From Gammaproteobacteria bacterium (GTDB lineage Bacteria; Pseudomonadota; Gammaproteobacteria; GCA-001735895): a DNA stretch of 54,947 nt. The stretch is taken from contig JACNJF010000169.1 in NCBI GenBank assembly GCA_014382695.1, positions 1 through 54,947 of the forward strand, in the 5' to 3' direction. Position 1 is the stretch's first letter. Each line of letters begins with the position of its first letter. Position numbers and translations under genes: made by a program. The notes beneath the pieces are model-generated. The model saw nothing but the letters and a program-made list of their open reading frames with translations. It was not told where the DNA came from and searched no databases. Positions 1 through 54,947 of the stretch are shown piece after piece.

Positions 1-224
1 AGAAATTTTGAAAGCCATGGCCCATTTCTGGCTGACCTATGAAATATTCAGGCTAAGAGGGTATTTGGCCAGGGACGGCCTTATGTCCCGAAGCTCAGGG
101 GCAGATAATTGCTCCATGCATTACCTGTACTCACTAAAACATATTCAACTATACATACAATCAAACTTGCCAACACCAACCCCAATAGTGAATACTCAAT
201 AATCAAATTTTAAGACACCACAGC
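1..224. other. Left-edge stretch, no gene recognised
   Basis: I see no convincing gene here. A 64-codon open frame crosses most of it but shows no family signature and no good ribosome binding site. It does not resemble the small Cys-containing DUF2282 (BufA) precursor that usually precedes a DUF692 gene. A short inverted repeat, GGGAC and GTCCC, lies around positions 72–90. The DUF692 gene starting at 225 has only a weak ribosome binding site, so its operon may begin to the left of the window. Confidence 0.4.
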
Positions 225-1076
225 ATGAGCACACAGCAAGACAAACCCTTCCTCGGATTCGGCCTTGGCCTGCGTACCGATCACTATCAGGAAATCATCG
301 AACAGCAGCCAAAGGAAATTGACTGGTTTGAAATTATTTCCGAGAACTACATGGTCGAGGGCGGCAAACCGCTCTATTTTCTGGATAAAATCCGACAGGA
401 TTATCCGATGCTGATGCACGGTGTTTCGATGTCGATCGGCAGCACCGATCCGCTCAACATGGATTATCTGGGAAAGCTGAAGGCGTTAATCGAGCGGGTC
501 GAACCGATGTGGATTTCGGATCATCTGTGCTGGACCGGAGTGGATCATAAAAACATGCATGACCTATTGCCACTGCCCTATACCGAAGCCTCTGTCGACC
601 ATATCGCCGGGCGTATTACGCAGGTTCAGGATTTTCTCGGACGCCAGATGCTGATCGAAAATCTGTCGAGCTATATCACCTATACCAGCGACGCCATGAG
701 CGAGTGGGAGTTCTTAACCGCTGTGGCAGAAAAAGCCGACTGTTACATCCTGCTTGATATCAACAATATCTACGTCAGCAGTTTTAATCATCATTTCGAT
801 CCGATGGATTATCTGCAGGGGATACCGGCTCAGCGCGTCTGGCAACATCATCTGGCAGGTCATCAGAATAACGGCAACCTGATCATCGACACCCATGATC
901 ACCCCATCATCGATCCGGTCTGGGAACTGTACGCCAGGGCTGCCGAATTACTCGGCCCGGTATCAACCATGATCGAACGCGACGCCAATATACCGCCACT
1001 GGCTGAAGTCATCGCCGAACTGAATCAGGCGCGCGCGATTGCGGCCCCTTTTTACCGGAGCCAGCAACATGACTGA
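225..1076 (+). CDS. DUF692 / MNIO family protein (BufB/HvfB-like)
   Basis: A 283-residue protein of the DUF692 family (multinuclear non-haem iron-dependent oxidative enzymes). Family members with known roles modify Cys residues of small ribosomal peptides, giving copper-binding products such as bufferins. The TIM-barrel metal-site motifs are visible: SENYM near residue 40, MHGVSMS near 64, SDHLCW near 97, IENLSSY near 145, DINNIY near 178, HLAGH near 209, DTHDH near 222 and a late ERD. The start is an ATG with a weak ribosome binding site. The gene overlaps the following DUF2063 gene by 8 bases (ATGACTGA), implying translational coupling. This pairing is the classic bufB–bufC arrangement, but no precursor gene is visible in the 224 bases upstream. 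Family assignment is firm; the substrate is unknown. Confidence 0.9.
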
Positions 1077-1866
1077 TCAACACTCCGATTTGCGCGCGCT
1101 GCAACAACGCTTTCAGGATTATCTGCAGGGCAATTCAGAAGAATTCGAGAAGGACATTATCAGCACCGAAAACGCACTCGCCGAACACCGCCTCGGCGCT
1201 TATTACAATGCCTACCGCATCCGTCTGATCGAATGCCTGGCGACCGATTTTTCGGCCTTACAGAAAGCGCTGGGGGAGCACGACTTTGAGCTGATGGTGC
1301 TCGATTACCTGAAGCTATACCCGTCGGAAGATCCCTCGGTACGCTGGGTGGGACAGCATATGGCCGAGTTTTTACGCCACAGCGGTCACCACGACAGTCA
1401 GTTTCTGGCGGAACTGGCCGCTTTCGAATGGGCCCAGGGGCTGTGTTTCGATGCGGCTAACAGTGAACGCCTGGTCACGCTGGAGGATATGGCGCAGCTT
1501 GACCCCGCTGCGTGGCCGCTGTTGAGCTTTCGCTTTCATGCCTCGCTGCGCTGGCTCGATCTGCATTGTAATGTTGCACCCTATGCAGTGGCACTGGATG
1601 AAGAGCAGCCGTTACCTGAAAAAACCAGCGATGAGATTCCGGTGCGCTGGCTGCTGTGGCGGCGCGAGATGAGCCCGAACTGGCGCTCGCTGGAGGTAGC
1701 AGAAGCCTGGGCGATAGAAGCCGCGTACCACGGGGCGAATTTCTCAGAACTGTGTGAAGGCCTGCTGGAATGGCTGGGTGAAGATCTGGTGGCCGTCACT
1801 GCGGCCGGTTATCTGAAACAGTGGATCCACGATGAACTGATCATTGAACTGCAGCTGCAGGACTGA
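1069..1866 (+). CDS. DUF2063 family protein (BufC/HvfC-like putative DNA-binding/partner protein)
   Basis: About 265 residues. The N-terminal part (roughly residues 5–95) matches the DUF2063 pattern, with [34 protein letters not shown] and the [19 protein letters not shown] region. The remaining part is helical and rich in Trp and Leu. I chose the ATG at 1069 because GGAG lies 8 bases upstream and it overlaps the DUF692 stop; an upstream in-frame start at 1039 would overlap more and lacks this site. DUF2063 proteins accompany DUF692 enzymes and act as partners that recognise the precursor peptide in bufferin/Hvf-type systems. The gene is convergent with the HupE-like gene, with only four bases between them. 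Confidence 0.85.
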
Positions 1867-1870
1867 ACGC

Positions 1871-3013
1871 TTAACCGGCAATCCGTTGCCAGGTCCAGAA
1901 TAGCCCCATTAGCGCAATCAACACCGACCCCGGAATCACCACAAAATTACGATAACGACGCTCGTCCTGCCTTAACCAGAACACCGCCGCAAAGGCGAGC
2001 AGAATCACGCTCAACTGACCGAGCTCTACACCGATATTAAAGGTGATCAAAGCGGTTACAAATTCTGTCTCCGGCAGGCCCAGTTCAGTTAGCACACCCG
2101 CAAAGCCCATGCCATGCAACAAACCAAATACAAAGACCACGATAATCCGCCAGGGCTTCAGCTGACGGGTGAGTATGTTTTCGATGCCAACATAGGCGAT
2201 CGAAATCGCAATCAGCGGCTCCACTATAGACGATGACAGACTGATCACCCCATAGATGGTCAGTGCCAGCGTAATACTGTGGGCAAGCGTAAAAGCTGTC
2301 ACCTGCCACAGCAGTGGAGAAAAATGGCGACTGAGTAAAAACAGCCCGATCACGAATAGAATATGATCCAGCCCTCGGGGCAGAATATGCAGGTAACCCA
2401 GACCGGTATAATCGATCGCGACATCGCTCCAGCTACGCGCGAGATTTTTGCTCTGCAACTGATAGGGTGGACTCGGTTCACCTTTAACCAGCCAATAGGT
2501 GGTTTTTTCAGTTTGCCCGGCAGTCACAAAATTAACCACCGCATCACCGTATTTTGCCGCATAAGACCAGATCGCGACTCGACTCGCTGCAGGAATCTCT
2601 GCGCTATAGTGAATCAACGATTTTCTGGACAGCCGTTCATCACCCACTTCAGGAATCATTACAGAATCGAATTTCCAGTCGACCGCGATCCCATCGACGA
2701 CTAACTGCAAACCGGCTCGGTAGTCAATGGCTAAAGGGCTGAACTTCTGTTCTAGATCGGCAGGTGCTAATTCGCGTAACGCGCGGTACACTTCCACCTG
2801 CGGAGCATTATCGGTATTTTCATGTTCGGCTCCGATACCGGATACGATCGCTTCAACATTGGTTTCAATCTGAACTTTTACCCTCGCATCCTGATCAAAA
2901 TTGATCGTCACGATGGCGGGCCTTAACTGATGCGCACAGAGTGGATTAAACCAGCTTATTAATAACGTAAATAATAGAAAACTATGAAAAAATATTTTTT
3001 GAAGCAGAGGCAT
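1871..3013 (-). CDS. HupE/UreJ-like membrane protein
   Basis: A 380-residue protein. It opens with a signal-like hydrophobic segment (about residues 5–27, ending near CAHQ) and a periplasmic domain of about 170 residues. The C-terminal half is polytopic (about residues 205–375) and contains the HupE/UreJ_2-type segments GLGYLHILPRGLDHILFVIGLFL, FTLAHSITL and GLLHGMGFAGV, with conserved His residues. HupE/UreJ relatives are linked to nickel or other metal uptake; here the substrate is not known. The ATG start lies inside the first codons of the opposite-strand DUF4198 gene, so the two divergent genes overlap by 30 bases. No better downstream start keeps the signal peptide. Membrane location is clear; metal transport is inferred from family. 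Confidence 0.8.
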   Translation of the reverse strand: MPLLQKIFFHSFLLFTLLISWFNPLCAHQLRPAIVTINFDQDARVKVQIETNVEAIVSGIGAEHENTDNAPQVEVYRALRELAPADLEQKFSPLAIDYRAGLQLVVDGIAVDWKFDSVMIPEVGDERLSRKSLIHYSAEIPAASRVAIWSYAAKYGDAVVNFVTAGQTEKTTYWLVKGEPSPPYQLQSKNLARSWSDVAIDYTGLGYLHILPRGLDHILFVIGLFLLSRHFSPLLWQVTAFTLAHSITLALTIYGVISLSSSIVEPLIAISIAYVGIENILTRQLKPWRIIVVFVFGLLHGMGFAGVLTELGLPETEFVTALITFNIGVELGQLSVILLAFAAVFWLRQDERRYRNFVVIPGSVLIALMGLFWTWQRIAG

Positions 3014-3802
3014 TTTGGATTCCAGCTGGTGTTACTACTGCTGTTAGTAAACGTTAACAGTGCGATCAGTCATGATTTCTGGTTGGAGGCGCATCCATTC
3101 TACACCAGCCCGTCAAAAACTGTCGAGATCTCGATTCATGTGGGTAACGAATTCGCCGGGGACAGCCTGCCCAATATCCCAAACTGGTATAGCGATTTCA
3201 GCCTCTACCAGCCCGGCTCCAAAACTAAAATAGAAGGCGAAATGGGACGCGACCCCGCAGGTTTTTTTACCCCTGATAAAAATGGTACCTATGCCATCGG
3301 GTACCAGAGCACCTATACCTATATCGAAATAGAACCGGAAATCTTTTTAAAATACCTGACCATGGAAGGGCTCGAACATGCCATCGCATACCGTCAAAAA
3401 AATAATCTGACCGATACTCCGGGTAAGGAAAATTATATTCGTCATCCCAAAGCACTGGTGCAGTCGGGTGACAGTTTTGAGATTGACAACTCGACCCTAA
3501 CCTTTGGCTATGAGCTGGAAATTATTCCGTTAAGCAACCCCTACAGGAAAAAGCTAAACGATAAACTAAGTGTTAAAGTGCTGTATCAGGGCAAGCCGAT
3601 TAAGGACATCCTGTTGATCGCGCTGACCAGGGCCAGTCCTGAAAAAACCCAGTCGGTTCGAACCGATGCTCAGGGTGTCGCCACGATTGAACTGAATCAG
3701 ACTGGTCCCTGGCTACTCAAAGCCGTGCATATCCTTAACCTTAAAGATAAAAAAGCAGACTGGGAGAGCCACTGGGCCAGCCTGACGTTTGAAATGCGCT
3801 AA
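2984..3802 (+). CDS. DUF4198 domain periplasmic protein
   Basis: A 272-residue protein with a signal peptide (hydrophobic core about residues 13–27, likely cleavage near AIS-HDFW). The mature start HDFWLEAHPF followed by a beta-rich domain is typical of DUF4198, a family that includes NikM-like components and other proteins near metal transporters. The second half contains a carboxypeptidase-regulatory-like beta sandwich (KVLYQGKPIKDILLIAL, then TDAQGVATIEL). The ATG at 2984 is 30 bases inside the opposite-strand HupE-like gene; a TTG at 2999 is a possible later start. The neighbour pairing suggests both act on the same metal, possibly nickel. That is inference. Confidence 0.75.
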   Translation: MKKYFLKQRHFGFQLVLLLLLVNVNSAISHDFWLEAHPFYTSPSKTVEISIHVGNEFAGDSLPNIPNWYSDFSLYQPGSKTKIEGEMGRDPAGFFTPDKNGTYAIGYQSTYTYIEIEPEIFLKYLTMEGLEHAIAYRQKNNLTDTPGKENYIRHPKALVQSGDSFEIDNSTLTFGYELEIIPLSNPYRKKLNDKLSVKVLYQGKPIKDILLIALTRASPEKTQSVRTDAQGVATIELNQTGPWLLKAVHILNLKDKKADWESHWASLTFEMR

Positions 3803-3807
3803 TAAGG

Positions 3808-4140
3808 TTAAGCCGGAATAGCCGTTTCATCCAGACACGGCTGACTGCAGTTCCAGCACAGCACAAAGTTACTATCGTTGACTTCGTGGCAGTGGCCACA
3901 GATCCATTCATGCGTTGGGGTCTGATCCTCGCTAAACAGGCTCAGCAGCATCTGCTGTGCCTGTTCAAGCTGACGTTCGTTCGTCACCCACACTTCCGGC
4001 CAGGTTTCGATAGGAACCAGATCCCCGGCCCCACCACTGGCAAATTCATTTTTGATCAGGCACTGAATGCCAGCATCTTCCAGCAGGTTCTTGATATTAA
4101 ATACGATCAGCCGGTTTTCGTGGGTATAGAGTTTTTTCAA
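3808..4140 (-). CDS. DUF2007-type protein with C-terminal zinc ribbon
   Basis: A 110-residue protein. Residues 1–70 match the DUF2007 putative signal-transducing fold (MKKLYTHENRLIVFNIKNLLEDAGI followed by an EVWV strand and a helix). Residues 80–105 form a zinc ribbon with two Cys pairs (CGHC and CWNC). The start is a TTG at 4140; I accept it because the MKKLY opening matches the family, GCAGGG precedes it at ribosome-binding distance and no in-frame ATG lies upstream. It lies 43 bases downstream of the cupin gene on the same strand, probably in one transcript with the cupin and djlA. Function unknown. Confidence 0.75.
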   Translation of the reverse strand: MKKLYTHENRLIVFNIKNLLEDAGIQCLIKNEFASGGAGDLVPIETWPEVWVTNERQLEQAQQMLLSLFSEDQTPTHEWICGHCHEVNDSNFVLCWNCSQPCLDETAIPA

Positions 4141-4183
4141 GATCCCTGCAGTTCCAGTTATTCCCAGCGAAAACGGCTGCTAT

Positions 4184-4462
4184 TCATTCAAACATGTAAT
4201 GCTTGGAGACGAACTCCAGTACCTTCCAGGTGCAGTTCATGCCTTTCGGAAAGGTCACCAGATCACCACGTTTGAGCTCTACCGGCTGACCATCATCCGG
4301 CGTCACGATCGCGCGGCCTTCGAGGAAATAACAGACTTCCTGACGATCATAAGTCCACGGGAATTCGGATGGTTCCTTTTCCCATATCGGCCATTCTTCC
4401 ACACCCAGCACATCGAGTTTGCCCGGAGCCGGGTTATGTTCGTATAAAATATCGGTAATCAT
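4184..4462 (-). CDS. Small cupin-domain protein (Cupin_3/DUF861 type)
   Basis: A 92-residue single cupin. The sequence EVCYFLEGRAIVTPDDGQPVELKRGDLVTFPKGMNCTWKV shows the two beta-barrel motifs with the E..Y.LEG strand and the GD.V.FP.G turn that are typical of DUF861 cupins related to ureidoglycine aminohydrolase. The His of the first cupin motif is not obvious, so metal binding is uncertain. The start ATG overlaps the stop of djlA by four bases (ATGA), so it is translationally coupled to djlA. Such stand-alone cupins are common and mostly uncharacterised; I assign no reaction. Confidence 0.8.
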   Translation of the reverse strand: MITDILYEHNPAPGKLDVLGVEEWPIWEKEPSEFPWTYDRQEVCYFLEGRAIVTPDDGQPVELKRGDLVTFPKGMNCTWKVLEFVSKHYMFE

Positions 4463-5262
4463 CGCATTCCTCTGGATTGTTTAATCTGTTCGTAGGCATC
4501 CTTGATCTGCTGAGTTTTCGCCGTAGCATCCTTGATCATCTGTTCTGGCAAGCCTTTTGCAACCAGCTTATCGGGATGATGTTGTGACATCAGTCGGCGA
4601 TAGGCTTTTTTCACGGCGGCGTCATCGACTGACTTTTCCACACCCACGATCAGATAGGCATCTTCCAGGCTTTGGCTGCGCTGGGTTCTGGCGGAAGATT
4701 GTGACGAGCCCTGGCCAAAACCAGCCTGCATCATTTCTTCCAGCCGGCGTAATTGCTCCAGCGGTACACCCAGACGCTGACAGATATGGATCAGCACCTT
4801 TTCTTCTGCCTTGTGCAGCACGCCATCCGCGTAGGCCGCCTGTAACTGGATCTCGAGGAACATCTGCAACAGCGTACTACGACGGTGCAGTTCAGTTTTA
4901 AGCTGATCCAGCACTTCATCCAGCGGGAAACTGTCCGACTTGCCTTCGTTAAACAGACGCCTGGCGGACTCACGCACATCGGCAGTCAGTCCCATCTGCG
5001 TCATGACGGCCTGCGCCATGCGGATTTCATCCGGCGTCACCTTGCCGTCGGCTTTTGCAATATGTCCCATCACCGAAAAGGTAGCGGTAAAAAAGGCCGC
5101 CTGCACACGCTCCTGCTGACCGGGTTTAAAACTCTTATCCGCCAGTACCGAGCCCAGACCCTTGTCAAAATTATGCCCGAATCCGATACCAATCAGTGCC
5201 CCTAACGGGCCACCCATCATAAAACCAAATGCACCACCGAGTGCCTTTCCCCACCATGCCAT
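4459..5262 (-). CDS. djlA: DjlA-like membrane-anchored DnaJ co-chaperone
   Basis: A 267-residue co-chaperone. The N-terminus has a Gly-rich membrane segment (about residues 8–30), followed by a TerB-like helical domain (about 55–170, with DGKVTPDEI and DGVLHKAEE acidic loops), a short Gln/Ser linker, and a C-terminal J domain (about 200–265) containing the HPD motif in SQHHPDKL. This order is the DjlA architecture. It stimulates the ATPase of DnaK at the inner membrane. A ribosome binding site, AAAGGTG, lies upstream of the ATG. The gene heads a minus-strand set with the cupin and zinc-ribbon protein. Confidence 0.92.
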   Translation of the reverse strand: MAWWGKALGGAFGFMMGGPLGALIGIGFGHNFDKGLGSVLADKSFKPGQQERVQAAFFTATFSVMGHIAKADGKVTPDEIRMAQAVMTQMGLTADVRESARRLFNEGKSDSFPLDEVLDQLKTELHRRSTLLQMFLEIQLQAAYADGVLHKAEEKVLIHICQRLGVPLEQLRRLEEMMQAGFGQGSSQSSARTQRSQSLEDAYLIVGVEKSVDDAAVKKAYRRLMSQHHPDKLVAKGLPEQMIKDATAKTQQIKDAYEQIKQSRGMR

Positions 5263-5304
5263 AAGCCGATTACACCTTTATCAGAAAACGATTGATTTGC
5301 CTTT

Positions 5305-6228
5305 TCAATGCTGTGCCAGGTACTGCCTGAGATCCTGCGCCGTAATACAGAACACACCATCACCACCATGTTCAAACTCGATCCACGACAGTGCCATATC
5401 GGCATACTTTTGCATCATGGCCAGCTGCGAGTTACCTACTTCAACCACCAGTACACCATGATCGCTCAGATAATTGGTGGCCTGTCTGAGTATCCGGTCA
5501 ACAATTTCAAGACCGTCTTCTCCAGCCGCCAGGCCCAGGCTCGGCTCGGCCTTAAACTCTGCACTTAACGCATCCATATCTTCAGCATCCACATACGGCG
5601 GATTAGACACGATCAGATCAAATTTCTGCGCTGGAATGCGTTCAAACAGATCGGATTCATACAGCATCAGGGTATCGGTCAGCTGATGATTTTGCAGATT
5701 TTTTCGTGCCACCTCCAACGCCCCGGCCGAAATATCGGAGGCGCTCACCAGCGCTTCTGGAAACGCATACTGACAACTAATGGCGATACAGCCACTGCCG
5801 GTACACAGATCGAGAATACTGCTGACGCGGCTGGAATCGATCCAGGGCTCGAAGCGCTCGTTGATCAATTCTGCAATCGGTGAACGCGGCACCAGCACGC
5901 GCTCATCGACATAAAATTGCAGGCCACAAAACCAGGCTTCGTGCGTGATATAGGCGGCCGGCTGACGTGTTTCAATGCGCCGACTCAGAACAGACAGAAC
6001 CTGCTCACGCTCTTCCAGCGTAAGTACGCAGTCAAAATATTTTTCCGGCCAGTCGGCCGGTAACCTGAGCGCGAATAACACCAGATACACCGCTTCATCC
6101 AGAGCTTCGCCAAAGCCATGTCCAAAACTCAGCTGGTGACGGTAAAATTCACTGCTCGCCCAGCGTACATAATCACGTAGTGTGGTGAGTTGCTGGGCTA
6201 TTAATTGTTGCGTATTCGGCTGTTCCAC
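5305..6228 (-). CDS. prmB: Ribosomal protein L3 glutamine methyltransferase
   Basis: A 307-residue SAM-dependent N5-glutamine methyltransferase. The Rossmann motif ILDLCTGSGCIAI and the catalytic NPPY (in DLIVSNPPYVDAEDM) are present. The N-terminal helical domain with TLRDYVRWASSEF and FGHGFGEALDEAVYLVLFAL favours PrmB over PrmC. It methylates a glutamine of ribosomal protein L3. The start is GTG at 6228, preceded by AAGGGTG; the N-terminus aligns with the family. It is divergent from the SCO1-like gene with 43 bases between them. Confidence 0.92.
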   Translation of the reverse strand: MEQPNTQQLIAQQLTTLRDYVRWASSEFYRHQLSFGHGFGEALDEAVYLVLFALRLPADWPEKYFDCVLTLEEREQVLSVLSRRIETRQPAAYITHEAWFCGLQFYVDERVLVPRSPIAELINERFEPWIDSSRVSSILDLCTGSGCIAISCQYAFPEALVSASDISAGALEVARKNLQNHQLTDTLMLYESDLFERIPAQKFDLIVSNPPYVDAEDMDALSAEFKAEPSLGLAAGEDGLEIVDRILRQATNYLSDHGVLVVEVGNSQLAMMQKYADMALSWIEFEHGGDGVFCITAQDLRQYLAQH

Positions 6229-6271
6229 TAGGTTTACACCCTTGCTTCAAATATAATGCGTCGGATTTTAC

Positions 6272-6934
6272 ATGGTTTTCCCGTTCCATTCCGATTTTTC
6301 AACCAACTTCTGGCAGCGCTTCGTGAAACTACCACTGACTATTATTACCGTTGTTGCTATTGTGCTGGGCGTTATCAGTTCGATCGTGTACCTCAAGCCG
6401 GAACCTCTGCGCCTGCAGGCTTTGACCTGGTTCGGTGCGCAGGCAAAATCCCTGCCCGCGTTTGAACTGACCGACCACAACGGGCGACCTTTCAATAATA
6501 AAACCCTGGAAGGGCAATGGGACTTACTGTTTTTCGGTTATACCCACTGCCCGGATATCTGTCCGGATAGTCTGCAGATGTTGAACAACATGGTGTCCCA
6601 GATCGACGATCCTAAACTGCTTAAAAAACTACGCATCAGCTTCATCTCGATCGACCCTGAACGTGACGATCTGGATCAGCTGAAAACCTATGTCACTTAT
6701 TTCAATAAACATTTTATCAGCGCCAGAGCCGACATCGATGAGTTGAAGCCGTTAACCAGTGCACTCGGCATTCTACACACTATCGATAAATCTGCTGATG
6801 CGGAAACCTACGATGTTTCACATAGCGGCACATTCATCCTGATCGACCCGCAGGGGCGCTATACCGGCGTATTCAGCCCCCCGCATGACAGTGCCAAACT
6901 GGCGCATGATGTCAGCGGAATAATTAATTATTAA
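6272..6934 (+). CDS. SCO1/SenC family copper chaperone
   Basis: A 220-residue inner-membrane-anchored protein. One transmembrane segment lies at about residues 20–41, followed by a thioredoxin-like periplasmic domain. The copper ligands are intact: Cys93 and Cys97 in CPDIC and His184 in DVSHSG. SCO1 proteins deliver copper to the CuA site of cytochrome c oxidase and handle thiol redox. The PCuAC gene follows after 12 bases, a classic partner that loads copper. The ribosome binding site of the ATG at 6272 is poor, and a GTG around residue 19 would shorten the cytoplasmic tail; the start is therefore only likely. Confidence 0.92.
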   Translation: MVFPFHSDFSTNFWQRFVKLPLTIITVVAIVLGVISSIVYLKPEPLRLQALTWFGAQAKSLPAFELTDHNGRPFNNKTLEGQWDLLFFGYTHCPDICPDSLQMLNNMVSQIDDPKLLKKLRISFISIDPERDDLDQLKTYVTYFNKHFISARADIDELKPLTSALGILHTIDKSADAETYDVSHSGTFILIDPQGRYTGVFSPPHDSAKLAHDVSGIINY

Positions 6935-6946
6935 GAGAAACTATTG

Positions 6947-7366
6947 ATGAAAATATTGTCTACCCTGTTGCTGTTTCTGCTGACCGGCAGCGCACAGTCA
7001 GCCGGAATTGATGTCAGCTTTTCTGCTGGCTGGATCAAACAACTACCTCCCATCGTTCCTATGCGCGCTGGCTATCTGCAGATCAACAATCCATCGGCAC
7101 TGGCCGTCAGTATTGTGGCGCTACACAGTGACGCGTTCGAAAAAGTCGAAATGCATGAAACCATGATGGCCGACGACATGATGAAAATGATTGAACTCGA
7201 CAGCATTCTGCTCCCAGCCAAAAGCCAGCTGGAGCTACGGCCCGGTGGCAAGCATCTGATGCTGATCAATCCACTGCAAACGCTCAACATCGGTGACAGT
7301 GTTCCTCTACAGATCACCTTCAGTGACCTGACCACCCAAACCACCCAGCTGCTGATTAAAAAATAA
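6947..7366 (+). CDS. PCuAC family periplasmic copper chaperone
   Basis: About 139 residues with a signal peptide (MKILSTLLLFLLTGSAQSAG). The mature domain shows the Met/His copper site of PCuAC: MHETMMADDMMKM followed by HLML in the GGKHLMLINP strand. I chose the ATG at 6947 rather than the TTG at 6944. It sits between the SCO1-like gene and psd with short spacings, so these three genes probably share a transcript. PCuAC hands Cu(I) to SCO1 or directly to the oxidase; the role follows from family and neighbour. Confidence 0.9.
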   Translation: MKILSTLLLFLLTGSAQSAGIDVSFSAGWIKQLPPIVPMRAGYLQINNPSALAVSIVALHSDAFEKVEMHETMMADDMMKMIELDSILLPAKSQLELRPGGKHLMLINPLQTLNIGDSVPLQITFSDLTTQTTQLLIKK

Positions 7367-7380
7367 CAGGACCACACGCT

Positions 7381-8253
7381 ATGCAACAACCCTCATTAAA
7401 CTGGCGCGAACGTGTGCTCGGCTGGCTCTTTATCATTCTGCCTCACCATCCCGTCTCGCGTGTGGTGTTTTATCTGACACGCCTGAAAGGCCCGCTGGTT
7501 ACGCCGGCCATTCGCTGGTTTATCAAGGCCTTCGGGGTTGATATGTCACAGGCGGTAATACAGGACATCAGTCAGTTCCCGACTTTCAATGAATTTTTCA
7601 TCCGTGCACTACAACCCGCAGCCCGACCTCTGGCGGACGGAGAACAAACCCTTTGCAGCCCGGTTGACGGCACTGTTTCGCAATGCGGTGAGATTTCGGA
7701 TAACCGGCTGTACCAGGCCAAAGGACGAGACTACACGGTAGAAGAACTGGTCGGCGGCGATCCGGCACTGGCGAATTTATACCGCAACGGGCGCTTTGCT
7801 ACCATTTATCTGGCGCCCTACAACTACCATCGTATTCATATGCCAATCGATGCCCAGTTGCAGAAAATGATTCACGTGCCGGGACGTCTGTTCAGTGTAG
7901 CGCAATGGACGGTACGCGCGATTCCACGTCTGTTCGCGCGCAATGAACGACTGGTGTGCCAGTTTTCCACCCCTGCCGGACCGATGGCCATGATCCTGGT
8001 CGGCGCAATCAACGTTGCCGCCATTGAAACGGTCTGGAGCGGTCTGGTAACGCCGCCCAAAGGCAAAAAAATCAGCAGCGTGGATTACAACGCTGCACAG
8101 AATACATTTCAACAGGGTGATGAAATGGGTCGCTTTAACATGGGGTCAACGGTAATTTTACTCACCACCAGTCAGGTAGACTGGAACCCACAGCTAAGCG
8201 CTGGCCAGACCCTGCAGATGGGTGAATTGATCGGCCACTATCAGCCGCAATAA
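7381..8253 (+). CDS. psd: Phosphatidylserine decarboxylase proenzyme
   Basis: A 290-residue pyruvoyl enzyme that converts phosphatidylserine to phosphatidylethanolamine at the inner membrane. The self-cleavage site is Gly255–Ser256 in FNMGSTVILL (the usual LGST appears as MGST), giving a short alpha chain. Other family blocks are FNEFFIRALQP, CSPVDGTVSQCG and YNYHRIHMP. AGGA lies nine bases before the ATG. It follows the PCuAC gene by 14 bases. Confidence 0.95.
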   Translation: MQQPSLNWRERVLGWLFIILPHHPVSRVVFYLTRLKGPLVTPAIRWFIKAFGVDMSQAVIQDISQFPTFNEFFIRALQPAARPLADGEQTLCSPVDGTVSQCGEISDNRLYQAKGRDYTVEELVGGDPALANLYRNGRFATIYLAPYNYHRIHMPIDAQLQKMIHVPGRLFSVAQWTVRAIPRLFARNERLVCQFSTPAGPMAMILVGAINVAAIETVWSGLVTPPKGKKISSVDYNAAQNTFQQGDEMGRFNMGSTVILLTTSQVDWNPQLSAGQTLQMGELIGHYQPQ

Positions 8254-8493
8254 GTTGCCCCTAAAGTAATACCCTGAGTCTGGAAAACCTCACTTAATCA
8301 GACGGCATTGACTGAATTTTTATAGCTTAACAAGCTTTGCAATTGACCGTACACAAGGCCTACAAAAATTAAACTGAAAAAGTAAGCAATAGCGTCCATA
8401 CTTTAAACCACAATATTCACTCAACTATTTTGCTCCCCCCGTTTGCGCAGAATAGTTTGTTCAGGCAACAGTATTTTATCAGGATTAGTGAGC
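8254..8493. other. Intergenic stretch upstream of the binding-protein gene
   Basis: AT-rich, 240 bases, no gene. A TTGACC box lies at 8343–8348 but the spacing-matched -10 region is poor, so I do not call a promoter. A small inverted repeat, AGCTT and AAGCT, lies at 8324–8336. The promoter for the binding-protein/c-di-GMP operon is probably in this stretch. Confidence 0.4.
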
Positions 8494-9492
8494 ATGCTAA
8501 TGCAATACAATAAGAACTTGATTTGGCGCGCCTTGCGCCTTGGTGCGGGCGCTTTCGCATTGTTTTTTTTACTGACCAGTTGCAGCGAAACCGAAAAAAG
8601 CACGCCGACGGCGGCCGAACCCGCAACGACGTCACCAGTCATCACCATCGGACTGGTCATGAAAACGCTGACGAATCCATTTTTCATCGAAATGGAGCGT
8701 GGAGCCAGACGCGCTGAAAAAGAGTATGGAATCCACTTACTGGTTAAAACCGCTGCCCAGGAAACCTCTATTCAGCAACAGATCGGCATCGTCGAAGATT
8801 TGATTAGCCGCAAGGTGGATGCCATCGTCATCGCCCCGGGAGATTCTATCGAGCTGATTCCGGTACTCAAACAGGCCCAGGATGCCGGCATTGTGGTGAT
8901 CAACATCGATAACCCTCTAAGTCCGGAATACTCCAGCAAGGTCGGACTCAAAACAGTGCCCTTTATCAGTGTCGATAATGAGCTAGCGGCCTATCAGTCG
9001 GCCAGCACCCTCACCCGCCTTATGCAACAGCCGACCGAGGTTGCCATTGTGGAGGGCATACGGGGTGCACAAAACGCTGAAGATCGTAAAAAAGGGGCTA
9101 TCAGAGCTTTTAATGAGCACCCTCTGGCCCGTCTGGTCGCGAGCCAAAGCGCCAACTGGAAAATCGATGAAGGCTATGCGGTAACCGAACAACTGCTGCA
9201 TGCCCACCCCAATATCGGAGCAATTTTCTGTGCCAACGACATGATGGCACTGGGTGCTATCAAGTATCTACAGACGGCTGACATGAAGCATGTACTGGTC
9301 GCAGGTTACGATGCGCTGGAACCGGCAAAACAGGCTATTCTTCATGGCTCGCTGGTGGCGACGGTAGATCAGCAGGCAGCAGAACAGGGCTATCAGGGCA
9401 TATTATTTGCGGTACGCGCGTTGCGCGGAGAAACTCTGGCGCCGGTCACTCTGATCGAGACTCGAATACTGACCCGTCTGGAACTCAACTGA
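8494..9492 (+). CDS. Sugar-type periplasmic binding lipoprotein (Peripla_BP_4)
   Basis: About 332 residues. The lipobox is LLTSC with Cys30, so the mature protein is a lipoprotein. The body is a type I periplasmic binding fold of the ribose/galactose-binding kind: TIGLVMKTLTNPFFIEMERGARRAEKEYG, IVEDLISRKVDAIVIAPGDS, ANDMMALGAIKYL, and VAGYDA. I prefer the ATG at 8494 with AGGA nine bases upstream to a TTG start 51 bases earlier. No ABC permease or ATPase gene follows. Instead, 12 bases downstream is a Cache–GGDEF–EAL gene, so this protein is probably a ligand-presenting partner for that receptor, as NspS is for MbaA in Vibrio. The ligand is unknown; a sugar is likely from family. Confidence 0.85.
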   Translation: MLMQYNKNLIWRALRLGAGAFALFFLLTSCSETEKSTPTAAEPATTSPVITIGLVMKTLTNPFFIEMERGARRAEKEYGIHLLVKTAAQETSIQQQIGIVEDLISRKVDAIVIAPGDSIELIPVLKQAQDAGIVVINIDNPLSPEYSSKVGLKTVPFISVDNELAAYQSASTLTRLMQQPTEVAIVEGIRGAQNAEDRKKGAIRAFNEHPLARLVASQSANWKIDEGYAVTEQLLHAHPNIGAIFCANDMMALGAIKYLQTADMKHVLVAGYDALEPAKQAILHGSLVATVDQQAAEQGYQGILFAVRALRGETLAPVTLIETRILTRLELN

Positions 9493-9504
9493 AGCGGAAT
9501 TAGT

Positions 9505-12500
9505 ATGCTTTTTACGCGCCAGAAACTTATTGTTAAATACATCGGCTTTCTACTGATTATCGGTATTTTTCCGCTACTGACTTTTGGCATCGTATCGCAT
9601 CAGATCTCCAGCAACACCCTGTTACAGGCCGAAAATCGCTTTTCTGAAACCCTGCTGAAGGAGCAGAGAAACCTGCTGCAGTTACAGTTCGTGCAAATTG
9701 AAAACCTGATCGATAATATTTCGAGCGTCGAAACCATTACCAATGCGCTGGATGATCGCTACAACCCGGCCGATACTTACACAAACCTGGCGACCCAGGC
9801 CCAGATTGGTTATATCCTGAATGGTTATATGCACCTGCAGGGACTGATTTCGATCGATATCCTGACCGAAGGCGGGGCCCATTATCATGTCGGCGACACA
9901 CTCAATATCAACGATCTCAACCGCCCCGTCATCAAGCTGATCCGAAACGAAACGCTGCAGTTTGAGCGCGATATCTACTGGGCTGGCGCGGTCCCCAACA
10001 TCAATAAAAACTCAAATCATCATTTTGTGCTGTCGGCTGCTCGCATGTTGACCAGGACTGACCGTGACACTCTGCAAAAAAAACCCGTTGCACTGTTGCT
10101 GGTGAATTACAGTTTGGAGTATATCCAGCAGCAATTTTCTGAAATTAATGCCGCTCAGAATTCGTCGCTCACTCTGCTCGATCAAAAAAACCATATTATC
10201 TATAGCGAATACCCCCAGCAAGCGGGGCGGGCAGCACAGGGCCTGATCCAACATATTAGTAGTATTAAACCGCTGCCTGAAAGCATTAGCTGGCAGAATG
10301 AAAACTATATTCTTCATAACCTGACCTTAGCCGGTCAAAACTGGCAGTTACTGAATATTATTTCGCAGCAGGACCTGCTCAGTTCGGTACGGAATATCCG
10401 CGACATGAATATTCTGCTCGTGCTGGCGGGTGTTACCATCATTCTCATCGCGGCCTGGTTTTATTCTTACTCCGTGGTTGGGCCGGTGCGTAACGTCATC
10501 CATAGTTTTGAACGATTAGAGCGTAATGCATACGACCTGACACAACGCCTGCCGATACGCTCTCAGGATGAAATCGGCGAACTGGTGAAATGGTTTAACA
10601 GTTTTCTGGATAATCTTGTCGCCCAGCGCAAGGCAGAATCTGCCTTGCGCGAAAGTGAAGCGAGTCTGGTTCAGGCTCAGCAGATCACCCATCTGGGTAG
10701 CTGGGAATGGAGCCCTGCAGATAATAATGTCAGCTGGTCAGAGGAACTGTATCGCATCCTCGGCTTCGAGCCAGATACCCGGCTAGCCAGCACCCAGGCT
10801 ATACTGGACGCCGTATATCCTGAGGACAGGGATCAGGTGTCCAGCTTGTTTGATAGCTGCCTGAATAATCAGAACTGCAATCAGACTTTCGAATACCGGA
10901 TCGTGCAGCCGAACGGGGAGCTACGCTACATCCAGAGCAACATCTGGACCAATAAAAGCCTTCCTTCAGAAACTCTCAAGGTGCATGGCACACTGCTCGA
11001 TGTAACCGATCAAAAACTGGCGGAAGAAGAGTTACGTAAACTGTCACGGGCGGTTGAATCCAGCTCATCCGGAGTGATCATCACCGACCATAAAGGCATC
11101 ATAGAGTACGTCAACTCGCGCTTTCAAACTATCACCGGCTACAGTCAGCAGGAAATCATCGGTCAAAAACCAAGCATCCTGAATTCCGGTGAAACACCTG
11201 CGGAATACTATAACAATCTATGGCAAACCATAACCTCCGGGGACGCCTGGAAAGGTGAGTTTCATAACCGGAAAAAAAATGGCGAGCTGTACTGGGCACG
11301 TGACTCGATTTCAGGAGTGCGCGATACCAATGGTCACATCACCCATTATATTGCGATCCAGGAAGATGTGACGCATGAGTATGAACTCAACGAGCAACTC
11401 AGCTATCAGGCCAGTCACGACCTGTTAACCGGCCTCATTAATCGGCGCGAATTTGAACGCCGGGTAGAAAGACTGATTTCAACCACCAGCCTCGATCAGG
11501 CCGAACATGCCCTGTGTTTTATGGATCTGGATCATTTCAAGATCATCAATGACAGCTGCGGTCATATAGCCGGGGATGAGCTGTTACGTCAGATCGCCAG
11601 GGTATTACAGAATTCTGTACGGCATCGGGATACTCTGGCACGTTTGGGTGGTGACGAGTTTGGTGTTCTGATGGAACACTGCTCACTACAGCAGGCCAGA
11701 CGGGTCACTAACGCGATCCTGAAGGATATCCGCGACTATCAGTTTATCTGGGAAGGCCAGCATTTTCGGGTCGGCATCAGCATCGGCATGGTGACCATTA
11801 ACAGCAGCCTGACAAGTTTGACCGAACTGATGAAGCAGGCGGACGCTGCCTGTTATATGGCAAAAGACCTGGGGCGTAACCGGGTTCATGAATACCATCA
11901 GGAAGATACCGAAATGATTCAGCGTCACGGTGAAATGCAATGGGTTGGGCGTATTAATCGCGCACTCGAAGACAATCGTTTCCGCCTGTATGCACAACCC
12001 ATCGTTTCACTACAGGACCACGAAGATAAACACTTCGAACTGCTGATCCGCATGCAGGACGAGCAGGGGAATATCATTCCTCCAGGGCAGTTCCTGCCAG
12101 CAGCTGAACGCTATAATCTGATCGAAAAAATCGATGCCTGGGTGGTAACTAACGCACTCGCTTTACTCAGTGCTCATCCGCTATATACGCATAAGCTGCA
12201 TTTTGTCAGTATCAATCTATCAGGCTCCAGCCTGACCAATGGCAGCTTTCTCGACAGCATCATTGCACAGTTGAAAAAGTCCCGTATAGACCCGGCCAAG
12301 ATTTGCTTTGAGATCACCGAAACTGTTGCCATTTCCAACCTGAACGCCGCCAACAGCTTTATCTCGATCCTGAAAAAAATAGGCTGCCGTTTTGCACTGG
12401 ATGATTTTGGGAGCGGCCTTTCTTCTTTCGGCTACCTGAAAAATCTGCCCATCGACTACCTGAAAATCGATGGCATGTTTGTGAAAGACATGGTGAAAAA

Positions 12501-12702
12501 CCCCATCGATCAGGCCATGGTTAGATCAATCCACGAAATAGCTCAGGTGATGGGGATGAAGACGATTGCCGAGTTTGTCGAAAACGACGCCATCATTGAG
12601 GTGCTCAAGCGTATGGGTGTGGACTATGCTCAGGGCTATGCGCTGGGTAAACCGGAATCGTTTGAGCAGATCATCAGCGCTGACGCTGAAACTACGGTCT
12701 GA
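9505..12702 (+). CDS. Cache–HAMP–PAS–PAS–GGDEF–EAL cyclic-di-GMP enzyme
   Basis: A 1065-residue membrane receptor. Transmembrane segments lie at about residues 12–30 and 302–325 and enclose a Cache-like periplasmic domain. A HAMP region (about 325–375), two PAS domains (about 393–505 and 511–630), a GGDEF domain (about 640–795) and an EAL domain (about 805–1055) follow. GGDEF is intact at 715–719 and is preceded by an RxxD inhibitory site (Arg706–Asp709). The EAL signature reads ELL at 845–847, keeping the catalytic Glu; EITET, DDFGSG (Asp966/Asp967) and YLKIDG are also present. Both making and breaking of c-di-GMP are therefore plausible. It is probably cotranscribed with the binding lipoprotein upstream, which may dock on the Cache domain. 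Its last 11 bases overlap epmA on the other strand. Confidence 0.93.
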   Translation: MLFTRQKLIVKYIGFLLIIGIFPLLTFGIVSHQISSNTLLQAENRFSETLLKEQRNLLQLQFVQIENLIDNISSVETITNALDDRYNPADTYTNLATQAQIGYILNGYMHLQGLISIDILTEGGAHYHVGDTLNINDLNRPVIKLIRNETLQFERDIYWAGAVPNINKNSNHHFVLSAARMLTRTDRDTLQKKPVALLLVNYSLEYIQQQFSEINAAQNSSLTLLDQKNHIIYSEYPQQAGRAAQGLIQHISSIKPLPESISWQNENYILHNLTLAGQNWQLLNIISQQDLLSSVRNIRDMNILLVLAGVTIILIAAWFYSYSVVGPVRNVIHSFERLERNAYDLTQRLPIRSQDEIGELVKWFNSFLDNLVAQRKAESALRESEASLVQAQQITHLGSWEWSPADNNVSWSEELYRILGFEPDTRLASTQAILDAVYPEDRDQVSSLFDSCLNNQNCNQTFEYRIVQPNGELRYIQSNIWTNKSLPSETLKVHGTLLDVTDQKLAEEELRKLSRAVESSSSGVIITDHKGIIEYVNSRFQTITGYSQQEIIGQKPSILNSGETPAEYYNNLWQTITSGDAWKGEFHNRKKNGELYWARDSISGVRDTNGHITHYIAIQEDVTHEYELNEQLSYQASHDLLTGLINRREFERRVERLISTTSLDQAEHALCFMDLDHFKIINDSCGHIAGDELLRQIARVLQNSVRHRDTLARLGGDEFGVLMEHCSLQQARRVTNAILKDIRDYQFIWEGQHFRVGISIGMVTINSSLTSLTELMKQADAACYMAKDLGRNRVHEYHQEDTEMIQRHGEMQWVGRINRALEDNRFRLYAQPIVSLQDHEDKHFELLIRMQDEQGNIIPPGQFLPAAERYNLIEKIDAWVVTNALALLSAHPLYTHKLHFVSINLSGSSLTNGSFLDSIIAQLKKSRIDPAKICFEITETVAISNLNAANSFISILKKIGCRFALDDFGSGLSSFGYLKNLPIDYLKIDGMFVKDMVKNPIDQAMVRSIHEIAQVMGMKTIAEFVENDAIIEVLKRMGVDYAQGYALGKPESFEQIISADAETTV

Positions 12703-13633
12703 GCGGAAGTTGCTGCGTATCCAGCACCAGCACCGCAGACATTGCATTCAGTTCTAGCAGTACCATCAGTAGACGATCGAGACCCAGTGCAACACCGGCG
12801 CAATCCGGTAAGCCCTGCTCCAGCGCCTGCAAAAAATCTTCATCGACCGGATAGCTGTTGAGGCCGTTCTCTGTTCTGGTCTGATTGTCCCGTTCAAAGC
12901 GTGCACGCTGTTCGCTAGCGTGGGTTAATTCGCTAAAACCATTGGCCAGCTCCATCTCGCCATAAAACAGTTCGAAGCGTTCTGCGACTAGCGGGTTACT
13001 CTGCTTGATGCGCGCCAGCGATGCCTGTTCGGCCGGATAATCATAGATAAAAGTAAACCCGCTGAACTGTTTGCCTATCATCTGGCTGATGAGTAAATCC
13101 ATGCAATCCGCCCGCGACAGCTGCAGCACATCGATGCCCGTTATGTGTTGCGTGACCTGATCACGAAATTGATCCAGTGCCGCTGTGTGCAGATCGAGTC
13201 CCAGGTAACGCTGAAAACATTCAAAGTAGCTGATACGGGTGAACGGGAGTGACGACTCAAACAGTTCACCGATCAGTTGCTCCATCTGATCCATCAACGC
13301 CACATAATCAAAATTCAGGCTGTACCATTCCAGCAGGGTAAATTCTGGATGATGGGTTCTACCCTTTTCTTCATCGCGGAATGCATGACAGATCTGATAG
13401 ATCGAGCCACTGCCCTCAACCAGTAAACGCTTCATCGCAAACTCGGGGGAAGTTTGCAGATACAGGGGCTGATTGCAGGCGCTGGCGCGAATCGACTGGA
13501 TGTGAATATCGGTGTTGGTACTCACTCCCAGCAGCGGGGTATCCACTTCAAGATAATCGCGTGCATCAAAAAAGGCCCGGATTTTTTTAACCATCCAGGC
13601 CCTTTTGTGGAGTAGATCTATTTTAGCCAGCAA
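12692..13633 (-). CDS. epmA: EF-P–(R)-beta-lysine ligase
   Basis: A 313-residue class II lysyl-tRNA-synthetase paralogue without an anticodon-binding domain. Motif 2 (ICHAFRDEEKGRTHHPEFTLLEWY) and motif 3 (GVALGLDRLLM) are present. It joins (R)-beta-lysine to Lys34 of EF-P. The start is a TTG at 13633: residues LLHKRA before Met14 resemble the family N-terminus. However, Met14 at 13594 has a much better ribosome binding site (AAAAGG), so the start is uncertain. The frame is the same as efp, five codons after the efp stop. It lies 15 bases downstream of efp, in one operon. Confidence 0.93.
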   Translation of the reverse strand: MLAKIDLLHKRAWMVKKIRAFFDARDYLEVDTPLLGVSTNTDIHIQSIRASACNQPLYLQTSPEFAMKRLLVEGSGSIYQICHAFRDEEKGRTHHPEFTLLEWYSLNFDYVALMDQMEQLIGELFESSLPFTRISYFECFQRYLGLDLHTAALDQFRDQVTQHITGIDVLQLSRADCMDLLISQMIGKQFSGFTFIYDYPAEQASLARIKQSNPLVAERFELFYGEMELANGFSELTHASEQRARFERDNQTRTENGLNSYPVDEDFLQALEQGLPDCAGVALGLDRLLMVLLELNAMSAVLVLDTQQLPLRP

Positions 13634-13648
13634 GGTTGCGGCCGGGGT

Positions 13649-14218
13649 CTAGCCTTTAACGCGTGACATATAATCGCCACTGCGCGTATCCACCCGTACC
13701 GTTTCACCAATCTCCAGAAACAGTGGAACCTTAACCACGGCACCCGATTCCAGTTTGGCTGGCTTGGTACCACCCTGCGCAGTATCACCGCGTAAACCAG
13801 GATCGGTTTCGACGATGGTCAGTTCCACAAAGTTAGGCGGTGTGATGGCAAGAGGTGCTCCGTTATACAGCGTCACTTCATACATATCCTGAGCTTTCAA
13901 CCAGATATTGGCATCTCCCACCGAGTTTCTATCCGCTGGATATTGTTCAAACGTGTCAGGCACCATAAAATGATAGAATTCGCCATCGTCATACAGATAC
14001 TGCATGCTGATATCGATGACATCTGCGCCTTCCAGTGATTCACCGGATTTGAAGGTTTTTTCCAGTACCCGGCCGGTTTTCAGATTACGAATTTTAACCC
14101 GATTAAAGGCCTGGCCTTTTCCCGGCTTTACAAATTCATTTTCAATGATGGAGCAGGGATCTCCATCCATCATAACCTTGAGGCCACCACGGAATTCATT
14201 CGTGCTATAACTTGCCAT
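13649..14218 (-). CDS. efp: Elongation factor P
   Basis: A 189-residue three-domain elongation factor that relieves ribosome stalling at polyproline stretches. The modified lysine is Lys34 in the loop [10 protein letters not shown], the beta-lysylation type recognised by EpmA. Length and C-terminal GDYMSRVKG are typical. AAGAGAG precedes the ATG. The gene is divergent from epmB with only 27 bases between the starts, so the two promoters must overlap or extend into the coding regions. Confidence 0.97.
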
Positions 14219-14245
14219 ATTACTCTCTTAAATTATCTAAAAATA

Positions 14246-15259
14246 ATGTCAATGATACCGGAATCACTCTTCACACCCCAGACTAATGACTGGAAACTCA
14301 GCCTGTCCAGAGCCTTTCGGCGTCAGGCTGATCTACTCGAATACTGCGAACTGGATGTTAACGGCACTACACACGGAAGTGAAACCGATTTCCCGGTTCG
14401 GGTAACCCGCTATTATGCCTCTTTAATCGAGAAAGGGAATGCCAAAGACCCATTGTTATTGCAGGTTTTAGCCGATAAACGTGAGCAGCAAAGCGTACCT
14501 GGCTACAGTCTGGATGCGGTCGGCGATATGGCGGCGATGAAAGCACCCGGATTAATCCATAAATACCACTCACGGGTATTGCTGACCGTGACCGGTGCCT
14601 GTCCGATTCACTGTCGCTACTGTTTTCGGCGTCATTTCCCGTATAGCGATTCCAGTCCTGACCTGCAACTGCACAGCGAAGTCATGAGTTACCTGTCCTC
14701 TCACCGCGAAATCAATGAAGTGATATTGTCCGGAGGTGACCCGTTGATGCTAAGCGATCAAAAGCTGTCGTCTCTGATCCGCCAGTTAAACCAGCTTAGT
14801 CACATTCGCTATCTGCGTATCCACAGCCGGCTATTATCAGTACTGCCGGAACGCATCAATCCCGAACTGGTCGCTGTTTTTTCCCGCTTCAGGGGTAAGG
14901 TTATTTTTGTCACCCACATCAACCACCCGCAGGAATTAAGTGGCGTTAATGCTCAAAGCCTGCAGTTGTTATCGGCACAGGGTTTTCAGCTGTTTAACCA
15001 GAGTGTTCTGTTAAAGGAAGTGAATGACAGCGCCGCCGTATTAGCCGAACTCAGTTACCGCCTGTTTGATTATCAGATCATTCCCTACTATCTGCATAAA
15101 CTGGATAAGGTTCAGGGTGCAGCCCATTTCGATTTGCCCGATGAGCGTCTGTGCGCCATCTACCGAGAACTGTGTGCACGGCTGCCCGGCTACCTGACCC
15201 CGAAATTTGTGAATGAATTATCAGGCCGAACATCGAAAACTCCAGTACAATGTTTTTGA
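14246..15259 (+). CDS. epmB: EF-P beta-lysylation protein, lysine 2,3-aminomutase-like
   Basis: A 337-residue radical SAM enzyme that makes (R)-beta-lysine from lysine for EF-P modification. The iron–sulfur motif CxxxCxxC is Cys119, Cys123 and Cys126 in CPIHCRYCFRRHF. Family blocks EVILSGGDPLM and the late FNQSVLLKEVND are present. The family's long C-terminal domain of catabolic aminomutases is absent, as expected for EpmB. The ATG at 14246 has no clear ribosome binding site and a second ATG follows two codons later. No epmC-like hydroxylase is visible in the window. Confidence 0.93.
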   Translation: MSMIPESLFTPQTNDWKLSLSRAFRRQADLLEYCELDVNGTTHGSETDFPVRVTRYYASLIEKGNAKDPLLLQVLADKREQQSVPGYSLDAVGDMAAMKAPGLIHKYHSRVLLTVTGACPIHCRYCFRRHFPYSDSSPDLQLHSEVMSYLSSHREINEVILSGGDPLMLSDQKLSSLIRQLNQLSHIRYLRIHSRLLSVLPERINPELVAVFSRFRGKVIFVTHINHPQELSGVNAQSLQLLSAQGFQLFNQSVLLKEVNDSAAVLAELSYRLFDYQIIPYYLHKLDKVQGAAHFDLPDERLCAIYRELCARLPGYLTPKFVNELSGRTSKTPVQCF

Positions 15260-15315
15260 TATGGATTATTATCCTTTGTGCGTTTCCCGTTATTTAATCC
15301 AGTCCACCTTATTAT

Positions 15316-17409
15316 ATGAGTTCAGATACCGATAAACTGATTCGACTCCTGATTGTCGATGAAAGCCTGCATCAGGCTGAAATCATCACCAGTGCTTTAC
15401 GTAGTGCAGGCTTGCATGTACTTGCAGAGTTTGCCGAAGACAGTGCCGAAATGAAAACCATCGTATCCAGCAAAGCGCTCGACCTGGTGCTGTTTTCGAT
15501 GGAATTACCCGACTTCACCCTGCAACAGGTACAGAACCTGATACGCGAATGCGGACGTCACCTGTATACCATCGGTCTGGCCACGACCATCAATGAAGAA
15601 ATGGTGATCGCAGCGATGAAACTCGGCGCCCAGGATGTTATCAGTATAGCTTCACTGGAACGTCTGGCACTGGTGGTCAAGCGTGAAGCCGGCAATATCA
15701 AAACCTGGCGTCAAACCGTCAAGAATGAAAAAGATCTGCACGAAAGCGAAAAGCGTTGTCAGTCGCTGTTGGCGAGTTCCAAAGATGCGGTCGCCTATGT
15801 GCACGAAGGTATGCACATCTATGCCAATAAGGCTTACCTCGAACTATTCGGCAATACCGATTTTGATGAACTCGAAGGTATGCCGCTGATCGATATGGTG
15901 CAACCCAAACAGCAGGATGAACTGAAACAGTTTCTACGCAATTTCAGCCAGAATAAAAACACCACCAATGAACTGCAACTGACGCTGATTCACGACAGCG
16001 GTGAAACGATGGATGCCCTGCTAGAGTTTTCTCGTGCCAGCTATGAAGGTGAACTCTGTACCCAGATATTGATCCGTTCGCGCGAAGACACCACCGAACT
16101 GGAGCAGCAGATCAACTACATGCGCCAGCATGACCTGATAACAGGCCTGTATAATCGTCAATATTTTCTGGATGACCTTCAACAACGCATCGACAATGCA
16201 GCCAATGGCGCGCCACACAGCTTCTTTCTTTACATTTCGATTGATAACTTTCATAGCATACGCACCAATATTGGTATCTCAGGCTGTGACATCCTGATCA
16301 ATGATATCGCCAAAATCCTCAAACAGGAGTATGTAACGAATCAACTGATTGCGCGTTTCGGCGCACACACCTTCAGTATTATCTGTAGCGACAAAGACAA
16401 ATCCATCATCGAAACCAATGCCAAAGCACTGATTAAACAGGTGGAGCAGCATATCTCTGAAACCGGACCGCAATCGATCAGCTGTACCTGTAGCATTGCG
16501 ATCTATTCAATCGATGAAAATACCCATGACAACCCGAATGAAATTATCAGTCGGGTCGATCGCACGATGGATAAAATTCAGTCTGCGGGTGGCAATCGGA
16601 TTATGTTCTATGTACCGGTAGCCGGTGAAATGTCGCAACAGGAAGAAGATGGTGAGATCGTGCGCCAGATCAAATCGGCGATCGCTAAAAATAGCATTAC
16701 TGCGCTGTTTCAACCCATCGTCAGTATCAACGGTATCAGCGGAGAACGTTATGAAATCATGGCCCGGCTTGATAACGAGGGCGCTAAACAGCTGCATAAA
16801 AAGGACTATATCGCCGCGGCAGAGAGAACCCGTATGGCGGGCGCGCTGGATCGATGGGCCATCATCACGGCGATCAAACAGATTGCTGTAGCCTCCCAGT
16901 CCGATCGTAAGATAGATATATTTATTGCACTGAGTGGTGATGGTCTGCAGGACCCTACTTTACCACGCTGGATTTCAGCACGCATCCAGAGCGCCAAGAT
17001 TCCCGGCGAACAACTGGTTTTCAGTATCAGTGAAGCACATGCGATCAACCATTTAAAAGCGGTCAAGGCATTGTTTAAAAGCCTTAAGGAGTTACATTCC
17101 CAGGTTGTGCTGGATGACTTTGGCACCGGACTCAATCCTTTCCAGCTGGTAAAACACATCCAGCCAGATTTCCTGCGTATCAATAACGCCTATGTCGAAG
17201 GCCTGGCCAGTAATACTCAGAATCAGGACAGTATCCGCGAAATGACTTCACAGGCAGCCGCGATGGAGATAAAGAGTATCCTGCCCGGCGTGAGCGATGC
17301 CGGTATGCTGAGTGTACTGTGGAAGGTAGGTGCAGATTTTGTGCAGGGCGACTTTTTACAGGCACCGGCGGAATCGCTAAACTATGATTTTTCATCCATG
17401 TCCAGCTAA
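15316..17409 (+). CDS. FimX-like REC–PAS–degenerate GGDEF–degenerate EAL protein
   Basis: A 697-residue cytoplasmic protein with a receiver-like domain (about 8–125), PAS (about 150–265), GGDEF (about 275–430) and EAL (about 445–690). The order and length match Pseudomonas FimX (691 residues). The receiver has Ser61 where the phosphorylated Asp should be (VLFSMELPD). GGDEF reads GAHTF at 349–353, so it should not be a cyclase. EAL reads EIM at 480–482 although DDFGTG (Asp600/601) remains, suggesting c-di-GMP binding rather than hydrolysis. FimX binds c-di-GMP and promotes type IV pilus assembly; that role is inferred. It follows epmB by 56 bases, and a strong hairpin follows its stop. Confidence 0.85.
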   Translation: MSSDTDKLIRLLIVDESLHQAEIITSALRSAGLHVLAEFAEDSAEMKTIVSSKALDLVLFSMELPDFTLQQVQNLIRECGRHLYTIGLATTINEEMVIAAMKLGAQDVISIASLERLALVVKREAGNIKTWRQTVKNEKDLHESEKRCQSLLASSKDAVAYVHEGMHIYANKAYLELFGNTDFDELEGMPLIDMVQPKQQDELKQFLRNFSQNKNTTNELQLTLIHDSGETMDALLEFSRASYEGELCTQILIRSREDTTELEQQINYMRQHDLITGLYNRQYFLDDLQQRIDNAANGAPHSFFLYISIDNFHSIRTNIGISGCDILINDIAKILKQEYVTNQLIARFGAHTFSIICSDKDKSIIETNAKALIKQVEQHISETGPQSISCTCSIAIYSIDENTHDNPNEIISRVDRTMDKIQSAGGNRIMFYVPVAGEMSQQEEDGEIVRQIKSAIAKNSITALFQPIVSINGISGERYEIMARLDNEGAKQLHKKDYIAAAERTRMAGALDRWAIITAIKQIAVASQSDRKIDIFIALSGDGLQDPTLPRWISARIQSAKIPGEQLVFSISEAHAINHLKAVKALFKSLKELHSQVVLDDFGTGLNPFQLVKHIQPDFLRINNAYVEGLASNTQNQDSIREMTSQAAAMEIKSILPGVSDAGMLSVLWKVGADFVQGDFLQAPAESLNYDFSSMSS

Positions 17410-17417
17410 TCTGCAGC

Positions 17418-17444
17418 GGTTGCTCTGAATCCTTCAGAGCAACC
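17418..17444. terminator. Bidirectional hairpin between fimX-like gene and htpX
   Basis: Perfect 12-base arms, GGTTGCTCTGAA and TTCAGAGCAACC, around a TCC loop, between two convergent genes. On the plus strand it is followed by ATCGTTT, a short T-rich tail. It is well placed to end transcription in both directions. Confidence 0.75.
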
Positions 17445-17453
17445 ATCGTTTAT

Positions 17454-18335
17454 TCAGTCAGCAGCCTTGAGAGCAGCAATACGTTTTGACAATGCCGGGT
17501 GAGTACTCAGTAATTCGGTCAGGCTGGTACCCGCAGAAATACCAAAAGCAGCCATTTCACCTTTCATCCCCTGTGGTTCATGCGCCTGACCCAGCCGCTG
17601 CAACGCGGCAATCATTTTCATACGACCGGCCAGCGCCGCTCCACCGGCATCGGCGCGATATTCACGCCGACGTGAAAACCAGGCGGCAATAATCGCGGCC
17701 AGTACACCGAGGACCATTTCGGCCACGATAGAACCGATCCAGTAACCAGGGCCAACACCGCGCTCGATCTTGAAAATCAACTTATCAACCATGATGCCGA
17801 TGATGCGCGAAAAGAAGATCACAAAGGTATTCAGCACGCCCTGTAACAGACCCATCGTCACCATATCGCCGTTTGCAACGTGTGCCATCTCATGTCCCAG
17901 CACCGCCTCCACTTCATCACGTGACATCTGTTGCAGCAACCCGCTACTGACCGCTACCAGTGCATTATTTTTATTCATTCCAGTAGCAAACGCATTCATC
18001 ACAGGAGCGTCAAAGATTCCAACTTCCGGCATACCGACACCAGCCTGCTGAGCCTGACGCCTGACCGTCTCCAGCAACCACTGCTCGGTTTTATTACGCG
18101 GTGTCTCGATGATCTGTACACCCATCGAGCGTTTAGCCATCATCTTCGACATCGCGAGTGAGATAAAAGAACCCGCGAAGCCCATGATAGCGGCCATCAG
18201 CAGCAGTCCATTCAGCTGAAACGAACCACCCTGTTCGGCCAGAAAGGCATCCACCCCAAGCAGGCGCATGGAGATACTGAGTACGGCCAGCACACCGAAG
18301 TTAGCTAACAGAAATAGAAATAATCGACTGAACAT
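17454..18335 (-). CDS. htpX: Membrane zinc metalloprotease HtpX
   Basis: A 293-residue inner-membrane M48 protease for quality control of membrane proteins. The zinc motif is HEMAH at 148–152, with the third ligand in the later [12 protein letters not shown] block. Four hydrophobic segments are visible: two near the N-terminus (about 5–24 and 32–55) and two in the middle (about 160–180 and 195–220). The ribosome binding site AAGGAT precedes the ATG. A perfect 7-base inverted repeat lies 23 bases upstream and may be an operator. Confidence 0.95.
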
Positions 18336-18357
18336 AATAATTATCCTTCATAAAGAA

Positions 18358-18378
18358 TTTACCGTAATATGCGGTAAA
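18358..18378. promoter_or_regulatory. Inverted repeat upstream of htpX, possible operator
   Basis: TTTACCG and CGGTAAA are separated by seven bases (TAATATG). The centre is about 33 bases before the htpX start codon, in the position of a repressor or activator site. I do not recognise the regulator. Confidence 0.4.
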
Positions 18379-18542
18379 ATTTAATAAAATCAAGACGGAA
18401 ATAAACTCATGCTGGCGCTAAAATACGGGGCTTACATGAACTCGCTGTCAACTAAAACAGTACTCCGATATTAGATACGCGGCACCATCGACTGGTTCCT
18501 GAAGCAACATAATATACGCTGATAAGTACGGAAAATAACACT

Positions 18543-20147
18543 GTGGATTTTCATTGGGTCACTATCGCCTTAGGTGATGTCAGCTGGATTGCGCTGGCAT
18601 TTGGAATGGGCTTCCTCGCCAGTCTGGTAAAATTGCCCCCGCTGGTTGGCTTCCTCGCGGCCGGTTTTATACTTAACTATCTGGGTATAGACAGTGGTTC
18701 CACGTTACAGAAACTGGCGGACCTTGGCATTACCCTGATGCTGTTCACGGTCGGCTTAAAACTCAATCTGAAAATGCTGATCAGACCGCAGATATGGGCC
18801 GTTACCGCGCTGCACATTTCTCTCGTCATCGCTATTTTTGGTGCCGTTATTTTTAGCATGGCGCTACTCGGCATCTCCCTGTTTGCCGGGCTGGATTTAA
18901 AACTTTCGTTGATGATCGCATTCGCGCTGAGCTTTTCGAGTACTGTTTTCGTGGTGAAATCACTGGAAGACTCCGGTGAGATGAAGTCCCTGCATGGTCG
19001 CATCGCGATCGGCATTCTGGTTATGCAGGATATCGCTGCAGTAATATTTCTTGCCGCATCCACCGGAAAGGTGCCTTCATACTGGGCGATTCTTCTATTT
19101 TTGCTGATACCGCTGCGCAAATACCTGATTCAATTACTCAAAAAGACCGGACATGGCGAACTGTTAATCCTGTTTGGACTGGTACTGGCACTGGGTGGTG
19201 CCGAATTATTTGAACTGGCTGGGGTTAAAGGTGATCTGGGCGCTCTGATCATGGGTGTATTGATCTCAAGCCATCGTAAAGCCTCTGAGATGGCCAAGTC
19301 GATGCTTGGTTTTAAGGATCTTTTCCTGGTCGGATTTTTCCTCTCGATTGGAATGTCTGCTCAGCTCACAGTCGAATCATTATTCATCGGCATCTTACTG
19401 GTGCCTTTTGTGCTACTTAAATCAGCACTCTTCTTCGGCCTGATGACACGTTTCAAACTGCGCGCCAGAACCTCATTGCTGGCCACCTTAAATCTTACTA
19501 ATTACAGTGAATTTGGACTGATCGTGATCGCGATAGGCGTCAGCAGTGGTATGCTGCCTTCCGACTGGCTGGCCATCGTCGCCATTACATTGTCGCTGTC
19601 TTTTGTGCTTGCGGCTCCACTGGTGAGCAACGATGACATCATCTATAGCCGCCATCGAGAGCGCTGGACACGCTTTCAAACTGAGAAGAGACTTCCGGAT
19701 GATGTGCTGTTAGACACGCTAGGAGCCCGTATCGCCGTCTTTGGTATGGGCCGCGTTGGCACAGGGGCTTATGACAAGATGCGGGAATTATACGGCGACA
19801 CCGTAGTAGGCATCGACTTTGAGTCCGATGAGGTATTAAAGCACCAGCAAAGAGGCCGCAAGGTGCTGCATGGTGACCCCAGTGATGCCGACTTCTGGGA
19901 CATGGTTGATAGTGATCATAGTATTGAGCTGGTGATGCTGGCGCTGCCGAACCTGCAGGCCAACCTCGACACGCTGAAGCAATTACGCGAAAGTGCCTAT
20001 AGCGGTCGAACCGCTGCTACTGCACGCTATCCAGACGAGGTGAGACAGTTACGTGAAGCGGGTGCCACCAGGGTGTTTAATATCTATACCGAAGCGGGTG
20101 CCGGTTTCGCCAATCATGTCGAATCTCACCATCTGGCAGATGAGTAG
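18543..20147 (+). CDS. CPA2 family cation:proton antiporter with RCK domain
   Basis: A 534-residue protein. About twelve hydrophobic segments (residues 10–385) carry CPA2 signatures: LADLGITLMLFTVGLKL, FALSFSSTVFVVKSLEDSGE and IGILVMQDIAAVIFL. A Rossmann RCK/TrkA-N domain follows (about 395–520) with the nucleotide motif VFGMGRVGTGAYD. This resembles KefB/YbaL-like K+ or Na+/H+ antiporters. The C-terminal RCK-C domain is missing, so it ends soon after the nucleotide domain. The start is GTG at 18543. The ion transported cannot be read from sequence. Confidence 0.88.
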   Translation: MDFHWVTIALGDVSWIALAFGMGFLASLVKLPPLVGFLAAGFILNYLGIDSGSTLQKLADLGITLMLFTVGLKLNLKMLIRPQIWAVTALHISLVIAIFGAVIFSMALLGISLFAGLDLKLSLMIAFALSFSSTVFVVKSLEDSGEMKSLHGRIAIGILVMQDIAAVIFLAASTGKVPSYWAILLFLLIPLRKYLIQLLKKTGHGELLILFGLVLALGGAELFELAGVKGDLGALIMGVLISSHRKASEMAKSMLGFKDLFLVGFFLSIGMSAQLTVESLFIGILLVPFVLLKSALFFGLMTRFKLRARTSLLATLNLTNYSEFGLIVIAIGVSSGMLPSDWLAIVAITLSLSFVLAAPLVSNDDIIYSRHRERWTRFQTEKRLPDDVLLDTLGARIAVFGMGRVGTGAYDKMRELYGDTVVGIDFESDEVLKHQQRGRKVLHGDPSDADFWDMVDSDHSIELVMLALPNLQANLDTLKQLRESAYSGRTAATARYPDEVRQLREAGATRVFNIYTEAGAGFANHVESHHLADE

Positions 20148-20206
20148 CGAGCGGTCATGATTTAACCCGGTGTTTGCCCACTCGGTGAACGACAACAATG
20201 TTCTCT

Positions 20207-20334
20207 ACCACGAAGCCCACGATGAGCACGAAGCAGTGCTATTACCACCACTTTGCCGGGTTACCAGGTATTTCATCAGCCTGAATTTGAACTGACTATC
20301 TACAGACCTTGGTATACTTTGTGATCTTCGTGGT
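20207..20334. repeat. Inverted-repeat intergenic element
   Basis: The stretch between the antiporter and parC is bounded by ACCACGAAG (20207–20215) and CTTCGTGGT (20326–20334). The left side continues as CACGATGAGCACGAAG and the right side as CTTTGTGATCTTCG read inward, so the match extends imperfectly. Such ACCACGAAG…CACGAAG repeats recur in other bacterial genomes as dispersed intergenic elements. I see no open frame. Only one copy is evident in this window. Confidence 0.4.
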
Positions 20335-20387
20335 GAAGCCCTGTCGGCCGGTAAAGCTCACACAGGCAAGGTAACGTTTATAAAATC

Positions 20388-22640
20388 TTATTCCGATTGC
20401 TCAACCCAGTCTACATTCTGCCAGCCGCGTGGTAACTTGTTGCCGCGCTTGCCGCGCTCAATCACATAATCCTGCAGTTCACGATAATTCATACATTTGA
20501 ATTTCTTACCAACATGTACCGTCAGCCTGTCGTTTTCCGATACGCAGTGTATGGCACCGACAATCTCTTCATGCGCCTTCAGTTTTTTGGGTGGAATATT
20601 GATAATCTTATTCCCCTTACCCTTGCTCAGATGGGGTAAATCCCTGAGTGGAATCACTCCGATGTAACCGACACTGGTAATCGCTACGATCTGCTGCGTG
20701 GCTGCATCGCTGATCGCCACCGGCGGTAACAGTTCGGCCCCGTCAGGAATCGAGATCAGCGCCTTACCGTTTTTATTGCGCGAAGTCATATCCGAAAACT
20801 TACAGATAAAGCCATAACCAAAGGTCGTCGACAGCAGAAACAGATCCTCATCACGAGCCATCAGGGTGGAGATAAACTCGGCTCCGGCAGCAGGCTTGAA
20901 ACGCCCGGTCAGGGGTTCGCCCTGTCCACGTGCAGAAGGCAGTGTATGCGCAGGCGTGGCATAGCTGCGCCCATGCGAATCGATAAACACCACCAGCTGA
21001 TTACTTTTACCCTGCGCAGAGGTGAGGAACTCGTCTCCCGCTTTATAACTCAAGCCACCGGCATCGACATCATGCCCTTTGGCGGCTCTGATCCAGCCCT
21101 TGGCCGATAACACCACCGTCAACGCCTCGGATGGAATCAGATCGGACTCATCCATCGCTTTGGCAGCATCACGGCTGACAATCGGTGAGCGCCGGTCATC
21201 GCCATAGGTTTCGGCATCTTCGATGATTTCATTCTTGATCAGGGTTTTCATGCGTCGCTCAGAACCGAGGATCTTTTCCAGCCCCTGCTTTTCCAGCGCC
21301 AGCTCATCCTGCTCGGCACGGATCTTCATTTCTTCCAGCTTCGCCAGATTACGCAGTTTGGTTTCGAGTATCGCCTCGGCCTGAATCTCAGAGAGACTGA
21401 AGGTTTTGATCAGCTCTGCCCTGGGATCATCTTCGTAACGCACGATGCGGATGACTTCATCCAGATTCAGGAACGCAATCAGCAGGCCTTGCAGAATATG
21501 CAGGCGTTTATCCACCTTATCCAGCCGCCATTGCAGGCGACGGCGCACAGTATCGATGCGGAACTGTATCCATTCCTGCAGGATATGCTTCAGATTTTTC
21601 ACCTGCGGACGCCCGTTAGTACCGATCATGTTCATATTCACACGATAGGTTTTTTCCAGATCGGTGGATGCAAACAGATGTCTCATCAGGCCGTGAATAT
21701 CGATCCGATTAGAACGCGGCACTATCACCAGTCGGGTGGGATTTTCATGATCGGATTCATCCCGCAGATCATCCACCATTGGCAGTTTTTTTGCCTGCAT
21801 CTGGGCCGCAATCTGCTCCAGAATTTTAGCCCCGGATACCTGATGCGGTAACGCGGTGATGATGATATCGCCATCTTCTTTTTCGTATACCGCGCGCATA
21901 CGGATACTGCCATGTCCGGTTTCATACATGCTGCGCAACTCATCCAGCGGGGTAATAATCTCTGCCGGCGTCGGGTAGTCTGGCCCCTTTACGTGCTCAA
22001 GCAAGTCATCCATACTGGCCTGAGTGTTATCCAGCAGACGGATACAGGCACTCGCCATCTCGCGCACATTATGCGGTGGTATATCGGTCGCCATGCCGAC
22101 TGCAATGCCGGTAATGCCATTCAACAGGATATGCGGCAGGCGCGCAGGCAGCAGCGATGGCTCCTGCATGGTGCCATCAAAGTTGGGCACCCAGTCAACC
22201 GTCCCCTGCCCCAGTTCCTGCAGTAGTACTTTAGCAAATGCCGACAACCGCGATTCGGTATAGCGCATCGCCGCAAATGATTTGGGATCATCCGGAGAAC
22301 CAAAATTGCCCTGACCGTCGATCAGCGGATAGCGGTAGGAAAAACTCTGTGCCATCAGCACCATCGCTTCGTAACAGGCGGCATCGCCGTGCGGATGAAA
22401 CTTACCCAGTACATCACCCACCGTACGTGCGGATTTTTTGTGCTTGGAACTGGCCGACAGGCCAAGTTCGGACATCGCATAGATAATGCGCCGTTGTACC
22501 GGTTTCAGGCCATCTCCGATATGCGGCAGTGCACGATCAAGAATGACGTACATGGAGTAATCCAGATAGGCTTTTTCAGTAAACTCATGCAGAGGCTGAC
22601 GTTCTACCCCTTCGTAATTCAGTTCAAGATTTTCAGGCAT
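20388..22640 (-). CDS. parC: DNA topoisomerase IV subunit A
   Basis: A 750-residue type IIA topoisomerase subunit that separates linked daughter chromosomes. The active-site Tyr is Tyr127 in [12 protein letters not shown]. The sequence of the breakage-reunion domain, [12 protein letters not shown] and [20 protein letters not shown]-type blocks, and the lack of a GyrA box favour ParC over GyrA. The residue matching Ser80 of E. coli ParC (Ser87 of Pseudomonas) is Ala87, while the Glu84 equivalent, Glu91, is kept. It is divergent from the hydrolase gene; parE lies about 0.9 kb further right on the same strand, separated by that hydrolase. Confidence 0.94.
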
Positions 22641-22767
22641 TGTTTTTTATAAAATAAGTGGCACTTGAGCGGTTGTTGATGCGCTTTATTTTACCTGCTG
22701 CAACTCACTTTAACTAATCTATTTAAGTTCTAGCACGACAGTCAGAGGAATTTGATAAACTGCTCGC

Positions 22768-23529
22768 ATGTTAAAAATCATTTCCAGCGTTTTAATTCTA
22801 TATGCACTTGCCTGTGTTTTTTTATACCTGAAACAGCGTAGCCTGCTGTTTTTTCCGATGCCGGAAAATAACCAGGCAGATGCCAACGCGGTATGGATCA
22901 AAACCGGCGAGGAAAACCTGAAACTGTGGAAATTCAATCAAGGTAAACCGGCCATTCTGTATTTTGGCGGAAACTCGGAAGCGGTCGAAGAAAATATTAA
23001 TAGTTTCAGAACGTTATTCGAACAGTACACCGTGTATCTGGTGAATTATCGAGGTTATGCTGGCAGCTCTGGATCTCCCAGTGAAGATGGGCTGAAGCAC
23101 GATGCACTGGCTATTTATGACCAGCTGGTAGCTCAGCACTCATCCATCAGTGTGATCGGTAGAAGCCTGGGTTCCGGAGTTGCCTGCTATCTGGCCGCTC
23201 ACAGGAATGTCGATAAGCTCGCTTTAATTACCCCCTACGACAGCATCGAAAACGTTGCACAGTCGCATTATTTCTTTTTCCCGGTCAAATGGCTGCTAAA
23301 AGACAAGTTTGACTCCATTAGTATTGCACCTGCCCTGCACAACCAGACACTGGTTTTGATGGCCGAACACGATCAGGTCATTCCTCTCAAACATTCACAT
23401 CGGCTGGTACAGGCGCTAACCAGCGCCAGACTTGAAACGCAGCTCATTAGCGCTGCGAGTCATAACGACATCCTGGCACATTTAGCGACACAAAGTTTAC
23501 TGACGGAGTTCTTCAGGCTCTCCCGCTGA
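22768..23529 (+). CDS. Alpha/beta hydrolase, membrane-anchored
   Basis: A 253-residue hydrolase with an N-terminal hydrophobic anchor (about residues 4–22). The nucleophile elbow is GRSLGSG with Ser133. A glycine-rich oxyanion strand (ILYFGGNSE) lies near residue 66, the acid is likely in the MAEHDQVIP region and the His in AASHNDI. The layout resembles the BEM46/YfhR-type serine hydrolases. Substrate unknown. It is nested between the two topoisomerase IV genes on the opposite strand, and its stop is 16 bases from the parE stop. Confidence 0.85.
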   Translation: MLKIISSVLILYALACVFLYLKQRSLLFFPMPENNQADANAVWIKTGEENLKLWKFNQGKPAILYFGGNSEAVEENINSFRTLFEQYTVYLVNYRGYAGSSGSPSEDGLKHDALAIYDQLVAQHSSISVIGRSLGSGVACYLAAHRNVDKLALITPYDSIENVAQSHYFFFPVKWLLKDKFDSISIAPALHNQTLVLMAEHDQVIPLKHSHRLVQALTSARLETQLISAASHNDILAHLATQSLLTEFFRLSR

Positions 23530-23545
23530 TGTTTGCTGTTTGCGC

Positions 23546-25515
<1,970 letters not shown>

Positions 25516-25542
25516 GCGCATCATTTTTATGCAGGCAGCGAC

Positions 25543-26406
25543 ATGAGCGACTCTCCCTATATTCATACTATAACGCCAGAAAACTTTCAAACCGATGTTA
25601 TCGAAAGCTCTTTTAAACAACCGGTATTAGTCGACTTCTGGGCCCCGTGGTGCAATCCCTGCCAGGCTTTAATCCCGATCTTAACGCGGCTGGCAGAAGA
25701 GTATAAGGGTGCTTTTATGCTAGCCAAGGTAAATACCGATGAACAGGGTGAACTGGCTGCACAGGCTGGTGTACGCAGTCTGCCTACCGTCAAACTTTTT
25801 GTCGACGGCAAGATCGTGAATGAATTTATGGGTGCGCTGGCAGAACCTGAAGTAAGAAAATTTCTCGCTCCGTATCTCCGCACAGAATCGGATCAGGTGC
25901 TGGAACTTGCGATTGAAGCCTTTACCGAAGGCAGACAGCAGGATGCACTCGACATGCTGAATACGGCTCTTGCCAATGATCCAGCCAATGCACGTCTGAA
26001 AATCAATATCGCCAAACTACTCGCCAATCAGAATGACCTTGAAAGCGCCGGTGCCCTGCTCGACTCTTTAACCGAGGAAGAAAAAACCGGTGAAGAAGTC
26101 AAAGAGATTCAGGCACATATCAAGCTGGCCAATAAAATGAAAACCATGGGCGATCCCAGGGAACTCAAACAACGCATTGAGGCAAATCCGGATGACCTCG
26201 ATGCGATGCTGAAAATGAGTGATGTGCTGAGTGCCACTGGAAAACATGAAGCGGCGCTACAACTGCTGTTAAAAGTCATGCAAAAAGACAATAACTTCAA
26301 CGATGGTGCTGCGCGTAAAGGGTTACTGGAAATTTTCGAACTGCTCGGCAGCAGCAATGCGCTGGTTAAAACCTACCGCCGCAAAATGTTTACCCAGCTA
26401 CACTGA
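25543..26406 (+). CDS. cnoX: Thioredoxin-fold TPR co-chaperone (CnoX/YbbN type)
   Basis: A 287-residue protein. Residues 1–115 form a thioredoxin domain with WAPWCNPCQA, so both Cys37 and Cys40 are kept (E. coli CnoX has lost the first). Residues 120–285 form tetratricopeptide-like helices including ALDMLNTALANDPANARLKINIAKLL. CnoX protects substrates from oxidative aggregation and passes them to GroEL and DnaK. With an intact CxxC, this version may also be redox active. It stands alone as a plus-strand gene between parE and xerD. Confidence 0.88.
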   Translation: MSDSPYIHTITPENFQTDVIESSFKQPVLVDFWAPWCNPCQALIPILTRLAEEYKGAFMLAKVNTDEQGELAAQAGVRSLPTVKLFVDGKIVNEFMGALAEPEVRKFLAPYLRTESDQVLELAIEAFTEGRQQDALDMLNTALANDPANARLKINIAKLLANQNDLESAGALLDSLTEEEKTGEEVKEIQAHIKLANKMKTMGDPRELKQRIEANPDDLDAMLKMSDVLSATGKHEAALQLLLKVMQKDNNFNDGAARKGLLEIFELLGSSNALVKTYRRKMFTQLH

Positions 26407-26427
26407 CAGCCCGCAATGGAACAGGCA

Positions 26428-27333
26428 TCAACCGCGTGGATGATGCTTTGCATGCAACGCCTGTAATCGTGCCTGAGCCACATGCGTATAGATTTGTGTG
26501 GTCGACAGATCACTATGGCCTAATAACATCTGCACGCTGCGTAAATCGGCACCATGATTCAACAGGTGCGTGGCAAAAGCATGTCTCAGCGAATGCGGGG
26601 AATAGCTATTCTTTATCCCGGCAATCAGCAGGTATTTCTTGATGTGCTGCCACCAGGCCTGGCGGGTAATGGCCGTGCCCCGGCTCGAAAGGAAAAGCGC
26701 ATCATTCATTACGCTCTCTTTAACCAGCACGGGTCGGGACTGACGCAGGTATTTTTTTAGCCAGAACAGGGCTTCTTCACCAACCGGAACGACACGTTCC
26801 TTGTTGCCTTTCCCGGTGATCCGGATCAATCCAAGATTCTGATTAATCTGATTTAGTAGCAGCGTTACCAGTTCGCTAACTCTAAGGCCGGATGCATACA
26901 TCAACTCGATCATGCAGCGGTCACGCAAACCATACTCTGTATCGGTATCCGCAGCAGCCAACAGTCGCACAAGCTCATCTTCACTCAGACTATCCGGTAG
27001 CTGTCTGCTGAGTTTCGGCGCACTGATTAAAGCGGTGGGATTATCGGCTCGCTGTCCGCAGCGAACCTGAAAGCGGTAATACTGTTTTAATGTGGAGAGT
27101 AGTCGGGCATTCGTGCGTGCTGCACTTTTCTGCTCCAGACGATGGGCCAGATACTCCAGTATCAAACCCTGCGAAACATCCGATAGAGAGAGCCGCTGCG
27201 ACTCCAGCCAGCGCGCAAACAGCTTCAGATCCTGCTGATAAGCATCCAGAGTTAACCGCGACAGTCCTCTCTCAGCCCATATCGTGTCAATGAACTGATC
27301 AATGCTTATATAACTCTGATCGAGCTCAGGCAT
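26428..27333 (-). CDS. xerD: Tyrosine recombinase XerD
   Basis: About 301 residues. The N-terminal SAM-like domain (about 8–95) is followed by a catalytic domain with the conserved Arg in ASGLRVSEL, Lys in GKGNKERVVPV, His-x-x-Arg in HSLRHAFATHLL, His in LLGHSDLSTTQIYTHV and the nucleophilic Tyr within TQIYTHV. The C-terminal LHAKHHPRG tail is the XerD type. It resolves chromosome dimers at dif with XerC and FtsK. I use the ATG at 27333; a GTG codon immediately before it is possible. A terminator just upstream isolates it from the H1-like gene. Confidence 0.93.
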   Translation of the reverse strand: MPELDQSYISIDQFIDTIWAERGLSRLTLDAYQQDLKLFARWLESQRLSLSDVSQGLILEYLAHRLEQKSAARTNARLLSTLKQYYRFQVRCGQRADNPTALISAPKLSRQLPDSLSEDELVRLLAAADTDTEYGLRDRCMIELMYASGLRVSELVTLLLNQINQNLGLIRITGKGNKERVVPVGEEALFWLKKYLRQSRPVLVKESVMNDALFLSSRGTAITRQAWWQHIKKYLLIAGIKNSYSPHSLRHAFATHLLNHGADLRSVQMLLGHSDLSTTQIYTHVAQARLQALHAKHHPRG

Positions 27334-27346
27334 CACTTAGAAAATA

Positions 27347-27371
27347 AAAAGGCACAGTATCTGTGCCTTTT
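27347..27371 (-). terminator. Rho-independent terminator of the H1-like gene
   Basis: Arms AAAAGGCACAG and CTGTGCCTTTT (as read on the plus strand) enclose a three-base loop, TAT. Read on the minus strand the hairpin is followed by TTTTTATTTT, giving a good U tract 28 bases after the H1-like stop. Confidence 0.8.
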
Positions 27372-27398
27372 AAAATTCCCATCTGTCAAAGTGCTGGA

Positions 27399-27980
27399 TT
27401 AATCAGCTTTGACTTCTTCTGTAGCAACCGCAGCTGGTGCAGCTACCGGAGCGGCTTTAGCTTTCTTTTTTCTGGCTGCTTTTGGCTTAGGCTTAAGAGC
27501 CTTGTCCAGTGTACCCATTTCTTTCTTCATCATCTGCGCTATCGATTTTTCGACGGCTGCACTCATGCCACTGGCAATTTTTGCAAGTCCTGCTTCACGC
27601 TTTTGAGAGCGTTTCAGTTCTGCCTTTAGTACTGCCACTTCAGCTCTGAGTGCTTTCACTCGATCGGCTGCAGTATTCACTGGAGCTGCCGCTTTCTTTT
27701 TGCTCACGGCTTTTTTAGGCATGGATTTTTTTGCTACCACTTTTTTTACTGCAACTTTTTTAACCGCTGCTTTTTTAATTGCTGTTTTTTTAACTGCTGT
27801 TTTTTTAGTGACTGCTTTTTTCTTGGCAACTGCCTTTTTCACTGGCGTCTTTTTTACGCTGGTCACTGTAGCGTCTGTACTTACTGCAGCTTTAGGCCTA
27901 CCACGCCCGGTTTTTTTCATCGCTGTTTTTTTTGTAACAGCACTCTTTTTTGATTTAACAGATTTCTTTTTAATAGCCAT
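27399..27980 (-). CDS. Lysine/alanine-rich histone H1-like protein with AT-hook
   Basis: A 193-residue, very basic protein. Residues 3–100 are short KK-containing repeats such as KKTAVKK, KKAAVKKV and KKAVSKK. An AT-hook-like GRGRP motif lies at 25–29. Residues about 105–150 predict a coiled coil (ADRVKALRAEVAVLKAELKRSQKREAGLA). The tail is Pro/Lys/Ala-rich and ends with an acidic stretch. This recalls bacterial histone-H1-like proteins such as AlgP/AlgR3, which bind DNA. A ribosome binding site, CAGGAT, precedes the ATG. The repeats in the DNA are imperfect but may be prone to slippage. Confidence 0.82.
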   Translation of the reverse strand: MAIKKKSVKSKKSAVTKKTAMKKTGRGRPKAAVSTDATVTSVKKTPVKKAVAKKKAVTKKTAVKKTAIKKAAVKKVAVKKVVAKKSMPKKAVSKKKAAAPVNTAADRVKALRAEVAVLKAELKRSQKREAGLAKIASGMSAAVEKSIAQMMKKEMGTLDKALKPKPKAARKKKAKAAPVAAPAAVATEEVKAD

Positions 27981-28105
27981 TCGCTGATCCTGTTGGGTGG
28001 TTTAGGTACTACTGATTATAAAAAGGGTTTTAGATAATTCAATAATATATTGTTGATTATGACATTTTTTTTTACTATATCGATTAATTTCCCGAATTAA
28101 TCATC

Positions 28106-28546
28106 ATGAATCATAAAATACTACTGCAATGTCCACCCGCCAGTTTAATAAAACAAATGATCGCAATGGTTTATGACAGCTTACTCATTATTTCAATTTT
28201 ATTTATTGCAACCGCGATACTGCTTCCCTTTAACCAGGGTGAAGCCATCAATAATCAATTTTATACTTTTTATTTATTTATTATTATTTTTATTTTTTAC
28301 AGCTGGTTCTGGAATATTTCAGGCCAAACTCTTGGCATGAAGGTATGGAAAATCAGAATCATCAATGAAAACGGTTTCAATCCTTCCTGGCCGGTATGTT
28401 TCTTACGCCTCTGTTTCGCCTTAATCTCAATCGGCTGTTTTGGTCTCGGTTACTGGTGGAGACTGTTCAAGCCTTACACCTGGCATGATCATTTTAGTCA
28501 GACCCGCATTATCGATGTTGCTAAAATAGCGCTCGAAAAAAAATAA
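28106..28546 (+). CDS. RDD family membrane protein
   Basis: A 146-residue small membrane protein with about three hydrophobic segments (residues 18–42, 55–75 and 95–115). The RDD-type features are an N-terminal MVYDSLLI segment, QTLGMKVWKIRIINENG and RLCFALISIGCFGLGYWWRLF, with the final WHDHFSQTRI typical of the family. The basic and acidic residues that name the family are partly replaced. Function unknown; some relatives act as ion transporters. It is convergent with lptG across a hairpin. Confidence 0.78.
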   Translation: MNHKILLQCPPASLIKQMIAMVYDSLLIISILFIATAILLPFNQGEAINNQFYTFYLFIIIFIFYSWFWNISGQTLGMKVWKIRIINENGFNPSWPVCFLRLCFALISIGCFGLGYWWRLFKPYTWHDHFSQTRIIDVAKIALEKK

Positions 28547-28566
28547 GATCCAGTTACAGCTGGACC
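28547..28566. terminator. Bidirectional terminator between RDD gene and lptG
   Basis: Arms GATCCAG and CTGGACC (one imperfect pair) around a six-base loop. On the minus strand it is followed by UUAUUUUUUUU, a good tract for lptG; on the plus strand by AUUUUUC. The lptG stop codon lies within the loop. Confidence 0.65.
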
Positions 28567-29624
28567 ATTTTTCGATGAATCATCCAACCGGTAAAAACCA
28601 TGAAAATCAGTGTCGGAATTAATGCATTAATAAAGGCCGCCAGTTGCAACTGTTCGCCCAGCTGAATTAGCAAACGATTTAAAATCACATACACCAGACC
28701 TAATAGTATCCCGGTCATAATCCTTTGGCCGGTATTACTGTTACGTTGTGAACCCAGCACATAGGGAATGGCCAGCAGTGCCATTACGATCACGGTCAGT
28801 GGCGAATATATTTTCTGCCAGAACGTGAGCGACTCCGCTGCATGATTAAGATTATTTTCATTCAGAAATTGAATATATCCATACAGATGGAGACTCGACA
28901 TCTGACGCGGATCCACCACCAGAGACTGTAGCAACTGATCCGACAGTTTACCGCTGTACAGCTCTTCCTGAACGGTACTGAGCGTAATTTTGTCTGTAGA
29001 GATTAACGATTTTTTAACATTCTGTAACAACCAGCCCTGGCTGGTATAGAGTGCTTTTTGAGCAACCGTTGTGGCGACCAGTTTGTCCTGTTTATCCAGA
29101 TGATAGATCTCAATGTTCTGCGCGTTACCATCCGGATAAAGCTGGCGGATAAAAAGAATATTATGCCCATCCTTGATCCAAACCCCATTTCTGGATTGCA
29201 GGTTGACCCTGGACATAATCGCTGAAGCTTTTATCTCTCTGGCCGTGGTTTCACTGTAGGGAACCACAAAATCGGAAATCACAAACGCCATTATAGCGAG
29301 CATTGCCGCAATCTGGATAACCGCAACAATCAATTTTTTGAATGACAGACCCGCCGATTGAAACGCAATTAACTCACTATTGGAAGCCAGGCTACCGAGA
29401 CTTAAAATACTGCCCAGCAACGTTGCCAGCGGCATAAATTCAACCACCATGTTGGGAATGCGTAACAGCAAATACTGAGTAAATTGCCAGGGACCAAACT
29501 CACCCCTGCCCAGATTATCGATCTGTTGAATCAGGGTAAAAAATAAATTCAAACTGACCAGAATCAGCAACACAAGAGCGCTACCCCTGATCATATTCTG
29601 CGCAAGATAGCGAGTAAAAATCAT
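28554..29624 (-). CDS. lptG: LPS export ABC transporter permease LptG
   Basis: A 356-residue YjgP/YjgQ-family permease. It has six hydrophobic segments: about residues 10–32, 55–85 and 95–118 before the periplasmic domain, and 275–350 after. The family blocks PNMVVEFMPLATLLGSILSLGSLASNSELIAFQSAGLS are clear. With LptF and LptB2 it extracts lipopolysaccharide from the inner membrane. The start overlaps the lptF stop by four bases (ATGA). Gene position after lptF favours LptG. Confidence 0.93.
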   Translation of the reverse strand: MIFTRYLAQNMIRGSALVLLILVSLNLFFTLIQQIDNLGRGEFGPWQFTQYLLLRIPNMVVEFMPLATLLGSILSLGSLASNSELIAFQSAGLSFKKLIVAVIQIAAMLAIMAFVISDFVVPYSETTAREIKASAIMSRVNLQSRNGVWIKDGHNILFIRQLYPDGNAQNIEIYHLDKQDKLVATTVAQKALYTSQGWLLQNVKKSLISTDKITLSTVQEELYSGKLSDQLLQSLVVDPRQMSSLHLYGYIQFLNENNLNHAAESLTFWQKIYSPLTVIVMALLAIPYVLGSQRNSNTGQRIMTGILLGLVYVILNRLLIQLGEQLQLAAFINALIPTLIFMVFTGWMIHRKMVQL

Positions 29625-30712
29625 TGTTCAGTACGCCAGAAAAAAATAGAGCCACGGATACGTTGTTTTAGTAACATCAGACTCAGTAGCAAAAAGACGA
29701 GATGCACCCACCAGAAATTGAGCCACATTGGCAGCCCGCCTCTCTCCAGCGCACCCTTGCTGAAGCCAAGTAGATTGAGATACAGAATAAAGATCAATAA
29801 GGCGACACCAATCTTACCGTAGCGTCCCTGACGCGGTGAAATATACGAAAGCGGAACCGCTAACAGTCCAAGGATCAACAGCGAGACAGGGATACTGATA
29901 CGCCAGTAGAGTTCAACCCGGTCACTCAACCGGTTTGAGTTAATAATCTGACTCAAATATTTTTCCTGGGGTTTCAAAGCCGCCACTTTAGACTGATTTT
30001 TTTCCAGTAAAATACCATGTTTATCAAACTCGATAATCTTGTAGTTCACGCTCCCCGCCTTGCCTTCATAACGAGTTCCTGGACCAACTTCCAGGAATAA
30101 ATCACCGCTTTTATCATCGATCACATGGCGCCCGGCTTTGGCCGTTTCAAGTGACTCACTGCGGCTGCTTTTCTGGGTGATAATAATATCTTGTATCTGC
30201 AGTTTATCGGCCGACATGGACTGCATAAAAAATACACTTTCCTTATCTTTGCTCAGATTAAACTGCCCTACCTTCAAAGATTGAAACTCATGTACATCCT
30301 TCTTTTCATCCACAATATTTTTGGCTTGCTGTAAAGCCTCGGCACTCAGCCATACACTGCACCACAGCGTAAACAGGAAAACCGGAAACATCGCCAGAAA
30401 CAGCACCTGATATAACTGTCGATAACCATAGCCACAGGCATGCAGTACCACCAGTTCATGATCCTTATACAGACGACCAAACGCAAACACCACGCCCAGA
30501 AAAAATCCGAATGGCATCAATAACGAAAGCACCTGAATGGACTGCCCCAGAAATACCGGGAAAAGTGCATCTACCGGGATTTCGCCATCCGATACATCGG
30601 ATAACACCCTGCCGAGCGTGTTACTCATTAAAATAATGAACAAAATCAGGATAGTAGCCGCACTGTTTTTCAGTATTTCGAAAATTAAGTAACGCTGAAC
30701 GATGCTAATCAT
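29621..30712 (-). CDS. lptF: LPS export ABC transporter permease LptF
   Basis: A 363-residue permease with the same architecture as LptG. Hydrophobic segments lie at about residues 12–35, 55–80, 100–125, and three near 275–355, with a periplasmic domain of about 150 residues. The motif SLLMPFGFFLGVVFAFGRLYKDHELVVLHACGYGYRQL is the LptF-type coupling region. It is the first gene of lptF–lptG and is divergent from pepA, 198 bases away, as in many gammaproteobacteria. Confidence 0.93.
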   Translation of the reverse strand: MISIVQRYLIFEILKNSAATILILFIILMSNTLGRVLSDVSDGEIPVDALFPVFLGQSIQVLSLLMPFGFFLGVVFAFGRLYKDHELVVLHACGYGYRQLYQVLFLAMFPVFLFTLWCSVWLSAEALQQAKNIVDEKKDVHEFQSLKVGQFNLSKDKESVFFMQSMSADKLQIQDIIITQKSSRSESLETAKAGRHVIDDKSGDLFLEVGPGTRYEGKAGSVNYKIIEFDKHGILLEKNQSKVAALKPQEKYLSQIINSNRLSDRVELYWRISIPVSLLILGLLAVPLSYISPRQGRYGKIGVALLIFILYLNLLGFSKGALERGGLPMWLNFWWVHLVFLLLSLMLLKQRIRGSIFFWRTEQ

Positions 30713-30793
30713 CTGAGAATTCTAGTGGAATGAGGTTAAGAACAGGTAAAAGACAGGAAACAAAGCGAAATCACACTGGTTGTTTATTCTAAG

Positions 30794-30820
30794 TTGACGT
30801 ATCTTATACCATTTTATTAT
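30794..30820 (+). promoter_or_regulatory. Weak candidate promoter for pepA
   Basis: TTGACG at 30794–30799 and TATTAT at 30815–30820, 15 bases apart, about 90 bases before pepA. The spacing is short for sigma70, so this is tentative. Confidence 0.25.
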
Positions 30821-30910
30821 CGAATAGCCTGCTGATTTTATCATGGCTCTGCGTTCGTTAATGTTGATCACTCAAAATTGTTCACCTGAAAATCTATAGG
30901 GTAAGTATCG

Positions 30911-32404
30911 ATGGAATTTAATGTAAAAAGCGGTAATCCAGAAAAACAACGTACGGCATGCCTGATTATCGGCGTTTCGCAACCACGGAAATTATCGCGT
31001 GCCGGAAAACTGATCGATAAAATGAGCGATGGCTTTCTATCTACCATTATCCGGCGTGGTGATATGGATGGTCGGCTTGGACAAACCCGGGTGTTACACA
31101 ATGTGGCCGGCACGCTGGCAGACCGGGTTCTACTGGTCGGCTGCGGCAAGGAAAAGGACCTCAACGAACAGAGTTATCTTAAAGTGCTCGATAGCCTGTC
31201 CAAAGCGCTGGAGAATATCGGTGCAATGGAAGCTTACTCCTATCTCACCGACATCAATATCAAGGGGCGCGATATTCACTGGAAAATCATCCAGACCGTG
31301 ATGCGCATGGAAAAAAACCGTTACAACTTCGACCAGTTAAAAAGTAAAAAAAATGAAGCCCCGCGCGGCATTCGTAAACTGGTCATGAACGTGCCCAGTC
31401 GGCGCGACCTGAACAAGGGTGAGCAGGCGATCCAGCAGGGCATCGCCATCAGCTCCGGGGTCAGTCTGGCCAAGGATCTGGGTAATCTGCCGGGTAATAT
31501 CTGTACCCCGACCTATCTGGCAGAACAGGCCATACGTCTGGGTAAAACTTTCCCCAGCATCAGCGTGGTGATTCTGGAAGAGTCGGATATGAAAAAACTT
31601 GAAATGGGTTCGCTGTTATCGGTCGCTGCCGGCAGCCGGCAGCCACCAAAACTGATCAGCATGGAATACCATGGTGGCCCGGCCGATCAAAAACCGATTG
31701 TTCTGGTGGGCAAAGGCGTCACCTTCGATTCGGGCGGGATCTCGATCAAGCCCGGCGCTGCCATGGATGAAATGAAATACGACATGTGTGGTGCCGCTGC
31801 GGTACTTGGCACGCTATCAGCCGTGGCCGAAATGCAACTGCCGATCAATGTTGTCGGCATTATCCCGGCCACCGAAAATCTACCCGATGGCATGGCCACC
31901 AAACCAGGCGATATCGTCACCAGCATGTCCGGTCTTAGCATCGAGATTCTGAATACCGATGCCGAAGGGCGACTGATCCTGTGTGATGCACTCACCTATG
32001 CCGAAAAATTCGATCCCGACGTAGTCATCGATATCGCCACCCTGACCGGAGCCTGCATTATTGCGCTGGGTCGCCACCCTTCCGCGGTACTCGGCAATCA
32101 CAGTCCACTGGTGAATGATCTAATCGGATCCGGCAAGAAGATAGAAGATAAATTATGGGAGCTGCCGTTGTGGGAAGAATATCAGGAACAGCTGAAAAGT
32201 AACTTCGCCGATCTGGCCAACATCGGCGGACGTGACGGTGGTGCCATCACTGCAGCCTGCTTTCTGGCCAATTTCACCAAAAAATACAAATGGGCACACC
32301 TGGATATTGCAGGAACCGCCTGGATTAGCGGTGAAAATAAAGGTTCCACAGGCAGACCGGTTCCGCTACTGACACAATATATACTGGACCGGATTAATCC
32401 ATAA
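30911..32404 (+). CDS. pepA: Leucyl aminopeptidase
   Basis: A 497-residue M17 metallopeptidase. The signature NTDAEGRLILCDAL is intact and the metal-binding block VGKGVTFDSGGISIKPGAAMDEMKYDMCGAAAV carries the Lys and Asp ligands. The N-terminal domain (about residues 1–165) is the usual macro-like fold. It removes N-terminal residues from peptides; in E. coli the same protein also binds DNA in XerCD recombination. It begins the pepA–holC–unknown series on the plus strand. Confidence 0.96.
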   Translation: MEFNVKSGNPEKQRTACLIIGVSQPRKLSRAGKLIDKMSDGFLSTIIRRGDMDGRLGQTRVLHNVAGTLADRVLLVGCGKEKDLNEQSYLKVLDSLSKALENIGAMEAYSYLTDINIKGRDIHWKIIQTVMRMEKNRYNFDQLKSKKNEAPRGIRKLVMNVPSRRDLNKGEQAIQQGIAISSGVSLAKDLGNLPGNICTPTYLAEQAIRLGKTFPSISVVILEESDMKKLEMGSLLSVAAGSRQPPKLISMEYHGGPADQKPIVLVGKGVTFDSGGISIKPGAAMDEMKYDMCGAAAVLGTLSAVAEMQLPINVVGIIPATENLPDGMATKPGDIVTSMSGLSIEILNTDAEGRLILCDALTYAEKFDPDVVIDIATLTGACIIALGRHPSAVLGNHSPLVNDLIGSGKKIEDKLWELPLWEEYQEQLKSNFADLANIGGRDGGAITAACFLANFTKKYKWAHLDIAGTAWISGENKGSTGRPVPLLTQYILDRINP

Positions 32405-32431
32405 CCCTGAGTAGCAACGATACCCGTATCC

Positions 32432-32845
32432 ATGACCAGAATCGATTTTTATGAAATCACCGAGTCTGCACACACGGCCGATAGCCTGGTTTGCAAACTA
32501 TGCCATAAAGCCTATCAAGGTCAGCAGAAGGTTCTGTTGCTGACGGCCAGTCAGCAACATACGGATCGCCTCGACCGCTTGCTGTGGACTAGCGAAGAAG
32601 AAAGTTTTCTACCGCATGACCAGCAGGAACAGGAAGGGTTATTGACACCGATACTGCTCAATCATGAGGCTGACCCTCGTGGTGACAGGCAGTTGCTGAT
32701 CAATCTGAACGATCAGATCCCACTCTATTTCGCGCAGTTTGAGCGTGTCATCGAACTGGTGACCAACGAAAACAAAACGACCGCTCGCTCGCATTACAGC
32801 TACTATAAAGACCGTGGGTATCCACTACAGCATCACAAGCTATGA
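32432..32845 (+). CDS. holC: DNA polymerase III chi subunit
   Basis: A 137-residue HolC protein. It opens with RIDFYEI, then VCKLCHKAYQGQQKVLLLTASQQHTDRLDRLLWT, the family signature, and later FLPHD and LLINLNDQIPLYFAQFERVIELV. Chi links the clamp loader to single-strand DNA binding protein. It lies 27 bases after pepA, and its last four bases overlap the next small gene (ATGA). Confidence 0.93.
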   Translation: MTRIDFYEITESAHTADSLVCKLCHKAYQGQQKVLLLTASQQHTDRLDRLLWTSEEESFLPHDQQEQEGLLTPILLNHEADPRGDRQLLINLNDQIPLYFAQFERVIELVTNENKTTARSHYSYYKDRGYPLQHHKL

Positions 32846-33084
32846 ACGACGAATCAAAAATCCCGCTGCTGAATGACCTGCTGTATCGTGGTCATCTGGA
32901 CAAGCCGGCCGAAAAAGAAGCACCCTCCAGGGATGCTGATTCAGATCTGGTAATCGAGCAGGAAGAGCCGGCGCATGAGCAGCCCTGCATCATCAACGAA
33001 GAAGAGATTCGCATGATACTGGTGAAACATATGGATCATGCGTATACAGAAATCATTCAACTGTTACACAAAAAAACGGGCTGA
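32842..33084 (+). CDS. Small unknown protein between holC and valS
   Basis: An 80-residue, acidic, soluble protein. The N-terminus has a short motif KIPLLNDLLYRG, then a low-complexity acidic middle (EKEAPSRDADSDLVIEQEEPAHEQP), then a helix of basic and hydrophobic residues to the end. It starts inside the holC stop (ATGA), so translation is coupled to holC. The IPLLNDLL opening resembles short N-terminal motifs in other small proteins at this locus, but I cannot name a family. The motif could be a binding peptide for a partner; that is speculation. Confidence 0.65.
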   Translation: MNDESKIPLLNDLLYRGHLDKPAEKEAPSRDADSDLVIEQEEPAHEQPCIINEEEIRMILVKHMDHAYTEIIQLLHKKTG

Positions 33085-33087
33085 GCC

Positions 33088-33588
33088 CTATTGCGGGCTG
33101 ATCATATCAGCTGCACTTTTTTCCGGCCCGATCAGCCAGCTGGCAACCGCCGTGGCGACCACGTCCCCATGCTCATCTTTAATATCCGCTGAAATTTCGA
33201 GTATCTGCTCGTGGTTATCCAGCGGAATTACACAGTGACAGCTCGCGGTCAGTAAACCGCGTGCTTTTTTATGATAGAACATCTGAATAGCACTCAGGAT
33301 TGCACGCGTCTCATCTGGTAAACTATTAAGCAGGGTTAACCCTGTCACCATTTCAGCCAGATTAACCAGCGCAATCGCATGCACCGAGTGCAGATGGTTG
33401 CTAACCTTACGTCGTTCCTGCAGCGTCACGACTCCGTGTCCCAGTTGCAGGGATACCACATTAGCACCGATGCTGCCCGAATAAGGCGCAAAAAAACCGA
33501 CCATCCGACTGAACAACCAGCGACCGAAAGGCAGTGCACTCAGCCTTTGCCAGCGCTGTCTCAATAAGGGGCCAATCGATTCAGGCAT
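33088..33588 (-). CDS. DUF4442/hotdog-fold thioesterase-like protein
   Basis: A 166-residue protein of the DUF4442 type, related to PaaI-like hotdog proteins. Visible features are the LQLGHGVVTLQERRKVSNHLHSVHAIALVNLAEMVTGLTLL block, with HSVHA in the helix of the hotdog, then ARGLLTASCHCVIP and VVATAVASWLIGP. An acyl-CoA thioesterase or acyl-binding role is possible but not shown. Three bases separate its stop from that of the small gene on the other strand. Confidence 0.78.
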   Translation of the reverse strand: MPESIGPLLRQRWQRLSALPFGRWLFSRMVGFFAPYSGSIGANVVSLQLGHGVVTLQERRKVSNHLHSVHAIALVNLAEMVTGLTLLNSLPDETRAILSAIQMFYHKKARGLLTASCHCVIPLDNHEQILEISADIKDEHGDVVATAVASWLIGPEKSAADMISPQ

Positions 33589-33624
33589 AAGACTTTCTCG
33601 CGATTACTATGCTTATTCAGACCG

Positions 33625-34572
33625 CTATTTCACTCCGAACCAGAAACTGTTGTCCTTTTCCAGAAATTCATCGTAGTTCACATAATGTGAACCATCACAG
33701 GAGAAATTGAGCCCGACTTTCTGATTCACGATATTCAGTGAGGCAGAGCGCAGATAGATATTTTCATCGGCAAAGCGTAATTTTTTAAACTGCGCGAAGA
33801 CGTCACCGATTTTATTTTTAGGTACTTTGGCCCGTTCAAAATAATCACGCTGCGGAAATGCCAGGCACAGATCTGCATCGCTCAATTCATCGTTATTCAG
33901 GATCTGATAATCGTAAGGGTTATCGACCAGCCAGATCGTGGCGCGGCTGCTGGAAAAGTGAAATTTGGCATGAAATACACCATGCGCAATCATGAGTTCC
34001 TTCATCAGATTCAATACATCATCAATCTTGGTGTCCATCGCACTTTCGGTACGCTTTTGCGCAAATAATCCACCGCGAATGGCGGGATCGCCCTTCATCT
34101 GCAACCAGCCCTGCTTGGTCAGATTCAGTTTCGCCGTCAACGGCAGTTCGCGCAGATCAAAATCTGCCCCCAGATAGCCAATGGCCCGACCATCAGCATT
34201 GGTAATCGTCTGCACTGAAGTTAATGAGGGGCGTTTACGGTTTTTACTGATATAGGCTTCGGACAGGTAAAACTGATTACCGGTTAATGCACTTTGCATA
34301 TACGGACGAGCCACCCGGTCTCGCCCGCGCTCCGTTTCCAGCAATCGATCTCTGGCCACTGTCGCGGTCAACTGATAGGCCTTGTGATCCAGCACAAACA
34401 GATGTTTGCAATAAGTTAAATCTTTCAGATGAGACTGCAACAGGCTATCCAGTTCATGCGGTTGCTGCATCAGGCCGGCGCATTGCTGTGCCAGTTCAAA
34501 CATATTGTCGGATAGTAGAGATTTTAAAACCTCACGTTGCTCAGCAACATGGGCAAGAATAGAAGAACTCAT
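33625..34572 (-). CDS. Soluble PDC-sensor-domain protein
   Basis: About 315 residues with no transmembrane segment and no signal peptide. The N-terminal half (about 1–165) looks like a PDC/Cache sensor: a long helix (ILAHVAEQREVLKSLLSDNMFELAQQCAGLM), then LFVLDHKAYQLTATV, VARPYMQSAL, and ADGRAIGYLGADFDLRELP. The C-terminal half (about 195–315) is a domain I do not recognise, rich in aromatic residues. I use the ATG at 34572 rather than a TTG 42 bases upstream. A PDC sensor without an output domain or membrane anchor is unusual. Ligand unknown. Confidence 0.7.
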   Translation of the reverse strand: MSSSILAHVAEQREVLKSLLSDNMFELAQQCAGLMQQPHELDSLLQSHLKDLTYCKHLFVLDHKAYQLTATVARDRLLETERGRDRVARPYMQSALTGNQFYLSEAYISKNRKRPSLTSVQTITNADGRAIGYLGADFDLRELPLTAKLNLTKQGWLQMKGDPAIRGGLFAQKRTESAMDTKIDDVLNLMKELMIAHGVFHAKFHFSSSRATIWLVDNPYDYQILNNDELSDADLCLAFPQRDYFERAKVPKNKIGDVFAQFKKLRFADENIYLRSASLNIVNQKVGLNFSCDGSHYVNYDEFLEKDNSFWFGVK

Positions 34573-34761
34573 TGTATGAACCCTGAAACAAGAATAATCA
34601 CAGCATAATAGCAAGCTTCCATGACATCGGCATGAAAAATCAGCGTCCGTTCAGGCTCCATATCCAGCAACAAAGGCTGCCAGTTGGGCGCATACAATCT
34701 GACAAAAGCCCGATCCTGCATGTATAATCCCGAGCTTTAAATTAACTGTTAACGATGCGCC

Positions 34762-37599
34762 ATGGAAAAAACCTACGACCCCCACGCAATTGAGCAAAAC
34801 TGGTATCAACACTGGGAACAGAAAGGTTATTTCGCCCCCAACGCAAACCCTGCCGATCAGACCCAGGCCAAAAGCTATTGCATCATGATCCCGCCACCGA
34901 ATGTCACCGGTAGTCTGCACATGGGGCATGGCTTTAACAATGCGATCATGGATACGCTGATTCGCTACCACCGCATGAGCGGGGATAAAACACTATGGCA
35001 GCCCGGCACCGATCATGCGGGTATCGCCACCCAGATGGTGGTGGAGCGACAACTCGAAGCCGAAGGTCAGTCACGCCATAATCTCGGACGTGAAAAACTG
35101 ATCGAACGTATCTGGCACTGGAAAAAACAGTCCGGCGGTCATATCACCTCCCAGTTACGCCGGCTTGGCTCTTCGCTGGACTGGGAACACGAGCGCTTCA
35201 CCATGGATGATGGTCTGTCCGATGCGGTGCAGGAAGTGTTTGTGCGCCTGTACGAAGAAGGCCTGATCTATCGTGGTAAGCGCCTGGTTAACTGGGACAC
35301 CCGCTTTCATACCGCCATCTCGGATCTGGAAGTGATCTCGGAAGAAGAGAACGGCAGCATGTGGCACATGCGTTACCCGCTCACCAACGGGGAAGGCCAT
35401 CTGGTGGTTGCCACCACTCGCCCGGAAACCATGCTGGGCGACTGTGCGATTGCGGTCAGCGCGGGCGATGAACGCTATATCCATCTGGTCGGACAGACCG
35501 TAGAACTACCACTTAGCGGTCGTCAGATTCCGATCATAATCGACGAACATGTGGACCCCGAGTTTGGCACCGGCTGTGTCAAGATCACCCCGGCGCATGA
35601 CTTTAACGACTACGAAGTATGGACCCGGCACAATCAGGAAACGGCGATACTCAATCAACCACATGGTGGCCTGATCAATATCTTTACCATCGATGCCTCG
35701 ATACGCCAGAACTTACCCGAGGAGGGCGAACTGCTGGCCTCGCGTTATGTCGGGCTGGATCGTTACGAAGCGCGCAAACTGATCGTTGCCGATCTGGAGG
35801 CTCAGGGCCTGCTGGAAAAGATCGATCCGCATAAACTGATGGTGCCGCGCGGTGATCGCTCAGGTACCGTGATTGAACCCTTTCTGACCGATCAATGGTA
35901 CGTAAAAACCGAAACCCTGGCGCGCCCGGCAATCGAAGCAGTCGAATCCGGTCGCATCAAATTCATTCCGGAAAATGCAAAGAACACCTACTTTGAATGG
36001 ATGAACAATATCCAGGACTGGTGTATCAGCCGTCAAATCTGGTGGGGACACCGCATCCCGGCCTGGTACGACAAGGACAAAAACCTCTACGTCGGACGCA
36101 ACGAAGCAGAAATCCGCGCTCGTCATAACATTCCTGCCGAGGTCCAGCTAACACAGGATGAAGACGTACTCGACACCTGGTTTTCGTCCGCACTGTGGCC
36201 CTTTTCGACACTCGGCTGGCCGCAGCAGACACAACGCCTGCAGGACTTTTACCCGACCCAGGTGCTGGTCACCGGTTTCGACATCATCTTTTTCTGGGTC
36301 GCGCGCATGATCATGTTCGGCCTCAAGTTCATGGATGGCCAGGTGCCGTTTGAACAGGTTTACGTGCATGGGCTGGTGCGTGATTCGCAGGGCCATAAAA
36401 TGTCCAAATCGAAAGGCAACGTGCTGGACCCGATCGACCTGATCGATGGCATCGACCTCGAAACACTGGTGAGTAAACGCACCAGCGGTATGATGCAGCC
36501 GCAACTGGCGGCAAAGATCGAAAAACAGACGCGCAAGGAATTTCCCGATGGTATCCAGAGCTATGGTACCGATGCATTGCGCTTCACCTATACCGCCCTC
36601 GCCTCAACCGGACGCGACGTAAAATTCGACATGGGCCGCATCGATGGCTATCGCAACTTCTGCAATAAAATCTGGAACGCCACTCGTTACGTGCTGCAGA
36701 ACACCGAAACAGAAGATACCGGACTCAACAATGAAGCCGTCGAGTTGTCACTGGCCGATCGCTGGATCATTTCGCGCCTGCAACAGGTTGCCGACGAAGT
36801 CGCACGCCACATCGAAAGTTATCGTTTCGACCTGGTCTCGCGCGAGCTGTATGAGTTTGTGTGGAACGATTACTGTGACTGGTATATCGAGCTATCCAAA
36901 CCGGTAATCTATTCCGATCATTCTAGCGCAGAACAGAAGCGCGCAGCGCGCCAGACCCTGGTACGGGTACTCGAAGCCATTTTACGCCTGCTGCACCCGA
37001 TCATGCCTTACATCACCGAAGAGCTGTGGCAGAAAGTGTCCCCGCTGGCCGGCATTCAGGGCGACACCATCATGCTGCAGCCCTATCCGCTCGCCAATCA
37101 GGAGCTGATCGACCGTGCCGCCAGCGAAGAACTGAACTGGGTAAAAAGCTTCATCATGGGAATCCGCCAGATTCGCTCGGAAATGGACATCAAACCGGGT
37201 AAGCCCCTGCCGGTATTGTGTCAGAACGGCGCCGAGCTGGATCAGCAACGCATCCAGCGCAACCTGACCCTGCTCACCGCGCTCGCCAGGCTGGAATCGG
37301 TCACCTGGTTGACCTCCGCTGAAATAGCTGCCGAGTCCGCTACCGCTCTGGTCGGCGATATGAACCTGCTGATTCCACTCGCGGGCCTGATCGACAAGGA
37401 AGCGGAACTGACACGTCTGGATAAGAACATGGCCAAACTACAGGCCGAAGCGGAACGCATTAAAGGTAAACTGGGGAATGCCAATTTTGTCGACAAAGCA
37501 CCGCAGGCGGTGATCAACAAGGAACGCGAAAAGCTGGCAGAAGCCGAATCCGCCCTCAGCAGCCTGCAGGCACAGGCGGATAAAATCAGAGCGCTATAG
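34762..37599 (+). CDS. valS: Valyl-tRNA synthetase
   Basis: A 945-residue class I synthetase. HMGH at 53–56 (in [15 protein letters not shown]) and KMSKS at 546–550 form the active site. The editing domain lies between them (about residues 190–350), and a C-terminal coiled-coil arm (about 870–945) closes the protein. It charges tRNA-Val. Its position near pepA–holC is conserved in gammaproteobacteria, though here two minus-strand genes intervene. Confidence 0.97.
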
Positions 37600-37608
37600 G
37601 GTGCCCGC

Positions 37609-38154
37609 ATGATCGATCGCAAACAGCAGATTATCCAGGCCCATGCCGGCGTCATCGTGCAGGTGGTACAGAGTATTGCCAACCCACAGTTGATGCCACA
37701 GACCGAGCAAATTTTGCAGGCCAGTGTCAAAAATGGCTGGGGCGATCTGGTTGCTGTGATTCGCCGCATCATACGCGGCGAGCGTGATGTAAAACTGTTG
37801 CGCGGGCTGGACGAAGAAGACAGCACCATTGCAGCGGCCATCCTGCAGGGGCTGCAGAATCCGTCAACCCTGCCCGATCCAAATAAAACTGCCGATGCCA
37901 GCATGGCTGCACCGGGTCTGGCGCAGATGGTACATCAGGCTTCATCGGGCAATCCACAGGCGCTCGAAGTGATCAGCCAGATGGCCGAACAGATGTCCCA
38001 GGCCGGCGGCGACATGAAAAATCTGGGCGGTATCATTCGCAAGATGATCAACGGTGAACGTGACCCGAAAATACTGAGCCGGGGCATGGGTATACAGGGA
38101 CGCCAGCTGGTCGATTCCATTCTGGAAGAACTCAATAAACTGTCACCTCACTGA
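37609..38154 (+). CDS. Unknown protein with internal duplicated motif
   Basis: A 181-residue soluble helical protein of no family I recognise. Two segments resemble each other: about 49–82 (AVIRRIIRGERDVKLLRGLDEEDSTIAAAILQGL) and about 141–174 (GIIRKMINGERDPKILSRGMGIQGRQLVDSILEEL). The shared core is I-R-(R/K)-x-I-x-G-E-R-D-x-K-(L/I)-L. Between them lies an Asn/Pro/Ala linker. AGGG precedes the ATG, nine bases after valS, and srkA follows 10 bases later; it is probably in the valS–srkA transcript. Confidence 0.7.
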   Translation: MIDRKQQIIQAHAGVIVQVVQSIANPQLMPQTEQILQASVKNGWGDLVAVIRRIIRGERDVKLLRGLDEEDSTIAAAILQGLQNPSTLPDPNKTADASMAAPGLAQMVHQASSGNPQALEVISQMAEQMSQAGGDMKNLGGIIRKMINGERDPKILSRGMGIQGRQLVDSILEELNKLSPH

Positions 38155-38164
38155 AACCACATCG

Positions 38165-39148
38165 ATGTCGAGTCCACACCCGTTTGTAACGCTCACCCCT
38201 GATTTCATCATGCAGGCCATAGAAACCGAGGGCTATCTGTGCGACGGCCGTAATCTGGCGTTGAACAGCTATGAGAACCGGGTTTATCAGGTCGGCATCG
38301 AAGATGCGGAACCCATCATTGCCAAATTTTACCGCCCGGACCGCTGGAGTGACGCGCAGATTCTGGAAGAGCACGACTTTAGCTATGAGCTGGAGCAACA
38401 GGAACTGCCAATTGTTACCCCGTTAAAAAATAATGCTGGCGACAGCCTGCACCATTACCAGAACTTTCGCTTTTCACTGTTTCAACGCAAGGGTGGACAT
38501 GCCCCCGAACTCGATCATCAGAATAATCTTTCCATTCTCGGTCGCCTGCTCGGTAGAATGCATCTGATCGGTGCCAGAGCAAAGTTTCAGCATCGACCCT
38601 CTATCAATATCCAGAACTATGGCTATGACAGCGCACAGTTCATCAGTCAGCACTTTATACCGTCTGGGCTTAAAACCGCGTATGCCAGTCTCGCTGCGGA
38701 TGTACTCAATGCGCTCGAACAATCGATAAAACGCGCTGGAACGGTGCGTAGTATCCGCGTACATGGTGACTGCCATGCCGGCAATATGCTGTGGCGCGAT
38801 GAGCGCCCAAACTTTGTCGACTTCGATGATGCGCGTATGGCGCCAGCGGTACAGGATATCTGGATGCTGCTATCCGGCAGCCGTGAACAGCAGTCCATTC
38901 AGCTGAATAAGGTACTCGATGGTTATTTTGAGTTTAACGATTTTGACCTGCGCGAACTGCAACTGATCGAAGTTTTCCGCACCTTACGCATCATGCATTA
39001 CAGTGCCTGGCTGGCACGCCGTTGGCAGGACCCCGCCTTTCCACACAGCTTTCCGTGGTTCAATACAGAACGCTACTGGGAACAGCATATCCTCGAGTTA
39101 CGTGAACAGTTTTCTCTGCTCAACGAACCGCCTTTAAGCCCGCAATGA
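38165..39148 (+). CDS. srkA: Stress response serine/threonine kinase
   Basis: A 327-residue YihE/RdoA-family kinase with an aminoglycoside-phosphotransferase-like fold. The catalytic loop VHGDCHAGNMLWRDE and the metal-binding DFDDARMAPAVQDIWMLLSG are intact, and the N-terminal ENRVYQVGIED and FYRPDRWSDAQILEEHDF blocks are typical of SrkA. E. coli SrkA protects against stress-linked death. The stop overlaps the next gene by four bases. Confidence 0.92.
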   Translation: MSSPHPFVTLTPDFIMQAIETEGYLCDGRNLALNSYENRVYQVGIEDAEPIIAKFYRPDRWSDAQILEEHDFSYELEQQELPIVTPLKNNAGDSLHHYQNFRFSLFQRKGGHAPELDHQNNLSILGRLLGRMHLIGARAKFQHRPSINIQNYGYDSAQFISQHFIPSGLKTAYASLAADVLNALEQSIKRAGTVRSIRVHGDCHAGNMLWRDERPNFVDFDDARMAPAVQDIWMLLSGSREQQSIQLNKVLDGYFEFNDFDLRELQLIEVFRTLRIMHYSAWLARRWQDPAFPHSFPWFNTERYWEQHILELREQFSLLNEPPLSPQ

Positions 39149-39411
39149 ACTGGGCGGTATACATATTACGCTGCTCTGATGACAGCCTGTATACCGGGAT
39201 CACCACCGATGTGGAGCGGCGCGTCGAGGAACACAATGGCAACAGCAATAAATGTGGTGCCCGATTTACCCGTAGCCGGCAACCGGTCACGCTGGTTTAC
39301 CGTGAAGCCGCGAACAATCGAAGTGAAGCCAGCAAACGGGAAATGGCCATCAAAGCGTTATCCAGGGATCAGAAACTGGCGCTAATCGATCAAAGTTCAG
39401 CATTAATTTAA
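39145..39411 (+). CDS. GIY-YIG nuclease superfamily protein (UPF0213/YhbQ-like)
   Basis: An 88-residue single-domain GIY-YIG protein: YILRCSDDSLYTGITTDVERRVEEHN carries the two Tyr motifs and the catalytic Arg, and the later SRQPVTLVYREA and Glu-containing helix complete the fold. UPF0213 proteins of this size are widespread and not homing nucleases. The start overlaps srkA by four bases (ATGA). Confidence 0.9.
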   Translation: MNWAVYILRCSDDSLYTGITTDVERRVEEHNGNSNKCGARFTRSRQPVTLVYREAANNRSEASKREMAIKALSRDQKLALIDQSSALI

Positions 39412-39479
39412 CCGTCTTCACAGTATTTTGCTGACAAAAAGCTATGATTAGTTCATTTAGAGAATTTTAAACAGTCCCC

Positions 39480-40355
39480 ATGCGTCTTGTTCTGCTTACT
39501 CTGTTACTGTTAACTTCACTCGCCGTCCAGGCAGAAGTTTCTGTCGAAGTCGAACTGGACCCTTACTATAGCAACGTAGGTGTATACGTCCCCCTGACCG
39601 AAAAAGAAATCAGTACGGTCGAGCTGAAGCTGGAAGAAAAAATATACCTGACCCTGCTCAAAGATCTCTTTACCCCACGCTTTTTCCTGTTTGAAGCGAG
39701 TATCAACCCGCTACCCGTGCTCGGTGCCTGGCTGAAGAAAGAGCAGCAGAACGTGTATGATCAGGCGCAGGTCAGCCAGGACCTAAACCTGGTCGAGGCA
39801 CTCACCGAAGGCTTCGAAGAACCCTATGCGATCTCTCTGTTTGTGGGTAATGTCATCCGCTTTAAGCTGCCGGACGAAGAAAAGCCCGAGGCCATCAACA
39901 AGGGTTACTCCGGGTTTGTCATCAGCTTCGGTGATCAGCACATCAAGCAGAATACCCTGATCAATGATCAGTGGTATGAAATCGAATGGAAGCTGAAAGG
40001 TGACCGCCGCATCGGACCGGTTTACCACAGCTGGAGCTTTCGTTTCGGGGTTAAAATGCACGCCAATCCGGAAATTGAGGATGTCAGTTATTTCGGTATA
40101 AGGCGCGAACTGTTCAATAGCGAATTGCAGAGCTACAAGTTTCTGGAAAATACCGGGATAGACTTCCGCATCGACTTTTCCCGCGAAAACTCAGCCACCG
40201 TGCAGAAAAAACTGTTTGTTGAAAAACGCTGGCCGAAACAACAGGTCATCTACACCCTGGGTCTGGGTATCAATCAGACCATCGATAAATACAGCGGCTC
40301 ACTCGATAATGGCGATCAGACCCGGCTGATTATCCGCCCCGGCATTCTATTTTAA
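39480..40355 (+). CDS. Unknown exported protein
   Basis: A 291-residue protein with a clear signal peptide (MRLVLLTLLLLTSLAVQAEVS, cleavage near QA-EV). The rest has alternating polar and hydrophobic stretches, several aromatic strands (e.g. SWSFRFGVKMHAN) and ends in IIRPGILF, a terminal Phe as in many outer-membrane barrels. It may be a small outer-membrane or periplasmic beta-rich protein. I do not recognise a family. The gene is followed, 79 bases later, by a lipoprotein gene with a haem motif. Confidence 0.6.
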   Translation: MRLVLLTLLLLTSLAVQAEVSVEVELDPYYSNVGVYVPLTEKEISTVELKLEEKIYLTLLKDLFTPRFFLFEASINPLPVLGAWLKKEQQNVYDQAQVSQDLNLVEALTEGFEEPYAISLFVGNVIRFKLPDEEKPEAINKGYSGFVISFGDQHIKQNTLINDQWYEIEWKLKGDRRIGPVYHSWSFRFGVKMHANPEIEDVSYFGIRRELFNSELQSYKFLENTGIDFRIDFSRENSATVQKKLFVEKRWPKQQVIYTLGLGINQTIDKYSGSLDNGDQTRLIIRPGILF

Positions 40356-40434
40356 TCCACCGCAAAGCAGTAATGATTAGTGCCTGAAATGGCGTTATAA
40401 TGAAGCACATTGCGGCACCGGAAGAGACCCACTC

Positions 40435-40893
40435 ATGAACATTAAACTGCACTACCTTAGCTTGTTATTCACGCTGTCGCTGACCCTCGCAGCCTGTAGT
40501 TCCGGGGTTCTGGAAACGGTTAGAAAAGTCACCTATCCACCCGACTTTAACTATATTTCAAAACAGAAATTGCAGGGCACGATGCATCAGTTTGCCTGGT
40601 ATACGACCTTACTGGATAACAGTTTGCGCGACACCGCTTCGGTCACCCCTGAGCAGCGTCAGAATGCGATCTCGATTCTGGATAAAATGGAAAGCCTGAG
40701 CCTTGACCTGGGCACTCAAACCCTCAGTTCCAATCACAATATCGTGTCGTTTAATATCGATCAGTTTCGACAGAACATCGTCAATGCACGCATCGGACTG
40801 GAGCAGGAAACTCCGAATTATTATCTGGCCGGATCCGTTTCAGCCTATTGCCTGAACTGCCATGCACTGAGTGACGATTCCATACCCAAATAG
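40435..40893 (+). CDS. Lipoprotein with C-terminal CxxCH haem motif
   Basis: A 152-residue lipoprotein with lipobox LAAC (Cys21). The body is helical. A single covalent-haem motif CLNCH lies at 139–143, nine residues from the end, in the position used by cytochrome c-prime-like four-helix proteins. A stretch of about 110 helical residues precedes it, consistent with this fold. Neither a partner oxidase nor a maturation gene is adjacent. GGAAGAGA precedes the ATG. A haem protein is likely; the role is unknown. Confidence 0.7.
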   Translation: MNIKLHYLSLLFTLSLTLAACSSGVLETVRKVTYPPDFNYISKQKLQGTMHQFAWYTTLLDNSLRDTASVTPEQRQNAISILDKMESLSLDLGTQTLSSNHNIVSFNIDQFRQNIVNARIGLEQETPNYYLAGSVSAYCLNCHALSDDSIPK

Positions 40894-40998
40894 CTAAAAG
40901 CAGAACGGATCAGCTTGGGTAACTTAGCGCAATCTGCGAAATTTAATTGACCCCGCTGTTGTAACCTTTTTCATCCGGCGATTGTCAGGGATATAACA

Positions 40999-41019
40999 GG
41001 GAAACATTACATGTTTCCC
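40999..41019 (+). promoter_or_regulatory. Stem-loop covering the start of a small frame upstream of mgtE
   Basis: Nine-base arms GGGAAACAT and ATGTTTCCC surround TAC. The 5' arm begins in an AGGG that could be a ribosome binding site, and the 3' arm begins with the ATG of a 46-codon frame (41011–41151). It has no T run after it, so a simple terminator for the upstream lipoprotein is less likely. Confidence 0.45.
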
Positions 41020-41151
41020 GCCACAAGAAAATGGATTAGGCGATGTTTGATTAGATTGTCCGAATACCCTTCACCAAAAAACCTGAACAAAAGCGTTTTT
41101 TACTACAACAGCCTGATAATGCCCCACGAACCAGCTTTCGAAAGCCGATAA
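41011..41151 (+). CDS. Possible small leader peptide upstream of mgtE
   Basis: A 46-codon frame with an AGGG ribosome-binding match nine bases before the ATG. The product is basic at the N-terminus and Pro/Asn-rich, and ends 17 bases before mgtE. It matches no family. It may be a chance frame. The stem-loop at its start gives a reason to test whether it is translated and linked to mgtE expression. Confidence 0.2.
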   Translation: MFPATRKWIRRCLIRLSEYPSPKNLNKSVFYYNSLIMPHEPAFESR

Positions 41152-41168
41152 ACAGGAAGACGTTAACG

Positions 41169-42548
41169 ATGAATGATGATCCAGAGAATAATAACGCAGA
41201 GATTCCTCTAGAAAGGCTGGAAACTGCACTCGAATCTGCAGATGAAAGTCGCATCGCGCAACTGGTAGAAAACATGACCAGCCAGGAAGCGCTGCGTCAG
41301 ATGTCACTGTTGCATGTGGATGATCGTGACCAGTTGTTAACCCTGCTGACACCGGAAGCGGCCGCCGAACTGATCGAAGAAGCACCGGCTGAAATGGCCG
41401 TCGCGATGATCGAAGGACTCGACTCGATCGTCGCGGCCAGAATCATGGAGGAACTGAATTCCGACATGCAGGCCGATATTGTGCAGGAGATGGAACCGGA
41501 AAGTGCCGAAGCGCTGCTATCCGAGATGGCTCCGGAAAATGTCGAAGACGTGCGCAATCTGTCCCAGTACGATGCAGACACCGCCGGTGGCCTGATGGAA
41601 CTGGATGCCTTTGCCTTCCATATCGATGATACCGTTGGCACCGTACTGAAACGAATGATCTCAACCGATGATGAGTTTGACCGCCATCGCGGCCAGCATC
41701 CCTATGTCGTCGACCACGCCGATAAACTGCTGGGGGTTATCTCGCTCAGAAACCTGCTGCGCAACAAACGCGCCACTCCGATCAGTAGCATTATGGTTAC
41801 ACCATTGAGTGTCACACCAGAAATGACACAGGATGAGCTGGAACAGTTTTTTGATGAGCATGAAGCCTTTCTGGGCGCGCCAGTAGTCGATAAAGCCGGC
41901 ATACTGCTCGGCTTCGTATCCAGACTCTCGGTTGCTGAGGCAGAACTGGAACGGGTTGAACAGGAAGGTCGTTCACGTCAACAGGTGGCCGATGAATTAC
42001 GCTCGATGCCCACCTGGTTGCGCTCCAGAAGAAGACTGGCCTGGCTGTCCTCCAATATCGTACTCAACATAATCGCCGCCAGCGTGATCTCGGCGTACGA
42101 AGAAACACTGGCCGCAGTGATTGCAATCGCGGTATTTCTACCGATGGTTTCGGACATGAGTGGCTGCTCAGGTAATCAGGCCGTCGGGGTTAGTATGCGC
42201 GAGCTGGCACTCGGTTTAACCCGCCCGACTGACCTGTTTCATGTGTTAAGAAAAGAATTCAGCGTTGGCATCATCAACGGCATCGTGCTTGGCATACTGA
42301 TCGGACTTGTGGCCTGGGCCTGGAAAGGCAACGCCTATCTCGGACTGGTGATTGGACTGGCGCTCTCAGTCAACACTCTGATAGCCGTTTCAATCGGGGG
42401 CACGGTTCCATTGATCCTGAAAGGTTTCGGGGTAGACCCGGCAGTGGCCTCCGGCCCGCTACTCACCACCGTGACCGATATGGCAGGCTTTTTTCTGGTG
42501 CTTAGCCTGGCCTCCCTGTTTATGCCACAACTGCTTTCTGCTGGATAG
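41169..42548 (+). CDS. mgtE: Magnesium transporter MgtE
   Basis: A 459-residue MgtE channel. The N-terminal helical domain is followed by two CBS domains (about 135–265), a connecting helix and five transmembrane helices (about 300–455). The pore block SDMSGCSGNQAVGVSMRELALG and the second motif NTLIAVSIGGTVPLILKGFGVDPAVASGPLLTTVTD are intact. The cytosolic domains close the channel when magnesium is high. No M-box riboswitch is visible upstream. Its stop directly abuts the glgA stop on the other strand. Confidence 0.94.
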   Translation: MNDDPENNNAEIPLERLETALESADESRIAQLVENMTSQEALRQMSLLHVDDRDQLLTLLTPEAAAELIEEAPAEMAVAMIEGLDSIVAARIMEELNSDMQADIVQEMEPESAEALLSEMAPENVEDVRNLSQYDADTAGGLMELDAFAFHIDDTVGTVLKRMISTDDEFDRHRGQHPYVVDHADKLLGVISLRNLLRNKRATPISSIMVTPLSVTPEMTQDELEQFFDEHEAFLGAPVVDKAGILLGFVSRLSVAEAELERVEQEGRSRQQVADELRSMPTWLRSRRRLAWLSSNIVLNIIAASVISAYEETLAAVIAIAVFLPMVSDMSGCSGNQAVGVSMRELALGLTRPTDLFHVLRKEFSVGIINGIVLGILIGLVAWAWKGNAYLGLVIGLALSVNTLIAVSIGGTVPLILKGFGVDPAVASGPLLTTVTDMAGFFLVLSLASLFMPQLLSAG

Positions 42549-43997
42549 CTATTCAGTATCCAGTACCGCCTGCTGATACAGCCTGAGATACTCCTGCGAA
42601 CTCGCCTGCCAGGAAAAATCCTGTTGCATCGCGTTCAGCTGCAGCTGTCTCCAGGTTTCTTTTTGCGCATACACTTCCAGCGCCAGAGCGACCGCTTCGA
42701 CCAGACTAGCGGCACTCGCTGAGTTCAGCACAAAGCCGGTTGCGGTATGGTTTGCACGACTCTCGTCGGTATATGAAACCACCGAATCGGCCAGACCACC
42801 AACCGCAGTGACCAGTGGAATGGTGCCATAGCGCAGGCTGTATAACTGATTCAGTCCACAGGGTTCAAACAGTGATGGCATCAGGTAAAGATCGCAGGCG
42901 GCCTCCATCTGATGTGACAAGGCTTCATCATAACCGATATGCACGGCAACCGAATCTGGATGCGCCAGCGCCAGTTTTTTCAGCTCGGCCTGATACAGCG
43001 CTTCACCGCTGCCCAAAAATATCAGCTGCAACGGCATTTTGAGTAACTCGGGCATACTGTCGAGTATCAGATCCAGCCCTTTCTGTTCCACCAGGCGGCT
43101 GATCAGGCCGATCAGCGGAACTTCACTATCCTCAGTCAGCGCGAACTGTTTTTGCAGCGCCAGCTTGTTCAAAACTTTTTTATCCAGACTGCGTGTGTTG
43201 TATTTCTGATGCAGATACGTATCCCGCCCCGGATTCCACACCTCGGTATCAATCCCATTCAAAATTCCACTTAACTCGCTGGATCGATGCAACAACAGAT
43301 CCTGTAGACCAAAACCAAACTGCTCCGTCTGAATCTCAGCCGCATACTGCGGACTCACCGTATTCAATCGGTCAGCGTAGTTCAGGCCACCCTTGATAAA
43401 GGAGAAATAATCATGGTATTCAACGCCATGCATCGTCCATAGCTCGGCCGGTAAACCCAGATTGATGAAGGTCTGCTTCGGATACAGGCCCTGATAGGCC
43501 AAGTTGTGAATAGTAAAAACCGTCGCCGGACGCTGCTCAAAGCGACTCAGTAATGCCGGCACCAGAGCGCTTTGCCAGTCATTGCAGTGCACCACATCAA
43601 CCGCCCAGTCAAACGCAAGACGATTCAGCGCGACATCGACCGCGACCTGACACAACAGTGCAAAACGTAACGCATTGTCATGCCATTCAACACCAGTAGA
43701 ATCGAGATAGGGATTACCCGGGCGATCAAACAGCGCCGGGCAGTCTACCAGTAGAACCTTAACCCGGGTGGATGGCAACGTGGTCTGTAATATTCGTACC
43801 GTATAGCCATAGTGCTGGGTTTGCGCAATCTCGCGCACTTTATCAAGCTTTGCCAGCAATGACTGATAGGCAGGCACCAGGATGCGCACATCCTGATTCT
43901 GTTGCAGCAGGGCGCGCGGCAAACTAGCGGACACATCCGCCAGCCCACCCGTTTTTATCAGTGGATAGACTTCACTAGTGACAAACAGGACATTCAT
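42549..43997 (-). CDS. glgA: Glycogen synthase
   Basis: A 482-residue GT5 enzyme that adds glucose from ADP-glucose to the growing chain. The nucleotide-sugar motif KTGGLADV lies at residues 15–22, and the GT-B second half carries [15 protein letters not shown] and [20 protein letters not shown]. The start ATG overlaps the glgB stop by four bases, so glgB–glgA is one translationally coupled unit. Confidence 0.95.
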
Positions 43998-46186
43998 TTC
44001 GCAACATATTTTAATATCAGTCCAGCCAAAGGAGGCAGGGTTAACATCAGCGAACAGGGACGCCCCATCCAGCTCTTCTCTTCGCTATTGATGAACTGAT
44101 GATTGCCCATGTTTGAACCATTGTAATAGCTCGAATCCGAGTTCAGTATCTCCTGATAAGTACCCGCCTGTGGAACCCCTACACGGTATCCACTGCGTGG
44201 AATCGGGGTGAAGTTTAGCAGCACAATAATCAGCTCATTTTCACTGCGCCGTAGATACGACAAAACCGACTGATCGGAGTCATTACACTCAATCCATTCA
44301 AAACCCTGCGGCTCAAAATCAAAGCGATGCAGAGCTGACTCGGCGGTATACAGATGATTCAGATCACTCACCAGGTTCTGCATGGTAAAATGCGGTGCAT
44401 ACTCCAGCAAATTCCAGTCCAGCTGCTTATGATGGTTCCACTCACTGGTCTGCGCGAACTCTGACCCCATAAAAACAAGCTTCTTACCGGGATAGGTATA
44501 CATATAGGTATACAGCAGCCTTAGATTCGCGTATCGCTGCCAGTCATCGCCCGGCATTTTATTGATCATCGAACCCTTGCCATGCACCACTTCATCGTGC
44601 GAAAAGGACAGCACAAAATTCTCGGTAAACAGATACAACAGGCCAAACGTCAGTTGATTATGATGATAATGGCGATAGACCGGATCTCTCTGCATGTAAT
44701 TCAGGGTGTCATGCATCCATCCCATGTTCCATTTCATGGAAAAACCCAGGCCACCCAGATTCACCGGACGTGTAACCTGAGGCCAGGCCGTTGACTCTTC
44801 GGCGATAACCATGGTTCCAGGGTACTCGCTATGGGTCACCGAGTTGAGCTGGCGCAGAAAGGCAATGGCTTCAAGATTTTCATTGCCACCATGGATATTC
44901 GGCACCCAGTTCTGATTTTCTCTGGAGTAATCCAGATAAATCATGGAAGCCACAGCGTCCACTCTCAGGCCGTCCAGATGAAACTCTTCCAGCCAGAATA
45001 GAGCGCTGGATAACAGGAAGTTACTCACCTCGTTACGACCAAAATTATAAATCAGCGTACCCCAGTCAGGGTGCTCACCTTTGCGTGGGTCTTCATGTTC
45101 ATACAGGGCGCTGCCATCAAAATGTGCCAGAGCATGAGCATCTTTAGGAAAGTGAGCCGGTACCCAGTCCAGAATAACGCCGATGCCAGCCTGATGCAGG
45201 GTATCCACAAAGTAACGGAAGTCATCAGGACTGCCAAGTCGGCTGGTCGGGGCAAAATAGCCGGTGCATTGATATCCCCAGGAATCATCGAATGGATGCT
45301 CAGTGATGGGTAACAGTTCAATATGGGTAAAACCTGTTTTCCTGAGATATTCAACCAGACGATCTGCCAGTATTCGATAGTTTAAAAAACCACCCTCATC
45401 ATCGCGTTGCCAGGAACCCAGATGCACTTCATAAATCGACATCGGTTGATGCAGCCAGTCCGCACTTTCACGCGCCGCCATCCAGTAAAGGTCACCCCAG
45501 TCATAGGCCTGTTCCTGGGCAATGATGGAAGCCGTACTTGGGCGATATTCATAACCGGAGGCATACGGATCTATCTTGCTCATAACCTGGCCGGTGGCAC
45601 GATTACGGATCTCGAATTTATACAGATTGCCCTGTTGTATACCAGGAATAAATAACTCCCAGACCCCGCTCGCTCCCAGGTTTCTCATCGGATGGATGCG
45701 ACCATCCCACTGATTAAAATCACCGGTAACACTGACTCTTTCAGCATTTGGAGCCCAGGTCGCAAACAGTACCCCGGCTACGCCATCGACGACCTTGCTA
45801 TGCGCTCCCAGAACGCGGTAAATGTTCCAGTGCCGCCCTTCCCCAAACAGGTAAAGATCGAAATCTTCAATCTGCACCGCAAAGCTGTAAGGATCAAAAA
45901 AATCTATCGATTGATTCAGATTATCAATACGGGTGATTTTTTCATGGTCACCAATCGCATCCGAAGATCCCGTCCACTCAAAAAAATCAGAACCGCTCTG
46001 ACGCTCGACTGGCTTTTTCGATTTTCCAAAAAATATCTTTTTGCTATTGGGTGCATACAAACGCAGGCAAGCTTTATCACCATCGCGGTGCAGACCTAAA
46101 TAGGAAAAGGGATCATGGTGAGTTGCGGCCATGATTTTACTCTGATCGGAATTAAATTGTATGGGCTGCTTTTTGATGTCGATCAC
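43994..46186 (-). CDS. glgB: 1,4-alpha-glucan branching enzyme
   Basis: A 730-residue GH13 enzyme. A CBM48-type domain (about 120–210) follows the N-terminal extension, then the TIM barrel carries Asp410 in DGLRVDAV, Glu463 in AEEST and SHDEVVHGK. It creates alpha-1,6 branches in glycogen. The start is GTG at 46186, aligned with the family N-terminus; a later ATG at codon 19 is possible. It is the first gene of the minus-strand glycogen pair, divergent from glgC with 134 AT-rich bases between. Confidence 0.95.
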
Positions 46187-46320
46187 CTGAAGATTTAAAT
46201 GTTTAATTTACCAGAACATTCTGAACTATGATAAATAAACACATCATGATCCAGAGCAATTATTTAAACTTTATTTTACAATACCATTAAAACATGAGTC
46301 ATTCCTGACAGGATAGTTTA

Positions 46321-47592
46321 ATGAGTAATGAGAATTCCCCCCGCTATATTAGTAACCTGACGCGTAATACGCTGGCTTTAATCATGGCTGGTGGCCGTGG
46401 CTCCAGACTTAAAGACCTCACCGCATGGCGTACTAAACCGGCTGTTCCGTTTGGCGGGAAATTTCGCATTATCGACTTCCCTCTTTCTAACTGCGTAAAT
46501 TCCGGCATTCGTCGAATCGGCGTACTGACCCAGTATAAAGCGCATTCACTGATACAGCACATACAGCGTGGCTGGGGTATGTTTCGTGGTGAGTTCGATG
46601 AGTTTGTCGAATTACTGCCAGCGCAACAACGCGTGGAAGAATCCTGGTACACCGGCACAGCGGATTCAATTTTCCAGAATCTGGATATTATACGCCTGCA
46701 CAAACCGAAGCATGTACTGATACTGGCCGGTGATCATATCTATAAAATGGATTATGGCGCTATGCTGGCCCACCATGTCGAGAATGAAGCCGACATCACG
46801 GTTGGCTGCATTGAGGTTCCGGTTGATCAGGCAAGAGAATATGGCGTAATGGGTGTCGATACCAGTAACCGAATACTCAGCTTTGCCGAAAAACCCGAGA
46901 ATCCCGACATTTTACCTGGCAGTGAAAACACCTCTTTATGCTCGATGGGTATCTATGTTTTTAACACCGGCTTTTTGTTTGAGCAGTTAATCCGCGATCA
47001 TGATACGCCTGGCTCCAGCCATGACTTTGGCAAGGACATAATTCCGGCCTCGATTAATAAATACCGTGTATTTGCCTATCCTTTCCGCGATGTGCAAAAA
47101 AGTGGCAAGCAATCCTACTGGCGTGATGTCGGTACCGTGGATGCTTTCTGGGAAGCCAACCTGGAGTTGATCGGGGTTACACCACAGCTCAATCTATACG
47201 ATAAAGACTGGCCCATCTGGACCTATCAGGAGCAGTTACCCCCAGCCAAATTTATCTTCGATGAAGATGACCGGCGTGGCGTCGCGATCGATTCCCTGGT
47301 GTCCGGTGGCTGCATCATTTCCGGTGCCAAGATTCGTCACTCACTGCTTTTTTCGAATGTCTGTGTGGATGACTACAGCGTGGTAGATTCAACCGTAGTA
47401 CTACCGGAAGTGGTGATTGGCAAAAGCTGTAACATTACCCATGCCATCATCGATCGAGGCTGTAAAATCCCGGATGGCACCAGCATAGGGATTAACGCTG
47501 AAGAAGACAAAAAGCGTTTCTTTGTTTCGCCCAATGGTATAGTTTTGGTCACTCCAGAAATGCTCGGGCAATTCATCCATCATGTTAACTGA
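46321..47592 (+). CDS. glgC: Glucose-1-phosphate adenylyltransferase
   Basis: A 423-residue enzyme that makes ADP-glucose from glucose-1-phosphate and ATP. The nucleotide motif [27 protein letters not shown], the [12 protein letters not shown] block, [10 protein letters not shown], and FAEKPENP are present; the C-terminal half is a left-handed beta-helix. CAGGA precedes the ATG at nine bases. Its stop overlaps the GH57 gene by 11 bases. A second glgC copy lies at the right end of the window. Confidence 0.95.
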
Positions 47593-49306
47593 ACAGACTA
47601 TTCCACTGAAACCAACCGCTAATCCTAAACTCAATGTCGTCCTCTACTGGCACATGCACCAGCCCGAATACAGGGACTTGCGCAATGGCCAGTACAGTCT
47701 GCCCTGGACATATCTACATACCATCAAGGATTATGTCGATATGGTGGCGCATATTGAAGATAATCCGGACGCGCGTGCGGTTGTCAACTTTGCCCCGATA
47801 TTGCTGGAGCAGATCAACGATTACAGCGAACATCTGGACAGCTACCTGCATCATGGTGGCGCCCTGACCGACCCGATGCTGGCCGCGCTGGCCGATCCGG
47901 TGATTACCGCCAACAAGGAAACCCGCATTGGCCTGATCAAGAATTGCCTGAGAGCCAATGAAGACCGAATCATTCATCGCTATCCTGCGTTCAAAACATT
48001 GAAAGGCATGGCCAAGGCGATACTGCTGGACACCAAAAGTATTCGTTATTACGACATCCAGTTCCTGATCGATCTGCTGGTCTGGTATCACCTGGCCTGG
48101 ATCGGTGAAACCGTAAAACGTAAAGATCAGCGCGTAAAAGAGCTGATAAAAAAAGAACGCTTTTACACCATTCATGATCGACGCGTATTGATTGAACTGA
48201 TTCATGAACTGATGTCAGGCGTGATTGGACGCTACAAGGCTATGGCTGAAGCCGGACGCATTGAGTTATCCATGACGCCGTTTGCACATCCTATCATGCC
48301 CCTGCTGCTGGACTTTAACTCCGCCTCAGAAGCCATGCCGGAAGCACCCTTACCGGAAGCAAAATGCTATCCGGGTGGACACAAACGGAGTGCCTGGCAT
48401 TTAAAGAAAGGCATCGAAACCTTTGAAAAAAACTTTGGTTTCAAGCCTGCAGGCTGCTGGCCATCTGAAGGCAGTGTAAGCGAAGAAACAGTCAAGCAGT
48501 GTTCAGAGTTCGGTTTCCGCTGGCTTGCCAGTGGCGAAACCGTCCTGCGCAACTCGCTACACAAATCGAAGCTGACCGATAAGGGCTGTATCCATACCGC
48601 ATACCAGCTGGCTGACACCACGACCACCTGTTTTTTTCGCGACGATCAACTTTCCGACCGCATCGGTTTCAAGTTCTCGGACTGGCATGCCGACGATGCT
48701 GTCGGCAATCTGTTGGAAACCCTGCAACATATCGCTCAGGCCTGCCAGAATCACCCTGCCCCCATTGTTTCCATCATACTGGACGGGGAAAACGCCTGGG
48801 AATACTACCCGGAAAATGGCTATCATTTTTTAACTGCGCTGTATCAGCGACTGGCCAGCCATCCACAGCTCAATCTGACCACCTACAGCGACTACCTGGA
48901 CCAGAACCCTGAACCCCGACAACTCAGTAATCTGGCAGCTGGCAGCTGGGTGTATGGCTCATTTTCAACCTGGATCGGCTCCAGCGATAAAAACCGGGCC
49001 TGGGACATGCTGGTCGATGCTAAAAAAGCCTTCGACAGCGTCATCGAGAATAACACGCTGGATAAAGAAGAAGTCAAACGCGCAAAAAAACAGCTCGCCA
49101 CCTGTGAAAGTTCCGACTGGTTCTGGTGGTTTGGCGACTACAACCCGGCCGAATCGGTGAAAGCATTTGATCAACAGTTCCGCATGCACCTGTGCAACCT
49201 GTATCACCTTTTACATCACGAAGCACCCGAATACCTGTCGCATGGTTTTTCCAGCGGCAGCCAATCCAGTCAGGGCGGCGTCATGCTGCCCGGCAAACAG
49301 GACTAA
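47582..49306 (+). CDS. GH57 family glycoside hydrolase (amylase/glucanotransferase type)
   Basis: A 574-residue GH57 enzyme. [14 protein letters not shown] near residue 20 is motif 1; the likely nucleophile Glu is in [14 protein letters not shown] (about residue 297), and the likely acid Asp in [19 protein letters not shown]57 members include alpha-amylases, 4-alpha-glucanotransferases and branching enzymes; the exact reaction cannot be read from sequence. Because a GH13 branching enzyme is already present, an amylase or transferase acting on glycogen is more likely. It overlaps glgC by 11 bases and is followed by malQ in the same frame. Confidence 0.87.
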
Positions 49307-49312
49307 TCAACC

Positions 49313-50824
49313 TTGACCACATTACCTAACGGACAGCCACAAACCGAAACCATTCTGGATCACCGCCGCGCTGGCGTTCTATTACATCCGACCTCACTTC
49401 CCGGCGCCTTCAAGCAGGGCGATATCGGACAGGAAGCGCGCAATTTTCTGCACTTCATGGCGGATAGTGGCCTGTCGGTATGGCAGATGCTACCGATCGG
49501 CCCGACCCACGAAGACGGCTCGCCCTATCAATGCCTGTCGGCGCATGCCGGTAATCCGGAACTCATCAACCTCGACTGGTTGATTGAGAACCAATGGCTG
49601 AAGCAAAGTGAGCTGGATAATTTTTATCTCGGCTCCTCTAAAAACACCCTGCTGGAAACGGCAGCCGGGCGTTTCTTTGCTCAGGGCTCGGCACAATGGC
49701 TCACCAGGTTTAACCTCTTTACCGAACAGAACAGCGACTGGCTGCCGGACTATGCGCTGTTTATGGTATTAAAAAAAGCGCATCAGAATAGCGCCTGGAT
49801 GGACTGGCCGGAAGCCATAAAAAGCCGTGATCCGGCAGCACTCGCTGAGGCTGTCGAGCGTTGTGCAGAAGCGATTACCACCATCGAATTTATACAGTTT
49901 GTGTTTTTCACCCAGTGGCATGAATTACGTGAATACGCGCAAAAACTGGACATCAAACTGTTCGGGGACATGCCTATCTTCGTATCGATGGATAGTGCCG
50001 ACGTATGGTCGCGTAAGGACAATTTTCTGATGGATGCGAATGGCAACTGCGAATTTGTTGCCGGTGTGCCACCGGATGCTTTTTCCGATCTGGGTCAGCG
50101 CTGGGGCAACCCCTTATTCAACTGGGACAACATGCAGGCGCAGGGTTTCAGCTGGTGGATCAGTCGTTTCAAAACCCAGCTAGAGCTGTTTGATTTTATC
50201 CGCCTCGACCATTTTAGAGGACTGGAAGCCTGCTGGCATATTCCAGCTACATCGGAAAGCGCGGTGCACGGACACTGGGAGCCGTCTCCCGGCGAAAAAT
50301 TATTGCAACGCCTGCACGATCACTTCCATCAGCTGCCACTGATTGCCGAAGACCTGGGCCTGATTACCGCCCCGGTACGAGCACTACGTGATCAGTTTAA
50401 TCTGCCCGGCATGGTGATTCTGCAGTTTGCCTTCGACGCTCAGAATGACAACCTCTACCTGCCACACAACCATCATCATAACAGCGTGGTCTACTCCGGC
50501 ACCCATGACAACGATACCACCCTCGGCTGGTATCAAAGTCTGGATATCGTCGCGAAAACACAGTGCCATGAATATCTGGGGCATAACCCGAACGGCGCGC
50601 TCGATATGCCGTGGGCGTTCAATCGTCTGGCCCTGTCTTCGGTCGCGCAACTCGCCATACTGCCGATGCAGGACCTGTTATCACTCGACTCAAACCATCG
50701 CATGAACACGCCCGGCACTATGCAGGGTAACTGGCAATGGCGCTTCAAATGGAAACAGGTGTGGCCGGGTCTGGCCACCGACCTGGCCAAACTGGTTCGG
50801 CTTTACGGACGTCATCCTGATTGA
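49313..50824 (+). CDS. malQ: 4-alpha-glucanotransferase
   Basis: A 503-residue GH77 enzyme that disproportionates maltodextrins. Signature blocks include HPTSLPGAFKQGDIG, LPIGPTHEDGSPYQ, IRLDHFRGLEACWHIP, AEDLG and GTHDNDT. The start is a TTG at 49313, two codons after the GH57 stop in the same frame; CAGGA inside the GH57 end could serve as the ribosome binding site. No ATG lies near the N-terminus. It is the last gene of glgC–GH57–malQ. Confidence 0.93.
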   Translation: MTTLPNGQPQTETILDHRRAGVLLHPTSLPGAFKQGDIGQEARNFLHFMADSGLSVWQMLPIGPTHEDGSPYQCLSAHAGNPELINLDWLIENQWLKQSELDNFYLGSSKNTLLETAAGRFFAQGSAQWLTRFNLFTEQNSDWLPDYALFMVLKKAHQNSAWMDWPEAIKSRDPAALAEAVERCAEAITTIEFIQFVFFTQWHELREYAQKLDIKLFGDMPIFVSMDSADVWSRKDNFLMDANGNCEFVAGVPPDAFSDLGQRWGNPLFNWDNMQAQGFSWWISRFKTQLELFDFIRLDHFRGLEACWHIPATSESAVHGHWEPSPGEKLLQRLHDHFHQLPLIAEDLGLITAPVRALRDQFNLPGMVILQFAFDAQNDNLYLPHNHHHNSVVYSGTHDNDTTLGWYQSLDIVAKTQCHEYLGHNPNGALDMPWAFNRLALSSVAQLAILPMQDLLSLDSNHRMNTPGTMQGNWQWRFKWKQVWPGLATDLAKLVRLYGRHPD

Positions 50825-50861
50825 ATCTAACGCCACCGGCTTTGCGCCGATGGCCTTAGAT
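50825..50861. terminator. Hairpin between malQ and glucan phosphorylase
   Basis: Sixteen-base arms from ATCTAA (50825–50830) to TTAGAT (50856–50861) with two mismatches and a TTTGC loop, lying between two convergent genes. Neither side has a T run, so termination efficiency is uncertain. Confidence 0.45.
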
Positions 50862-50880
50862 GACGATTAAAGGCAGGCTA

Positions 50881-53436
50881 TTACAGCCAGATCAGACAAC
50901 CGGTTTCGAGTGGATGGCTCAGCAACTTATGGTATGGATACATACGGATGCGATAATGATTCATGCCGGAGTTGGATGGCTTCAACTGCAGTGAAAAAAT
51001 ATGGTTATCCTTATCCTGTTTGTCGTAATGGAAAAAGTGATGTTCACAGCCGCTCATTTCATCTTTCTGTTCATTATACTGGCCCACCACGCACTCCAGC
51101 ACGATATCATCCGATGACAGGCCATTCAGAAACGCACTCACCTGAATATTCAGGGATTCACCCGTCTTGATAAAGTCCTTTTCATTAAACACTCGCTCCA
51201 TCCGAATGTGATGCCAGTTATCTCTCACCTTCTTCTTCCACACCGCCAGCTCTCTGGCAGGCTCAGCATTATTCTGCGACAGAATCTGATTCTGTTTTTT
51301 GGCTGGAGAATAGAGTTTTTTCACATAGTCCATCACCATGCGTGAGGCATTAAAGCGCGGGATACAGGACTTCATCGAGCCCTTCGACAGCTTCACCCAG
51401 TATTTTGAATAGCCCTGTTTGCCGCGATTATAAAAGATAGGAATGATTTCATGCTCCATGATATCGAGCAGGTCATTCGACTCTTCGCGATCGCGGATCT
51501 CAGGATCAACCCCGACCCCATGCGGTGAAATCCCCCAGCCGTTGCGACCGTTAAACGCTTCTCCCCACCAGCCATCCAGCACACTCAGGTTCAGCACACC
51601 ATTGATGGCCGCTTTTTCACCCGAGGTTCCACTCGCTTCGAGCGGGTATTCTGGCGTATTGATCCACACATCCACACCCGTCACCAGGCTGCGCGCCATC
51701 GACATATTGTAATCTTCCAGCAGGATTATACGGCCCTGAAACTCCGGCATATGCGCATAGTTATGGATCGCCCGAATCAGGTCCTGACCGGGCTCATCAT
51801 TCGGATGCGCCTTACCCGCAAACACCAGAATGACCGGACGTTCAGGATCGTTCAACAATCGTGACAGACGGTCTTTATCCTTGAACATCAGGGTCGCGCG
51901 CTTATAGGTGGCAAAGCGTCGTGCAAAGCCCATCACCAGTACATCCAGCTCAGGGGTTCCAATGTATTGCGTGATGCGCCGCGTGAGCGCATCGTTGGCA
52001 TGATTCTTCTTATAACGGCGTTCGGTCAGGCGCAGAATATTTTCCAGCATCTGGGTCTTCAGCTCCTGGCGCAGGCTCCAGAAACGGTGATCGGGAATAT
52101 CGTCGATACACTTCCAGTAACTGCGATTCAATAACTGGTTACGCCATTCGCGATACCGCATATCGAACAGGTTGACCCATTCGCGTGCCAGAAAGGTCGG
52201 CACGTGTACCCCGTTGGTAACATAGGTAATCGGGTTTTCATCGGGTGGAATCTGTGGCCACACATACGACTCCATCTGCGAAGAAACGCCGCCATGAATA
52301 CGGCTCACCCCATTATGAAAGCGCGACCCACGCAGCGCCAGCGCAGTCATATTAAAACGCTGGTGTCCATTCGGAGAGTCACCCAGTTTCATAAACTGAT
52401 CAAACTCGATCTTCAAATTCTTACAGCAGGGAGTGAAATACTCCTTCATCTGATCGTAATCAAAAATATCATGCCCGGCAGGCACCGGGGTATGCGTGGT
52501 AAACACCGTACCCGCCCCAACCAGCTCCAGCGCACTGTTAAAATCCAGCCCTTTTTCCACCTGTTCGCGACAGCGTTCGAGAACCATAAACGCCGCATGA
52601 CCCTCGTTGATATGCCACACGGTTGGCTCCAGACCCAGCTTACGAATCAGGCGTACGCCACCAATACCGAGTACGATCTCCTGCTGGATGCGCATCACCT
52701 TGCCACCGCCATACAGCTGGAAGGTAATCTGCTGATCGGCTTCACTATTCTCTTCCAGGTTACTGTCGAGTAGATACATGCAGGTATGTCCGGCCATCGC
52801 TTTCCAGACTTTCAGCTTGACTACACGACCGGGGAATTCAACTTCAACATAGATCCGATTGCCTTCCTTATCCAGCGCTACATCGATCGGTAGCTCACTG
52901 AAACTGGTGGTCGAATAATGGGCGATCTGATTACCGTTGCCATCGATACGCTGGGTGAAATAGCCCTTGCGATAGAGCATCCCAATCGCCACAAACGGTA
53001 CCCCCAGATCGCTTACCGCCTTGCAGTGATCGCCCGCCAGAATTCCGAGTCCACCGGAATAGATCGGAAAGCTTTCATGCAAACCAAACTCCGCGCAGAA
53101 ATACGCAATCAGATCCGTATCGGCATCCAGATAGCCATCGATTTCATCGTGGGTAATTTTTTTCAGGTAACTGTTATAGGCCGACATGACCCGGTTATAT
53201 TCTTCCATGAACACGTTATCTCTGGCCGCATCATCCAGTGTTTTCTGAGAAATCCGGCGCAGGAAAACCTTCGGGTTGTGATCACACTTATCCCACAGCT
53301 CCAGATCAAGGCGATAAAAAAGCCCTCGCACATTACGATCCCAGCTGTATAAAAGGTTGTTGGACAATTCATTCATACCCAGTAATTTCTGGGGGATAAC
53401 AGGACGTACTTCTAACTCGTAAACAGTTGGTTTCAT
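50881..53436 (-). CDS. glgP: Alpha-glucan phosphorylase
   Basis: About 851 residues of GT35, of the type with an N-terminal DUF3417-like segment (NNLLYSWDRNVRGLFYRLD). It releases glucose-1-phosphate from glycogen with pyridoxal phosphate. The cofactor region is EASGTSGEKAAINGVLNLSVLDGWWGEAFNGRNGWGI, where the usual Met before Lys is Glu. ILAGDHCKAVSDLGVPF and HINEGHAAFMVLER are other blocks. I use the ATG at 53436; a GTG 48 bases upstream is the alternative. The C-terminal region after about 690 is less conserved. Confidence 0.92.
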   Translation of the reverse strand: MKPTVYELEVRPVIPQKLLGMNELSNNLLYSWDRNVRGLFYRLDLELWDKCDHNPKVFLRRISQKTLDDAARDNVFMEEYNRVMSAYNSYLKKITHDEIDGYLDADTDLIAYFCAEFGLHESFPIYSGGLGILAGDHCKAVSDLGVPFVAIGMLYRKGYFTQRIDGNGNQIAHYSTTSFSELPIDVALDKEGNRIYVEVEFPGRVVKLKVWKAMAGHTCMYLLDSNLEENSEADQQITFQLYGGGKVMRIQQEIVLGIGGVRLIRKLGLEPTVWHINEGHAAFMVLERCREQVEKGLDFNSALELVGAGTVFTTHTPVPAGHDIFDYDQMKEYFTPCCKNLKIEFDQFMKLGDSPNGHQRFNMTALALRGSRFHNGVSRIHGGVSSQMESYVWPQIPPDENPITYVTNGVHVPTFLAREWVNLFDMRYREWRNQLLNRSYWKCIDDIPDHRFWSLRQELKTQMLENILRLTERRYKKNHANDALTRRITQYIGTPELDVLVMGFARRFATYKRATLMFKDKDRLSRLLNDPERPVILVFAGKAHPNDEPGQDLIRAIHNYAHMPEFQGRIILLEDYNMSMARSLVTGVDVWINTPEYPLEASGTSGEKAAINGVLNLSVLDGWWGEAFNGRNGWGISPHGVGVDPEIRDREESNDLLDIMEHEIIPIFYNRGKQGYSKYWVKLSKGSMKSCIPRFNASRMVMDYVKKLYSPAKKQNQILSQNNAEPARELAVWKKKVRDNWHHIRMERVFNEKDFIKTGESLNIQVSAFLNGLSSDDIVLECVVGQYNEQKDEMSGCEHHFFHYDKQDKDNHIFSLQLKPSNSGMNHYRIRMYPYHKLLSHPLETGCLIWL

Positions 53437-53678
53437 AGTATCTGCCGCTAAAACATTAAAATAATTATCGCGCAATGATAGCACTCTGAAACCGCTGGAT
53501 CTATTGCATTGAAATGGTATAGCTGGTGAAACACAGGGTATGTTTAACCTGGAATAATTTTAAGGTTTTAGTGTCATCATCGGAACCGATCAAAACTCCG
53601 CCTTCGGCTCAATTATCAGTAGCCTGAACACGCCTTATTCCTCATAATTGCCAAGGTTAAAAAAACAGCGTCATTAAA

Positions 53679-54011
53679 ATGAAATTAGTCCACCTAAAAA
53701 TGCTCTGCCTGCCAGCCCTCGGCCTACTGTTCGCTGGCTGCGCTGCAACAGACTCGCACAACGTTAGCACCACACCCGACACCGAGCAGATAGAATACGC
53801 GCTAAAGCAGCAATGGGAGGGAGAACCTGCGCTCAATCTGCTCAGCGCCTACGGCAAACCGGACATGATCATCGATACCACGCTGCAGGGTGGGCCGGTA
53901 TCGGAAGGCTATGTATACGCCGACAATGAACTCATCGGCAGCCAGGAGTGCATCGATGTATTTGTGGTAGAGATGCAGACTAACATCATCTACGATTACT
54001 TTTGTCAGTAA
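53679..54011 (+). CDS. Small unknown lipoprotein
   Basis: A 110-residue lipoprotein with lipobox LFAGC (Cys21). The mature part contains LNLLSAYGKPDMIID and a C-terminal strand ECIDVFVVEMQTNIIYDYFCQ, recalling the small BamE/SmpA-like fold, but I would not name it. Two Cys residues remain in the C-terminal half. It lies between the phosphorylase and the second glgC. Confidence 0.6.
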   Translation: MKLVHLKMLCLPALGLLFAGCAATDSHNVSTTPDTEQIEYALKQQWEGEPALNLLSAYGKPDMIIDTTLQGGPVSEGYVYADNELIGSQECIDVFVVEMQTNIIYDYFCQ

Positions 54012-54105
54012 CAGGTGCAGCACATTTATCCATGAACGACTGGATATCAGTCCTCAATCAAAGCCCGCTCGCAGACAAGTTCAATACGCAATTAATTCGT
54101 TAGAC

Positions 54106-54947
54106 TCAGGTGGCAGCAAGTTTTGCAATCATGGCAGAAGTCACCAGTACGATGCCATCTTCATTGCGATAAAAATGCTGTGCATCCAGTGCGGCATCTT
54201 CGCCAATGATGGTGCCTTCCGGAACCTGACAATTGGAATCCAGCACTACACGGGTCAGGCGGCAATTGCGGCCAATATCACAGCCCGGTAAAACCACACA
54301 TTCCTTCAACACCGAAAACGAGTTAACCCTGACGTTATTAAACAGGATGGACTGCTCGACGGTGGAACCAGACACAATACAGCCCGCCGATACCACCGAA
54401 TTAATCGCGGTGCCCAGGCGTTCTTTATAATTGTAATTAAATTTAGCCGCTGCACGCTGGTAATGCACGGTACGTATCGGCCAGCTGTCATCATACAGAT
54501 CGAGCCGGGGCAGTAATTTGGTCAGATCAATATTCGCCTGCCAGTACGCACTCAAGGTGCCCACATCGCGCCAGTAAGGTTCATCGTAACTGACATTTTG
54601 AATGCTGCTACGTGAGAAGGGATGCGCAACAATCTTATACAGGCCGATGGACGATGGAATAATATCCTTGCCAAAATCGTGACTGGAATGGGTATTGAGC
54701 GCATCAGACGCCAGCTTTTCGGACAGCATACTGGCATTGAAAATATAGATCCCCATACTGGCAAGACTGCGTTCAGGATTGCCCGGAATGGTCGGCGGGT
54801 TCTCGGGCTTCTCCACAAAAGTGATGATATTTTCATCCTGATCTATACCCAGCACACCGAAATCGCGCGCTTCCTCGACTGGAACCTCGATGCAGGCCAC
54901 CGATATATCCGCCTTTTTTTCAATATGTTCACGCAGCATCACGCTGT
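54106..54947 (-). CDS. glgC: Second glucose-1-phosphate adenylyltransferase, 3' part
   Basis: About 279 residues visible; the gene continues past the right edge, so the N-terminal nucleotide motif is not in the window. [59 protein letters not shown] and the left-handed beta-helix repeats match GlgC. It is clearly a paralogue of the copy at 46321, with differences such as EEARDFGVLGID. The last partial residues before the edge correspond to the region after [10 protein letters not shown]. The relation of two GlgC copies is unknown; in some bacteria they form hetero-oligomers or respond to different effectors. Confidence 0.9.
   Translation of the reverse strand, partial: SVMLREHIEKKADISVACIEVPVEEARDFGVLGIDQDENIITFVEKPENPPTIPGNPERSLASMGIYIFNASMLSEKLASDALNTHSSHDFGKDIIPSSIGLYKIVAHPFSRSSIQNVSYDEPYWRDVGTLSAYWQANIDLTKLLPRLDLYDDSWPIRTVHYQRAAAKFNYNYKERLGTAINSVVSAGCIVSGSTVEQSILFNNVRVNSFSVLKECVVLPGCDIGRNCRLTRVVLDSNCQVPEGTIIGEDAALDAQHFYRNEDGIVLVTSAMIAKLAAT

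Follow-up and report, generated by a model that had tools for sequence, protein, structure and literature searches.

The bufB and bufC genes at the start of the window, the 54,947-nucleotide stretch of DNA analysed here (C166:1-54947, from a contig of 58,514 bases), very probably belong to an ordinary Buf2 bufferin locus in which an IS1380-family element has inserted between the precursor gene bufA2 and bufB, the assembly being broken inside the element; we put the probability of this reading at about 0.92. This genome does contain the precursor gene, which falls on another contig, C4, apparently because the mobile element sits between bufA2 and bufB. This removes a false lead, that of an MNIO enzyme apparently without a substrate, and it illustrates a trap of fragmented assemblies, in which an operon can look precursorless once a mobile element stands between its precursor gene and its enzyme genes.

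The maturase genes at the contig edge

Family profile searches of the window confirm that the bufB and bufC pair is genuine, bearing out the initial annotation, which had described an overlapping DUF692–DUF2063 pair of the bufferin/Hvf type. BufB reaches 387.1 bits against NCBIfam NF050167 (MNIO_BufB; cut-off 310), as a BufB-type maturase, and BufC reaches 66.9 bits against PF09836 (DUF2063; cut-off 27.2), as a DUF2063 partner adjoining an MNIO gene; their frames share 8 bases. The features of the window that enter the argument are as follows.

1-52, + strand: right end of an IS1380-family insertion sequence, with the inverted repeat TGAAATATTCAGG at 40-52
53-56, + strand: CTAA, equal to the CTAA preceding the left end of the element on C4; probable target-site duplication
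67-80, + strand: intergenic repeat GGCCAGGGACGGCC, a copy of GGCCAGGGAYGGCC
167-196, + strand: weak sigma-70-like promoter candidate before bufB, 9/12 match
225-1076, + strand: bufB, MNIO-family bufferin maturase, 283 aa; 375.5 bits against Pfam PF05114
1069-1866, + strand: bufC, DUF2063 partner protein, 265 aa counted from the ATG at 1069
1871-3013, − strand: HupE/UreJ-type membrane protein, 161.7 bits against PF13795; convergent with bufBC and left out of the operon
2984-3802, + strand: DUF4198 gene, next after HupE/UreJ and on the same strand as bufBC

Like the bufA2 gene described below, bufB and bufC are full-length, intact frames, and a PF05114 search of the whole genome returns a single match, the bufB of the window. 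Structure searches with BufB find DUF692 and MbnB entries (8 distinct sequences), while those with BufC find no match at E up to 1. The downstream genes had been described as convergent, which holds for the HupE/UreJ-type gene and not for DUF4198. Among six other loci of the same genus, HupE lies downstream of bufC in five and DUF4198 in four; these two genes (window 1871-3802), which accompany the bufferin genes in the majority of the loci inspected within the genus, are possibly metal-related.

The 224 bases upstream of bufB hold no Cys-rich precursor frame by Pfam or NCBIfam, as had been noticed from the letters alone, and the open frame at 2-202 (66 codons) matches neither database. This absence is explained by the position of base 1, which is the edge of contig C166. 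The promoter candidate in the same interval is not significant, with one weak site against 0.7 expected by chance and 27% of shuffles equalling it.

The precursor gene and the probable interruption of the spacer

With the precursor of a relative as query (E up to 10), this genome yields a single match, on contig C4; this genome-wide precursor search covered the BufA2 type. The matching gene and the transposase frame beside it are located as follows.

C4:741-995, − strand: bufA2, an 84-aa frame with six Cys (counted in the translation)
C4:3-581, same direction as bufA2: first part of an IS1380-type transposase, between bufA2 and the C4 edge and cut by that edge

The precursor scores 80.6 bits against NF050166 (BufA2; cut-off 60) and is thus a six-Cys BufA2, with an N-terminus that by eye resembles a signal peptide. 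Its only Pfam match is to DUF7640 (18.8 bits, under the cut-off of 28.1); DUF2282 is rejected as its family, since there is no DUF2282 match and a BufA2 match instead. On C4 the gene is preceded by a frame that we take, from reading it, to be AroC, and by a protease assigned to the TIGR02281 family by profile searches, in the same arrangement as in relatives. The expectation that the precursor would lie left of the edge is therefore supported, with the amendments that it is BufA2 rather than DUF2282 and that it does not lie immediately left of bufB, an IS1380-family element apparently intervening.

Both broken edges carry the ends of this element. The 13 bases found at 40-52 of the window recur, inverted, at C4:624-636 beside the transposase, with CTAA adjoining each end, in the manner of IS1380 ends and a target duplication. 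The C4 transposase frame scores 201.9 bits against PF13701 (cut-off 34.7) and 154.7 bits against NF033539, below the cut-off of 180 of this whole-protein model, the frame being truncated at the end of the contig. A full-length relative of the element is available in another genome (L049 in G001), where the corresponding ends lie about 1.57 kb apart, the right one with 1 mismatch, and CTAA stands at both flanks; by eye, seven residues of its transposase are missing from the C4 frame. The sequence resembles IS1380-family insertion sequences in the apparent family of its transposase, its inverted ends and the short direct repeat beside each end, and departs from them in its C4 transposase frame, which is truncated and falls below the NF033539 cut-off.

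The element is present at least partly a second time in this genome. The first 55 bases of C4 also occur in contig C149 and window bases 1-56 at the end of contig C7, so that the assembly evidently broke within repeated sequence. Given this second, at least partial, presence, the element itself leaves the pairing of C4 with C166 unproved: by shared edges alone, C4 could continue into C7, and CTAA was rejected as the sole basis for pairing contigs because C7 also carries it after the element. Placing C149 by synteny failed; of the 7 other genomes of the genus, one gave a strong match to the gene on C149, at 51% identity. A fourth site bearing the 13-base end, within a long gene frame on C154, is unrelated.

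As the insertion is not bridged by any contig, we infer the join of C4 to C166, which would run through the IS1380-family element, from sequence comparison with relatives. A BufB search of 57 genomes, including this one, gave BufB matches in 44. The comparison of local gene context among close DUF692 homologues, which had been proposed as a check, finds bufA2 upstream of bufB in 29/29 relative loci (L003-L031; 28 of the same family and L031 of another), its stop lying 69-347 nt ahead of the point where the bufB match begins; bufA2 was located by a short precursor motif, and whole precursor frames are seen in 28 of the 29 loci, the exception being L015. The precursor and MNIO genes are thus linked in each of these 29 relative loci, whereas here they lie on two contigs and would adjoin through the element. 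In longer stretches from 18 same-family loci (L076-L093), BufA2 and BufB are each found in 18, and AroC, the protease and BufC each in 16, in an automatic pass that dropped overlapping frames and in which contig ends cut some stretches. C4 holds the genes that precede bufB in relatives, and C166 those that follow it (bufC and, in the genus, HupE).

The flanks themselves also correspond. Of the 4 exact copies of GGCCAGGGAYGGCC in the whole genome, two border the break, one on each side (C4:640-653 and C166:67-80), and both have the same orientation with respect to the genes; the uninterrupted bufA2–bufB spacer of G003 contains 4 copies. Joining the flanks at CTAA yields a spacer of 277 nt, which is within the range of relatives and has AGATAATTGCTCC in common with L004. 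Across genomes the repeat, which is also present in the L008 spacer, is variable in number, with 17 copies in G003, 4 in this genome (G000) and 0 in G002 and G036.

Other readings of the split locus carry little weight. Two copies of the element could have recombined and so moved bufA2 and bufBC apart, leaving BufB to act on BufA2 from afar; both broken edges of the element recur on a second contig, and sizeable proportions of precursors unlinked to MNIO genes are reported in PMC12452194. Against this improbable course of events, the genes at the flanks are the ones that relatives carry in an unbroken locus, and the rare repeat GGCCAGGGAYGGCC stands at both flanks in the same orientation. More improbable still is the initial annotation's alternative that BufB and BufC form an operon without a precursor and act on a new or distant substrate. 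In its favour are the lack of a precursor frame in 1-224 and a public genome scan in which 6 of 80 BufB relatives had no upstream candidate by motif search (one with only 232 nt upstream), but bufB and the BufA2-type gene each occur once in this genome, the latter among its expected neighbours, all 29 relative loci have such a gene, and the two flanks together make up a locus that relatives have in one piece.

A further possibility, compatible with an interrupted Buf2 locus in that it concerns the state of the locus and not its identity, is that the system has been silenced by the insertion and that its genes are in decay. We regard this as unlikely, since bufB and bufC are full-length with strong family scores and bufA2 is intact, although loss is known in the family. 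One genome (G012, contig C190; L181, L185) retains bufA2 as an orphan precursor beside fragments of bufB (residues 7-34) and bufC (41-66 and 221-258). In G013 and G032, aroC and the protease remain and are followed by genes that, by reading of their frames, we presume to be LysR-type and gcvP-like; bufA2 and bufB were not found. Nor were they found in G011, where the contig ends 225 nt after the protease, or in G005, G022 and G024, whose genome completeness is 79-90%. The bufferin module is thus variable at this site, and the insertion in the present genome is a further sign of module turnover. The aspartic protease is unsupported as a member of the pathway, because it adjoins aroC in G013 and G032, where bufA2 and bufB were not found. 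Two BufB relatives of about 62% identity (L059, L060) have other small Cys-rich precursor candidates upstream, with a lipoprotein-like start.

The hairpin between precursor and maturase genes

Behind bufA2, at C4:685-706 (L033), lies a hairpin followed by a T-run. A generic terminator scan of this region of the genome finds 1 such site against a shuffle mean of 1.3, so that support for the hairpin rests on its conservation. Among the relatives, 28 of the 29 loci have a hairpin and then a T-run in the spacer; that of L031 was missed at the loop limit used, although one is visible by eye, and because this hairpin differs, the alignment was restricted to 29 rows, those of the present genome and L003-L030. 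In it 97.9% of cells pair, compared with at most 52.4% in slid versions. Changes on both sides affect 4 of the 10 pairs, a number equalled by 7/500 shuffles, and the covariation score is equalled by 0/500, with the caveat that related sequences may beat shuffles without structure.

The public genome scan, in which close relatives of the present genome are recorded as Gammaproteobacteria, extends the comparison. Its 80 loci comprise 57 with a six-Cys-motif precursor and a spacer of more than 25 nt, 1 with the motif and a shorter spacer, 16 with a Cys-rich candidate of another kind, of which L122 at least is doubtful, and the 6 mentioned above. A terminator-like hairpin occurs in the spacer of 22 of the 57 six-Cys loci, against 0.2 expected from shuffles. 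Five of the 57, all with the hairpin (L097-L101), lie on contigs equal in length to ones already used, which leaves 17 of 52 (among the 17, L130 has a spacer of 857 nt); the majority of these further six-Cys loci, 35 of 52, have no terminator-like hairpin under the criteria used. Directly behind the hairpin, a -10-like box is found in 21 of 30 segments, against 8.8 in shuffles, and full promoter-like sites in 7 of 30, a modest excess over the 2.4 in shuffles; in both comparisons the segments are related.

The separation of bufA2 from bufB by a terminator-like hairpin suggests that the two sides, bufA2 and bufBC, may to some extent be separate units. We tentatively propose, at somewhat less than even odds, that this family's Buf2 loci have the precursor gene and the maturase genes in two transcription units split by a conserved intrinsic terminator, many of the loci with a promoter-like box directly behind it. 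If so, the amount of the copper-binding peptide would be set apart from that of the enzyme, and the separation would allow an insertion between the units to be tolerated. A literature search for a terminator with a precursor gene and DUF692 found no paper, and the word 'terminator' is absent from the main texts of PMC12452194, PMC12538549 and PMC13097082, although the hairpin may have been described elsewhere. The conserved bufA2–bufB hairpin offers a small, testable point on how precursor and enzyme amounts are set.

Taken together, the locus would read protease gene, bufA2, bufB, bufC, with the IS1380-family element, inside which the assembly would have broken, placed after the hairpin that follows bufA2 and before bufB. 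Judging from the protein families, BufA2 would be exported via a signal peptide, BufB together with BufC would modify its Cys residues, and the modified product would bind copper. Since the insertion lies behind the hairpin and T-run, bufA2 itself should be little affected. With less confidence, we suggest that the insertion mainly takes away read-through from bufA2 and does not abolish the pathway, because the terminator-like hairpin already divides bufA2 from bufBC.

Relation to known bufferin and oxazolin systems

According to PMC12452194 and PMC12538549, the exported precursor has Cys residues that are modified by an MNIO enzyme together with its DUF2063 partner, and bufferins aid growth under copper stress by binding excess metal. 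The DUF2282 (Buf1) and HvfABC/oxazolin clusters share with the present locus the same enzyme superfamily and the same DUF2063 partner family. They are set apart from it by their precursor in the case of the DUF2282 clusters, the precursor here matching BufA2 rather than DUF2282, and by their family models in the case of the oxazolin type: the HvfB model gives BufB 288.4 bits, its cut-off being 360, and the HvfC model (NF050145) gives BufC 38.4 bits, with a cut-off of 142. DoxX, given as a core gene of bufferin clusters in PMC12452194, does not stand beside bufC here, where the next gene is of the HupE type; the two DoxX matches of the genome are on contigs C122 and C92. With the Buf2 (six/twelve-Cys) bufferin clusters of PMC12452194, the locus has in common the six-Cys precursor, the MNIO enzyme, the DUF2063 partner and the order A-B-C, and it differs from them in the insertion sequence that apparently lies between the precursor and enzyme genes in this genome.
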